NCBI GenBank assembly: GCA_018340375.1
Contig: JAFFJZ010000040.1
Coordinates: forward strand, 1 to 64,000
Source of the DNA: Gonatopus flavifemur
Taxonomy: Eukaryota > Arthropoda > Insecta > Hymenoptera > Dryinidae
Length of the DNA: 64,000 bases
Direction of reading: 5' to 3'
The translations under genes and the position numbers were made by a program. The first letter of the stretch is position 1. Every line of letters begins with the position of its first letter. The notes below the pieces were generated by a model. That model searched no databases. It was not told the origin of the DNA and saw only the letters and a program-made list of their open reading frames with translations. Positions 1 through 64,000 of the stretch are shown one piece after another.

Positions 1-134
1 TCATGAACAAGAAAGGTCGTACTAGAGCATTGTTCACGAACATAAGTGAAACGAAATGTTTAATATACTGTATTCATTCACGAATTCTCTTCTCAATTCT
101 TTTCTTTTCTGGATTCTTTCCTTTTCTCAATACC

Positions 135-1184
135 ATGGATTATCTTTGGGGTGAAATACTCGATATTCTCCTGATACTAGGAGAATGTCGACGTAATTAC
201 GCTGCAGCATCAGGATTGTATGTAGAGATGTATCCAAATAGACGCCAGCCTTCACGTCAGGTGATACGCTCAATAAAAAGACGAATTAGAAAAATGAATA
301 CCCGACGAGTCAGAAGGCGTTAGGATGGAAATCGTATGGACGCATGCTGAGTAGCCGTTTTAGGAATGGTGCACCTGAATCCTCACATCAGTACCAGACA
401 AATCGAGCACCAATTAGGGATCCCAAGATCAACGGCACACCGCATACTGAGATCTGGTGAATATCATTCTTACCACATTATATTGGTGCAAGCATTGAGT
501 GAAGATGGTCTTAGACGTAGGGTTGAATTCTGTCAATGGGCCTCGGGGCAACCACCTGGTTTTTTCAATTACGTGATGTTTAGTGATGAGGCAACATTTC
601 GCGGTAACGGTGTTATGAACAGACATAATTGTCATTATTGGTCAATGGAAAATCCCAGATGGCATCGACAAGTTAACAATTAACATCGCTGGACTCTGAA
701 TGTGTGGTGTGGGACTTTGAATGGTCAGATCATTGGTCCTTATTTCTTTGAACATACTGTTAGGAAGGAAAATTATCTGCAATCGATTCGGGACGAATTA
801 CCAACGATGTTGGAAGATGTTGAACTCTACACACGGAACAGGATGTGGCTTCAACATGATGGGGCACCACCTCATAACGCTGCAATTGTCAGAAATTTCT
901 TGAACACATCTTACCCACAGAGATGGATTGGTCGCGGTGGATACATTGCCTGGCCGGCTAGGTCTTCGGATCTTACCCCTTCGGATTTTTACTTATGGGG
1001 TTTCATCGAAGATGTAGTTTATGAAAGACCACCAACGACCAGAGATGACATGAAACTCCGAATGTGAACTGTCTGCCGAACAATTTCACGTCATGTGCTT
1101 TTGTCGTTAGAACCACATTTTCAGAGACGAATAAGGTTATGCCAACAGTCCAACGGTGCAAATATCGAACATTTGATACGGTGA
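135..1184 (+). pseudogene. DD41D (rosa-like) Tc1/mariner transposase relic, copy A
   Basis: A cut-and-paste transposase that would bind its element ends and catalyse excision and insertion. One reading frame of 350 codons runs from the ATG at 135 to the TGA at 1182 with no frameshift. It is broken by nonsense codons at 321, 348, 681 and 1065. The N-terminus has the DUF4817-like pattern (DILLILGE, then YxxMYPNR), followed by a helix-turn-helix stretch (STRQIEHQLGIPRSTAHRI). The catalytic residues are FSDEATF, QHDGAPPH and DLTPSDFYLWG, with 41 residues between the second and third Asp, hence DD41D. The region WIGRGGYIAWPARS matches copies B and C. The copy is inactive. The family call is by eye; rosa is the named DD41D group I know. 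Confidence 0.85.
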
Positions 1185-1247
1185 ATTTTCATACATATTG
1201 CAGAGCGTTCGTCGTGGGAAATTAAACACCTCTACACGCTTGAAATG

Positions 1248-1398
1248 CGGAAGAGTGGAAATTCCACTTGAACAGAAAGATAGGTCCCCTTCTGACAGCC
1301 TAAAGGGTGGGATTCCACTCTGTTGGAGTGGGAATTCACTTTTCAGGCAGCCAGAAGGGATCCTGCCTTTCCGTTCAAGTGGACTTTCCACTCTTTCG
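1248..1398. repeat. 151-bp near-perfect hairpin (MITE-like)
   Basis: Arms 1248-1320 and 1326-1398 are reverse complements over about 73 bp with scattered mismatches and a 5-base loop. The arms carry the motif GAGTGGAAATTCCACTT. It lies just 3' of relic A. Open frames across it on both strands come from the palindrome and are not genes. No clear target duplication was seen. Confidence 0.8.
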
Positions 1399-1736
1399 TA
1401 TTTAGAGAGCAGTCCAGACAATCGGGCCTTTTCAGGGCCACGAAGATGTGCAAAATCCGATCGCTGAACCTTCTCGTGGTGCACATTGGGTAACTCTAAT
1501 GGCGACGGTAGTCTTCAGAAGCTGAAAAAAAACACTGTACAGTTAAATGTCGTTTTATACAGGAAGCAATACGAGTGTTTCATAAAACTCATTTTTTATC
1601 GATTAGAGCGCCATCTGTGCGGAATTCGGGAAAATGATTCAAACGAAAGTTTCTTTTTTTCCAACGTCGAATCTGAATCTGCAGTCAAAAATAGGGGATT
1701 CTATTCAAAAAACGAAAGTTGATCTCTGAATAACCT

Positions 1737-1850
1737 TGGAGTTGAGATCCGAGGTCAAAGTCAAGGTCACCATCAGATGTCCCCCTCGGAATCTCACAAC
1801 TTTTGTTCGAAACATTTTCCTCCAGAACTCCTCGTTTTTGAGTTATTCCG
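1737..1850. repeat. End fragment of a rosa-like element
   Basis: This stretch (AAGGTCACC, then CACAACTTTTGTTCG, then TTTTTGAGTTATTC) resembles the outer part of the right inverted repeat of element B (about 3535-3655) in the same orientation. It is probably the 3' end of the element that carried copy A. Between 1399 and 1736 I see nothing else identifiable. Confidence 0.5.
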
Positions 1851-1869
1851 ATATAAGAATTCAAATACG

Positions 1870-3659
1870 ACAGCTGAATAACTCTTCAGGGAATGGAGAG
1901 GGGAAAAAATTGTTCAGATAAAAGTTGTAGGGTTCGAAGGGGGCCGTAAGATGGTGACCTTGAATTTGACCTTGAGGTCAATTTTGGGCATAATCGATGG
2001 TCAAAGTATGTTTTTCCAAATGGAAAACCCTACGTTCAACCTCAGGAATGGAAAGAGCGGAAAATTTTACATCCGGAAATGTTAACATATCAGGTCATTT
2101 AGAGGTCATTTGAAGGTCAAAAAACCATTTTCTATGGATTTTCACGGAAAAGCCTCAAACCAGTTGTTTCTCTGACCAAAGTTATCAAACTTGAAGTGAA
2201 ACACCACTTTTCGACCTTTAATTTGACCTTGAGAACGATAATGAATGCCAAATTTGAAACAATTATTAAAAAATTATTTATTCTTCCAGTTCGTCGTTTT
2301 ATAATTACAGATGGCACAAATCCGTTGACGGGTAAGACACACTTATTGCAGGAGATGTTCGAATTGACCGCCATTTACTTCAATACATAACTCCAGCCGG
2401 CGTCGAAAGTTTCCGAAAACAGACTGAAAAACTTCCGGACGAATATTCGCAATTGCGTATCTGATGCGTTGTTGTAGATCCACAGGTGTTGTTGGTCGGT
2501 TGGTATGAACGACATTGTTCACGTAACCCCACAAATAAAAATCTAGAGGGGTGAGATCAGGAGATCTTGCCGGCCACAGTACAAATCCACCTCGACCAAT
2601 CCAACGATTGGGGAAAAGGATATTTAGATAATCCCTCACACATCGAGCAAAGTGTGGTGGTGCACCGTCTTGCTGATACCACATCCTCTGCCTAGTTGCT
2701 AATGTCACATCTTCCATGAGAACTGGTAATTCATTCTGTAAAAACTGTAGATAATTAGGACCGTTAACAGTTCCATAAAAAAAATACGGCCCAATAACTT
2801 GATTGTCTAGAATTCCACACCAAACATTTATACTCCACCGATGCTGATGATCAAGTTGTTGAGTCCAGTGCGGGTTCTGCGCTGACCAATAGTGGCTATT
2901 GTGACGATTTAACAAGCCAGTACTTTGAAACGTGGATTCATCACTGGAAAGAATATATCGAAAGAAATCGGGCGCTTCGTTCAACCTCTGTAAACCCCAA
3001 TGGCAAAAGTTAACCCGATTCTGCATATCTTGTTGAGATAATTCTTGGGTCAGTGTGATGTGGTACGGATGATATTGAGCAGCTTGTAGAATTCTGTCGA
3101 TCTCCAAACCGCTCTCTGTACAATTGTGACGCTCTTTGATACACTCCGCGACACTCACTCAAGATCATTAAAATATCAACACATTCGTTAGGTGAGTAAA
3201 CCATTTTGAACCCGCACTTACACCGTAAACGATGAAAACTTCTTAATGATCATTTTCGTACTGATATGAAGAATAAACTCGGAAGGTTAGTTCTGTTTAC
3301 TTTCAATTCAAGGTCCAAACGTGGGGTTTCACTTTAACTTTAATAACTTTGGTCAGAGAAACAACTCGTTCGAGGCTTCTCCGTGAAAATCCATAGAAAA
3401 TGGTTTTTTGACCTTCAAATGACCTCTAAATCACCTGATATGTTAACATATTCGGACGTATAATTTCCCGCTCTTTCCATTTCTGAGGTCGAACGTAGGG
3501 TTTTCCATTCGAAAAAACATACTTTGACCATCAATTATGCTCAAAATTGACCTCAAGGTCAAATTCGAGGTAACCATCTTATGGCCCCCTCCGAACCCTA
3601 CAACTTTTATCGGAACAATTTTTCTCCCCCTCCATTCCCTGAAGAGTTATTCAGCTGTC
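1870..3659 (-). mobile_element. Rosa-like DNA transposon B with ~360-bp terminal inverted repeats
   Basis: The arms, about 1870-2232 and 3300-3659, are reverse complements with moderate divergence. Both start at GACAGCTGAATAACTC and contain several TGACCTTGA-like blocks. Between them is a minus-strand transposase relic (2343-3204). Outside the right arm the sequence GGGACGCCCTGTATA resembles the usual Tc1/mariner outer end; the left side lacks it, so the left tip is lost. Inverted repeats this long are far beyond the ~30 bp of typical mariners. Confidence 0.8.
2343..3204 (-). pseudogene. DD41D transposase relic, copy B (internally deleted)
   Basis: Minus-strand transposase of element B. The start at 3204 gives the DUF4817-like N-terminus (VDILMILSECRG, YRERFGDR), which shifts out of frame. 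The long frame ending at 2343 contains the rest. Most of the central helix-turn-helix region present in copies A and C is missing, so an internal deletion of about 100 codons or a little less with a frame change fused the two parts. The catalytic core is intact: SSDESTF, QQDGAPPH and DLTPLDFYLWG, with 41 residues between the last two Asp. The C-terminus ends NGGQFEHLLQ as in the other copies. The catalytic half is intact but the DNA-binding half is gone, so it is probably inactive. Confidence 0.85.
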
Positions 3660-4267
3660 CTGTTTCAAATGGGACGCCCTGTATATATATATACAGAGTG
3701 TCCCAAATAAGAGAATACACGGAGATATCACGAAAAGGAGTGAGTGAAGAAGAGTGAGTAGAGAATGTCTCGAGTAAAAGTTGTTTGGTTCAAAGGGGGA
3801 ATGTTCGAGGTGATAACAGATTTCACCTTGGAATGAGTTTTCAAGGTCATTGGAGAGGTAACAACTTTTTTTTTGTATGGAACTCCCTTGTTTTTTCAGT
3901 GGAATCATATTCTACATGAAAAAACACAAAAATTCGACTCGGAACATTTTTCTGTCACCATCGTACTTTTGAAGATATGACCAACAGTGAACCGTCCCAG
4001 CGAGATGTGACAGCAAGGGTGTGTCCCTCTTATAAACTAGCGATGATGAATCAATGTTGAGAATAAAAAAACACGAAATCCAAAATTGACAGATTCTAGA
4101 ACGTCCGATTTATTGAATTCAACGTAAAGTAATATTAATATCAAATGTTTTCAAAAGATCTTCGAGCAGTTCTCAAATGTTCAAAATGTGCGCCTCGTCC
4201 CTGCGAACATAAATGAATTCTTCGCTCGAAATGACCCATCGTAGCTAACAAGATATTCCTTGGAATG

Positions 4268-4658
4268 TTGGCACACGTTTTTTTTTGTATGGAACTCCCT
4301 TGTTTTTTCAGTGAAATCATATTCTACATGAAAAAACACAAAAATTTGACTCGGAACATTTTTCTGTCACCATCGTACTTTCGAAGATATGGCCAACAGT
4401 GAACCCTCCCAGCGAGACGTGACAGGAAGAGTGAGTTTCTCTCACAAACTAGCGATGATGAATCAATATTGAGAACCACCGAACACGGAATCCAAAATTG
4501 ACAGATTTCAGAATGTACGATTTATTGAATTCAACGTAAAGTGATATCAATATCGAAGATTTTTAAAACGTCTCCGAGCAGTTTTCAGATGTTCAAAATG
4601 TAGGCCTTGTTCCTGCAGACATGAATGGATTCTTCGCTCGGAATCACTCATGGCACTG
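4268..4658. repeat. Second, diverged copy of the element C left arm
   Basis: This stretch repeats 3860-4255 in the same orientation, starting at the T-run before GTATGGAACTCCC and ending in the C-terminal transposase codons on the minus strand. Its last five bases are the left target duplication of Transib, so Transib inserted in this relic. Confidence 0.75.
4654..4658. repeat. Left 5-bp target-site duplication of Transib (CACTG)
   Basis: CACTG lies directly outside the left CACAGTG terminus and is repeated at 8514-8518 directly outside the right terminus. Transib elements are known to make 5-bp duplications. Confidence 0.9.
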
Positions 4659-4694
4659 CACAGTGGTACGAAAAGCCAAAAACGTGGCCAAAAT
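4659..4694 (+). repeat. Transib left terminal inverted repeat with RSS-like heptamer
   Basis: It begins with the exact heptamer CACAGTG. Ten bases further in is CCAAAAACG, which agrees with the RSS nonamer ACAAAAACC at seven of nine positions. The 10-bp spacing is not the 12 or 23 of true RSSs, so only the heptamer resemblance is strong. Confidence 0.85.
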
Positions 4695-5632
4695 TGAAAC
4701 AAACAAACATCATATTCGGGTTCTTTGAAGTAGCAGGTGGGCTACATTGATAGTTGGGCTATTGAAATCTAATCCTTAAAACGGTTTGCCATCAACACTG
4801 AAGTTGGCATAACAAAGGAAAGTTGACCTTGTTTTACGTGTCGTATGTCAGTTCCTACGAGCGACAAATCTAATCCTAATTCAATTTGAAATAATTACTT
4901 ATATGATCAAGTGATTGATCTAAATCAAAATGCATGCTGTTCCGGGGGGTATGTAGAGCATTTTCATCACACAGATCATTCAAAATACGGGATTTATCAA
5001 TCATCTATTTCCATTATTCTTTATAACAAATATTGCTCAAAATTGTCAATAAATACATTGAAAACCGAAGTGAAAAGTCACATATACCGCTATATTCCGC
5101 CAAATATCCGATTGGAACATAATCTATGATCAATTTGCTGTTAAATTGTGCAGAGAAAAGCTGCGCATAGCTGCGTTTTCGAATGTACGATATAAATGAA
5201 ATGAGAATTGCAATGAATCGATATTTACGCGTTTTGTCACAGTTGATCAAAAATCGAAAAATGTTGAGGATAATATGAGATGAAGTACATATGATGTTCA
5301 TAAGGTACACACAAATAACCCGCACAGGCAAACAGTTTGGAAAGAGTTCATAATGAGTTCATTTCGAATTTCCACACTCCCAAATGGATTAATTATTCAC
5401 TTTTTCCAAACAGTATGGCGTATAGGAAGGAAATGCAGGATAAGTGATGACAAAAGAGAAAGAATACCTGGGTACGACATACAAAATCAAAGTTGACGCT
5501 TTTCTCTTCTTGCGAAACTTATAATTGAAATGAGATGAATACAATGAATTGGATCAAATGAGTCCAAATGAATGAGTATATCAAAGAATTATTATTCCAT
5601 CCCGTGACAAATTAATTATTTTAATTTTAGGT

Positions 5633-7737
5633 TCAAGCGATGATATTGTACAATTCTCAAGGAAAGAAATTTTCGTTTTGATGGAAGACCATTTGAAGAG
5701 TAATTTGGGAATTATAATTGAAAATTTAGAAAACCGTCTATCTTCGCATACTGGTCGTTGTATCAAAGTCTATGACCATATGAAGCAAGTTATTGAAAAT
5801 TTATTCAATAAGATGAGACAGAAATATCAAGAGGCTCAGAGAAAGGATGAACATTTTTCGTAAAGAATAATGAATGGCTCAACGTTCCAGTACATTTTTC
5901 TGTTCAGAATGATACTAAGAAAACACCAAGAATGAATTCAGGTCGACCTTCTTCGGAATTCTCATCTCTAAGCGAACATTCAAAGCGAAGAAGAACTCAA
6001 GAAATTCGAACAAAATATGATGTTGATGAATTATCATACGCTACGGAAATGAGTCTTCGTTCTGCAGGTAAATCAGGCGTTTCAAAACTTCTGAAAGACA
6101 TTTCATCATCTAGCCCGTCCAAAGTGGAGAAATATATGGGAGTTGTAAAATCAGAATCTGCATCCACATTTACAAATGATCGAGCCTTGGCTTTATTTTT
6201 GGATATGGGAATATCAAGAAGAAAATATCAATTGATGAGAAATAGTGCAATGACAGTAGATTGTAAATTGTACCCACCGTATCAAGATATATTAAGTGCC
6301 AAACGTAAATGTTACCCCCCTATCAGTAACATTAAGGTTTCCGAATCAACAGCTGAAGTAGAATTGCAAGCTTTGTTGGATCACACAGTGAGACGCATTC
6401 TATTACTCCAACAGAATGATATGGCAGGACTGGATGCAAAAAATGTTATCCACATGAATTCCATTTGTAAATGGGGTTTTGATGGAACTTCGGGGCAAAG
6501 TGTGTATAAAATGAAATTTACCGATGAAACAGTTTCTGACGCAAGTTTACTTTTTACTTCGCTTGTGCCATTACAACTCGTATGCTTGGATGAGGAATCT
6601 AAGCAGGGAAAAGTTGTATGGTTCAATCCAAAACCTTCGTCTACTCGATTCTGCAGACCATTACGACTGCAATTCATTAACGAGAATGTGGATACATCTT
6701 TGAATGAAGTAACGCATTTTGAAAATCAAATACAATCGCTTGTTCCTTGCAAAATATTCATCGGAGAAAAAGAATTTTCCATTTCTTACAAATTAGTTAT
6801 GACGATGATCGACGGGAAAGTTTGTAACGCAGTAACCTCGACTAAATCAGCTCAACGTTGTTATCTGTGCAACGCAACATCAAAAGATTTTAATAATTTA
6901 GATTTAATTTTGAGCATGCCAGTCAAAACAGAAAACTTACAATATGGATTGTCGACACTTCATGCATGGATTCGGTGCTTCGAATGCTGTCTACATATAG
7001 GATACAAACTTGGTACAAAGAAGTGGCAAGCACGTGGCGAAGACAAGAAAGAAATCGAGATCCGGAAAACTGCCATCCAAAAAGGGTTTAAGAAAGAACT
7101 GGGACTTATTGTTGACGTTCCAAAGCAGGGTTTCGGGAGCAGCAACGATGGGAACACCGCTAGGCGTTTCTTCGAAAACTGAACAACATCTTCTATTATT
7201 ACAGGAGTTGATGTGGATTTGATCCAACGATTTCATGTTATACTACAAGTGATCTGAAGCGGGTATGAAATCAATGTTGCAAAGTTCCGGGAATATACAG
7301 CAGAAACAGGAAAATTATTTGTCCAACTATATCCCTGGTATTACATGCCAACTTGTGTCCACAAATTATTAATTCATGGACCCGAAATCATAGAACACGC
7401 GTTATTACCTGTAGGACAACTTTCCGAGGAGGCTCAAGAGTCAACTAATAAGTTGATAAGAAGATATCGCGAAGACTTCTCACGAAAGTGTTCCCGAGTC
7501 AAATGTATGGAAGATGTGTTTTTAAGACTCATGGCAACATCGGATCCTTTAATTTCTACTTTGCGAAAACAGCCACAAAAGAAAATTAAGATTTTATCTC
7601 AAGATGCAGTGACACTATTGATTTTACCAGCTACAATCTTGTCTTCCAAGGATGAGTTACATGAGAATTCATCTGATAGTTCAGATGAAGAACTACGGGA
7701 AGCAACAGATGATGATTCTGATCAGGAAAATGATTGA
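5633..7737 (+). pseudogene. Transib transposase (RAG1-core relative) with three inactivating lesions
   Basis: A DDE transposase that would nick and hairpin DNA next to its CACAGTG ends. About 700 codons are recognisable. The first part is open from about 5633, just after a possible splice acceptor TAATTTTAG, to about 5857. A one-base shift in the T-run near 5853-5857 moves to the frame of 5932, which continues to the TAA at 7737 except for TGA codons at 7180 and 7255. By comparison with RAG1 and Transib, the catalytic residues are Asp in KWGFDGTSGQS (6481), Asp in TMIDGKVCN (6811) and Glu in GQLSEEAQES (7426 or 7429). The zinc ligands are CYLC (6859-6870) and HKLLIH (7360-7377). The segment after the Glu (NKLIRRYRE, MEDVFL) follows the RAG1 C-terminal core pattern. 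The acidic tail is Ser/Asp/Glu-rich. All three catalytic residues survive; the breaks make the copy non-functional as read. Confidence 0.92.
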
Positions 7738-7929
7738 ATTTTCTTATTTGTTATCAATTTGTTATTGATCTTTGATCAATTAGTCTTTTGTCACTAATAT
7801 TATATTCATGAAATACTTTTCTATACGGATTGAATTATATTTGTAAATCCTTTTTATCGATTTATAATAATCTTGTTCAATGATTCAAATAAACGTCAAC
7901 TATTCGAATTTATAAATTCAGAAACGAAT

Positions 7930-8460
7930 TCTGAATAAGCAACCCCAAAAAACCCTGAGTACCGAATTTGGAGAAAATCTTATGATTTTTGCAATTTTCG
8001 TCAGGCATATTGGCTGCAATTTTGAATTTGGAGATTTTCACAACTGATTCCTAATCAGCGATCACAAAAACCCCTGGATACCGAGTTTGGAGAAAATTCG
8101 ATGATTTTTTTTAATTTTAATTCACCATATTGAATCCGCCATTCTGAATTTCAAAATTTTGCTAACGGATTCGTAATCAGTAACCCAAAGAACTCCTGGA
8201 TGCCACGTTTGAAGAGAATCGGATGATTTTTTTCATTTTCATCCACCATATTGGATCCGCCATTTTGAATTTGGGAATTTCGACAACGGATTCGGAATCA
8301 GCGACTCCAAAAACCCCTGTTTACCAAGTTTGAAGAAAATCCGATGATTTTTTCAATTTTCGTTCTCCATATTGGATCCGCCATTTTGAATTTCGGAATT
8401 TTGACAACGGATTCGTAATCAGTGACCCCGGAAATCCCCGAGTAACATTTTTCGAGCAAA
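7930..8460. repeat. ~122-bp tandem repeat in the Transib 3' region, about four copies
   Basis: Similar blocks (AATCAG, GACCCC, AAAACCCCTGG, then CCATATTGGATCCGCCATT) recur at about 8054, 8176, 8296 and 8418, a 122-bp period with substantial divergence. The same unit sequence appears in the arms of the foldback at 47.4-51.8 kb. Confidence 0.8.
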
Positions 8461-8477
8461 TTTGAGAACTCCTTATA

Positions 8478-8513
8478 GTTTTGACCACATTTTCGGCATT
8501 TCGTACCACTGTG
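8478..8513 (-). repeat. Transib right terminal inverted repeat
   Basis: The reverse complement of this stretch starts with CACAGTGGTACGAAATGCC and matches the left terminus over about 36 bp with a few changes. It is followed at 8514-8518 by CACTG. Confidence 0.9.
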
Positions 8514-8515
8514 CA

Positions 8516-8673
8516 CTGGTGAAAATCCGAAATCGAAGAAACCGGCTGTTGAAACAAATGAAGCGTGAAAAATGTCCCAACTCCCTCCTAAATTACGCTT
8601 GGGTGATCCTTTATCACGCTTAGATGACTCTTAGGTTACGGTCTCGTCGCGTTCAACGCTCCATTTTCACCAG
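8516..8673. repeat. Small element with CTGGTGAAAAT inverted ends
   Basis: CTGGTGAAAATCC at 8516 is matched by its near reverse complement CCATTTTCACCAG ending at 8673. The inner 130 bp show no symmetry or gene. The right copy of the Transib duplication overlaps its left tip, so Transib may have landed at this element's edge. A short match only. Confidence 0.4.
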
Positions 8674-8799
8674 GACGTAGCTGCACGGAGAGAATTCGTG
8701 AGATTTTACCTCACCTCACCTCCGTGATTTTTCGTTTCGCAACTGACGTGAAATAAAATCAATCGATTAGGTGATCTGATATCTCGCGACTCCTCCGCG

Positions 8800-9000
8800 T
8801 ACAACAAGACATTCCTTTGAAATGTCCAAAAACTGTGGTACAAAACCGCTTTAATGAGGAGGAGCATCATCATGTTGTACCACCATCCTCAGCCTTGTTT
8901 GTACGCCAACTCCATCCAGCATCAAGGGCAGTTCATTTTGTCATAAATTGAGGTAGTTGACTCCGTTCACATTTCCTCCAAAGAGAAAGGACCCGATTGA
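8800..9000 (-). pseudogene. Fragment of another rosa-like transposase
   Basis: On the minus strand, 8845-9000 aligns with 9890-10040 of copy C: GGAAATGTGAACGGAGTCAA, then a stretch corresponding to NELPLMLD and QHDDAPPH. 8800-8826 matches the later ANIPRNIL codons. The segment between is deleted and several stops are present. It probably belongs with the C-terminal codons at 4555-4658, separated from it by Transib and the small element at 8516. Confidence 0.65.
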
Positions 9001-9271
9001 ATGTCTAACATAACATTCGAAAGAAACCAAAACAATTCTTTCATCGAATGTTTTCTTCAATGACTGTTGACTTCGATGTTGTGTTTATGAAATTACGTTG
9101 ATGTTTATGTTCGAAGGAAAGTGTTGTATTTATTCTTCAATTTTGTGAATCCTCATTTTGTAAACAAACAATCGGTAAAACCAGGCTAGTAGAGAATTGA
9201 TACTCGCGTTAGTGCGTGCGGAAATTTTCATGATTTGCAACTTTAATTTTGCGAATGTCTAATCTATCACG

Positions 9272-10368
9272 ATGCCTCGAACTTATACCCCTAATGAGAT
9301 CGTCGATATTTTGATGATTCTGGGTGAATCTCGGCGTAATCATCGACAGGCCAGTGTGTTGTATGCGCAGAGATATTCTATGAGGATTCATCCCAACCCC
9401 GCGGTAATTAGAAAGATAGAGGACGCCGCTAGAAGACGGGGAATGAAATAGAAAAGGAACCGCATCAATTTGAATGATGATGATCCAAGCGTCGCTACAG
9501 TTTTGGCTGTAATAGCGTTAGATCCACATGACAGCATTCGAAACATTCAACGCCTGACTGGTATCCCACGAAATACGGTGCGCCGAATATTACGAATCCG
9601 AAAGTTCCATCCATATCATATCACCTTATGTCATGAATTGCAACCCAATGATCTTGAACGGCGGATGCACTTCTGCAAATGGGCTCAAGCTAGAATCGAA
9701 GAAAATCTTGAATATTTTAACAATGTCATGTTTAGCGACGAATGTACATTCCACAATACTGGTCTGCCCAATCGTCACAATTGTGATTACTGGGTCGAAC
9801 AAAATCCTCATTGGTATAGCCAGATTAATCACCAGCATCGCTGGAGCGTTACTGTTTGGTGTGGGATATTGAATGGAGATTTAATTGGGCCCTATTTCTT
9901 CGAAGGAAATGTGAACCAAGTCAACTACCTCAATTTATTACAAAATGAACTGCCCTTGATGCTAGATGAAGTTGACTTACAAACAAGGCAAAGGATGATG
10001 ATACTAGTACAACAAGATGGTGCTCCCTCTCATTACAGCCGTCTTGTACGACAGTGTTTGGACATGGAATATCACAACCGTTGGATTGGGAGAGGTAGTG
10101 GATTTCAGATATGGCCTCCTAGATCTCCGGACTTCACTCCGCTGGATTTTTTTTATGAGGATTTGTGAACAACAAAGTGTACGAACAAGCACCAACCACG
10201 AGACAAGACTCCATCGGACGTATCTGCAACACGTGTGCCAACATTCCAAGAAATATCTTGTTAGCTACGATGAGTCATTTCCAGCGAAGAATTAATTTAT
10301 GTTCGCAGGGACGAGGCGCACATTTTGAACATTTGGAAACTGCTCGAAGATCTTTTGAAAACCCTTGA
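9272..10368 (+). pseudogene. Rosa-like transposase relic, copy C
   Basis: Transposase of element C. The ATG at 9272 opens a DUF4817-like N-terminus (YTPNEIVDILMILGE). An in-frame TAG at 9449 interrupts it. The frame then runs from 9470 to 10168 through helix-turn-helix (NIQRLTGIPRNTVRRIL) and the catalytic blocks FSDECTF, QQDGAPSH and DFTPLDF. An indel in the T-run near 10148-10155 shifts the frame. The tail continues in the frame of 10165 to the stop at 10368 (QRRINLCSQGRGAHFEHL). Extra codons (RMMILVQQD, and a Ser in GRGSGF) widen the second-to-third Asp spacing to 42. Inactive. Confidence 0.85.
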
Positions 10369-10816
10369 TATTAATATTACTTTACGTTGAATTCAATAAA
10401 TCGGACGTTCTAGAATCTGTCAACTTTGGATTTCGTGTTCTTTTATTCTCAACATTGATTCATCATCGCTAGTTTATAAGAGGGACACACCCTTGCTGTC
10501 ACGTCTCGCCGGGACGGTTCACTGTTGGTCATATCTTCGAAAGTACGATGGTGACAGAAAAATGTTCCGAGTCGAATTTTTGTGTTTTTTCATGTAGAAT
10601 ATGATTTCACTGAAAAAACAAGGGAGTTCCATACAAAAAAAAGGTTGTTACCCCTCCAATGACCTTGAAAACTCATTCCAAGGTCAAATCTGTTATCACC
10701 TCGAACATTCCCCCTCTGAATCAAACAACTTTCACTCGAGACATTTTCTTCTTTACTCACTCCTTTTCGAGATATCCGCGTGTATTTTCTTATTTGGAAC
10801 ACCCTGTATATACACA

Positions 10817-10842
10817 TGGGTATATATATATATATATATTTA
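10817..10842. repeat. TA microsatellite
   Basis: An uninterrupted run of TA dinucleotides just outside the right tip of element C. Confidence 0.9.
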
Positions 10843-10939
10843 TGTGGATATACTGTGAATGTTAATTCCAAGTGCCTCTGGATACAGCAAAAAAAAATTC
10901 ACCTCCAGCCTCGAGTGATATTTTTCACTTGCCTCCAAT

Positions 10940-11115
10940 AAGGTAGGGGGTCTTTTTTGACGAAAAATGTTTTTCGCCGAATACACTGTAATTTGACAAT
11001 CAATAGTCACCTCTAGAAATCACTAGGAGATTTCGTAGTGATCTCTAGAAATGACTAGCGATTGTCGAATTAAGTTTATTCGGCGGAAAACTTTTCCGGC
11101 AAAGAGACCCCCTAC
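10940..11115. mobile_element. 176-bp hairpin MITE, hAT-like by 8-bp duplication
   Basis: Arms of about 80 bp (from GTAGGGGGTCTTTTTTG inward, and the matching CAAAGAGACCCCCTAC) pair with a short loop near 11024-11037. CCTCCAAT is present on both sides (10932-10939 and 11116-11123), an 8-bp target duplication as made by hAT elements. The superfamily assignment is inference from duplication length only. Confidence 0.75.
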
Positions 11116-11289
11116 CCTCCAATGAGTGGGAATATTTACTCGATCCGATTGAATGTCTTTTAAGGAGTAATGAGAATAGCAATCCGCTGTGAACTATGAA
11201 TCAGAACTCTACTTCAAGGAATTCAGAGAGCATGTTATTGAAATATACTCAACGATACACAATCATTTAAGGGTGTGCTCGGTTCGATT

Positions 11290-11863
11290 TTTTTCCTAGA
11301 AAAGTACTAGATCGTTTCAACCGTTTCACATCATTAAGGCGGTTCACCACGAGCCGAGTTACTAGATCTCTCCCCCCAGTTTTCTCAAGCATCGATGAAT
11401 AGAATCAATTTCAATGAGCAGGTGCATCTTCTTAGACTATTAAAAAAAATGCAGCTACTCATTATTTTTCATTTTATGTGTTCGTTTCCGAGAAAACTGG
11501 GCGGAGAAATTTGGAATCTAGTAACTTTTGCAGGGAGTAATGAATCCCCCTCAATATGCAATTAATTACATTGATCTTTGGATCAGAAAATTCAGAAGTA
11601 TTCAGAGAATCCGGCTCTGGTCTCAAAATACTAGAAGGTGTATTATATTCGTTGTAATATTCAAAGAACGAAATAGAGAATCATCATCGGTTGATAACGA
11701 AAATTCCTTCTAATTGATTATAAAGACTTCCTTGAACAACAAACAGACCAAAGCCGGATTCTCTGATTAATTCTGAATTTTTGATCCGAAAGATCAATGT
11801 AAATACCTGCATATCAATGATGTAAAACGGTTGAAACGATCTAGTAGTTTTCCAGTGGAAAAA
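11290..11863. mobile_element. Foldback element interrupted by a smaller inverted-repeat element
   Basis: The outer arms pair around ACTAGATCGTTTCAACCGTTT (11303) and its inverse near 11824-11850. Pairing resumes inside with ACATTGATCTTTGGATCAG (about 11568) against the inverse near 11780-11803. The unpaired block between the two left pieces (about 11338-11545) has its own inverted ends, GTTACTAGAT with CAGTTTTCTC at 11358-11386 against 11490-11525, so one element probably inserted in another. No gene. Confidence 0.65.
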
Positions 11864-12704
11864 TTGACCAGAGCACTCCCTCAATTTGAAAAATATGTTT
11901 CCTCACCTGTCTCATTTCATCTTGTTGGCGATAATAAGTTGTTGAAGGAACTCTGTTTGTAGCGCTATGTGAATATTTTTTATACGGACCCTTTGGCATA
12001 TTGACAAAATACAATATGATGTAGATAAACTGATGGGTGAAATAATGTATCCGTGTTTACTTTTAGCCTTTCAAGTGTTCAACGAATTCACGTATTATCA
12101 GAAAACACAATCAATTTTTATCATTCAGATTTTGTTCTCGAATTTTTCTCACAAATTTGATGATTGAACATAAAGACTGACGTGCATGAATGCAATAACA
12201 GTGAATCGATAAACAAAAAACCTCAAATATATTGAAAACATTAACGATCATATACCCGCTGTGTAATGTTGTTACTGAATCAATAGACATTCAAAATCCA
12301 AATTTGGAGAGTTTGTATTGCTAGTGCTGGTAACGAGTCTAGCGTGCTTGTCGGTAGCGGGGTCGATTCGCCGAACAATTAGTTTGTCGAATAGGTCGGA
12401 TATACGTGATTTTCCAATTGGCGATAAGCTACAACGTTGAGAACTGTTCTGTTTCACTTTCACTTCTGTTGTTTCATTGGGCTTGATATAGTAGTGCCTG
12501 CATAAGCATTATCGATCATCAAGTGTACCGTTATTGTCTTCCCTGACTTGAGAAGATTACCACAGTGTTTTATTTGAATGATTCACGTATTTTACTACCA
12601 GTAATACATAAAGTATATTGATCAAGGCAAGTGATCGATACAGCACGTGCTAGTATCAAGTTTCATGTCGGTTAATTTTCAGTGACACTATACAACAAAT
12701 CTTA
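11864..12704. other. No identifiable feature; upstream of the BEND-like exon
   Basis: A/T-rich sequence without coding signal. It would contain the promoter and 5' leader of the exon at 12705 if that gene is expressed, but I see no convincing promoter motif. Confidence 0.4.
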
Positions 12705-12897
12705 ATGGAAGTATCTCACGCTTACGTACGATTTGTACATAACAAGACTCTTAAAATTATCAATATTGATAAAGTTCAGAAATTCTATCCAAAGCACATG
12801 ACTGATTTTTACGAGAACGTTGTATATAAAATCCTATGGGAAGATGCACAAAACAATAAAGCTGTGAATAAGAATGCTTATATTCTTATGTTGGGAG
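12705..12897 (+). CDS. BEND-like protein, first coding exon
   Basis: Start ATG at 12705. The exon encodes about 64 residues with the pattern found at the N-terminus of many insect BEN-domain-type proteins: AYVRFV, then VQKFYPKHMTDF, then YKILW, then AYILMLG. A donor (GGAG followed by GTAGGT) ends the exon after one base of a codon. Joining this base to the acceptor at 20000 restores Asp in MLGDSKGNM, which fits the family pattern and keeps the frame. The real intron would be about 7.1 kb and full of transposon relics. I did not find a BEN domain in the window, so the gene may be partial or run elsewhere. Function cannot be assigned. Confidence 0.6.
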
Positions 12898-13082
12898 GTA
12901 GGTTTAGTATTTATTTGTAAAACCTTCTTCTGGATTATGAATTATCCATTCAATCATCTCTGCAAACAATTCATATTTTGCTTCCTCGTTTAGAGGGAAG
13001 CTTTGTGATCGTTTCGAGGAGCCGAAAATTTTTTTGTCTCGAAATTCAAAATCTCCTAGACTCCTCAGAATTCGGAGAACAA

Positions 13083-14660
13083 TTTTGTTACCGTGTCTGT
13101 CTGTCTGTCTGTGTGGCTGTAGCCCCCCCCCCTTCCTACCTTTCGTACACGCATATCTCCCGTTCTGCTTATCCGATCGTTCCGAAATTCTTATCACAGT
13201 TGTGGACTAGGGTGATAGTGGTCCCATGTAAGTTTCAACCTGATTCATCTAGAAGAATTGGGTGGATGAGAGGGACTCTGACAAAGAATGAACATTTTGC
13301 GTACGCGTGTACCTTTGCTTCCTATTATCCGAATCCTATCAAACTTTACCCACGTTTTGGTCGTGACCCGATAATGGTCCCATATGAGTTTTATCCAAAT
13401 CGGTTGAAAACTGTGGAAAATTCTTCTTTGGAATCTGTATTTTTTTTCAAGCATGCCTTTCCCATGCCCGTATCATCCGAATGTCTTGGAGTATACACAA
13501 TGAACATTTGATTTCTCAAGATATGTTTCAGATATGTTTAAGATGTCTTATGCGACACTTTTAGATATCTAAAAGATAACTTTTCGTATCTTGAGATGTC
13601 TCAAACATGTCTTGGACGTTTTGAGAGACGTAAAATATGTTCAAGATATCTCAAGATACGAAAAGTTATCTTTGAGATATCCAGCAGTGTCGCATAAGAC
13701 ATCCTAAACATATCTAAAACATATCTTGAGAAATCAAATGTTTATTGGATATTCGATTCACGCGATGTTAGTTATATGATATGAATTTCAGGCACATTGG
13801 AATTGGGGTGGGGGGGGGGGGAAGAAAAAAGGAAATCAGGTTCCTTTTTGTCTGTCTGTTTGTCTGTGTGTGTAACAAATTTGCGAACGTCTATATCTTT
13901 TGTTCGTATTTTTTTCGTATTTGATCGTGATGAGATTTCCACCAGAGTCATGTGCAGTGTCGACAGTGGTTCCATATAAGTTTCAACCTCATCGTTACAG
14001 GAGAACGGGAGGGGTGAGGAGAAATTTTTCGAAAAATCGTGATTTTGTGAACGCGCGTATCTCTGCTTCCTATTATTCGAACCCGATCAAACTTGAATCA
14101 CGTTGTAGTCATCATCCGACAGTGGTCCCATGTAAGTTTGATCTCAATCGGTTGAAAATTGTGGAAAATTTTTCTTTGGGGTGTGTATTTTCTTTGGAAG
14201 CATGCCTTTCCTATGTTCGTATCGTCCGAAGGCCTTTGAATTCAGAGCATATTCATCTCACGAGGTGTTATTTGTACGTTTCGAATTCCCAGGAAATCGG
14301 AATTGTGAGGAGAAAATGGTGAGCACTAAGCTCCGAAACAAAATTTGAAAATCTCGAAAATGCCATTACAATGGGGATATCTGTCTTTCGTTTCTATCAT
14401 GCGATTGTTACGAAATTTTTATTACAGTTTTATGCAGTGTCGATAGTGCTTCCGTATAAGTTTAAACTCGATCCTCACAGGAAAGTGGGAGATAGGGAGG
14501 AAACATGATATAAAAAATTGTGATTTTGCGACCAGGCATGTGCTCGCTTCGTGTTATCCGATTGCAATGAAATTCATACCACGGTTTGATTATAATCTCA
14601 TAGTGGTTCCATATGAGTTCCATCCCAATCGGTTGGAGAATGTGGAAGTTTGTTTGCATG
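13083..14660. repeat. Three diverged copies of an intergenic repeat
   Basis: Units at about 13083-13470, 13845-14235 and 14385-14660 share TCTGTCTGTCTGT, ATATCTC...CTTATCCGA, GTGGTCCCATGTAAGTTT and ATCGGTTGAAAA...GTGGAAAATT in order. A fourth partial copy is at about 19590-19730, so the minus-strand LINE at 14.8-18.96 kb seems to sit within the family. The long open frames here (for example 12978-13511) have no recognisable protein. A G-run lies at about 13806-13821. Confidence 0.65.
13503..13742. repeat. 240-bp palindromic foldback
   Basis: From AACATTTGATTTCTCAAGAT to the matching ATCTTGAGAAATCAAATGTT the two halves pair almost throughout around a centre near 13622. The sequence is rich in AAGATATCT-like steps. 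It separates two copies of the intergenic repeat, so it probably inserted between or within them. Confidence 0.85.
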
Positions 14661-14773
14661 CAAACGTATTTTATATACATAAATTTCAATTATCAAATTC
14701 TTTTTATTGTTTCATTCTATGTGAATGGTACAACAGGAGATGCAGTGACACAGTCTAAATGCTTATATCTAGT

Positions 14774-17700
14774 TTATACAATTCTTTTTTTATAATCTGT
14801 AAGTACAAAAATAATAAATTTTGAAATTTCTTTGATTACCTTCGCATTAGAATTTTCTAAAATTACGCGTAAGTCGTTGCTATTTTTTATAAGAGTGTTG
14901 AGTTTACCCCTTTCAGAGTCGTAATAAGAACACTCTATCAGCGAATGAAACAAATCGCATGACTTATTATGAAGTTCGCAAGAAACATCGCTTAACATAA
15001 TATAAGTTTGACTATTACATATAATCCGACAATTTATTCTGTTTAAGGTTCTTAATTGCATAATTATTTTATATGTTTCTAAAGGTAAATTCAATCTCAA
15101 GTATGCCTGAACTTCTTGTGTCTTATTTAAACTTGGGTATACTATTAACGACGTACTTTTTCCACAATTTCTTACATCCAATTCATACAAATATCTCTCA
15201 TACTTCTCGCACAATACGTGTGTTCTTTCCCCTCAAAAGACGCACACTGAGGTTATCCCAGACGTCTGTTCCTTGTGAAGGCTCGAAGAATATACGTCCT
15301 ACTTGATGGAACCAGTTATATTTCTCTAAATTTTTATGGGTTAGATCAGTTTTCATTTGTTTGAGAAAACATATCCTAGGATAACGATCTCCCGCCATCT
15401 CTAGTAATTTTACGGACAAATTCAATACTTGCTTCAGAATTTCAACTGCGATTTGGGTTATTCCTAGCTCCAATCTAATAAAGTAGCCAGGGGTGTTTTG
15501 AGGTAGATTAAATAGCCTTCTGAAAAAGAGCGTCTGAATTTTTTCAATTTCAGCAATCTATCTGATAGCGTACACTGGTGCCACGTATGTCACAATGGAA
15601 CTAACTAAGGCATTGAGCAATCTAATATAAGTTTGAGATGACTGTACATTAATAGTATAGATAAGGCCAATGGTAGATGCGGCCGCAGTTTTGACTTTTG
15701 TTACTATCTGCCTTGTGTTAGCGTCGAATAGCCCACTTTGAGTGAACACCAATCCAAGGTATACGTAATCTGTGAAAAATTCCACCTTTTTCGTTCCATA
15801 CAGGAGTGGGGGCGATTTATTCTTGAATCCATGTCCCCCTTTCTGGAATAAGACTATTTTGGTTTTACTGAGATTAATTTCTAATTTGTTCATTATGCAA
15901 TACTCATGAAGGTATTGAATTATTTTTTCCATGCTAATATAAGAGTCTGCCAGCAACACTACGTCATCGGTATAAGCCAATAATAATATTTCAGTCAGGT
16001 GATCTGCGGAGATTCCTCGGATACCTTTACTTTTCAGAAAATTTTCCAGGTCGCATAGAAAAAGAGAGAATAGAAGGGGGGACAGGATTTCTCCTTGAAG
16101 TACACCTCTAGTGATTTCAACAGGTTTAGAAGTCGCATTTCCATTTTTCGTTTTCAAAATGGCATTACTATATAGGCTATGAATTATATTAACCATTTTA
16201 GAACTAATTCCTATTTTTATCAATTTTCTAAATAAAAGTTCGTGATCAATAGAATCAAATGCCGATTCAAAGTTGATAAACAGCCCGTACAGTTTCCCTC
16301 TTTGTTTTCGCAAATGTATCTGTATCAGGGGGCTTAGTGTGTATACATTGTCTAGACAGCCTCTATTCGGCCTGAACCCGTTTTGCCATTCGGGAATTAT
16401 TTTATTCCTCTCACACCAATTTAAAATACGCGTATATACAATTTGAGTGAATATTTTTGCCATACAATTCACCAGAGCAATCGGCCTGTAATTTTCTTCT
16501 TGGTTTCTATCTCCCTTATTCTTGTATATCATTCTGAAAATAACAGTGGACCACGCAGCTGGAACTCTTTCAGACTCAATAATTCTATTGGATAATACAT
16601 TCATATACAATAGCCAATTGTTAGGCAAATACCTGAAAAATTCATTGGTAATTCTGTTTTCTCTCTGGAGCTTTACCTATTTTGCTTTCGAGCAAGCTTT
16701 GTGTTAGTTCGTCCAAGGTGATAGCCGTATCCATTTCTGGAACAGATATCACTCCGATACGAAGTTCATTGTACGGTACGGTGTTGGCATAAAATTGATT
16801 GAAGTGATCGTCCCATTCATCTAACTGTATCCTATTACTTACAAAGTTTCCCTTTTTCCTAGATTGATTGATCGCTTTCCAAAAGTCTCTTATATTTTTG
16901 GCATTAGCAGTATTCGCAATTATTTTTTCCTCATATGATTTCTTCTGTGAGACCAATGTTTTCCTGTATATCTTTTTACTTGCCATTAAATTACAAACCG
17001 ATGCCTGGGAGAAATTATTTGATTTGCAAATCTTTAATTCCTGTCTTATTTCTCTTTTCGCGAGGGTACACCTTAGATTATACCATGGTTTCACATACGA
17101 ATTATTGTGGGATTTCTTAACCATCCCTATCTTGTAAGCAGTTGATTCAATTGTCGAGGATATGATTTGATCGATTTCATTAATATTCTTATCTTGCAAC
17201 GTAATGTTTTGTGAGGAACTCATTTCATTATTATATTCATTCACCAATTTATCAAGCCATTTCAATTGCTCTCTTTCAATCATTTTTTCTCAGCTGTATT
17301 TTAAAATTGAACAAACAGGGAAATGATCTGATTGTGTTGGTATTACCGATACTTCAAGGTCTTCAACAGAATCCATTGCGATTGAATTGCACCATATAAT
17401 ATCGATAACCGAGCATCCCACACTACCAACATATGTAAAGCTAGCTGGGTTATCGCTTTGCGTTCTGCCGTTAATTGCACAAAAACCAAACTCTTCCATG
17501 AAATCGATCAAGCATTCACCCCTTCCATTAGGCTCCCTATCCATAGATATCCTTTTAGCAGACAGGTCTGTATCAAGAAGAAGGAACTCATCATCTTCAA
17601 AACTATTTTCGTTAGCGATTCTCGCATTGAAGTCGCCTCCAATGTATACACAATCGTTCGGGTATTGAGTCAGAATTAATTCCATAGTCTCTTTTAATCT

Positions 17701-18042
17701 ATTTAAAACTTCGACTATATCCACGGATGGACTTATGTATATGTTACCTACAATGAATTCAGAATTATCTTTCTTTATTTTCGTAAATATAAAGTGCTCT
17801 GTTTCGCTTAACTGTCGTGTCGGATAGAAATTATTGTTAGTAAATATTGCTAACCTTCCTTTAGCTCTTCCTCTATCCTTACTTCGTACAGCTGGACTAT
17901 ACAATGCCTTACAGCACATCCCAAACTTTGTAAACAGACTCGATGGCTCAGCTGTACACCATGTTTCACTGACACAAAGGATTTCTTCACTGTTGATTTT
18001 ATTGGAGATATCACTCAAGTTCGATAACCTCTGACGTTCCAA
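14774..18042 (-). pseudogene. Non-LTR retrotransposon ORF2 (endonuclease-reverse transcriptase), decayed
   Basis: Polyprotein that would nick the target and reverse-transcribe the element RNA. The APE-type endonuclease lies at 17290-18042 (VSETW, GGDFNAR, SDHFPV), with its NFWNVRG start in another frame near 18025. After an in-frame TGA at 17290 the linker runs to 16642. A frameshift near 16655 leads to the RT (15558-16628) with YRPIALVN, NGFRPNRG, VLQGEILSPLLF and AYTDDVVLLA. A TAG at 15558 and a frameshift near 15215 precede the C-terminal Cys/His region (CELHNKSCDLFHSLIEC). In RT motif A the usual catalytic Asp is Asn (LFINFESAFD, codon 16272-16274), so the enzyme was dead or is mutated there. 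The clade is not assigned. Confidence 0.85.
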
Positions 18043-18095
18043 AAATTTATTACTATACGATTAGATTCTTTCGTAGGTTCTTCCGCGTGGGTTTG

Positions 18096-18956
18096 CTATA
18101 TATGCTCGTTACTTCCATGTCCCGGTAAATCTCCTTCTTTCTGTATTACTTGCGGGTTCGATGATGATTTTTGTCTTTTGAAGTTTAATTTCGGTTGAAT
18201 CATAGGCGCAGGCCTTCGGTCCCTCTTCCGACTGGAGGATGAATCCTTTGAAGCAAAAGACGCATCGCTGTTGTAACCATCTACTTCTTTCTGCCTTTGC
18301 ATTTCTTTCAGCAGGTCTTCCGCATCTGATTGATTATATCGGTTATTTCCAATAATTATTTTCCCATTCTTGAATGAGGATCCGACACCTAGTTCCGATA
18401 ATTTTTTCCTCAGGGTGAAGGCCTTTCGATTAGATTCCCTTTGCTCTCCAGTCGAGTCATTGGTTATCACTATCTCTTGACCTTCAAATTTATAGACATT
18501 TTTCAGAATTTGATGTTTAATTTTGACATTGCGAAATATTACCATAATAGGCCTATTCCCTTTTGTCGTGCCGAGTCTTCTCACGTTTTCTAGTTCGTTC
18601 GCCTCCAGTTGTACTCCCACTTCAGAGAATAGATCCAACACTTTTTTTTCGAGCTCACCATATGTTTCTGTGATATCCTTCATCTTATGCATTATCAGAT
18701 TTCTAGCTCGATCTTTAGCTGATAAATATGAAATTTCTCTTTCTTATTTTATCACTTTTTGTTCTTGAATATCGATTTTCTGTTCCAGCACTGTATTTTT
18801 CCGTTTGCATGCAGATAGATCATTTTCCAGTTCCTTCACCTTGATTAAAATACTATCCATTGAAAGTTTCATTTCTTTGACCACCGAATTTGTTTCATCG
18901 ACTTTGTTTGTTAATTGGTTAATCGAAGCTTTCAGCTCGTCCATTGCAGTTGCCAT
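18096..18956 (-). pseudogene. ORF1 of the same non-LTR retrotransposon
   Basis: RNA-binding chaperone-type ORF1 protein of the element at 14774-18042. One frame from the ATG at 18956 to the stop at 18096, broken only by a TAA at 18744-18746. The first 70 residues are heptad-rich, consistent with a coiled coil (MDELKASINQLTNKVDETN). The middle has the RRM-like pattern of LINE ORF1 proteins (ENVRRLG, RPIMVIFRNV, EIVITND). The C-terminus is basic and Ser-rich (SSSSRKRDRR). No CCHC knuckle is visible. ORF2 begins about 50 bp downstream. Confidence 0.8.
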
Positions 18957-18975
18957 TTTGGGTTATATTCATTTG

Positions 18976-19392
18976 CCCAGCAAGAAATCTTGAATTGGAA
19001 AGAATGAAAAAGAATTGAGATTGAAGAATCTGAATTCAAATTTCGAAGTCATAGAATTCATTTTGAAGAAATTCTATTCTTCTCTATTCCGACCTATTCA
19101 AAGTGAAATCTTATTCTAAATCTGCTCTTCAATTTTAATTTTTTTCAATATCAAATTCAGCATACAACTCCTATGTTGTGAATGAATGTTGTTGACGACA
19201 TTGATATCGCGATTTTCAATTCTAGGACAAGACTTCAAAGGAGAATAGCAACTGAATTCCAGACACAGAATTGAAATCCAAATATTTCTATTTCTTTCTT
19301 TTCTTTTGGTACAAACTTCGAATTGAAAAGAATTAAAAATAGGATGTTCCTATTCTTTTCCAATTCTTTTTTATTCCAGATTTTTTGCTGGG
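18976..19392. repeat. Inverted-repeat element upstream of the LINE
   Basis: CCCAGCAAGAAATCTTGAAT at 18976 pairs with the inverse ending GCTGGG at 19392, and pairing continues for about 40 bp (AAAGAATGAAAAAGAATT). It could be a MITE or part of the LINE 5' leader. No gene between. Confidence 0.55.
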
Positions 19393-19999
19393 TGATCACA
19401 CCCGTATTAAACTGTAACTATACACTCAATGTACCGTATACCCGCAACGAACAGAGCGATCAATCATACGTCTGCACGCATCGACGTGTGCCACCGAAAC
19501 CCATAAACTTTAATTATTGGGCAGAGTTTTTGAGTAAAAATACGTTTGCGTATCACTTGGACAGGAACGAGGAATTTTTTTTGCGATCCTTATTGTTTGG
19601 CAATATTTCGAAAGCATGCCTCCCCTATGTTTTCATTTTGCGATCGGGCATGTTTCCGTTTCCTGTTGTACGATTGCGATTGAATTTTTACCATCTGGTA
19701 ATTGTGATCCGATAGTGTTCTTAACGGGATACCAGCGTACCATCCAGGTGAAGATTTTGTCTGTAAGATTTCTCCGAACTGAACTCATGAGACAGTCTGA
19801 AATTTTCAGGGAATATTCTTTCATACCCTAGAGGAGAGAGAGGATGAAGAATTATGAAAAATTTATATATGTATAGTTTTTCCTAATGAAATGTATTATA
19901 AATTCAAAAGTCCCATCATGATTGATTGATTAAGGACGAGGAAGCCGTGTGCCAATTGGCAGAGTTTTTTTTCAATTCCTCACTTCTTCGTACTTACAG
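19393..19999. other. Repeat-derived stretch before the second BEND-like exon
   Basis: Contains the partial intergenic repeat copy at about 19590-19730 and otherwise nothing I recognise. The open frame at 19323-19715 crosses two repeats and has no protein similarity I can see. Confidence 0.4.
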
Positions 20000-20343
20000 A
20001 TAGTAAAGGGAATATGAAAAAGAAACTATCATCAAATGAACGATTGAGATTTCCTACTGTCGAAGCGGATGACCTTATATGTGAACGTAGCACATCTCAA
20101 TCTAAGGAAGCACGTTTACCAAAATCCAGCATTTGGAACAAGAAAAGAAAACCTTCAGTCGTCAAGAAATTACAATTATATTCATCCAATATTGAAGGCT
20201 CCATGGGAGGAATTGCAGACTCAACTGATTCTATTGATGTAAAAGATTCTGTGATAGTGAAATCATCTGCTGAAATAGATGGTAATGAATATGACAGCCA
20301 AAATCTTACTGCTCATTCAACTGATGCGAAGAATCCAAAACAG
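20000..20343 (+). CDS. BEND-like protein, second coding exon
   Basis: Acceptor TACTTACAG ends at 19999 and donor GTATGA begins at 20344. Joined to exon 12705-12897 the frame continues as GDSKGNMKKKLSSNERLRF, the expected place for the short Lys/Arg-rich segment after the conserved N-terminal module in this family. The rest is Ser/Asp/Lys-rich and low in structure (KPSVVKKLQLYSSN, STDSIDVKDS), typical of the linker. The exon ends in phase 0, whereas the frame read at 27140 needs one preceding base, so at least one exon or a frame change lies between. Confidence 0.6.
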
Positions 20344-23194
20344 GTATGAAATTTATGTATTGTACATGTTTTTGTCCCTATCTTTGTTGTAATATGAGGT
20401 CACGTTTTCATTTTATTCTTCCTAGATCAGATTCGTATATCTAAATTTCAAAGTATGTTCGCATTTTATTTTTTTTATTTTTCATATAATGTCTTCTCTT
20501 TTTATTCTGTTTATGTGTCTCTATTACATATGGTATCTTTCAGATTAGGAGTATCTCTCTGCATCTGAAACATTTTTCCACGTGAAATTTTCCATCATAT
20601 ACTTCATGCGTTCAAGAAGAATGCACTTGATTATGTATACACTTGAGGATATGATTCATCAGTGATAGAGTATGCAGTATCAGGGTGACCACAAAAAAAG
20701 GCTGACGAAATTCCCTGAAACTTCCAGGTTTTCCAGGACTATTCGCACATTCTTCCCTGATATTTCGGTATTCAACTTTTTTTGCAAGTTATCCACCATA
20801 ATCTGGACCTATTTAAGTACACTGAGTCTTTCTCCAGTTCCAGAGTAAAAATAAGACATACCTCTTATGTTTCCCATCAAGAAATCATATTATCCATTCA
20901 ATTAATGATAAATAAAATTGAACTATAGTTCAAAAAATACAATACAATACAAAAGTGATTGTATACAATATTCTACTACCCCAGAATCAGGAATCGAAAT
21001 ATTATGACATGATGTTGATGAAGAAAATCAGAAGACATTATTTTAGAAAAAATGCAAATATCCATCACAAGATCTCCGATGTTATAATGCCTTTGCTTGA
21101 ATTAATGAAACACAGGAAATGAATAGCAACAGATTTCTTGGAGTGAAAGATTATTCGGTCTCCATATAAGAATTGGTTTGATTCGGGTTGGACTGTGGAG
21201 ACTTATATTTGGGGAATTATATAATTGTTGCAAGTGAACCATCATCAATGAGAGTTAACTCATGGAGATATTACGCATATAGGTGCTACGAAAAAATTAT
21301 TATTTCAAGGGGACAGAAAGATTCTTTGATCGGAACAAGTCTATTAATTCATCACAGAAAATATTTCATCAAATCCTTGTCAATCTGTGATACACATTTG
21401 TACTTATCAATGCCCTGAGTTTAGTTTTCTAATGTCACTAATTATGACGGAAGAAACGATTTCTTTGAATTCCCACAATTGATTCGAAGGCTCTTCTACT
21501 TCTCTATATGAAGTTTGGAATAAAACTAAACATTGGTAATTATCGTTTGGAATATGTATCCATATTCATATCCACTGAAAAAATTCCTCCTCGCCAAATA
21601 AATAGTTCATTCTCCTTCTCTCCAGAGTACATTTTTTGGGATTGATGAAATATTCAATTGAATCAAATAATAGAATGCTTGCCCTAAATAAATTCTCCTT
21701 CTAAATAAAGAACTCATTCCTCACACATCATCAATTTCTGTATCAAATTGAATACTTGATTTCTAAAAATAAATTTTACGAAGAGAGGATAAATAAATAT
21801 TTTTCCCAGTGTAACTTGAATGATATATGCTCTTCAAGTTCTAATCATTTATTGGGAACAAATCAGTGATTGGATCTAGAATAATCCAAATGAAAAACAA
21901 TTCAACTTTCTCAGCATTTTTTGCGGATATCATACTATGCATAGTCAATTGAAGAATCATGTGCTGAACGATTAACATTCATTTCAACATACAGGTCCAA
22001 ACACCACGCTATAATTCCATATGAACTTCCGTTAATGGCTGCACCAAATGAACAGCTTATGAACTCATTATATTCGAAGAGAATTCATCGAAAATTCAGT
22101 TTGAATTTTGAATGGAATCAATTCTCAAAGCGTTCATTGGGTGCAGACATAACGGGGACCATTCAAAAACGCCAAATGAATCCTTTTGAATTCTTTAAGT
22201 ATTCTTGCGCTGTCTGGTAGGTTTTTCGCTTTCAATATCTCATTTGAGACTTGTGAGAGAAAATTACTTCAGACAAAATAATCATTCTTTCCAATAGTGG
22301 GAAGGAAATATCTCTCTCATTCAAATGTATATTCCTTTGTTCCAAAATATGCTTTATCGATTCGATTAAATGGTCACCGATACAATCAGATATACATGAA
22401 ATTGGGAGGATATTCCTTCGTCTCTATTGGAAGAAACGGTTTCTTTATCTGAAGTAGTGTTTTTTTTAGAGTACAGTTCAATGGCATTCATTTCTCTCTA
22501 TACAGAAATTAATAGATCCTCAATTTCTGTGTTCATCTTTTTCAGGTAGGAGTCAATAAAATAATAATCAATACTTGCACCTCATTCCAGTTGTAAAGAA
22601 AATGCAGGTACTTATTATTTCCTATTTTCAAGCGAATCAGGAGGGGAGAAATATAACAATTTTTGAAACGATGCTGAAATCAGTCCGAGAAAGTAGCCCG
22701 ATTTTTGTGTTCATAAGCAGGAGTTTGAAATTTATATTACTCCGTCATGCCGCGGCCCTGTACTTGAGCTACATCCTCGAGCTGATTTCAGCATCGTTTT
22801 TTTGAGTCATTGAATGTTTTCAGGAACAATAACAATTTCAGTCGATCTAAAAACACCTTTTATGACAATGAAAAGGAATGATCTCATTCACTGCTCTGAA
22901 TTCGGATCTCAAAGAGAGTTTCCGATTTATAAACATATTTCTGTGGAAAAGTATTCTGTATATTGGAATTATTCAGATGTTTATATTTTTGAGAATTTTA
23001 GACGTTTCTCTTTGTTTGAATGTCGTTTTGAAAAAAATGTTGAGTCAAATGAAAAAATACATAGATTGATTGAACTCATTAATTCATTGAAACGAAGGAA
23101 TGTGGTTTTAAAACGGAGTTATACACGGAGAGAAATGTTATATTATAAACCCACCGACATTTACTCCGGTACTCTCTGAAAAATTACTTTATCT
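20344..23194. other. Intron-like or intergenic DNA with one hAT-like end
   Basis: At 20681 CAGGGTGACCACAAAAAAAG resembles the 5' end of hAT-type elements. An inverted GTGGCCACTCTG ends at 24073, but the 8-bp flanks do not match, so I do not claim one element 20681-24073. The short open frames at 22035 and 22814 have no recognisable protein. Confidence 0.4.
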
Positions 23195-23444
23195 GAAGGG
23201 TCGACGGTCTAAACCTGTTAACTGACATTTCAGAAATTTTACACGGCGAAGAAAAAACGTTGGGATTCCTTTAATTTTTGATATTTTCCTAGTCTATGAA
23301 GAGTTTTCTCTTCGGGTTACAAGGGTGAATGATACTTCCAAATTTCAGATCATTTGAATGAAAATTGAAAGATCTGGATCAACTTTTCTTCGCCGTGTAA
23401 AATTTCTGAAATGTCAGTTAACGGGTTTAGACCGTCGACCCTTC
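23195..23444. mobile_element. 250-bp MITE with ~60-bp inverted ends, 4-bp duplication
   Basis: GAAGGGTCGACGGTCTAAAC at the left and its inverse at the right continue pairing to GGCGAAGAAAA, about 60 bp with one or two mismatches. ATCT lies on both sides (23191-23194 and 23445-23448). The arms are very similar, so the insertion looks fairly young. Confidence 0.8.
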
Positions 23445-24795
23445 ATCTGATAGTATAATACAGAAGGATCCTTGCATATTCTACTATCGGATATAGTAAT
23501 TCTTCAGAAGGTACTGGAGTAAATTTCATCATAAAGGAAAGTCTGTCTCGTACTTGCTAGTAATATAGTAATTTGTAATGTAACATTTCTGTCCGGATAC
23601 TTTTTCCGCTGTTACGAATTGTAGTTAGTCCTCGCAAGATGTCGGAATTTTATTGCAAGTTTTTTGTTTAGGATACAGGTTGTACATGAAGAATCAATAT
23701 ATACTCCATTCTTCTAGTAAGTACCCGTCTGTAAATTCCCAATTAGTTCGCATGGGTCATCGCATGGGAATTGAGTGTAAATCAAGTTTCCTATTTTTAT
23801 AATGGAAAAAATATTTTGCTAAATCATTTGGTAGACTCATTTCTAACATGAAGAGCTCATATCAATATCCTTTTTGATACATTCCATTGAATTATGAGAA
23901 TCAAGATTCAATTCGAGCTGATTTTAGAAATTCTGACCCTTATATGAGAAGAATCATCAAAGTAGAGCGTTTTACATAAGATTTCTATGAGAATGAAAAA
24001 TTCCCTGATCACTTGGAAGATTCCCTGAAATTTCCCTGATAATTCCCGGTTTTTCCGGTCTGTGGCCACTCTGAGTACCTCTCACTGTGAATTCCATGTT
24101 AGTTATGGGTTTTGGTATTGGAATTGAGTGAGGTGTGTGGTTTTCCGCACAGAAATGAAGTGGCTGGGATATTTCTCCGTAGGAGACCCAAATGGATGGT
24201 ATATGTGTTCGCAGGGAAAGTACGTGGGTGGTATGTGTCTTCGTAGGGGAATTAAGTGGGTGGCATGTGTTTTCACAGGGGGATCAGGTGGGTTGCATAG
24301 GTTTTCATATTGGAATTCAGTATAATGCATGGGTTTTTGCAGAAGGATCATGTGGATCAATGATCGGACCCATGAAAAATTTAATTTACAAAGACATGTA
24401 AAAGTTGATCACATTTGAAATTGACATAGTTAGTTCCTATGAATCATAACGAATGCTTTCGTCGATTAATTCTGGCTATTTCAATGAATTATTCAACTTT
24501 TCAATCATTTACCCTATGCTACCAATATCAGAATTCACAGTGGGGGGTAAGGTGTTTGAAATACACATGCATTCTGGAGACATTTTAATTCTATCAGAAC
24601 ACTCTGGAGATAACACAGAGACATTTGTGCTATGTAGGTGTAAATTTATGTGTATCAAAATCTAATATTCATTTTTTTTTATATGACAGAAGAATTTTGT
24701 AATTCCATTAGAAGGAATTTTGTATGCTATGAATTTAATATTTCAGGTTGAAAACTGGGTCGAGAATAGTGAAAAACATTCGCAAACATTGATTA
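23445..24795. repeat. Mostly featureless; ~33-bp tandem repeat at 24110-24350
   Basis: At about 24110-24350 the motif GTGGGTGGCATGTGTTTTCACAG and variants recur with a ~33-bp period, explaining open frames on both strands. A hAT-like end (GTGGCCACTCTG) is at 24062-24073. The short open frame at 24453-24665 is unassigned. Confidence 0.5.
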
Positions 24796-25802
24796 CACAG
24801 GTCAACATTTGATCTACGCTTGACCGCCAGGGACTAAGTGGGTATTCATAGGTTTTTGGGGTCGCTGATCACGATGAAGGGGTCTATATGATCCCATCAC
24901 GTCAGGATCGAGGTCAAATGAAGGGAACCAACACGTTTGATTTTCAACACACTCATACCCCATAACTGTCGCAATTTACTTGCAGGGTTCTCCACTTGTT
25001 CTTGAAATGACCTTGAACCTCGTTCTCTGGGGATCAAGCGACTTCAGATTCCGATTCGCGGACCTCGGAAACATAGGTAGGAATTTTTCAAGTTTTCCGA
25101 ATCTTACTTCACATTTTTATCCTAGAAACACTTCAAAGTGACCTCGACATTATCTTGGATGACCTCTGGGATAGATCCGATTCGCGGACCTCGGAAACAT
25201 AGGTAGGAATTTTTCAAGTTTTCCGAATCTTACTTCACATTTTTATCCTAGAAACACTTCAAAGTGACCTCGACATTATCTTGGATGACCTCTAGGATAG
25301 ATCCGAAGTGTGAAAAAACGCCTGATTCGGATTCAGCAACTTCAAAAACATGTGTATGAATTCTTTCAGGTTTTTTCGATGGTTTTTTCTCCACTTGACC
25401 TTCAAATGACCTGGATCCTGATGTGAAGGGGTCATATAAATCCCTTCATCGTGATCAGCGACCTCGAAAACATGGAAGTCCCCTAATCCAAGAGACTTCG
25501 AAACCTAATATCAGACAAAACATCCAAAAGAAGGATTTGACCCACAGATGACCTCCATATGACCTGCAGATATGACTTTGATAAAAACGTGAGAGTATAT
25601 CTGGATGTAAAATTTCCCGCTCGTTCATAATCTGGGGTCAAAAAAATTATATTTCTCGTTTCAAGATGTTTGACCTTCATTTGACCTTGATCCTGACGTG
25701 ATGGAGTCATATAGACCCCTTCATCGTGATCAGCGATCTCGAAAACCTACAGATATCCACTCAGTTCCTGGCGGTCCAGCGTAGATCAAATGTTGACCTG
25801 TG
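24796..25802. mobile_element. Non-autonomous Harbinger-like element with ~125-bp inverted repeats
   Basis: CACAGGTCAACATTTGATCT at the left and its inverse at the right pair for about 125 bp through GATCACGATGAAGGGGTC. TTA flanks both ends (24793-24795 and 25803-25805). A 3-bp TTA duplication is typical of PIF/Harbinger; that assignment is inference. No transposase is inside. The interior holds the 126-bp duplication at 25051-25302. Insertion is within or near the BEND-like gene. Confidence 0.75.
25051..25302. repeat. Near-identical tandem duplication, 2 x 126 bp
   Basis: 25051-25176 and 25177-25302 both start CCGATTCGCGGACCTCGG and differ at one base that I noticed (CTGGG against CTAGG). 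It lies within the Harbinger-like element and must be recent. Confidence 0.9.
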
Positions 25803-25859
25803 TTATGAATAGACATGTCGAATTATAGAAGAATGATCCAGTTCTTTCACATTCAACAG

Positions 25860-26025
25860 ATGAAGAAGATAATGCCAAGAGTGATCGTTTTCAATTATTG
25901 GAACACAGATGTACTTACCTGGAATGATGAAGAAAAAGGACATGCAGATCAGCGAATTGCATGAAATGAATCAACGTTTACAATGTCAACTCCTCGCACT
26001 TCTTGAGGACAAGTTCATTTATTGA
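25860..26025 (+). pseudogene. Possible coiled-coil exon of the BEND-like gene
   Basis: Acceptor ATTCAACAG ends at 25859. The next codons read DEEDNAKSDRFQLLEHRCTYLE, then the frame changes at TGATG and continues as KKKDMQISELHEMNQRLQCQL, ending at TGA 26023. Heptads plus the ELHEMNQRLQ pattern resemble the coiled segment of BEND-family linkers. One frame change makes it a broken exon, or part of it is intron. It is offered because it lies between the exons at 20000 and 27140. Confidence 0.4.
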
Positions 26026-26609
26026 GTGGAATGGTTTCATAGAATCATACTCTTGAGAGCAAGTACCGTGGATTGGGGTTACTTTGTGACTGTGAGGGTT
26101 ACTTTGTGAGACATGTCAAAAACACTCTGAAGCGTTTTCTCCGCAATTTTTCACTCTTCTGATTGGTTTCTATTGTTTCCTTTTCCCAGGAAAAATCATT
26201 TTGATCATTTACGAATGATCATGAAACACGGTATATGTGAAAATATATATCACAAAGTTACCCCGTGCTGTCACAAAATAACTCCAGTAATGTTGAAGTT
26301 TCAATCATGTATTGAGAAGAATGAGTACTTGAATAGCGAAATAACAGCTGTTGGGAAAATAAAATCTTGCAATGTATGTTTCCAATTTCAAGGAGTCAAC
26401 TCGAGAAACTAAATAACGATGATTCGTCAGCCGTTATAAATTCGATTGTATGAATAAAAATTGATTCAAACTTCAACAACGTGAGTAATTATTGTTCAAT
26501 TAACGGAATTGAAGCTGACAGCAAGTTGGAAGTCGACATTTGTGGAAACCAACTATGATATGCTTCGGTGAAAGAATTTCTCAGGGGATTTCAGAAGGAT
26601 TCATACACA
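26026..26609. other. No clear feature
   Basis: The open frame at 26173-26412 contains several His and Cys but no motif I can name. 26430-26609 is A/T-rich. Confidence 0.35.
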
Positions 26610-26832
26610 AAAAAAAATATTTCTTCAAATCTGAGAAATTATTATTTGAATAGGTCCAAATGGATATTTATTTTCAGAAAATGAACATTTCTTCCATGCA
26701 AACAAATTTGTTATTTGAAAAAAGAATCAAATGATACATTGGTTTGCATGAACAAAAAATTGATTTCTATTGAAAAAATATTTATTTAGACCTATTCAAA
26801 TAACCATTTTTCAGATCCAAAGAAATACTTTT
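26610..26832. repeat. ~223-bp inverted-repeat element (MITE-like)
   Basis: AATATTTCTTCAAATCTGAG on the left pairs with CAGATCCAAAGAAATACTTT on the right, and TTATTTGAATAGGTC pairs with GACCTATTCAAATAA. Arms are about 50-90 bp with mismatches. Confidence 0.65.
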
Positions 26833-27139
26833 CCCTTCATAATTTATTCAAGGTTTTCAATAATTTTCAAAGCCATTCAAAATTTTTCAAGAATATTCAT
26901 AGACATTCAGGAAAATTTTCAGTGAAAAATGTATCCAATAACTTACAGTTTCCCAGTTTCTTTCAGGTTTTTTTAGATGTTTGCGAGTTTTTCTAGTCAC
27001 ATTGAGGATTTTTCAGGAAAATTGAGGGAAATGTTTACAGATTTTCAAGAAACTTTTTCCACCAGGGTTATCATACTGCAAAGACCATTTTATATGTCAT
27101 TACAAATAACATTCTCGTTATAGTTGTGTATATTTTCAG

Positions 27140-27476
27140 AACGGACAGGAAAACACCATGAGAAAAATGATGCTGATAATGTAGTTTTGAAAAATACATC
27201 CACAAATCAGAACTCTACAAATATAAAGGAGGATGTATATGGGAATAGTTTTTCAGGTAATGAATCTGCGTATATTGAATTCAAAAAACCATTGAACTCG
27301 GAATGAGAGAAACTGATCAGGAGGTTCCATCTGATCAGGAGGAAATGGTAACTCCTGAATTATCTAAACGAAGGAAAATAATGGACAGTGAATCATCTGA
27401 CGAGAACGAAGGATCGAACTTGGTTGACGATGTAGCAGATTGTTCCTTCAAGAATAAAAAGGAATCTCATCAGTGA
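27140..27476 (+). pseudogene. Possible 3' coding portion of the BEND-like gene
   Basis: Acceptor TATTTTCAG ends at 27139. One frame reads HHEKNDADNVVLKNTSTNQN and on to ELNSE, ending at TGA 27304. The overlapping frame from ATG 27303 reads MRETDQEVPSDQEEMVTPEL and continues Ser/Asp/Glu-rich to TGA 27474. Splicing them needs a one-base change near 27303, or an intron around TTTTTCAGGTAATG (about 27250). Composition resembles the exon at 20000. The product is unknown. Confidence 0.4.
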
Positions 27477-27857
27477 GATGATATTGATAAGGTTGTTATC
27501 TCAATGCACACTTCCACTGGTGTTTGTTGAATGTACATTAGGGTGACGCAAGAAAAAATCGATTTTTCTATATGGAGTATGGAAATATATTAGTTGTTCA
27601 TATTTTGAAACCTCTGCCCGAAGATCAGCTCGGAAGAAATTTTTTTAGGGGTCTCTCGAGATTTCAAAAAATTCCAAAAATAATCGGAATTTATATTGTT
27701 GATTTTTTCATTTTTTCTCTCGTTGAGTTGAAATCCAGTATCTGAAAAAATAGTGACTTCCCGGAAGTTCCAGCGAAAATATTTATTCCTAAAGACTGCT
27801 CAGAATTTGTGAACATTTTTAAATTCATTTGTGGAATGTCCAACCCGGGAAAGAAGA
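27477..27857. repeat. Left part of an outer inverted-repeat pair
   Basis: GATCAGCTCGGAAGAAATTT at about 27623 pairs with the inverse near 29981-30023 (AAATTTTTTCCGAGCTGATC). The foldback at 27858-29961 therefore appears to sit inside another element. The far end is not resolved. Confidence 0.45.
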
Positions 27858-29961
27858 TTTATATCTGATCATGTAAGATCAGATCCGAAATTTGTCTCTA
27901 TCTGATCATATATGATACTCAATGTATCTTTCATACATGAGCAGGTATGGTCATGTATGTTCATATACATATGATGTCATGTAACAAATCATCACAAAAA
28001 GAGTTGCGGGATGGCACCGCGCACGATCCCTATCGATTGTCATCGTCAACTTTCATAACGAGTTAATTCACTCGAAAGAACATAGCTGTCGCTCGCTTAC
28101 ACGAGAATCGGGAACACATCTCCTCTCCCTCGCTATTCCTGTCCTCCTCTAATCCCTGCCCTTCTTCTATTTGTTGAGGTTTCCCGTCCCCAAGGAGGCA
28201 GCGCCACCTATACCACGGATGCCCGGAGGGATTAGTCCAACGCCAGGAGGCGACATCAACGCCATCTCGGCCGTTCCTAAATCGACAACCCCCAGGAGAC
28301 TGGAAACCCCTCGTGGGCAACACCATCTCTCTCCAACACTGGACTACAGAGAGAGCGAGAGAGAGTAGGATGAGTCGTCTTCGAGGATGCCACCCTGTTC
28401 CTGGATCGGCGGAACAACGGCAGAGACCAACCCGACCACGCTGTACCCCTTCTCCCGGCCCCACCAGAGGAGAGAGAAGGACATAAACACCCGCACCCAG
28501 AAAACCTCCACAACGCGCATGCGCACACTCACCTAACGAGTAGCTAGAAACCACCACCGCCCGGACCCGTGAAACGAGCTCCAGAAGTAAGCTCCAACGG
28601 AAAGTCGCCGATGGGGTCTGTATATGATTTTGCGAACTCACCCGTCGGGCAAGGAGGAGGAAGTGGCCATCTTGCATGTCACTTCTTATGTAACCGAGCC
28701 ACGGCAACGTTCTAGGAAAGACTCGCGTCGTGAAACTTTGGATACGGTGAATGTGCTGTGCCATCGGGGTCCGATTTCCATTAAAATTTTCTTCTTCGCT
28801 TCTGTCGAGGAAGTTTACCGGTGTGAAGTGCTTGTGCGGTGTTTCCTCCGCGGGATTTACGTGGTAAAAGATTGTCGTTCACGTGGCCTTCTCCACGTGT
28901 CCCTCTTTCTATATTTTCCTTTCACCCTCCGTGTTTCGATATAGAGTCACCCCCTTCGCTCGTGATTGCCCTCTCCCGGTTAAATTGTATGGTCGCGATC
29001 ACCCTATATTCCCCTTTGTCTTGATTTATGTAAACGGCATAATCCGTAAGTATACGTTCCCTCGTGGTCGCGCCCTCCACATTAATTTCTCGATGCCTGT
29101 GTTCCCCCAAAACCAATCCATCGAACGAACGAGCTGTTTGTATTTTCTTTCCTTTGCGCGACGAAGTTGTACCCTTGTAAAATTCGGAATTTGTAGAAAT
29201 ATACGTGCTCTGGCACATCATTAACTATACGTAGAGTTTGTTTACTCGGTGTATGAATTCGAATCAACCCACCCCCTCTTCCTGAGCTTGTTCCTTTTCC
29301 TTTTACCCCTCAAAATTGTCGTGAGCAAGTTACTTGTTCTCTTTCGATATTTTGCAGGTCCCGCTGTTGCAAATGAATATCCACGACAGGAGCCATGGAT
29401 GCGCTCATTGGATCTTGCGCCTTTGTGAGTGGAGTAAAAAATTGTCCATTACAATGAGCATATATGATCGGATCTAAACAATGTCAGCTCTCATTCCTCC
29501 ACTGATTATGAATGCTGAGGGTGTTCAGATCTGATCATATATGATGATATATGAACATGTATGATCATACCCGCTCATGCATGAAAGATACCCATTGAAC
29601 ACTCCTAAGAGGGAGAGATCTTTAAGAGGTCTTTTGAAAGAGCTCTGTCAATGTTATCATTTCGATATCTGAATGGTATCATTCTCCTGAGATCTCCGAA
29701 AAAAATCCTCTTGAAGAGTTCGTTTGGATAACATTCTGGCAATCTCTTATTTTGCTCAGAAATCGACGCATCTGATAACATTCTGATATCTTCATTTTAA
29801 CCTTCTGAAAGGTCTATCTGATCTCTTACACATATTCAGGAGATCTTCAAGAGCTCCGGATGATAACATATTGTGCACTGGGTACACTGAATATCATATA
29901 TGATCAGATAGAGACAAATTTCGGATCTGATCATACATGATCAGATTTGATCAGATATAAC
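27858..29961. mobile_element. Foldback element enclosing GC-rich DNA
   Basis: The left arm, about 27858-27978 (ATATCTGATCATGTAAGATC, then GATCATATATGATACTCA), is matched in reverse order by two right pieces, 29883-29961 and 29527-29600. The right arm is split by about 280 bp of GATAACATTCTG-rich sequence (29601-29882). Between the arms is the GC-rich block described separately. No transposase was found. Confidence 0.65.
28000..29430. other. GC-rich block inside the foldback, unassigned
   Basis: About 1.4 kb is clearly richer in G+C than its surroundings, especially 28140-28620. The longest frame is 28063-28764 on the minus strand (233 codons, Arg/Gly/Leu-rich). It shows no motif, and composition alone can keep stops rare. 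A possible acceptor (ATATTTTGCAG) is at about 29358. It could be a captured host gene piece or retroelement leader. Confidence 0.4.
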
Positions 29962-30412
29962 CCTTTTTCCCCAGGAAGAATCTTGAGCGACCCCTAAGAA
30001 ATTTTTTCCGAGCTGATCGAGAGAGGGGGAGAAAGAGGGGAAGAGAAAGAAAGAAAAGAGGAAGAAATTTTCATTTTTCCCAGGTATTTCGAAATCTGGT
30101 TGAATTGGATTACGGATCAAAGAAATAGAAAATGATAGCAATATCTGAATTCTAATTTTGTGAATAAGGTTCTATTGACATTCGGTTTTCAATCCTCTCA
30201 ATCGAATTGGAAACTCTCACCTCTTCAACAAAATTCTTCCATAACTTAGGAGCTGTATTTCAAAACTACCAAATCCGAAATCACTGTTATTCAGGGTCAT
30301 GTTTGGCTCATTTTTTAGTTGGTGGCAATTGAATTGGGAGGAGGTTTTTCAATAATTTGTGCCACATCATGACAATGAACATGTTGTCAATACAGTTATT
30401 CCACTGTACAAC
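29962..30412. other. Spacer before the inverted tandem array
   Basis: Contains the right half of the outer inverted pair (29981-30023) and a purine-rich run (GAGAGGGGGAGAAAGAGGGG). Nothing else is recognisable. Confidence 0.4.
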
Positions 30413-30421
30413 CTTATTTTA
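30413..30421. repeat. Left 9-bp direct repeat flanking the Foldback-like locus
   Basis: CTTATTTTA here is repeated at 40777-40785, directly after the last repeat-unit bases (TTCGCCCAC) of the opposite arm. It is a candidate target duplication. A 9-bp duplication is what Drosophila Foldback elements make. Confidence 0.65.
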
Positions 30422-31212
30422 TTAGTTGTTCGGGAAAGTGCTTGGCGCAGGAATTCAATGATTCAGTGGGCGAATGTTCGATCCAATTTCTATCCAAGCA
30501 AGTTTGTCGAACGAATTTATTTTAATTCCTTCGAAGAGCCGATCGACGTTTCGGATTGATACGATCCTTTTTCAAGCTACAAAATTCTAATATAATCGTA
30601 GAGAAGAGAGAACGTGGTTGAATGAAGTATCATCCGGACCCATTGACTCGGATGTGTGTAGTTTTTATTGGTTGATTGGGAAAGTGCTTGGCGCAGGAAT
30701 CCAATGATTCAGTGAGCGAATGTTCGATCCAATTTCTACCCAAGCAGGTTAGTCGAACGAATTTATTTCAATTCCTTCGAAGAGCCGATCGACGTTTCGG
30801 ATTGATACGATCTTTTTTCAAGCTACAAAATTCTAATATAATCGTAGAGGAGAGAGAACGTGGTTGAATGAAGTATCATCCGGACCCATCGACTCGGATG
30901 TGGGTAGTTTTCATTGGTTGGTTGGGGAAGTGCTTGGCGCAGGAATTCAATGATTCAGTGGGCAAATGTTCAATCCAATTTCTATCCAAGCAAGTTTGTC
31001 GAACGAATTTATTTTACTTCCTTCGAGAAGCCAATCGACGTTTCGGATCGATACGATCCTTTTTCAAGATACAAAATTTTAATATAATCGTAGAGGAGAG
31101 AGAACGTGGTTGAATGAAGTATCATCCAGACCCATCGACTCGGATGTGTGTAGTTTCTATTAGTTGGTTAGGAAAGTGCTCGGCGCAGGAATTCAATGAT
31201 TCAGTGGGCGAA
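30422..31212 (+). repeat. 246-bp tandem repeat array, plus orientation
   Basis: About 3.2 units, each containing GGGAAAGTGCTTGGCGCAGG, CCAAGCAAGTTTGTCGAACG, GATCGACGTTTCGG followed by ATCGATACGATCC, and GAGAGAACGTGGTTGAATGA. The same unit is found inverted at 32645-32884 and 40163-40775, and again from 62843. The mariner at 31215 interrupts the array; it resumes at 32511. The 246-bp period is a multiple of three, so open frames span units; they are not taken as genes. Confidence 0.92.
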
Positions 31213-31214
31213 TA

Positions 31215-32508
31215 CGAGGGTGGATTGATAAGTTTCCGGCCTGACCAAGAAAAACAACGTTTTTAAGATTTTTTCTCTTTTTATTTCTCAACATAATCTC
31301 CTCCAAGGCTGATCCATTTCTCATAGCGGTGTTCTAGTCTAGTAATGCCATCTCTATAGACTGATTCATCAAGCTCCTCAAAATACCCATTTACAGCTTC
31401 GATTACTTCTTCATTGTCCGCAAATCTCTTACCGCCAAGCCATTTTTTGAGGTTAGGAAACAGATAATAGTCACTCGGGGCTAGGTCTGGAGAGTAGGGA
31501 GGGTGCGGCATTAATTCAAACTTCAGATCGTTGATTTTAGCCATCGCAACGATTGACGTGTGCGCTGGTGCGTTATCGTGATGAAACAAGATTTTTTTCT
31601 TCACCAGATGAGGTCGTTTAATTTTCACTTCGTGGCTCAAACGTTGTAATAAGTCTGCGTAGTATTGACCAGTGATAGTTTTACCCTTTTCAAGGTAATC
31701 AATGTATATAATACCTCTTGCATCCCAAAAAACAGTAGCCATAACCTTGTTCGCCGAAAAAATTGTTTTTGCCTTCTTTGGAGTTGGTTCCCCTGGTCCA
31801 ATCCACTGTTTAGACTGTTCTTTGGTTTCAGGAGTGTAGTGGTGGACCCAAGTTTCGTCAACGGTTACGAATCGACGCAAAAATTCGCTTGGATTACGCT
31901 TATACAACGCCAAATTGGCGGTAGAAATGTTCTTTCGAATCAATTTTTGGTCGACTGTTAGCAAACGCGGCACCCGTCTTGCACAGAGCTTTTCCATATA
32001 CAAATGTTGGTGCAAAATATTTTGTACACGTTCATATGACATCTTACAGGTCTCAGCTATCTCACGAACTTTTAATCTGCGATCTTCCAGCACTATTTGA
32101 TGGATTTTTTCGATCATATCTGGAGTTGTGACCTCAATGGGGCGTCCTGAGCGAGGCTCATCAGAAGTGCTCACACGACCCTTTTTAAACTCGGAAACCC
32201 ACTGCTTAACGGTTGAATATGATGGGGAGGATGTCCCCAGTGTTGAGTCCATCTCTTCTTTAATTTCCTCCGGCGTTAACCCCTTCAAATAAAAGTATTT
32301 GATGACAGCACGATTTTCCAGCTTTTCCATTTTTACGAAAAACACAGAGGCGTCTTGGTCAGCGTGCTCTCAAAACTAAACTAACATGGCGATCGGACTG
32401 AAACTATAGCTACAAGCTATCTAAGGATGGTACTATAGAACGCCACCTCAAGGTAGGCCTAGTGGCGCCATCTCTTGGTCAGGCCGGAAACTTATCAATC
32501 CACCCTCG
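31215..32508 (-). mobile_element. Complete mariner element, copy 1 (1,294 bp)
   Basis: The termini CGAGGGTGGATTGATAAGTT and the inverse ending CCACCCTCG are flanked by TA on both sides (31213-31214, 32509-32510), the standard mariner target. Inverted similarity covers at least GTTTCCGGCCTGACCAAGA. It lies inside a 246-bp unit, between AATGATTCAGTGGGCGAA and TTCGATCC. It contains one intact transposase gene. It has the same length as copy 2 at 46133. Confidence 0.95.
31281..32330 (-). CDS. Mariner transposase, irritans-like, intact 349-residue frame
   Basis: Catalyses cut-and-paste transposition of its own element at TA. The ATG at 32330 (MEKLENRAV) is chosen because the upstream codons lack another ATG. 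Residues 1-110 contain two helix-turn-helix regions ([32 protein letters not shown]). Catalytic Asp158 ([11 protein letters not shown]), Asp252 (HHDNAPAHT) and Asp287 ([12 protein letters not shown]) give DD34D. The family's inter-domain motif WVPHEL reads RVPRLL here: Arg119 replaces a Trp that copy 2 keeps. By eye it is closest to the irritans group. The frame is complete, but the Trp loss may reduce activity. Confidence 0.93.
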   Translation of the reverse strand: MEKLENRAVIKYFYLKGLTPEEIKEEMDSTLGTSSPSYSTVKQWVSEFKKGRVSTSDEPRSGRPIEVTTPDMIEKIHQIVLEDRRLKVREIAETCKMSYERVQNILHQHLYMEKLCARRVPRLLTVDQKLIRKNISTANLALYKRNPSEFLRRFVTVDETWVHHYTPETKEQSKQWIGPGEPTPKKAKTIFSANKVMATVFWDARGIIYIDYLEKGKTITGQYYADLLQRLSHEVKIKRPHLVKKKILFHHDNAPAHTSIVAMAKINDLKFELMPHPPYSPDLAPSDYYLFPNLKKWLGGKRFADNEEVIEAVNGYFEELDESVYRDGITRLEHRYEKWISLGGDYVEK

Positions 32509-32535
32509 TATTCGATCCAATTTCCATCCAAGCAA

Positions 32536-32645
32536 GTTTGTCGAACGAATCGGATGTGGGCAGTTTTTAATTCTGGTTGGGATAGATGGGTCCGGATGAA
32601 TTTCCTCTCAACAACGTTTCTTCACCTCTATATATCATTTTTGTA
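32536..32645. repeat. Core junction of the Foldback-like element
   Basis: GTTTGTCGAACGAATCGGAT leads through AATTCTGGTTGGGATAGATG to CATTTTTGTATCTTGAT. Here the repeat changes from plus to minus orientation. The same junction, nearly base for base, is at 63842-63960. Confidence 0.85.
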
Positions 32646-32884
32646 TCTTGATGAAGGATCGTATCGATCCGAAACGTCGATCGGCTTTTCGAAGGAAATA
32701 AAATAAATTCTTTCGACAAACTTGCTTGGATAGAAATAGGATCGAACATTCGCCCACTGAATCATTCCCCGCGCCAAGCTTTTTCCCAATCAACTAATAA
32801 AAACTACCCACATCCGAGTCGATGGGTCCGGATGATACTTCATTCAACCACGTTCTCTCTCCTCTACGATTATATTGAAATTTT
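32645..32884 (-). repeat. 246-bp repeat unit, minus orientation
   Basis: One unit reads as the reverse complement of the 30422 array: AAACGTCGATCGGCTTTTCG, then ACAAACTTGCTTGGATAGAA, then CACGTTCTCTCTCCTCTACG. The LINE insertion begins at its end. Confidence 0.9.
32878..32884. repeat. Left target duplication of the CR1/Jockey-like LINE (AAATTTT)
   Basis: AAATTTT ends the broken repeat unit here and restarts it at 40163-40169, on the far side of the LINE tail. Confidence 0.7.
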
Positions 32885-33269
32885 CAAAAGAATTCAAAAT
32901 GGCGTCTTAAGTATTCGGTCACAAAACTATTGTCCGCAGTTTTTCGAATTATTCAAGTGTCGTTCTTCAGTATTGGTGGTGTGTTTTTGCATGTGCTCTC
33001 CTTATCTAACGCAGTGTCTATGACCGTGCATAACAGATCCTTCAGTGCAGTCCGTGCGTTAATTTCTGCATTTGAATTGAAAATTAAACTCCATCGATGA
33101 TATTTCATTTTGGTATACATTGAATCTCTGTATACGTCGGCTTTATTTACATTTGTCGGCGTGAGTGGATTTGTGTGGCCGCTACACAATACGTGTTTGT
33201 GTGTATCACTTCATTGCTCAGTGTTCTCAACGTATACTCTCCTTCTGCTATTTTTCTCCCATTCTGATA

Positions 33270-34100
33270 ATGCCTGCTACAATCTGCAAGGGGTGCACCA
33301 AATCCGTCAAGGATACAGTTTCTTGTAGCTCCTGTGGCATCGCTTCTCATCCTGGACTCTCGTGTTTGATCAGAACTAATCATCCATGGCATACTGGAAT
33401 CGCATTAGATTGTGAGACGTTGAGAACACCTGCTCTGTCATTTCCACAAAGCGAGGGATGTGACCCTGTGTTGTTGTCGAACATCCGTGCGCTTTTCAAA
33501 AGTGAAATTTCTGTTTCAAATGACTAATTGGATAAATTCAATGCTAGAATCGATGAATTGACGACCACAGTTTCTAATTTGAATACGAGAGTTTCTATGC
33601 TTGAAACTGGTAGATCCAATGGCAATGATCTTTCAGAGACTTCACTTGACGAAGGAGAATTTTCCAGTGAGCTGGAGGATCGGCGGAGTCGATCATTCAA
33701 TATCATCATGTTTAATATTTCTTAGAAGGGCTCATCGGGGCCTTCTGAGACTGCTGATGTTAAAAAAGTCCTATCGGAAATTAAACCTGACTCCTATGAC
33801 GGTATACATATTCGTCGTATTGGCAGATCCAATGATGATAGAAACAAAATTCGTCCCTTATGTGTGACTTTCCCCTCCAGCAGTACACCGTTGGATATCA
33901 TCAGAGGGAAATCTGCCTACAAGGGTCCGGTGAAATTCTCTCTTGATCGTACTCCTCGTCAACGGGCTCACTTCAACAGTCTCCGGGATCGTCTGAAAGA
34001 CCTAAACGATCCATCTCAGACGATTAGATATGTAAATGGTGTACCGAAAATTGTTCCATTAAATAAGACTCGTCACTCATCATCACAAAGAAACCTGTAA
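33270..34100 (+). pseudogene. LINE ORF1 with PHD-like zinc finger
   Basis: ORF1 protein of the LINE, expected to bind element RNA. One frame of 276 codons from ATG 33270 to TAA 34098, with nonsense codons at 33525 (TAA) and 33723 (TAG) and no frameshift. The N-terminus has CKGCTKSVKDTVSCSSCGI followed by ASHPGLSC, a Cys4-His-Cys pattern like the PHD/ZnF found in CR1/Jockey ORF1s. A coiled-coil-like stretch follows (NARIDELTTTVSNLNTRVSM). Then come RRM-type blocks (RSFNIIMFNIS, IHIRRIGRSNDDRNKIRPL, VTFPSSST, RTPRQRAHFNSLRDRL). Confidence 0.8.
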
Positions 34101-35653
34101 CCCGCCCTTCAGTGTACTATCAAAATTTCCGCGGCCTTCGTACTAAACTAAATGCGCTTCATTGTGCAGTCGCAGCCTCTGTCGATCGCTATGATATCAT
34201 CATTTCATCGGAAACTTGGCTTTCTGATGAAATTTTTTCAACGGAAATCGGCTCGCATGGTTACACTGTATACAGAAAGGATAGATCTCTACTGACTAGT
34301 CATTGTGAGAGGGGAGGAGGAGTCTTGATAGCAGTGAAAAATGGCATTCCGAGTTCTGAATAAATCGATGAGCACTCAAATGTTGAACATTTGTTTATAA
34401 AAGTTGGGAATCGATTTTTGGAGCCGTCTATATTCCGCCATCATCATCCGCGCATCTTTATGAAGATCATTGTGAGAGTGTGTAAGCTATTCTGAGTGCC
34501 CATCAGGATCTCCCTTTTTATCTATGTAGTGATTATAATCTACCACATGCTACTTGGCGTTGACCTAGTGCAAATATATCATGTGACATAATTCCCGGTG
34601 CAACATGTAATGAAGTACAGTCGATACAATTTGTCTGTGAATATTTTAACTTCTCAAATTTATCCTTGAAGAATGATATATGTAATGATTTTGGTATTAG
34701 GCTTGATCTGTTATTTACAAATGACAGTTCTGTAGTGACAACATTACCTGCTGAGTCTCTTCTAACCTGTGATAAATATCATCCACCCCTCTTTCTATAC
34801 TGGATGTGATTTAAATTAATTATCTTCCTCGAGATAATATTTTTCGTTATAATTTCAATTTGGGTGATTATACTGCAATCCGAAACCTTTTCAATCAAAT
34901 CCCTTGGGATTCATTACTTAGTGTTTTGACTATTGATGATGCGGTTGAGTGTTTGTATGAGATTATGAATTACGCAATTGACTTGTACATTCCTAAATGT
35001 TATTCTCGTGATTCCAAATACCCTAGATGGTTTTCTAAACAGTTGATCGATCTGATACGTGTCAAGAAAGGAGCACATTGTATGTATAAGAAATATAATC
35101 GGATACAAGATTATCATGTCTTCTCCGATTTGCGTGCTCAATGTAAAAAATTAGTGGATAAGTGTTATAATGATTGTGTTCGCTCAACGGAATTGCAAAT
35201 TTCTCATAGTATCAAAGGCTTTTGGAACTATGTCAATTCTCGTCGATCCGACGATGGTATTCCGAGTAAAATGGTTATGGATGGAATCTCAGTTACCTGT
35301 GGGCGTGAAATTGCTGACCTGTTTGCTGCTCACTTTGAGTCTGTTTATGTTCCTCACAATGATCTGACTCCTAATTTAGAATCCAATTCTGATTTGGATA
35401 TCTCTGATCTCTATATTAACATTGGAACGGTGCTTATGGGAATCAACTCTTTGGATATCAATGTGGGTCCTGGCGATGATGGGATTCCCCCTTTGTTTTT
35501 GAAATCCTGCAGCTACATATTATCACGACCACTGTGGTTGATCTTCAACGCCTCCTAATCTTCTGGTCATTTTCCTACCCGCTGGAAAAATAGTTTGGTC
35601 TCGCCGATTTTTAGGGCTGGTCGCAGAACAGATGTGAAGAATTACAGGCCAAT

Positions 35654-35664
35654 ATCTATTATAA
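35654..35664. repeat. Left 11-bp target duplication of RTE (ATCTATTATAA)
   Basis: The same 11 bases recur at 38690-38700 after the GAT-rich tail. Joining ORF2 across one copy restores PISIISAIPK, which supports a clean insertion. Confidence 0.92.
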
Positions 35665-38600
35665 ATTAATAAATATATGATGGCGCTCTCTCGGGTAAAA
35701 TATTCCGGAGGTAAACTAGTCTCCCGTTCGGATCTCCGGGTGGAGGCTGCTCGAGAAAGCTTCATCAGCAAGGAACGAAAACCGAAGAATAGGATAGGGA
35801 AAAGGAATAACATTCTTCGAGTCTGAGCGTGGAATGTCAGATCACTGAGGCAAGCGGGAAAATTAGAAAATTTGAAATTAGAAATGAATAGGTTGAATAT
35901 AGACGTAATGGGGATAAGCGGAACGAGATGGCCACAAGAGGGCGATTTCTGGAGTGGGGATTATAGAACAATCCATACAGGATCAGAGAACGGTCAAGCA
36001 GGTGTAGGAATTGTAATGCATAAAAGAATAGGAAATAGAATAGAAAATTATTCGCAACATAATGAACGTGTGATGATGGTTAGAATCAGAACAAAACCGG
36101 TAGACACAGTCATAGTCCAAGTAAACATGCCCACATCTGCATATTCGGAGGAAGATATTGAAAAAACGTACGAAGAAATACGAGAAGTGATAGAATATGT
36201 GAAGGGAGAAGAGAATTTGATAGTGATGGGGGATTGGAATGCGGTGGTAGGACAAGGAAAAGAGGACAACATTATAGGAGATTTCGCGTTAGGGAGGAGG
36301 AACGATAGAGGACAACGTTCAATCGAATTTTGTGAAAATCATAAGATGGTTATCACAAACACTTTATTCGAAAATCATCCAAGAAGAATCTACACTTGGA
36401 AAATGCCAGGAGATACAGCAAGATACCAAATTCATCACATATTAGTGAAACAAAGATTTAGAAACCAAGTGAAAAACTGTGAAACTTATCCCGGTGCAGA
36501 TATAGATAGTGATCATAATATGTTGATGATGAAATGTTCTCTGAAATTCAAATCTCTGAAGAAGAAAACAAAAATGCGAAAAAGATGGAATTTGAAGAAT
36601 CATCAACAGGAACAAACATAGAAGACATTCGAAGTGATATTTGATGGAAAATTGGAGGATTGACACGATAAAGATTTGGGAATAGAGAGGAGATGAACAA
36701 AGATGAAGGGGAATATAAGAGAATGTGCGGATAAGATTTTGAAGAATGATGGAGTAGAACCTAAAAACCCATGGATAACGGGAGAAATTTTAGAATTGAT
36801 GAATGAAAGAAGAAAATACAAGAATAATGATAGCTAAGAAGGCCAGCAACGATACAAATCATTGAGAAATAAAATAATAAGAGAATCAAGGAGAGCAAAA
36901 GCACAGTGGTTAGGAGAGAAATGTCAGGAAATAGAAATAAGATTGCATTGAGGAAAAATAGATGAAGCATATAGGATTATTGAAAGATTTTTCGGACGAA
37001 TGAAATCTAGAAGCAATAAGATTAGAAACTCTCTAGGACGACAATTGATAAAAACGGAAGAGAAAATAGAACAGTGGATCAATCATTCGGGAGACTTGTA
37101 TAGAGGAAACGATGATATAGCACTTTTAGAGAAGGAGGAGGATGTAGATGAGGAAGAATTGGGAGATTCGATATTGAGATCAGAATTCGACAAGGCTTTG
37201 AAAGAATTGAAAAATAATAAAGCGCCAGGCATAGATGGCATAAGTGCGGACCTTATAAAAGCCTCCAGTGAAGGAACTCGCGACGCACTGTTTGAATTGA
37301 TTGGAGATATGTACGAAAAAGGAGAAGTACCGGGAGATTTCCAAAAGAATAAAATTGTCGCTATCCCGAGAAAACAAGGGGCAGACAAATGCGAGAACTA
37401 CAGAACGATCAGTTTAACTTCACATGCTTCAAAAATACTGACCAAAATTATATACAGGAGGATGGAAAATAGAATAGAGAGTAGATTGGCAGAAGATCAG
37501 TTTGGTTTTAGAAAAAATTGGGGAACGCGAGAAGCAATCTCAGCACTCAGGGCAGTAATAGAGAAAACGATAGCGGTGAAGAAATCTGTGTACATAGGTT
37601 TTGTAGATATACAAAAGGCTTTCAATAATGTGGACTGGGAGAAGGTGTTTGCGATCCTGAAGAAGGTGGGAATAAATTATAAAGATAGAAGAATAATATA
37701 CGAATTATATAAGAATCAACGTGCAATAATAAACATAAAGGGTCGTGAAGGGGAAGCACAAATGAGAACAGGGGTGAGACAAGGATGCTCATTATCGCCA
37801 CTGATTTTCAATTTATATATAGAAGAAGCAATGAACGAGGTGAAGGAGGAAATTCAATCGAAATTACAGATTCAGGGAGAAAATATAATTATGTTGAGAT
37901 TCGCGTATGACATAGCTATATTGGCCACGAGTAGCACTGAGTTAGAAAATATTCTCAACACTATGAGAGCAATATTATTGGAAAACTATTGTATGAATAT
38001 AAATAAAGACAAAACGAAATTCCTGATGTGTACAGCAGCGAAAACAGCTAGAAGAACGAAAATCAAAATAGATACCGAGACAATTGAACAGGTGAAAGAA
38101 TTGAAATATCTAGGAAGCATAATTACAGAGAACGGCAGAAGTGAAAGAGATATAAGAGCAAGAATAGCACAAGGGAAACAGGCTTTTTACCAAAAGAAAC
38201 AGTTATTATGCTCAAAAAATATAAGCTTGGAAGTAAGGAAGAAATTCTTGAAAAGTCACGTTTGGAGCACAGCATTATATGGTTGCGAAACTTGGACAAT
38301 GGGGAAAACTGATCAACGAAGACTTGAAGCTTTTGAAATGTGGTGTTATAGGAGGATGCTCAGAATAAAATGGATAGACAAAGTCAAAAATGAAGAAGTA
38401 CTCGAGCAGATAAATGAAGAAAGGAATCTTCTGAAACACATCGTGAAAAGGAGAAGCAATCTTATAGGACACACATTACGGCATGAGAGTTTCTTGAAAA
38501 CAATATTGGAAGGGAAAATGAATGGTAAAACTGGTAAAGGTAGACCTAGAGCAAGTTATATGGAGCAAATCGTACAAGACAAGGGATGTAGTAGATATGT

Positions 38601-38689
38601 AGAAATCAAACGTTTGGCGGATAATAGACAGGGGTGGAGGGTTTCATCAAACCAGTCGTAAGACTGATTACTTCATGATGATGATGATG
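35665..38689 (+). mobile_element. RTE-clade non-LTR retrotransposon nested in the LINE
   Basis: 3,025 bp with an 11-bp exact target duplication, one long ORF (35827-38661) and a tail of ATG/GAT repeats (CATGATGATGATGATG), as in RTE elements. The 5' leader is short (TGGCGCTCTCTCGGG...). It is younger than the LINE it interrupts. Confidence 0.9.
35827..38661 (+). pseudogene. RTE endonuclease-reverse transcriptase with five nonsense codons
   Basis: A single frame of 944 codons from the AWNVRSL endonuclease start to TAA 38659, without frameshift. It is closed by TAG 36619, TGA 36661, TGA 36694, TAA 36835 and TGA 36949, all in the linker. The endonuclease (35827-36618) has MGISGTRWPQ, VMGDWNAVVGQ and DSDHNMLMM. 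The RT (37000-38661) has NNKAPGIDGI, FGFRKNWGTREAI, FVDIQKAFNNVDW and GVRQGCSLSPLIF. The catalytic YxDD box reads FAYD: the codon at 37906 is TAT where Asp is expected. The C-terminus has WSTALYGCETWT and GRPRASYMEQI. The protein resembles those often mislabelled craniofacial development protein 2-like. Dead by stops and by the RT change. Confidence 0.9.
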
Positions 38690-38700
38690 ATCTATTATAA
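38690..38700. repeat. Right 11-bp target duplication of RTE
   Basis: ATCTATTATAA, identical to 35654-35664; the LINE ORF2 resumes inside it. Confidence 0.92.
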
Positions 38701-40162
38701 GTGCAATTCCCAAACTATTTGAAAGCTTGGTAACTGATATAATATCTCCACTGTTTTCTGGCGTCATTTCGGATATGCAACATGGTTTTATGCCCGGTCG
38801 TTCAACTATCACCAACTTGGCTATTCATTGTAACTATGTATCAACAGTTTTGGATGATAACGGTCAGGTAGATACAGTTTATACTGATCTCACAAAAGCC
38901 TTTGATACTGTAGATCATAATATTCTCTTATCTGAATTAAACCGCCTTGGTTTCCGTGGAAATATTCCTAATTGGATGAGAAGCTATCTTACGAATAGAA
39001 CTCAAACTGTTAAGGTTAAGAATTTCATCTCAAGGTCTATCAATGTACAATCAGGTGTTCCGCAAGGATCGCATTTAGGCCCATTGCTATTTATTTTGTT
39101 TATTAATGATATTGGTGACAATTTTAAGCCTGTTGAATTTTTAATTTTCGCGGATGATTTGAAATTATTCTCGAGAATCTTATCATACGCTGATGTCATC
39201 GCATTACAATCCGATTTACATAGGTTGGAATCTTGGTGCGCCTTGAATAAACTGCAACTAAATATATCGAAGTGTAAAGTAATGAGACTTTCTCGTATGA
39301 TGCAACCAGTCATGTTCTCATATGAATTGAACAGGTCTAGCTTAGAGGTTGTTCAGAGTATGCATGATTTAGGAATTATAATTGATTCTAAGTTCAATTT
39401 CACTATGCATTATCAAAATATGGTTAATACGGCTATGAAGGAATTCGGATTCCTGAAGCGTGTGTCTGAAGACTCCAAAGAACCCTCAACACCCTCGACA
39501 CTATACAATGCTCTTGTCAGACCTAATTTAGAATATGCGTCCCAGATCTGGTCGCCTCACCAAGATAAATATTGTAAACTGATTGAGAGAGTTCAGCACA
39601 AGTGTTTGCGTTTCTCAGCTTTTAAAAATCTCACTCCCATGGCCGTGTCCTTTCATGATTATGGACCGTTAATGAGATCGTTTGACATGACCACGCTTGG
39701 AGCTCGTAGGTTGGTTGACGATCTCGTTTTCATTTTCAAAATCATTAATGGTCAAATCAGCTGTCCTGAACTACTCTCTCTTTTAGACTTCAATGTACCA
39801 TCTAGAACTCTACGAAAGCCTTCGCTTTTCAATATTCCGATGTTCACTTCACATTATTTTTATTCTGATCCAGTCAACCGCATCTGTTGCTTGGCAAACT
39901 CATATAAAGATGATCTTGATTCCTTTCCGGGGTCAGTATCAATCTTTAAAAAATCGGCCCAGAAGGCTTTCTCTAAGAAGAGTGTGAGATCATAATTTAT
40001 GTATTATACTTCAAGGTTCGTGATAATTTACACCGTGTCTTATTGTGATTTACTTTTTAGTACTTTATTTGAAAATTTTCCTTTGTTAACCGCCATGATA
40101 TTGTTCACATACTTTTGTACCTAAAGGGCGTCTTAGCCCGTAAAATAAATCAAATCAAATCA

Positions 40163-40775
40163 AAATTTTGTATCTTGAAAAAGGATCGTATCGATCCGAA
40201 ACGTCGATCGGCTTTCCGAAGGAAGTGAAATAAATTCGTTCGACAAACTTGCTTGGATAGAAATTGGATCGAACATTCGCCTACTGAATCATTGAATTCC
40301 TGCGCCAAGCACTTTCCCAACCAATTAATGAAAACCACCCACATCCGACGCGATGGGTCCGGATGATACTCCATTCAACCACGTTCTCTCTCCTCTATGA
40401 TTATATTAAAATTTTGTATCTTGAAAAAGGATCGTATCGATCCGAAACGTCGATCGGCTTTTCGAAGGAAGTGAAATAAATTCGTTCGACAAACTTGCTT
40501 GGATAGAAATTGGATCGAACATTCGCCTACTGAATCATTGAATTCCTGCGCCAAGCACTTTCCCAACCAACTAACAAAAACTACCCACATCCGAGTCGAT
40601 GGGTCCGGATGACACTTCATTCAACCACGTTCTCTCTCCTCTACGATTATATCAAAATCTTGTCTCTTGAAAAAGGATCGTATCGATCCGAAACGTCGAT
40701 CGGCTCTTCGAAGGAAGTAAAATAAATTCGTTCGACAAACTTGCTTGGGTAGAAATTGGATCGAACATTCGCCCA
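40163..40775 (-). repeat. 246-bp repeat units, minus orientation, distal part of the right arm
   Basis: About 2.5 units continue the arm broken by the LINE. Units are very similar to each other. The array stops after TTCGCCCAC, where CTTATTTTA (40777-40785) follows. Confidence 0.92.
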
Positions 40776-40776
40776 C

Positions 40777-40785
40777 CTTATTTTA
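40777..40785. repeat. Right 9-bp direct repeat flanking the Foldback-like locus
   Basis: CTTATTTTA, identical to 30413-30421. One or two further bases (AC) also agree on the left side, but in the right copy these belong to the repeat unit. Confidence 0.65.
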
Positions 40786-41584
40786 GATCGTTACAATAAT
40801 AATTTCTTTCCGTGTGATTGATCAGTTTTTGACGAAAAGTAGAACCAGCTCTTACTCCAATCGATTCAGATTATTTATACCTTCAAGACGATACGACCGC
40901 GTATGTAAGTACTCAACAGTGAAGAAGATCTGAAATTTCTTGTGTAACCCTATTGAAGAGATCTCATAAAAGCTGATGACGTGGAATCTATCAGACTCTA
41001 TGAGATTCCATATGAGCCTTTGTCTAGGAACTCACGGGATTTTATTATACGTTATGGGATTCAGTGAGCACAGAATTGGATTTCATCAGACTTCATAAGC
41101 CATTATGGAAAATGAATATCTTCTATGAGATTTTGATGTGCTTTTGTCCAGGAATATATGGGAATGTATCAGCGTTTATAAGATCCTCTCAACAGGGACT
41201 TCTCAGTCGACTTTTCAAGACTTCATTCACGTCTGTAAAAAACCTAAATTTTGACATTCGAAAAATCACTCCTGAAAATTTCCAATCTTTTGATGAATTC
41301 AACTTCGAAACACTTGCTGGACACAAAAATTCCATGGATTGAAGCCATCCTATGAGGTAGATGACCCCATTCATGAACGCGACCCCTTTAATGAACGTTT
41401 TGGTTTTTGATTCATAGTACTTTTCATTTAGTGCTTTAATTTAATCCAAGCATGACTGACTGGATACCAAATCAACCGCTGTTATGTAAATGAATTCAGA
41501 ATAATATGCCATAGGAAAGATATAATAGATAAACGATTGTTCGCTAATGGGGGTTAAGGTGTTCATTAATGGGGCCTGTCACCT
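40786..41584. other. No recognisable gene
   Basis: A/T-rich DNA with imperfect repeats of the type TCAGACT...TATGAGATT...TGTCCAGGAA. The open frame at 41064-41342 has no motif I can identify. Confidence 0.35.
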
Positions 41585-41722
41585 TACAGCACACTTGGAT
41601 ATGGCATCCATCAGATGGCCAAATTTCCGTCCAACATCCATTCGACGTCCATTGGATCTCCATCGGATATTCCAAATATCCTGGATATCCAGTGGATATT
41701 TAATGGATATATGTGTGCTGTA
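41585..41722. repeat. 138-bp element with TACAGCACAC inverted ends
   Basis: TACAGCACACTTGGATAT at the left pairs with the inverse ending ATATGTGTGCTGTA at the right. The interior is made of TGGATATTC-like steps. LINE sequence begins immediately after. Confidence 0.6.
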
Positions 41723-41729
41723 TCTTATG

Positions 41730-42465
41730 CATTAAAATCTTATGTTAATCTTGGTGTAACTATAAATGATGACTTTGATTTTTCTGAGCATTCTGTGAAG
41801 GCTTGTGGTACTGCGCTGAGAAATCTTGGCTTCGTCAAAAGATTTTCTAGTGATTTCAAAAATGTTAGGTCATTAAAGGTACTATATTCCTCTTTAATTA
41901 GACCCCATCTTGAATATGCGTCCCCTATCTGGTCTCCGTACTTGAGGAAGGATATTAGAATGATTGAGAGTGTGCAACACAAGTTTTTACGCTTTGCTGC
42001 TTTTAGAATAGGCTGCCCTATGAGATATTCTGACCAGGATTACTCCAGAATTCTTCACAGAATGAATATAACTACCCTCGAAGAGCGGAGACAAATGAAA
42101 GATCTCATATTTCTTTTTAAATTGATTAATGGTTTTCTTGATTGCGAGTCATTGCTGAGTGGAGTTAATTTCAACATCCCCGGTAGACCAGTTAGGAGAG
42201 CGCTTTCATTTAGACCTGTACAATTTAAATCTAGATTTGGAAATTATGATCCGATTTCTCGCATTTGTGAATTAGCAAATAATTTCGATCGGTCGATGGA
42301 ATTGTTTGGTGTTTCCTTGAATCGGTTTAAACTGTCGGTAAATGCATGACCATATTGTAATTGTATTTTATGCGTCTTTGGACGCTGTCTTGTATTGACT
42401 CTGTATTCACTTTTTACATCAGAGGGTGCTAACCCGTGTATTGCAATAGAAAAATAAAAAAAAAA
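41730..42465 (+). pseudogene. 5'-truncated CR1/Jockey-like LINE, C-terminal RT domain
   Basis: The last ~200 codons of a LINE ORF2 related to 38727-39995: NLGVTINDDFDFSEHSV, ALRNLGFVKRFS, YSSLIRPHLEYASPIWSP, VQHKFLRFAAF, YDPISRICELANNF. The frame is open to TGA 42347. The part upstream of about 41730, including the catalytic RT motifs, is missing, as usual for incomplete reverse transcription. A 3' untranslated part and an A-rich tail (AAAAATAAAAAAAAAA) end near 42465. A related but distinct copy from the LINE at 32885. Confidence 0.85.
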
Positions 42466-43097
42466 TCCTCAATATGACCTGATTGTTGTCGAATTAGTTT
42501 TTGGATCTCCCTCCTTCATGTTTCGATGTTCTTAAGTTTGTAATGATGATCGTTTCAGAGAGGCATGGACTTAGGACGAGGCATTTACGTCCGAGAAAAC
42601 GTTTGGAACACGATTCCGTCAAAGAAAGATTCGCTATTCGTTCAAGATTTGGCCCTGCATATCTGGGGTAGTCATGCGTTCAAAAGCAGGTGCTCGGATC
42701 TTAAGGGTACCGTATAATTACCGGACGGATCTCCCAGAAAAGTCTTAACACCTACTGAATTGAAAGTGTGAAAAGGTAACCATAAAAATTGAAAACGTAC
42801 TTGAATAATTCAAAACGTTATGAATGTTTGAGAAGTGATTACCAATTGGTCAACAAATTGATCTCATTTTTGAGTTGAGTTCCTCAACATGAAACCGACC
42901 AGAGTGGCCACTTCTGGAAAAACCTGCAAGATCCCGGAAAATTCAGGGAATCTTGTTGGACCGGGAAAATCAGGGAATTTAATTGAGAGTCGGGGCATTT
43001 TTTCAATCATGAGCCGGTTATTTCAAGTTCATATAAACATCAGCTACGCCAGAAAAAAAACCCAGGCTAATTCATAGAAGTCCAATTTCATTATGAA
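42466..43097. other. Mostly featureless; isolated hAT-like end
   Basis: At about 42899-42912 CCAGAGTGGCCACTTC followed by GGGAATTTAATTG and CCGGGAAAATCAGG resembles the hAT-type ends at 20681 and 24073. No matching second end was found. Confidence 0.4.
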
Positions 43098-44668
43098 CAA
43101 TTGAGGAGCTGGATCGGATAACTTGCCGAGCGCTCGAACCGCGTCACAAGTTTGATGCAACAGGTCCCGTTGGAGGTCGAAAAAAAAAGTCGGAATTTTG
43201 GAAATGTAAAAACACTGAGTGGTAGAGCTTGAAAAATCAATCCAAGTTACTCTCCACGATTTTTTTCTATGATTGATGATTTTCGAGGAAAAAATCACAA
43301 ACCATCAATTTTTTCACACCAAAAATGATTATTTTTCAAAATTCAACTCGCTCTAACTCGGTCATTTTCCAATGGATCTGAATTAATCTCGCGAATTTCG
43401 ATTCGTGAGACTTCCCTGAAAATGCAAATGTAGGTAAAGTTTGTAAAAATTAATAACAAATCAATAAATTTTCAATACGAAGTAAAAATCACGTTTTTCA
43501 TGCTTTGTATCAAAAAGTGGTGGGGGAAGTACGAGGTACAAAAAACTTCCAGCGAGAAAGTTGTTCGCTAGTGTTTGAACTAACTTTGTGGAAAATTTCA
43601 GATCGATTCGACTAATAGTTTGCAAAATACAGCGATTCATTCATTAGCGCGCAGCAGAAATTTTTCATAGTTTCGCGTCGTTTATAGGATAAATATCCGC
43701 ATCCGCGACAAAGGTGGTATTCGCTCGATTTCTGAACGTAGGTTTGTTTTTGAATTGGCATTCGATTATAATAATAAAATATATCCATTTTCTGACTCAT
43801 GTGGAGGGCAGAATAAAAATTATTTGATGCTTAAAATGTTCCGCATCAAACTTATTTCTCGCAAGAGAAGAAACTTTTTTCGTCCGAATAGCTTTCCCTT
43901 AATACCAATAGTTGATTTGTAAAGACCTTTTGAACAATTGAATTATTTGTAATAAGGCTTCGATTATGAATTTCATTCTCAGAAATACTTCAATATTCGT
44001 TTTCTCCGACCCAAGAAACAAACCTACGTCCAGGAATCGAGCGAATACCACCTTTGTCGCGGATGCGGATATTCATCCTATAAACGACGCGGAACTATGA
44101 AAAATTTCTGCTGCGCGCTAATGAATAAATCGTTGTATTTTGCAAACTATTAGTCGAATCGATCTGAAATTTTCCACAAAGTTAGTTCAAACACTAGCGA
44201 ACAACTTTCTTGCTGGCAGTTTTTTGTACCTCGTACATACCCAACCACTCTTTTGATACAAAGCATGAAAAACGTGATTTTTATTCCGTATTGAAAATTT
44301 ATCAATTTGTTATCAATTTTTACGAACTTGACCTACATTCGCATTTTCGAGGAAGTCTCACGAATCGAAATTCGCAAGATTCATTCCGATTCATTGAAAA
44401 ATGACCGAGTTAGAGCGAGTTGAATGTTGAAAAATAATCATTTTCGGTGTGAAAAAATTGATGGTTTGTGATTTTTTACTCAAAAATCATCAATCATAGA
44501 AAAAAATCGTAGACGGTAACTTGGATCGATTTTTCAAGCTCTACCACTCAGTATTTTTACATTTCCAAAATTCCGATTTTTTTTTTCGACCTCCGACGGG
44601 ACCTCTTGCATCAAACTTGTGACGCGGTTCGAACGCTCGGCGAGTTATCCGATCTAGCTCCTCAATTA
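43098..44668. mobile_element. 1.57-kb foldback with ~570-650-bp arms
   Basis: The left arm (about 43098-43750) and right arm (about 44000-44668) are reverse complements over most of their length. Shared landmarks are AATTGAGGAGCTGGATCGGA, GACGCGGTTCGAACGCTCGG (right, on +), AACTCGCTCTAACTCGGTCA and CGCGACAAAGGTGGTATTCG. The spacer of ~250 bp is A/T-rich. The open frames at 43612 and 44210 fall in the arms and mirror each other, so I do not count them as genes. Transposase and target duplication were not found. Confidence 0.85.
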
Positions 44669-46130
44669 TGGATTTTGCAACAGGATATCTACAAAAGATC
44701 TAAATGATATGACAAAGATATAAATGGTATTCGAGCCATGATGTGGTACGAAAATTCATAATGAACACCCATTCATGCATCAATATGATTTCTCAAAAAA
44801 TCCATTGAAGTGGAGAAAATGTAAACTGTTACGAGAAACCGTAGATGATAGGAGGGCTAACATAAGTGTGTTGGGTTCTCTACAAATTTCCCGTAAAAAA
44901 AACTAATCCAAAAGTATTTGAGGTTGTTTCATGCACGGAGATAAATACAGGTCCAAAATTCAGTAATCTTGATTAACTGTAGAACACAACACTGGGGTAT
45001 TTTTCGCACCCTACGCGTCTTCAAAGTTGATCCAAATTGTAATTTTTGATCTTATGAATTTTGCTTGAAACTCATATTTTGCAATTTCTGCATCCTTTCT
45101 ACCTTTCTTGATCCACCTGTAATTTCACTCAAAGAATCTAGGGGAATCATCTTGTATCATTTTGTACATATTCATAATTTTGATTCAGGATGTCATATTT
45201 TTTTAGTATACCCGAAGTGCTCGGTGACTCACCTTATTTTCGAATGTTTTTCACACTCGCTATGATTCATCGATGTTTTTTCATGGACTTCAATTTCTAA
45301 TTACAAGTCATTATTCAATGATTGAATTCACATTCATCTTATGATAACCTTCAATAACCCATAATTCATCCATCCCGTATTGTCATGAATACCCTGTAAT
45401 TCATCCATCTCGTATTGTCATGAATAACATGTAATTAATCAATCTCGTATTGTCATGTGATTTTCTTATGTATTGTGATTCAGATCACAATAGAATCAAC
45501 TAACTCACATTTCGTATTATTTCGGATTATAAACTGTCACCGCTATATATAATAATAACATTGAACATTATCTATCAAGAGACGCGGTAGCGTCTCGACG
45601 CCAAGTACATGGAAAGAACCTGGAAGAAACATTTTCATAATTATTTCGAAAAAAGCTGAAAAGTCGTACGCTACTGTGTTTCTTCACGCGAACACCGATA
45701 TTTCGTATAGTCCAAAAATCTAAAATCACTATAAATCACCATACATTTGAATATCACGAATAACTGATCCACTTTTTCATGTAATTCGAATACGCACTTT
45801 CGATCAAGCACACTACGAACCTGATTAGTTAAAGCAATACTGAGATATAAACGTTTTTCAATTTCATGCGATCAAAATATTACGATTCTGATCCATCATC
45901 GTCATCTTTTTCCTAAACACCTCAGATCTTCGCTAGAATCAATTCAGGCCGGTTTTCAATTTTCGCTACCTTTTAGATAGGTTTCCAATGATAACCATGT
46001 CACTCTCTCTCTCTTTCTTTTTCCTAACAGCCACTAGCGTTCATTTTCCATTCCAGTATAGTATGGTATACGTTGTATACAAATAAACAAAGATCTGTCA
46101 ATGAATGATGAAATGCTGTGTGACAGGTTA
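44669..46130. repeat. Mostly featureless; 35-bp tandem repeat at 45362-45462
   Basis: TAATTCATCCATCTCGTATT plus GTCATGAAT recurs at 45362, 45397 and 45432. The rest (44669-45361, 45463-46130) shows no gene or repeat that I recognise. Confidence 0.6.
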
Positions 46131-46132
46131 TA

Positions 46133-47426
46133 CGAGGGTGGATTGATAAGTTTCCGGCCTGACCAAGAAAAACAACGTTCTTAAGAATTTTTTTTTTTTC
46201 ATTTCTCAACATAATCTCCTCCAAGGCTGATACATTTCTCATAGCGGTGTTCTAGTCTAGTAATGCCATCTCTATAGACTGATTCGTCAAGCTCCTCAAA
46301 ATACCCATTTACAGCTTCGATTACTCCTTCATTGTCCGCAAATCTCTTACCACCAAGCCATTTTTTGAGGTTAGGAAACAGATAATAGTCACTCGGGGCT
46401 AGGTCTGGAGAGTAGGGAATGTGCGGCATTAATTCAGACTTCAGATCGTTGATTCTAGCCATCGCAACGATTGACGTGTGCGCTGGTGCGTTATCGTGAT
46501 GAAACAAGATTTTTTTCTTCGCCAGATGAGGTCGTTTAATTTTCACTTCGTGGCTCAAACGTTGCAATAAGTCTGCGTAGTATTGACCAGTGATAGTTTT
46601 ACCCTTTTCAAGGTAATCAATGTATATAATACCTCTTGCATCCCAAAAAACAGTAGCCATAACCTTGTTCGCCGACAAAATTGTTTTTGCCTTCTTTGGA
46701 GTTGGTTCCCCTGGTCCAATCCACTGTTTAGACTGTTCTTTGGTTTCAGGAGTGTAGTGGTGGACCCAAGTTTCGTCAACGGTTACGAATCGACGCAAAA
46801 ATTCGCTTGGATTACGCTTATACAACGCCAAATTGGCGGTAGAAATGTTCTTTCGAATCAATTTTTGGTCGACTGTTAGCAAACGCGGCACCCATCTTGC
46901 ACAGAGCTTTTCCATATACAAATGTTGGTGCAAAATATTTTGTACACGTTCATATGACATCTTACAGGTCTCAGCTATCTCACGAACTTTTAATCTGCGA
47001 TCTTTCAGCACTATTTGATGGATTTTCCCGATCATATCTGGAGTTGTGACCTCAATGGGGCGTCCTGAGCGAGGCTCATCAGAGGTGCTCATACGACCCT
47101 TTTTAAACTCGGAAACCCACTGCTTAACGGTTGAATATGACGGGGAGGATGTCCCCAGTGTTGAGTCCATCTCTTCTTTAATTTCCTTCGGCGTTAACCC
47201 CTTCAAATGAAAGTATTTGATGACAGCACGATTTTCCAGCTTTTCCATTTTTACGAGAAACACAGAGGCGTCTTGGTCAGCGTGCTCTCAAAACTAAACT
47301 AACATGGCGATCGGACTGAAACTATAGCTACAAGCTATCTAAGGATGGTACTATAGAACGCCACCTCAAGGTAGGCCTAGTGGCACCATCTCTTGGTCAG
47401 GCCGGAAACTTATCAATCCACCCTCG
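46133..47426 (-). mobile_element. Complete mariner element, copy 2 (1,294 bp)
   Basis: Same termini as copy 1, flanked by TA at 46131-46132 and 47427-47428, and exactly the same length. It lies at the very edge of the foldback that begins at 47429. Confidence 0.95.
46199..47248 (-). CDS. Mariner transposase, intact 349-residue frame, copy 2
   Basis: Same protein as 31281-32330 with 13 residue differences. Catalytic Asp158, Asp252 and Asp287 and both helix-turn-helix regions are kept. The inter-domain motif keeps Trp119 (WVPRLL), which copy 1 has lost. Changes specific to this copy compared with copy 1 include Cys at 339 for Trp, Ile at 277 for Pro (MPHIPYS) and Gly at 308. The differences are scattered and the frame is unbroken, consistent with two recent insertions of one active family. 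Which copy is closer to the active ancestor cannot be told from two sequences. Confidence 0.93.
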
Positions 47427-48784
47427 TATATATGGAGCATTCTTTGTGAAATCGGCCACTCCCCCCCTGCACATCTCAATTTTGAAGATAGAGATCTGGG
47501 AGACCAATCAAAATTTTCGTTGAAGTGTCTACTTTTCATTGCCGTATGGTGTTTTTTGAACATGGCGGCCATTTCGCCAATATGGCGGCTGGAACGGAGG
47601 GGAAACGTGTTGAGAATAATCAAAACCAGTCCTAGGGATATGATACGTGGGTGTTGGATAGTTCTGTGGACTGGGGCATGTAATTCGAACCTCCCGGATT
47701 GATTGCATGCGGTTGGAATACTGAAATTGCAAATGGCGGATCCAATATGGCGGCCGAGAATTCAAAATTGCTTCGAATTTTTTTAAACATGTGGAGAGGG
47801 GGTTTTTCGGGTCGCTGATGACGAATCCGAACTCAGATTTCCGGAATTACAAATGGCGGATCTAATATGGCAGTCGGGAAAATTATAAATCTCTTGGATT
47901 TGTGCAAACATTGTCATACTGAGGTTTTCGGGGTTTTGGAACAAGAATCCAAACCCGGATTTCCGGAATTGCAAATGGCGAATCCAATATGGCGGCCGGA
48001 AATTGAAATATTGCTTCGAATTTTCTGAAACATTGGGGAAGGGGGTTTTTTGGGTCACTGATGACGAATTCAAACTCAGATTTCCGGAATTACGAATGGC
48101 GGATCCAATATGGCGGTCGGGAAAATTATAAATCTCTTGGATTTGTGCGAACATTGTCATACCGAGGTTTTTGAGGTCGCGGAACAAGAATCCAAATCCA
48201 GATTTCCGGAATTACGAATTGCGAATCCAATATGGCGGTCGGAAGAATTATAAATCGCTCGAATTCGTGGAAACATTGTCATACTGAGGTTTTTGGGGTC
48301 GTTGATCAAGAATCTGGACTTGGAATTCCTAAATAGCGAATGAGTAATCCAATACGGCGGTCGGAAGAATGATCATTGTCTCGAATTTGTGGAAACGATG
48401 TCATACTGAGATTTTTGGGGTCGCTGATAGACATTTGAATCCGGATTCTCGGAATTATGAATGGAAAATTCGATATGACGGTCTGGATATGAGGAATCAT
48501 CCGTCCTCCGACGTAAATCTTTGTTCCGAGGAAGTTCTGGTCGTTCATTATGAACCTGAGGTCAGATTCCGGAAACCAGAACGGACCCACCACGTTCAAA
48601 GATCCGCCAGCACATTTGATATGATGGAAACGAATATTATAATAATTTCAGGAATTATTTGGGGTCTGGTCACACGAATTCACAAACTTTCAATAGACTC
48701 CCTCCCAATGAAACTCCTTGCAAATCTTCCTCGAATCAAACCATGAATACTGCTGGTTTTTGACTTGTGAATTTGTGTATTCAG

Positions 48785-49600
48785 GCTCCAAGCTGTCGGC
48801 AAGGTCTCTCACAAACAATTTCACTGAGGCAGTCTTTGTAATTAGTTAGTGGCTTTTGTGTATTCAACGTCAGCTTTTGAATATCAATTGCATCCAACAT
48901 CAATTTCGGATTTTGATGTATTGTGCAAACACGAACTGAATGTAGTCCACAAGCCCCAGGGAGTATGCAATTTTTTGGTCTCAGTTAAGCGAACGCGCTG
49001 AAGCAGATAATATGTTCTTGGTGAGACTGATTGAATACGGTATAAAGTTCTTTCAAACCCATCAGTAAGAGACGTTTCTGTTTCAGCGTTCGCTCTCCAT
49101 CAATTTTCACAGGAACGACATCTTTCGATGCAGGCATTATCCTGCTATTCATGTCACTCGTATAAAATACTATCGGGTGAAATGCCAGCTTTCATCCTCA
49201 ATTCCTTTGATTTGTCGGCCGAATATCGCGTTGTAACAAATTCTTGGGCGATTTTCCTTGCACTCCAAGATGATGGGACGATAGTTGAAATTTGTAATTT
49301 CAATGGATTGTTGGGTTCCAAGGTTGGAAATTTCTCCTTGAGCTCATCCAGCATTCCTTCCCGTTCAATTTCTCTGTTCGTGCGTGTATCATTGAGACCT
49401 TCGTGTGTCTCATTCTCCAATTGAACATCCATTCTCATAGAACTCTCAATACTACAAATATTTTCACCGCTATCATTTGATTCATGAACCACATCGTCAT
49501 TTTGTAATTTGTCCGATGAACCCTGTTTTATACATGCAGCACAAATCCTCGAATTCGCGCATAAGTCAGGAAATTGCTGTCACATATCCTCCGATATCTT
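48785..49600 (-). pseudogene. Transposon-borne gene of unassigned family, inverted piece
   Basis: On the minus strand the open frame 49154-49492 reads VVHESNDSGENICSIESSM, then ISTIVPSSWSARKIAQEFV. After a frameshift near 49145 the coding sense continues to about 48785 with blocks IMPASKDVVPVKIDGERT, QKRLLLMGLKELY, LRPKNCILPGACGLHSVRVC and TIHQNPKLMLDAIDI, with stops at the FA*LRPK and LGA*IHK points. I remember similar uncharacterised transposon-type proteins (LRPKxCIL...HSVxVCTIHQN) from insects and cnidarians, but cannot name the superfamily. WSARKIAQEF may be a helix-turn-helix. The N-terminal segment is repeated inverted at 50060-50200. Confidence 0.6.
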
Positions 49601-50039
49601 CCGTAAATTTCTACCGACGTACCCGGCAGTTTCGAACGGATTTGCACATCGGTCCGTTCGAAGAATTCGGGGCATCGTGTATTAGATGATCAGATAAATG
49701 GGATGAAAATATGCGAACTCCTAGTACGATTTTATGAGTTAAAACACAAAAACTTTGAAGTTTAAACGTCGCGAATATTCATAAAGTAACAATGTAAAAC
49801 GATAAATAACAGGAGACGAGGAAAACAATTGACGTTACAATGAAACCACAGGAAATTACGTGCAGACATTACTGAACAATACACTGTCAGTTGATAAGAA
49901 TCGATTTCACGCATTCATTCGTTTATTTTCAGCTGATTTATTCGACATTCTGATATACGAAGCCGCGAATTCTTCAAAAAAGCTAATGATTTATTCACTC
50001 AAAACAGCCGCACACAATGGTAGAAATTCGCGAAAGATA

Positions 50040-50608
50040 TCAGAGGTTAATTTACAGGAATTTCCTGACTTATACGCGAATTCAAGAATTTAAGCTGCAT
50101 GTATGGAAGAAGGTTCATCGTACAAATTACGAGATGACAAGGTGGTTGATGAATTGAATGATAGAGGTGGAAATATTGAAAGTATTGAGAGTTCGATTGT
50201 CCAGGAGTTTCGCAGTTCTCGGGGAAATTACATGATCTACTGGAGAATTCTTCGATCACAGGTATTCAATATTCAGTTTGGACGGCAACGGATCGTTCAA
50301 CTCTACAAACAGTAATGATGAAAATTGATAATTTTATACAACAATTGTGCAATAGACTGACAATACTCAAACCTCATTCATTCATGTCTGAGCGACAGAA
50401 TCATTCCATCCAGGAACGGAAACACAATCTTCGCGATGGCGAAGCACCGATTACGTTTGATTTTTTGAGGATTAGGTATATGTTAGCCAGGATGCTTCAA
50501 AAGCATTTGAATTTCGATACCGAACAATGCACCATGTTTCCTGCTATTTATTATCACGAAGACGCGATGTTGAGCACAAGAATTACGTATTCTGATCAGA
50601 AAGTCTAA
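50040..50608 (+). pseudogene. Same unassigned transposon gene, plus-strand piece
   Basis: 50047-50200 duplicates the N-terminal part of the minus-strand piece (KLRDDKVVDELNDRGGNIES against KLQNDDVVHESNDSGENICS). After a gap, 50315-50608 reads LKPHSFMSERQNHSIQERKH, then GEAPITFDFLRIRYMLARML, then FDTEQCTMFPAIYYHEDAML. In the family as I remember it, this is the region HSFxxxxQxxxxxxxKxNLxxxExLxxxDFxENY, so the Asp of TFDF may be catalytic, but the following ENY is not kept. The gene is truncated and broken. Confidence 0.55.
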
Positions 50609-51806
50609 AACACAACACCTTTGCTGTTTATGCTATTCAGACTTTGTTAATTTCTCAAATTCAACAGAATGTGAGAAGAATGAATAGGATTATCCGTACC
50701 AGAGACAGAGCGAAGCAGTACTTCAAAAATAAATTCCAGGATGAGTATGATCAGGCCCCGAATAATTCTTGAAATCGATATAATATTTGATCCCATCATA
50801 TTGAATCCAGAACTCGCTCGGAACAAAGATTCACGTCAGAGGATGGATGATTCCTCATATCCAGACCGTCATATCGAATCTTCCATTCATAATTCCGAGA
50901 ATCCGGATTCGAATGTCTATCAGCGACCCCAAAAATCTCAGTATGACATTGTTTCCACAAATTCAAGAGATTGATAATTCTTCTGACCGCCATATTGGAT
51001 TACCCATTCACTATTCCGGAAATTCGAGTCCGGATTCTTGATCAGCGACCTCAAAAACTTCAGTATGTCAATGTTTCCGCAAATTTAAGCGATTTATGAT
51101 TCTTTCGAGCGCGATATCTGATCCGCTATTTGTAATTCTGGAAATCTGAGTTTGGATTCGTCATCAGCGACCCGAAAAACCCCCTCCTGCAATGTTTCAG
51201 AAAATTCGAAACAATATTCCAATCTCCAGCTGCCATATTGGATTCGCTATTTGCAATTCCAGAAATCTGGGTTTGGATTCTTGTTCCAAGACCCCAAAAA
51301 CCTCAGTATGACAATGTTCGTATAAATCCGAGAGATTCATAATTTTTCCGACCGCCATATTGGATCCGCCATTCGTAATTCCGGAAATCTGAGTTCGGAT
51401 TTGTCATCAGCGACCCGAAAAACCCCCTTTCCACATGTTCAAAAAAATCCGAAGCAAGTTTGAATTTCCGGCCGCCATATTGGATCCGCCATTTGCAATT
51501 TCAGTATTCCAACCGCATGCAATTGATCCGGGAGGCTCGAATCACATGCCCCAATCCACAGAACTATCCAACACCCACGTATTATATTTCTAGGACTGGT
51601 TCTGATCATTCTCAACACGGTTCCCCTTCGTTTCAGCCGCCATATTGGCGAAATGGCCGCCACGTCCAAAAAACACCATACGGCAATGAAAAGTAGACAC
51701 TTCAACGAAAATTTTGATTGGTCTCCGAGATCTCTATCTTCAAAATCGAGGTGTGCAGGGGGGGGGGGGGTGGCCGATTTCACAAAGAATGCCCCATATA
51801 TATATA

Positions 51807-52290
51807 TATATATAAGTTTTGGAAAAAAAACCGTGAGTCTTAAAAATTATGAAATTGAGTTGTGTGTATTATTCAAAAACTTTTTTCAAGAGCTTTCAAT
51901 TGATACTAATACTAATATATCATTCAATTTCAAATTTTTTGGCATCCACACTTTTTGTCAAATGTCAAAACGTCATCAATATGGTACGAGATGGATGAAT
52001 TACAGGGTATCACATCAGTTAAATTGCGTATGCTTCATTTTCAGAATTCAAAACGTATCAAGCTCGAAAAATAATTTGTATATCAATCATTTTTTATTTA
52101 AGGTTAATTGGGAACTATCTCAAAAAACATCAAACAATAAATAATAAATAATAATTATCGGTTGTTATGGAATAATTCAAATCATCATTATGAATGACTC
52201 AGTGAATGATGGCTTGTAATGAGGAAGTGAACTCATCATGAGAAAACCCCAATGAAATATAAAAAGTTTGAAACACAGAAGGTCAAGTTG
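51807..52290. other. No recognisable feature
   Basis: A/T-rich DNA after the foldback. The open frame 51653-52144 begins in the foldback arm and is not credited. Confidence 0.4.
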
Positions 52291-52520
52291 CTCTTCGATT
52301 ACTGATCAGGTTGGTCTTCGATTACTGATTACGTTGCTCTTTGATTACTCCATCAGGTCAGTCTTCGATTACTGATCAGGTTGCTTCTTCGATTACTGAA
52401 GTTACGTGAAAGTATATAGAAGAAGATAATAGAATCAGGCTGATCTTCGATCACGTAAGTTATGTTGAAGTATATAAGAACAATCAGGTTGGTCTCTGAT
52501 TATTCAAGTTACATTGTATA
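52290..52520. repeat. Degenerate tandem repeat (TCAGGTTGGTCTTCGATTAC)
   Basis: The motif ATCAGGTTGGTCTTCGATTA and variants recur about eight times with uneven spacing, alternating with AGTTACGTGAAAGTATATA-like blocks. Confidence 0.7.
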
Positions 52521-52780
52521 CACCTAGAGCTACAAAAAAAATTTAAAAAAACTTCCTACAAATCTGGGGTAAAGCAGACGCTTACTGGTTTCCACGGCAG
52601 TTCTCTCCCACAGTCACCAGGACTGCTGATGGCGGGAAAGGACGGAGGCAGGCATAGGAGGGTTTGGAGCGGGGTCGAGGGGCTACTTGGGAGTGAAGGA
52701 CAGTGGATCAGGGTCCTTTAGGGGGTAGCTGTGGTCGGAGCGAGGGAGCGAGAGGGTAGAGGAAGGGGTAAGGTGAGGAC

Positions 52781-53450
52781 TTAGAGGTTTTGGGAGGGGC
52801 AGTGGGACTTCGTGTGACCGGGTTGGCCACACTTCCAACACCGCTTCAGTGGCGGACAAGTATAGGGGGGAAGAGGTTCATAGCCAGGGGGTGGGGGGAT
52901 GGTTAGGGACATAAGGGGAACGGGTGATGGAGACGGCACAGCAGGGGTTGGGTGTTGGCGGGGTTCTGGTTTAGGGGGAATGGGTAGGGGGGAGGTCGTT
53001 TGGAGTCGGGTGGAACGAGGTTGGAGAGGGGTAGGAGTGAATGTAGGTTTCGGAAGGGTGGGTGTAGGATCGGGTCTGGGGGCATGCTTTGGGGGTTGGG
53101 GAACGTCGGGAGTGTGGGGAAGGGGCCGGGTCGCGAAGCGGAGGGAATCTGGGGAAGGGGCAGTCAGGGGAAACTGTTCAAGGGGGGCCAGGTGTGATAA
53201 GGGAGCTCTTCCTGGCGGACGGGTCAACGGGCCGGGAGAGAGGGCGAAGGATGGACCAGGAAAGGATATGGGAATCCGGGAGGGCGGGCGTCGGGGAGCG
53301 AGTGGGGAACCAGGGCAGAAGATCACAACGTATGTTGTATCCAGAGGAGCTTCGGGTTCGGAGTCGGGGGACTCGGGAGTGGAAGGGCGTTCGGGCGTGG
53401 ATGGGGGGGGTTCGGCGTATCCGGGATGGGAGTCGCGGGAGTCATTAAAC
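52781..53450 (-). pseudogene. Gag-like proline-rich polypeptide with one CCHC zinc knuckle, 5'-truncated
   Basis: A minus-strand frame of about 223 codons, over 30% proline by eye (PPPSTPERPSTPESP; TPTLPKPTFTPTPLQPRS). It ends with a single C-x2-C-x4-H-x4-C knuckle, CWKCGQPGHTKSHC, and CPSQNL at the stop (52781). Gag-type nucleocapsid or a cellular CCHC RNA-binding protein are both possible. There is no Met in the first three quarters, so the start is missing. The upstream edge is a TGA in DNA that matches the MADF gene (about 53445), so the fragment seems joined to a broken host exon. G+C is much higher than either side (52560-53450). The overlapping plus-strand frame 52899-53498 is its mirror and not a gene. 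Confidence 0.6.
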
Positions 53451-54107
53451 AAAATTGGGCGGAAGTCTCAACGAATTCGAATGGTGAAAATCAATTAGTA
53501 CATGGAATGGAACTTGCCCAAACAATGTTTATTATGATCATGAATTTTACAGACGAATTAACCCCAGATCAAGCCAGGAGAAAATGGAAATCTCTCAGAG
53601 ATACATTTTTAAAAATAGTATCCTCTGAACAAAGAGCAGGTGGCTCTACTGCTCGAAAAAGATCGAAGTGGGCGTATTACGATGCCATGTTTTTTGTTAG
53701 GAACTCATTGTCAAATCAACCGTAAGTATATTGAATCATAAGTGTTTTCATATATTTGCAATTGGAGCTGAGTTCGAGACGAGACAAAATTTCGATTTCG
53801 TCTTGTCTCGAAGTCGAGATGAGAACAAGACAAGACCAAGGTTTCTACAATCCTTGAAAACCTGGAAAACCTGTGAATCTCCTGGAATTTTATTCCATCT
53901 CCTGGAATCATGGAATTCTCCTGGAATTTTTCTGTGAATCCCGGAAATCCATGACCTATTGTAAGAAAATTTTCTCAAATGCATTTTCATTAAACATAAT
54001 AAGTCAAAGAACGATTCAGACCGAATTCATCCATTATCGCGATTCTCATTCAATGTTTATGAAGAATTTATACGATTAAAATTGCGATATTCTAAGTTTT
54101 CCTCTGT

Positions 54108-54744
54108 ACTGAGAGAAAAAATTTCCGGGAACAATAAAATATTAAACTGGGAAGTGGCAACAAAATACTCAATTGATTTGAACGAACTTTTACCTTGAAA
54201 GAAAAATTAGCTTCATCATAAGAACATATTTTCTTGTTCTGAAAAAAAAATATTTTTTTTTATTTCAAGAGAATGTGTACTTGGAGTGAGTAAATTTTCT
54301 CCGGATCACGCTGTGTACCTCCAAACTGAGTAATTCCTTTCTTCGAAGAAAATTTTCTTGAATCAAGAAAATATCAGATTGGACTTGGTCGATCCAATAT
54401 TTTCTTGGGTTAAGATTTTTTTCCTCTCAGTGTATTGATTCAACTAAATATTCATCCAATCAAGCAAATATTTCATATGCAAGGTACCCAGTGAATCAGG
54501 GTAATCAGGGAATATTCAAGGGGTTTGTGGAAGAAGATATATCTTCAGGAAAAAGTCAGGGAATCTTTCCCCGATTTCCCTGATTCCCTGATTCCGCTGG
54601 GTACCCTGAATATGCTGTAAAATATTTTTTCAAAGGAAACGGATGTTAAATTGATCCGACGAAATTTGATTTGAATCAATTGAGTATTTGGTTGCGACTA
54701 TGCAATTCAATGTATCATTTTTTCTGGAAATTCTTGCTCTCAGT
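54108..54744. mobile_element. MITE-like element in the MADF intron, with a nested smaller one
   Basis: ACTGAGAGAAAAAATTTCC at the left pairs with the inverse ending CTCTCAGT at the right. CAAATACTCAATTGATTC-like blocks pair further in. Nested at about 54482-54606 is a 125-bp element with ~40-bp arms (GGTACCCAGTGAATCAGGGT against its inverse). A hairpin at about 54360-54410 (CAAGAAAATAT) lies beside it. Confidence 0.6.
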
Positions 54745-56606
54745 TCATGAATAATTATGAAAACTCATCAGGAATTCTTTCACAAAATTCAAAATGCATT
54801 TTCATGAAAGATACTGAGCCTATTAACAATGAGCGAACTCATCAACTATCAAAATCGTTGAATAATACTTATTAAGGATGTAGAGAGTTGAAATCTTGCA
54901 CGGAAAACAATTCTGGGACAGGGACAAAATTATGGTACGTTTTAAAATAAATTGTGGTAATTTCAACTAAATTGCAGGAGATTTCATGGCAGTTGCAGTA
55001 AATTCTACTTCAAAATCGTCCCTGTGCCAAATTTCATTACAAATTGTGGTAAATAATGACAAGTAATTTTTTTGCATATGATATTCCAGGTTTTCCTCTA
55101 TAAATATTTATAAGAACTGATCGGGAAAGTGTTTTGAGCAATCTTGATGATTGATGAATTCACCTGTATGAAGATCTTCTCAGGGTTATCAACTTTCTCA
55201 AAAATGAATTATGAAAAGTTTCGACACATTCCTGATGAGTTTTTATCACTTTTTATGGGGAAAAACTTGGAATATTCTGATTTGAATCCGATAACCTGTT
55301 GATAAAAATCGGTTAACAATCGCGATAATTAATAAATTCGGTCTGGAATTCTTTTACACTGAAAAGAAATTTCTTCAGACCAAATAAATAGTTGATTTGC
55401 CCTCTTTCCACGGAATATTTCTTAAGATTGATGGAATATTCGATTGAATCACATCATGGAATGCTTATCCCAAATGAATTGGCTCTTTCAATAAATAATT
55501 TTTTCGCGACAAGTAATCAATTCTTGCATTCAATCAAATATTGAATTTCTCTAAATAAATGATTTATGAAAAGAAAACAAATGAATATTTTTTCCAGTGT
55601 GAGGATTATTATTTTTCATAAAAATGCATGTGGAAAAATTATCCTGGAAATTCCATCTTATTTTTTCTGGAATACCTGGAAAACTCCTGGGAATTTTTCT
55701 AGGAGAATTTGTAGAAACCCTGCAAGACTATCACACTCGAGATCGAGACGAGACCGAAACCAAGGAAAACTCTCGTGGAATCGTAACCAATTTTTATTTT
55801 TATTATCTATTTATTGATTATTAGATAAATTTATAAAATCATAATTAATCAAAGCTGGTATTTTTTCGAACCCTCAACAAAATTCATTATCAAGAAGAGC
55901 ATGATTGCAAAGTTTTATTCCCTCCAACCATTTATTTCTATATTTAAAAGGATATTGCAATATCTGTGATTTGCAAATAAGGTATTGTAAATCATATCAA
56001 AGTAGTTTCCAATTTCTCAGCTACAGATTCACAATACTACACATACCCACGTGAGGTACGTAATTAACATACGGAATGTGTGTGCTTTTGCTTTCGTCCT
56101 TACAAATTGCACGTAACCCTAAAGGGGACTGATATCAGTCTCACTTTTTGTCCATGCCTCATTCATTTCCATCTTATTCCTGTATCGATGATTACTTACG
56201 TGATTGAATTTCACAATGTTATCAAAAAAGTTTATAAACCTGCTTATATTGGATGGAGACTCGTTGAAGTCTCTAATAAAACGTTTGTAACTTTTCAATG
56301 AGCTCGAGAAATTGGAATATAGGTTGGATTGCCTGAAATGCGACCATTTGTTCTCTCCTTGCACGATAATGTACTCCACAGTAATTTTCTATGTGATTAA
56401 AATCCATTAAATTACTGTTCCTTCAACCTGCTCTTTCAAAATATTTTATATGGAAGAGAATGAGTTCCGATTTTTCGTCCTAAACGTTCTTATGTATATT
56501 CCTTTCTCTGCTCTTAATTATTCTCTAACGTGCTTTCTGAGATATTTTCTTTGTCAAAATAGACACCAACCAGGGCGGTCCATCTATTTAGTTTTGTGTT
56601 TTGCAG
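54745..56606. other. Intron-like A/T-rich DNA
   Basis: Nothing firmly identified. 55600-55800 resembles 53770-53960 (CCTGGAAAACTCCTGG, GAGACGAGAC), so a repeat family is present on both sides. The minus frame 56119-56379 (SYKRFIRDFNESPSNISRFI) could be the tail of a LINE ORF2 but is weak. Confidence 0.35.
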
Positions 56607-57197
56607 GACCACCTCCATCTCGTCATCTAAAACCAAAACCGTTCTAGAAACAATACCGAAGAGTAAGTGTTTTTTCATTACAGATTTTTTTATTGAGTAA
56701 TGCTGTCGAAAGGAGCCTCCGTAATACAATGTCAATTAGTGTTGCCGCGATCCGGGAAACGAGCTATTACGATCTTTACTTTCCAATGCTGCGCAATTTA
56801 GGCTATCAGAATTAAACAGTATCTTGAATTTAAATGAGGACTAGAACTTCAGCATGAGCCACTCTACATTACGCTGCAATCCTTTCGATCTTAATTTGTA
56901 ATCAATTTACAATGCATTTCGAGCCGGATCGAAATTCGGATCGTGCCCGGATCGAGTATACATTTATCCACATGTTCATTTTATAAATTCATATTTCAAT
57001 TTCGATCCCCAAAAGAAGTTGAATGTTTTCAAGGCTGTATTCTTGCCCAATGGTGGTTACTACAAGAAATTCTACTTTCAATTGAACGAGGCTGGAATGT
57101 AAAGTTCGTGACAGCTGTTTTTGCAAATACTGATGTCAATGTTTCAATGCCTTTCTTATTCTTATATTAATTTTTTAACGTCTTATTCAATTAATAG

Positions 57198-58120
57198 ATT
57201 ATGGACCAATCAAAAGAAGACTTGTATCTCAGACGAGACCTGATGAACAGCCCAGTGACGGAGACAGTGACATTGAAAATGATCGATTGTCCTCGGTTTC
57301 TGAGCCTGCATATGACAACGAAGGAAACATCAATTATGATGTCTCCATAGAAGAACAATTGATAACGGAGGTACAATCAAGGGAAGCGCTATTTAATTTC
57401 GCACTCCCCTTCGAAGCCAGAAGTAGGAACATTGTGAACCAGCATCGGGAGGAAATATCTGCGAATTTGAATGGTGAGAATTAATTTGTAAATAAAACAA
57501 ACCTAAAGCTAATAATTTCTGATTTACAAATGAATTTTACAGGCAAATTGACTCCAGACGAGGCGAAGAAAGAATGGAAATCATTGAGGGATGCGTATAT
57601 GAAAATCGTCTCAAATGAGAAAAAAGTCAGCGGCTCTGCTGCGACGAAAAAGTCCAAATGAGCGTATTACGATGCCACCTCATTTCTTAGGGATTCGCTG
57701 TCAAGTCAACCGTAAGTATTTCGAAAGTAATCTCGTCCAAAGCATATCATCAATTCTTTTTTCCAGCACTATTTCCAAAGTCAAGCCGAAGAGCGTAGTC
57801 ACGCCAGAAGCAGTAGGAAACGGTAAGTTGATGATTTGAAAATTATGAATTTAGACGGATGAAGTTGCTAATAATTAATGTCTGTTTTCCCTACAGCCTC
57901 CAAGTCTCAGTCTGCCCTCGACAAAATTGCTGATGCCATTTGCAAAAGAAGTGAGGCACCAATTATTTTGCCGTCATTACCACCTGAAAGTAGCAAAGTA
58001 CAAACTTTCTGTGCAATGGTTGGAAGCAAATTGGAAAAATTTGATGTACGGGAAAGGAACAATTTGATGTTCCAAATTCATCAACTGGTCCATGAGAGGG
58101 AAATTAGAGATATGTTTTAA
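57198..58120 (+). pseudogene. MADF-BESS domain protein, four exons, one nonsense codon
   Basis: A probable transcription regulator of the MADF/BESS type. Exons are 57198-57473, 57543-57711, 57767-57822 and 57897-58120. All junctions are GT/AG (GTGAGA; TTTTACAG; GTAAGT; TTTTCCAG; GTAAGT; CCCTACAG) and keep one frame. MADF: EEQLITEVQSREALFNFALP, then NIVNQHREEISANLNG, then KLTPDEAKKEWKSLRDAYMK, then AYYDATSFLRDSL. BESS-like C-terminus: SKVQTFCAMVGSKLEKFDVR ... FQIHQLVHEREI, stop at 58118. The first exon lacks its start; it needs one base from an upstream exon. TGA at 57659 replaces the Trp kept as TGG in the duplicate (SKWAYY), so this copy is one substitution from open: a young pseudogene, a disabling allele or a sequencing error. 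Confidence 0.75.
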
Positions 58121-58594
58121 GCACGTATATGGTGGAAAATGTTCCATACTTCGACTCCAAAGTTTTTGGGAAAGTATTATAGGAATGAAGTAAACATATA
58201 TTTCAGACTGAATACAGTAGCCGCTGGTTGGTGACTACATAATGATTGATAGTGGCACAACCTTGTGCTCATACGTGCTCTCATATCGTTCCAAGTTTTA
58301 TTCTCTTTTATGTTTTTGTTTTTTTTGTGTAATGTCATATTATATCACGGCTGTGAAGTTTTGGTTAATTGAGAATGAAAGAGTGCTTCTGTAATTTAAA
58401 CAACAAGTACGCAAAAACATATTTCCAGTGAAAAGCAACAACTCGTCCGACGATGGGTTGAGCTAATTGACCGGTGAATTAGAGATTTGACGCTGAGGAG
58501 CATGCAGGGATCTTAGATTACTTGGCTCCTTTCTCAAAGAAAAGAACAAAACAATTGCATTAATGAAATATTGTCAAAGAACATAGGTGGCAAA

Positions 58595-59743
58595 ATGTTG
58601 GTTCATCAATTGTTATCAGTTTCACCCGATGATAGAGCGAGTACTGCCATTAATATTGTTGAGAATATTGAAGAATGTCCTCCAAATTCCTGACTTATCA
58701 AGAACATATGTATGATCAGGACGCGGATGCGGATTTATAGAGGGAGAGTGGATCATTTATTTCAGAAAATGCAGATATATCTGTTTTTCAAAGACTGAAA
58801 ATTTTCCTCATCATATAGTAGGAGATATTGTTATGATCAATGAAAGTAGGGCTCCACAGGAAGGATGTTGCATTATTTCTCACACAGTGGACGCGATGCA
58901 AAAAACGAGGAGGAACAAACAATGTGCTATAAAATTAGGAATGGAGATGATTGCTTGAAAGTAGTTCCGGTTATCTCAATCTGTAGTAGGATTATCAATA
59001 GAGCTTCCAATACAATGGCTCCACTTGGTTTTGCAGCAGCTGGTATTATTAACGGAGTATGTGTATACTACAAAACTGTGGAATTCACAAATAATTATTT
59101 TAATCCGCATCCGTCCCTCATTTTTTCCACTAAATTTCTTTCTATCTGTATGAATTGATGGATCCATCGCAAACCTCTGGACACCATGAGATCTCATTCT
59201 TCGACTTCTTGTTTATAACATATTAAAAATTGGAAAATGTATCAATTCGATACGAGGGACGAATGCGGGTTAATTCACAATCGTACGTGAATATCGAATT
59301 ATTTCAAACTGCTCCTCCAAAGTGCCCACGCAACGTCCAACGCTACTCCCCACAGAATACCACCGGAAGAAAGGCCCCCAAAAACAAAGTTTTTTCCTAA
59401 GCCCACCAACGGAATTTATCCACAATTCAAATCAAGAAATGTAAAAAAGGATAATAATACTGAAAACAATGATCGAGATCACGCGGTTCTGAATCGTTGT
59501 GCCAAAATCAGGCCAACTAGGCCGGCACCTCAAGCACCTACAACGCCATCAATTACAAACGTACAAATTTATGGAACGTTATTAGGATTCCTTGATCTGG
59601 ACGGAGTTATTTTCATTTCAAACCCTCTCCTTAGTCTTCACACTGATTTTATCAGAAATAAACCCCCTACGATCAAGGTTTGGACCAGAATAGAAGTGGA
59701 TTAAGATTTCTGCTATGAGTTTCGTGCGGAGGGAGAAACTTGA
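58595..59743 (+). pseudogene. MVB12-like (ESCRT-I subunit) pseudogene, probably a retrocopy
   Basis: MVB12 is the fourth ESCRT-I subunit, acting in cargo sorting at endosomes. Across three frames the MABP domain can be followed: SVSPDDRASTAINIVENIEE from ATG 58595, YDQDADADL then RESGSF (58710-58760), YICFSKTE, IVMINESRAPQEGCCIISHT then VDAMQKTRRNKQ (58830-58930), and SICSRIINRASNTMAPLGFA then GIINGVCVYYKT (58970-59080). A Pro-rich linker follows. A UMA-like end is at 59590-59740: LDLDGVIFISNPLL, then IKVWTRIEVD, TAA at 59702, then DFCYEFRAE to TGA 59741. Several stops and frameshifts. Both MVB12 domains in 1.15 kb, in order and without evident introns, suggest a processed copy. Confidence 0.7.
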
Positions 59744-61296
59744 AAATCGTACTAAATCATTGTACGAAACTGACATACAATAATTTATAAGCTGTACACG
59801 CTTGTATTGATCACATAGCACTTGGTCGAGTGTAATAGTGCCTGAACAAGTGATTTATACTAACCTGTTAACATAGAATTTCAGACTAGGTCCGAGAAAC
59901 GTGTTTCTTGCTATCGACAGAACCAAGATAAATCTGAAAATTATTTGCACTTTTCTTATACGTTATTCTCTCTTTTTTTTCTTTTAATGTTCTACATGGA
60001 CATATCAATAATAGTGGCAATACACTCAAATCACATAGCACTTCCACAAAATACACTTGAACATACGTTCAGCATTGTATCCTTATAGATTGTAGGGATC
60101 ATACATATATATATATATATATATATAGTTGTATAATACGTTCTACTTGTTTATATTTGCGTTGTAATGGAACAATCGTACTTGGTATTCAAACTACAGA
60201 ATTCCAATAAAATGTTTGTCTGCATTGAAAAAACAATTCTATATATATATATATATATATATTTCGGCTGGTGAAAAAAAATATATTATAAAATTGAAAA
60301 TATAAAAAAATGTATATATATATTTTTAGTTGGAGTTTTATGAAGTTTATGATACTTTTTGTTCTGAAATTATGCTCAAGTCGCATGTCTTTTTCATCAT
60401 ATAATATGTGTCCATTTTATAATAACATGTTTTCTTTATGAGAATTCGGAGGGTAGACTACCGATGATATATTGCTTGACGCCTCTTAATGCATAAAATT
60501 GAACATATTGTGAAATCTGCGACAATTTTTATTCAAAGAATTCAAATGGATGTTCTTTTCCAATTTATCTCACAATTTTTTATTTATACAAGTTTTGCAT
60601 GTTTTCAGAATCAACGGAACAAGTTTTTTCAGCTATAGATAATTGAATATTCAAATATAAAATCTACATTCACCACTCCGAAATGAATTTAGAAAAGTTT
60701 GTGTCAGAGATAGTTGGGAAGTTCATGCTTGGAGCATGAAAGCATAAATTCAGATAATGCGATTCAAGCCTAAAACTCCCATTGTACTGGACTACGTGAT
60801 CAGAATAACCCCGGAATTTCCGAGCATTATGGAGCATAATTTTCCCCTTAAAACAGCATAGGAGAGTTTCATAAATTCACCACGCAACTATCTGAAAAAT
60901 TGTAAATTTCAGATTTCCAACGAATTTCCTTTCCAAAATTTTATTCAAAAACATTTGGTTATTGAAATTGAGTACAACCCTGTCCAGATCAGGGAATTTT
61001 CATAAATTTGTCAAAATGATTTTATGATTTACTTAGCTTGCTTCTTCAGTAAGAAAATATAATTTCACCACATTTTCATGCGTAACATCTGGAAATTAAT
61101 GGAAACTTTTATTTATGAGGAGGAATAAATTTTCATTCTTGTACTGTTGAAAGATTCAACATCGATTACCTCATTTTACGATAGATCATTTCTATTTATT
61201 GTCCATTCGCGATATTGACAAACTGGTTACATTTAAACCATTCATTTTCATATGCTAGGCCAGTTCCTGTTTCCCACACAGTGCTTTTGATCTTTA
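59744..61296. repeat. A/T-rich DNA with TA microsatellites
   Basis: TA runs at about 60097-60126 and 60241-60262, with shorter ones near 60313. No gene or longer repeat seen. Confidence 0.6.
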
Positions 61297-61650
61297 AGAC
61301 ATCTTGAGAAACTATTTAAAGAATTTAAAGAAGTCTCATGCAACACGAAAAAATGAACATTGTAATGCGATATATATTTGAGAATCTCTAAAACTCATCT
61401 TCCAGACTAATATCTTTCAGACAACTTATAGAAATATTTCAGAATTAAGAACTGTTTCAGATATTGGAAAGATATTGGAGCCTTCCGAAGTAGCTGATCC
61501 AAGTGATCCGGATCACTTTTTCAGCGATCTGATTGGTTGAAAGTGATCGGATCAAGATCCAAGGATCAGGATCAGCTACTTCGGAAGACTTCATTTTCTT
61601 GTGTTGCGTAATAAGACTTCTTAAATTTGTAATGAGATATCTTTTAGACA
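61297..61650. repeat. Foldback with inner perfect hairpin
   Basis: The outer arms pair around AATTTAAAGAAGTCTCATGC and its inverse near 61595-61630. The inner arms CTTCCGAAGTAGCTGATCC (from 61492) and GGATCAGCTACTTCGGAAG (to 61587) are a perfect 19-bp inverted pair with repeated GTGATCCGGATCAC steps between. Non-coding. Confidence 0.7.
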
Positions 61651-62065
61651 TGGAATGCTATGTGGGCTCATTGTCATAGCATTCCACGCTATCTCATGCT
61701 TATTCAATGAAACGAAGTCAAAGATTTCTTAAATTTAGTATTAATGTACAAATTCCGACAGTCAGGGTAGAACCATGTTGCAATAACATGCTCTGAAGAT
61801 CACTTCTGAATTACCTTCAATTCATTTTGAATCTTTCAAAAATCAGTATAATTTTATTATTACGTTCTAGCATCTCGAGTGGAAAAATTTTTATTCTTTG
61901 AACTTTACCACTAGGAATATTCCAAATGCAATTTGAGGTGTCATAACCTCTCGAAATTTTCATTCTTTTGGCCCTTCACATCAATTTCTGTTGACATATT
62001 GAATGAAAATTTATGTAAAATTCATAAATTTCAACTGCTGTTGGTTTTTTTGGGGCGCCTTCGAG

Positions 62066-62522
62066 GCTACAGAAACCGATCCTACAGAATGAAAATTTTG
62101 TCGAATTGCTGGATCCTACAGGAGTTCAATCCTACCGAAGTTCGTTCCTACAGAAGTTTAATCCCACAGGAGTTCGATCTTACAGAAGTTCGATCCTACA
62201 GAAGTTCGATTCTACAGAATTGTCGAGTTGCCCGATCCTACAGGATTGTTGAGTTGCCCAATCTCACAGAAGACCGATCCTACAGAAGTTCGATCCTACA
62301 GAAGACCGATCCTACAGAAGTTCGATCCTACAGGAGTTCGATCCTACAGAAGACCGATCCCACAGAAGACCGATCCTACAGAAGTTCGGCCCTACAGAAG
62401 TTCGACCCTACAGAAGTTCGATCATACAAAAATGCCGAGTGGTCCGATCCTACAGAATTGTCAAATGACCCAATCCTACAGAAGTTAAATTCTATACAAA
62501 TGACAAAGAGCTCGATCCGTTA
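62066..62522. repeat. 16-bp minisatellite (GATCCTACAGAAGTTC)
   Basis: Over twenty copies of GATCCTACAGAAGTTC and variants ending AAGACC, some with longer breaks. The plus frame 61933-62523 translates it as repeats of DPTEVRSYRSSILQK; the frame is a consequence of the repeat. 62523-62842 is featureless. Confidence 0.9.
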
Positions 62523-62842
62523 GAAGACAAAAAATCCCAGAGACTCGAGTCAGGAGGAGAAATATCTTAGGGAATGAATTGTATTTCAACTTCGTTTTAC
62601 CTTTTCGGAGAAAAATTCCAATGAAGTTGCCACAGAAAAGAATTCCTTAAAAAGGCTGCGTATTTACAACATTTAATATTTAGTTCCTGTACAGTCATAG
62701 AGAAGATATCGAGGACCTGTGTGGAATCTTCTTAATCGTTCTCAAAAGTTCTATACCCAATGATTTGGTACACTGAGAAGAAAATTCATCTGCGTTGAAT
62801 AAATATTTATTTGTCCTATGATTCCAATAAATATATCATATA

Positions 62843-64000
62843 TTTCTATCCAAGCAAGTTTGTCAAACGAATTTATTTTACTTCCTTCGAGAAGCCGATC
62901 GACGTTTCGGATCGATACGATCCTTTTTCAAGATACAAAATTCTAATATAATCGTAGAGGAGAGAGAACGTGGTCGAATGAAGTATCATCCGGACCCATC
63001 GACTCGGATGTGGTTAGTTTTCATTAGTTGGTTGGGAAAGTGCTTGGCGCAGGAATTCAATGATTCAGTGGGCGAATGTTCGATCCAATTTCTACCCAAG
63101 CAGGTTAGTCGAACGAATTTATTTTACTTCCTTCGAAGAGCCGATCGACGTTTCGGATCGATACGATCCTTTTTCAAGATACAAAATTCTAATATAATCG
63201 TAGAGGAGAGAGAACGTGGTCGAATGAAGTATCATCCGGACCCATCGACTCGGATGTGGTTAGTTTTTATTAGTTGGTTGGGAAAGTGCTTGGCGCAGGA
63301 ATTCAATGATTCAGTGGGCGAATGTTCGATCCAATTTCTACCCAAGCAGGTTAGTCGAACGAATTTATTTTACTTCCTTCGAAGAGCCGATCGACGTTTC
63401 GGATCGATACGATCCTTTTTCAAGATACAAAATTCTAATATAATCGTAGAGGAGAGAGAACGTGGTCGAATGAAGTATCATCCGGACCCATCGACTCGGA
63501 TGTGGTTAGTTTTTATTAGTTGGTTGGGAAAGTGCTTGGCGCAGGAATTCAATGATTCAGTGAGCGAATGTTCGATCCAATTTCTACCCAAGCAGGTTAG
63601 TCGAACGAATTTATTTTACTTCCTTCGAAGAGCCGATCGACGTTTCGGATCGATACGATCCTTTTTCAAGCTACAAAATTCTAATATAATCGTAGACGAG
63701 AGAGAACGTGGTTGAATGGAGTATCATCCGGACCCATCGACTCGGATGTGGGTAGTTTTCATTAGTTGGTTGGGAAAGTGCTTGGCGCAGGAATTCAATG
63801 ATTCAGTAGGCGAATGTTCGATCCAATTTCTATCCAAGCGAGTTTGTCGAACGAATCGGATGTGGGTAGTTTTTAATTCTGGTTGGGATAGATGGGTCCG
63901 GATGAATTTTCTTTCAACAACGTTTTTTCACCTCTACGATTATATCATTTTTGTATCTTGATAAAGGATCGTATCGATCCGAAACGTCGATCGGCTATTC
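62843..64000. mobile_element. Second Foldback-like copy, left arm and core, running off the window
   Basis: About four plus-oriented 246-bp units from 62843 to 63852. Then the core junction (AATTCTGGTTGGGATAGATG, about 63842-63960) leads to the start of a minus unit (GGATCGTATCGATCCGAAAC) at the window end. Units are almost identical to one another and to the 30.4-40.8 kb locus. The left edge falls at a different unit phase from the first locus. The frame 62978-63715 spans three units without a stop. Confidence 0.85.

What the first reader, a model, noticed from the sequence alone, without database searches (positions are those of the whole stretch)
4659..8513. Full-length Transib with exact RSS heptamer ends and a nearly complete RAG1-like transposase
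Both ends are CACAGTG, identical to the V(D)J signal heptamer, and CACTG is duplicated outside each end. All three putative catalytic residues (6481, 6811, 7426 or 7429) and the CxxC/HxxxxH zinc ligands are present. Only one T-run frameshift and two TGA codons break the frame. Transib is the established relative of the RAG1 core, so this is an informative insect copy and its family may have intact members.
Basis: partly seen in the sequence, partly recalled or inferred. Interest (0 to 1): 0.8.

Follow-up and report, generated by a model that had tools for sequence, protein, structure and literature searches.

The report
Dead insect Transib transposon, recently moved
This is a complete but broken copy of a known jumping-gene type whose enzyme is related to the one that cuts vertebrate antibody genes; sister copies in the same genome are intact, and the dead copy seems to have been moved recently by an enzyme made elsewhere.

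Summary
The finding is real. Window 4659-8513 is a complete Transib: 35-bp terminal inverted repeats (31/35 identical) starting CACAGTG, a 5-bp CACTG target duplication, and a HzTransib-like transposase (E=1.6e-125). One correction: the Glu equivalent to RAG1 E962 is at 7438-7440, not 7426/7429.

I found the missing first exon (4930-4948; intron 4949-5630). The host genome (636 Mb) holds at least 13 further copies at 92-100% protein identity. Start codon and splice sites are kept in 14 of 14; 4 of 14 encode an uninterrupted 708-aa protein. Perfect 5-bp duplications flank 12 of 13 copies with both ends. Both TGA codons occur only in the window copy and L015, which differ by no substitution yet lie in unrelated DNA with different duplications. 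So an already dead copy moved recently, most likely using transposase from intact relatives. The T-run frameshift may be an assembly error.

The N-terminal region resembles the RAG1 nonamer-binding domain, as published. Less expected: 121-bp tandem arrays by the 3' end recur in 13 of 13 sampled copies of divergent Transib lineages.

Verdict: new member of a known kind.

The parts
4654..4658 (.). left target-site duplication CACTG
   Evidence: other family copies carry their own 5-bp duplications
4659..4693 (+). 5' terminal inverted repeat, heptamer CACAGTG at 4659-4665; A-rich YCAAAA stretch 22 bp after the heptamer (5 of 9 to the RSS nonamer, recalled sequence)
4930..4948 (+). transposase exon 1 (MHAVPG + 1 base)
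   Evidence: only in-frame ATG-to-donor candidate scoring 6 of 9; three ant proteins begin MxxVPGGS-like (P0018, P0044, P0119); ATG kept in 14 of 14 copies
4949..5630 (+). intron, GTATGT...TTTTAG, phase 1
   Evidence: GT and AG kept in 14 of 14 copies; no transcript evidence
5631..7737 (+). transposase exon 2, broken here by a T-run frameshift (5854-5858) and TGA at 7180 and 7255; stop at 7735-7737
5941..6126 (+). region resembling the RAG1 nonamer-binding domain, GRP motif at 5941-5949
   Evidence: weak scores, see text; published for Transibs in PMC9435367
6481..6483 (+). catalytic Asp (RAG1 D600 / HzTransib D126)
6811..6813 (+). catalytic Asp (RAG1 D708 / HzTransib D225)
6859..6870 (+). CxxC zinc ligands
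   Evidence: 120 of 120 homologues keep both Cys
7360..7377 (+). HxxxxH zinc ligands (RAG1 H937/H942 by alignment)
7438..7440 (+). catalytic Glu (RAG1 E962 / HzTransib E436)
7888..7893 (+). AATAAA, possible polyadenylation signal
   Evidence: pattern only
7914..8468 (+). 121-bp tandem array, about four units, beside the 3' end
   Evidence: part of the element: present in 12 of 12 other copies with both ends, with fewer units in some
8479..8513 (-). 3' terminal inverted repeat, heptamer at 8507-8513
8514..8518 (.). right target-site duplication CACTG

Best explanation
The element is a full-length cut-and-paste DNA transposon of the Transib superfamily. Shown here: matching termini, a 5-bp target duplication, a two-exon transposase gene with the RAG1-type DDE and zinc residues, and at least 13 close relatives in the same genome. 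The window copy cannot make the enzyme, because two stop codons precede the zinc histidines and the catalytic Glu. Inferred: intact relatives supply transposase that pairs the two CACAGTG ends, cuts by nick and hairpin as HzTransib and RAG do (recalled and PMC6941560 passages), and inserts the element with a 5-bp stagger. Because L015 carries the same two stops, with no substitution between the two copies and a different insertion site, the copy was already dead when it last moved, so it was moved in trans.
Against: No transcript, protein or excision evidence. An empty site was not shown: the joined flanks found no matching uninterrupted site in the window and no genome-wide flank search was made. 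Gene conversion between two older copies could also make window and L015 identical. L020 has mismatched duplications (CGCCA/TGTCG). The window duplication lacks the CG found in 17 of 19 perfect duplications.
Confidence: 0.93

Rival explanations
1. The window copy is itself autonomous and its defects are assembly errors.
For: Closest copy pairs differ mainly by single-base indels in A or T runs (window/L015: 0 substitutions, 6 indels; L013/L018: 0 substitutions, 3 gap columns), as long-read errors do. The run at 5854-5858 has the window's length in 3 of 14 copies.
Against: The two TGA codons are substitutions and occur in both window and L015.
Confidence: 0.04
2. Window and L015 became identical by gene conversion, or both were copied from a dead progenitor by a route other than transposition.
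For: Same contig, about 107 kb apart.
Against: Each has its own perfect 5-bp duplication and unrelated flanks, and identity runs the full element length.
Confidence: 0.12
3. The locus is a domesticated RAG1-like host gene rather than a transposon.
For: RAG1-type residues are conserved.
Against: Broken frame, terminal repeats, target duplications and multicopy dispersal.
Confidence: 0.01
4. The 121-bp arrays are a host minisatellite that inserted into several Transib families by chance, without any role in transposition.
For: Arrays also lie outside recognised Transibs: window 47717-48238 and 50987-51508, the L020 flank, L039 497-832. 2699 first-look candidates genome-wide, of which 40 were scored.
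Against: Found in 13 of 13 sampled copies of other Transib lineages, 3' of the ORF; in 8 of 8 family-2 copies at both ends in inverted orientation; in 0 of 6 random 8-kb stretches.
Confidence: 0.55

Closest known systems
HzTransib (Helicoverpa zea), PDB 6pqn/6pqx
   Same: Transposase core aligns end to end, 43% identity over 474 residues, same DDE and zinc residues
   Different: The solved chain has no counterpart to model residues 31-103 (nonamer-binding-like region); window copy is broken; about 120-residue longer N terminus by the spliced model
Insect Transib proteins in public databases (Osmia, Nylanderia, Temnothorax, Leptopilina, Gryllus, Sitophilus, Rhagoletis and others)
   Same: Same architecture; 1007 hits at E<=0.001 of 7982 scored candidates, 120 listed
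   Different: Best identity 58% (P0004, P0005), so no close published relative was seen; nearest in the tree of 44 is unnamed P0005 (support 100/99)
RAG1 core and RAG-like (ProtoRAG) transposons
   Different: One gene only; no RAG2-like open frame seen in the element; 18% identity
Subgroup II Transibs of Tao et al. 2022 (PMC9435367, main text read)
   Same: HzTransib-like core; both termini give the same best spacing, 22 bp, to an A-rich stretch; GRP motif of a nonamer-binding-like domain
   Different: No tree with Subgroup I members was built here

Membership tests
Transib superfamily | transposase homologous to HzTransib | tested here: met
Transib superfamily | terminal inverted repeats beginning with an RSS-like CAC heptamer | tested here: met
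   CACAGTG at both ends
Transib superfamily | 5-bp target-site duplication | tested here: met
   12 of 13 family copies with both ends, L020 excepted; 7 of 7 family-2 copies with both exact ends, L034 3' end not found
Transib superfamily | DDE catalytic triad and C2H2-type zinc ligands | tested here: met
   codons present at 6481, 6811, 7438 and 6859, 6868, 7360, 7375, though the window frame is interrupted
Transib superfamily | single RAG1-like gene without RAG2-like gene | tested here: met
   only transposase frames among the longer open frames inside the element; no domain search for RAG2 was run on the short ones
Transib superfamily | cleavage and transposition activity | not testable with these tools
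   needs biochemistry
RAG-like (RAGL) transposon | RAG1L plus RAG2L gene pair | tested here: not met
   no second long open frame between the terminal repeats
Subgroup II Transib (PMC9435367) | loss of the alpha11-alpha12 region, CTT2 tail | tested here: inconclusive
   collinear with HzTransib; no Subgroup I member compared
RAG1 nonamer-binding domain | GRP motif followed by a three-helix dimerisation fold | tested here: inconclusive

The most novel reading that the evidence does not exclude
The 121-bp tandem arrays are a shared cis-acting component of this genome's Transibs. They lie just inside the 3' terminal repeat in the window family and, inverted, near both ends in the commonest scored family. 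They match at 76-88% DNA identity between two families whose proteins are only about 48% identical and whose coding DNA gave no blastn match. If so, the arrays are either exchanged between Transib families or held by selection, perhaps as binding sites that help pair the ends or recruit a host factor.
Probability: 0.3. Interest if true: 0.5.

Novelty: new member of a known kind. Interest (0 to 1): 0.3.

Why it matters
Transibs are the accepted relatives of RAG1, but few genomes have been described with several Transib families that look recently active. Here one genome has a family with intact and freshly moved dead copies and a second with many near-identical open copies, all ending in the exact V(D)J heptamer. 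That makes questions on heptamer use, the nonamer-binding-like domain and movement in trans testable in an insect. The recurring 121-bp arrays are an unexplained feature that could be a transposition signal or a passenger repeat. For the window itself, the result mainly confirms a known kind of element.

Tried and rejected
Empty site: the left flank (3866-4651) is a 412-bp repeat whose other copies, including an inverted one at 10228-10812, diverge at the insertion point, so joining the flanks showed no pre-insertion site. Viral contigs: no relative. Rfam: no match. Promoter scan: nothing. A classic 12/23 spacer arrangement is not seen: the best nonamer match is 7 of 9 at spacer 10 in the 5' end only, 5 of 9 at the same place in the 3' end. 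The full profile of 33 Transibs gave RAG1 matches only outside the nonamer-binding region, against the fold hint. The 47.4-51.8 kb inverted pair shares the array but no Transib terminal repeat or protein was found there. L009 was first thought a gene fusion; it is a copy cut at element position 2662 and followed by unidentified sequence; it looked gag-like to me, but Pfam found no family. L047 holds only element positions 2680-3855. My scripts labelled the T run 5852-5856; it is 5854-5858.

Full report
Observation. The element spans 4659-8513. Both ends start with CACAGTG and both flanks carry CACTG. The terminal 35 bases agree at 31 positions in inverted orientation; scanning every pair of positions at that spacing, the next best was 21 of 35, and 126 of 60,125 positions had a 5-bp direct match. 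The heptamer alone is common (10 in the window). No second Transib protein region was found in the window (tblastn with five homologues).

Protein. The frame 5851-7737, read with TGA as Trp, matches HzTransib 6pqn (E=1.6e-125) and 1007 of 7982 scored database candidates (120 listed, best identity 58%). The Pfam RAG1 model scores 34.1 bits (cut-off 25). The third catalytic residue is not at 7426 or 7429. RAG1 E962 and HzTransib E436, with D600/D708 and D126/D225, are given in PMC6941560 (passages); the alignments put E962 and E436 on the Glu at 7438-7440, and the two Asp pairs fit with the same offset. Among 120 homologues that Glu is kept in 119. Against 108 nearly invariant family columns the window protein differs at 3, one being a stop codon, so the coding region has decayed little.

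Gene structure. A search for an upstream exon in phase with the acceptor at 5630 gave one best candidate, ATG 4930 to donor 4949, encoding MHAVPG (score 6 of 9, next best 5). Joined to exon 2 it reads MHAVPGGSSDD. Of the 31 homologues in which the following motif was located, three annotated ant proteins begin MDCVPGGS, MDALPGGS and MYPIPGGS. The ATG, GT and AG are kept in 14 of 14 genome copies. This is sequence evidence only.

Family in the genome. The one successful protein search scored 95 of 1879 candidates in a 636-Mb assembly of 402 contigs, so counts are lower bounds. Fourteen rows including the window are at 92-100% identity; of the other 81, 77 are at 47-49% and four at 50, 51, 52 and 66%. 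I fetched all 13 others of the window family. Both ends were found in 12; 11 of these and the window have a perfect 5-bp duplication, L020 does not, and L009 lacks the 3' end. Outside the arrays the copies are 97.7-98.4% identical to the window, except L015 at 100%. Four copies give an uninterrupted 708-aa protein; L019 shows no stop in the stretch examined and L009 none before its break; the other eight, window included, are interrupted.

Movement of a dead copy. Both TGA codons are in the window copy and L015 only (2 of 14). The two differ by six single-base indels at A or T runs and by no substitution. L015 lies about 107 kb away, has the duplication CCTCG, and shows no similarity to the window's flanks. 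Flanks of family copies are unrelated to each other except for one repeat between L012 and L019. The simplest reading is that a copy that could no longer encode a full transposase was moved by one supplied in trans. The excess of indels over substitutions suggests assembly error at homopolymers, so the window's T-run frameshift (same run length in 3 of 14 copies) may not be real.

Second family. Eight copies of a family about 48% identical in protein (L029-L034, L039, L040) match L029 at 97.8-98.8% over 4.6-5.1 kb. Their ends read CACAGTGGGGCCAAATGCC; seven of the eight have both ends exactly and all seven have perfect 5-bp duplications. Of the 19 perfect duplications in both families 17 contain CG, in line with the GC-rich target preference that I recall for Transibs; the window's CACTG does not.

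The 121-bp array. About four units lie between the gene and the 3' terminal repeat. It belongs to the element: 12 of 12 other copies with both ends have it, in several with fewer units (element length about 3735 against 3855). Matches were also found 3' of the ORF in 13 of 13 sampled copies of other lineages (L022, L028-L034, L036-L040; L022 has only about one unit), and in 8 of 8 family-2 copies at both ends in inverted orientation. Identity to the window array is 76-88% in family 2, although coding DNA of that family gave no blastn match. None of six arbitrarily chosen 8-kb stretches has one, but arrays occur outside recognised Transibs at four places. A tree of 113 units mixes positions of the window family and family 2 while L036-L038 units group apart, with many weak supports. 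A genome search saw 2699 candidates and scored 40, too few to tell whether arrays are Transib-specific.

Comparison and novelty. By every feature tested this is a Transib. It is not a RAG-like transposon, since no RAG2-like frame was seen. A search for papers on Transib with subterminal or minisatellite repeats (passages of PMC9659126) found none describing such arrays, but the library lacks most subscription papers and Repbase was not available. Kapitonov and Jurka 2005 was not held.

Noticed in passing
window 31212-32511 and 46130-47429: Two mariner copies 97.9% identical, each with an open 362-aa transposase frame; the first sits in a 246-bp tandem array.
   Followed up: partly
window 47427-51802: Inverted pair of arms (79-89% identical) built of 122-bp tandem repeats related to the Transib array, facing as in family 2, but without a recognised Transib end or protein.
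   Followed up: partly
window 30417-31213, 40159-40776, 62842-63856: 246-bp tandem repeats 93-97% identical at three places, one with a long open frame of no clear meaning.
   Followed up: no
window 3866-4651 and 10228-10812: 412-bp repeat beside the Transib with an inverted copy 94% identical; Tc1-like open frame at 9452-10168 nearby.
   Followed up: partly
L035 (G000:C370), L047 (G000:C323): Two family copies broken at almost the same place, element 2662 and 2680, one keeping the 5' part with an 879-aa read-on frame, the other the 3' part.
   Followed up: partly
   Followed up: no
L020: Mismatched duplications (CGCCA/TGTCG) and a second 121-bp-type array about 50 bp outside its 5' end.
   Followed up: no
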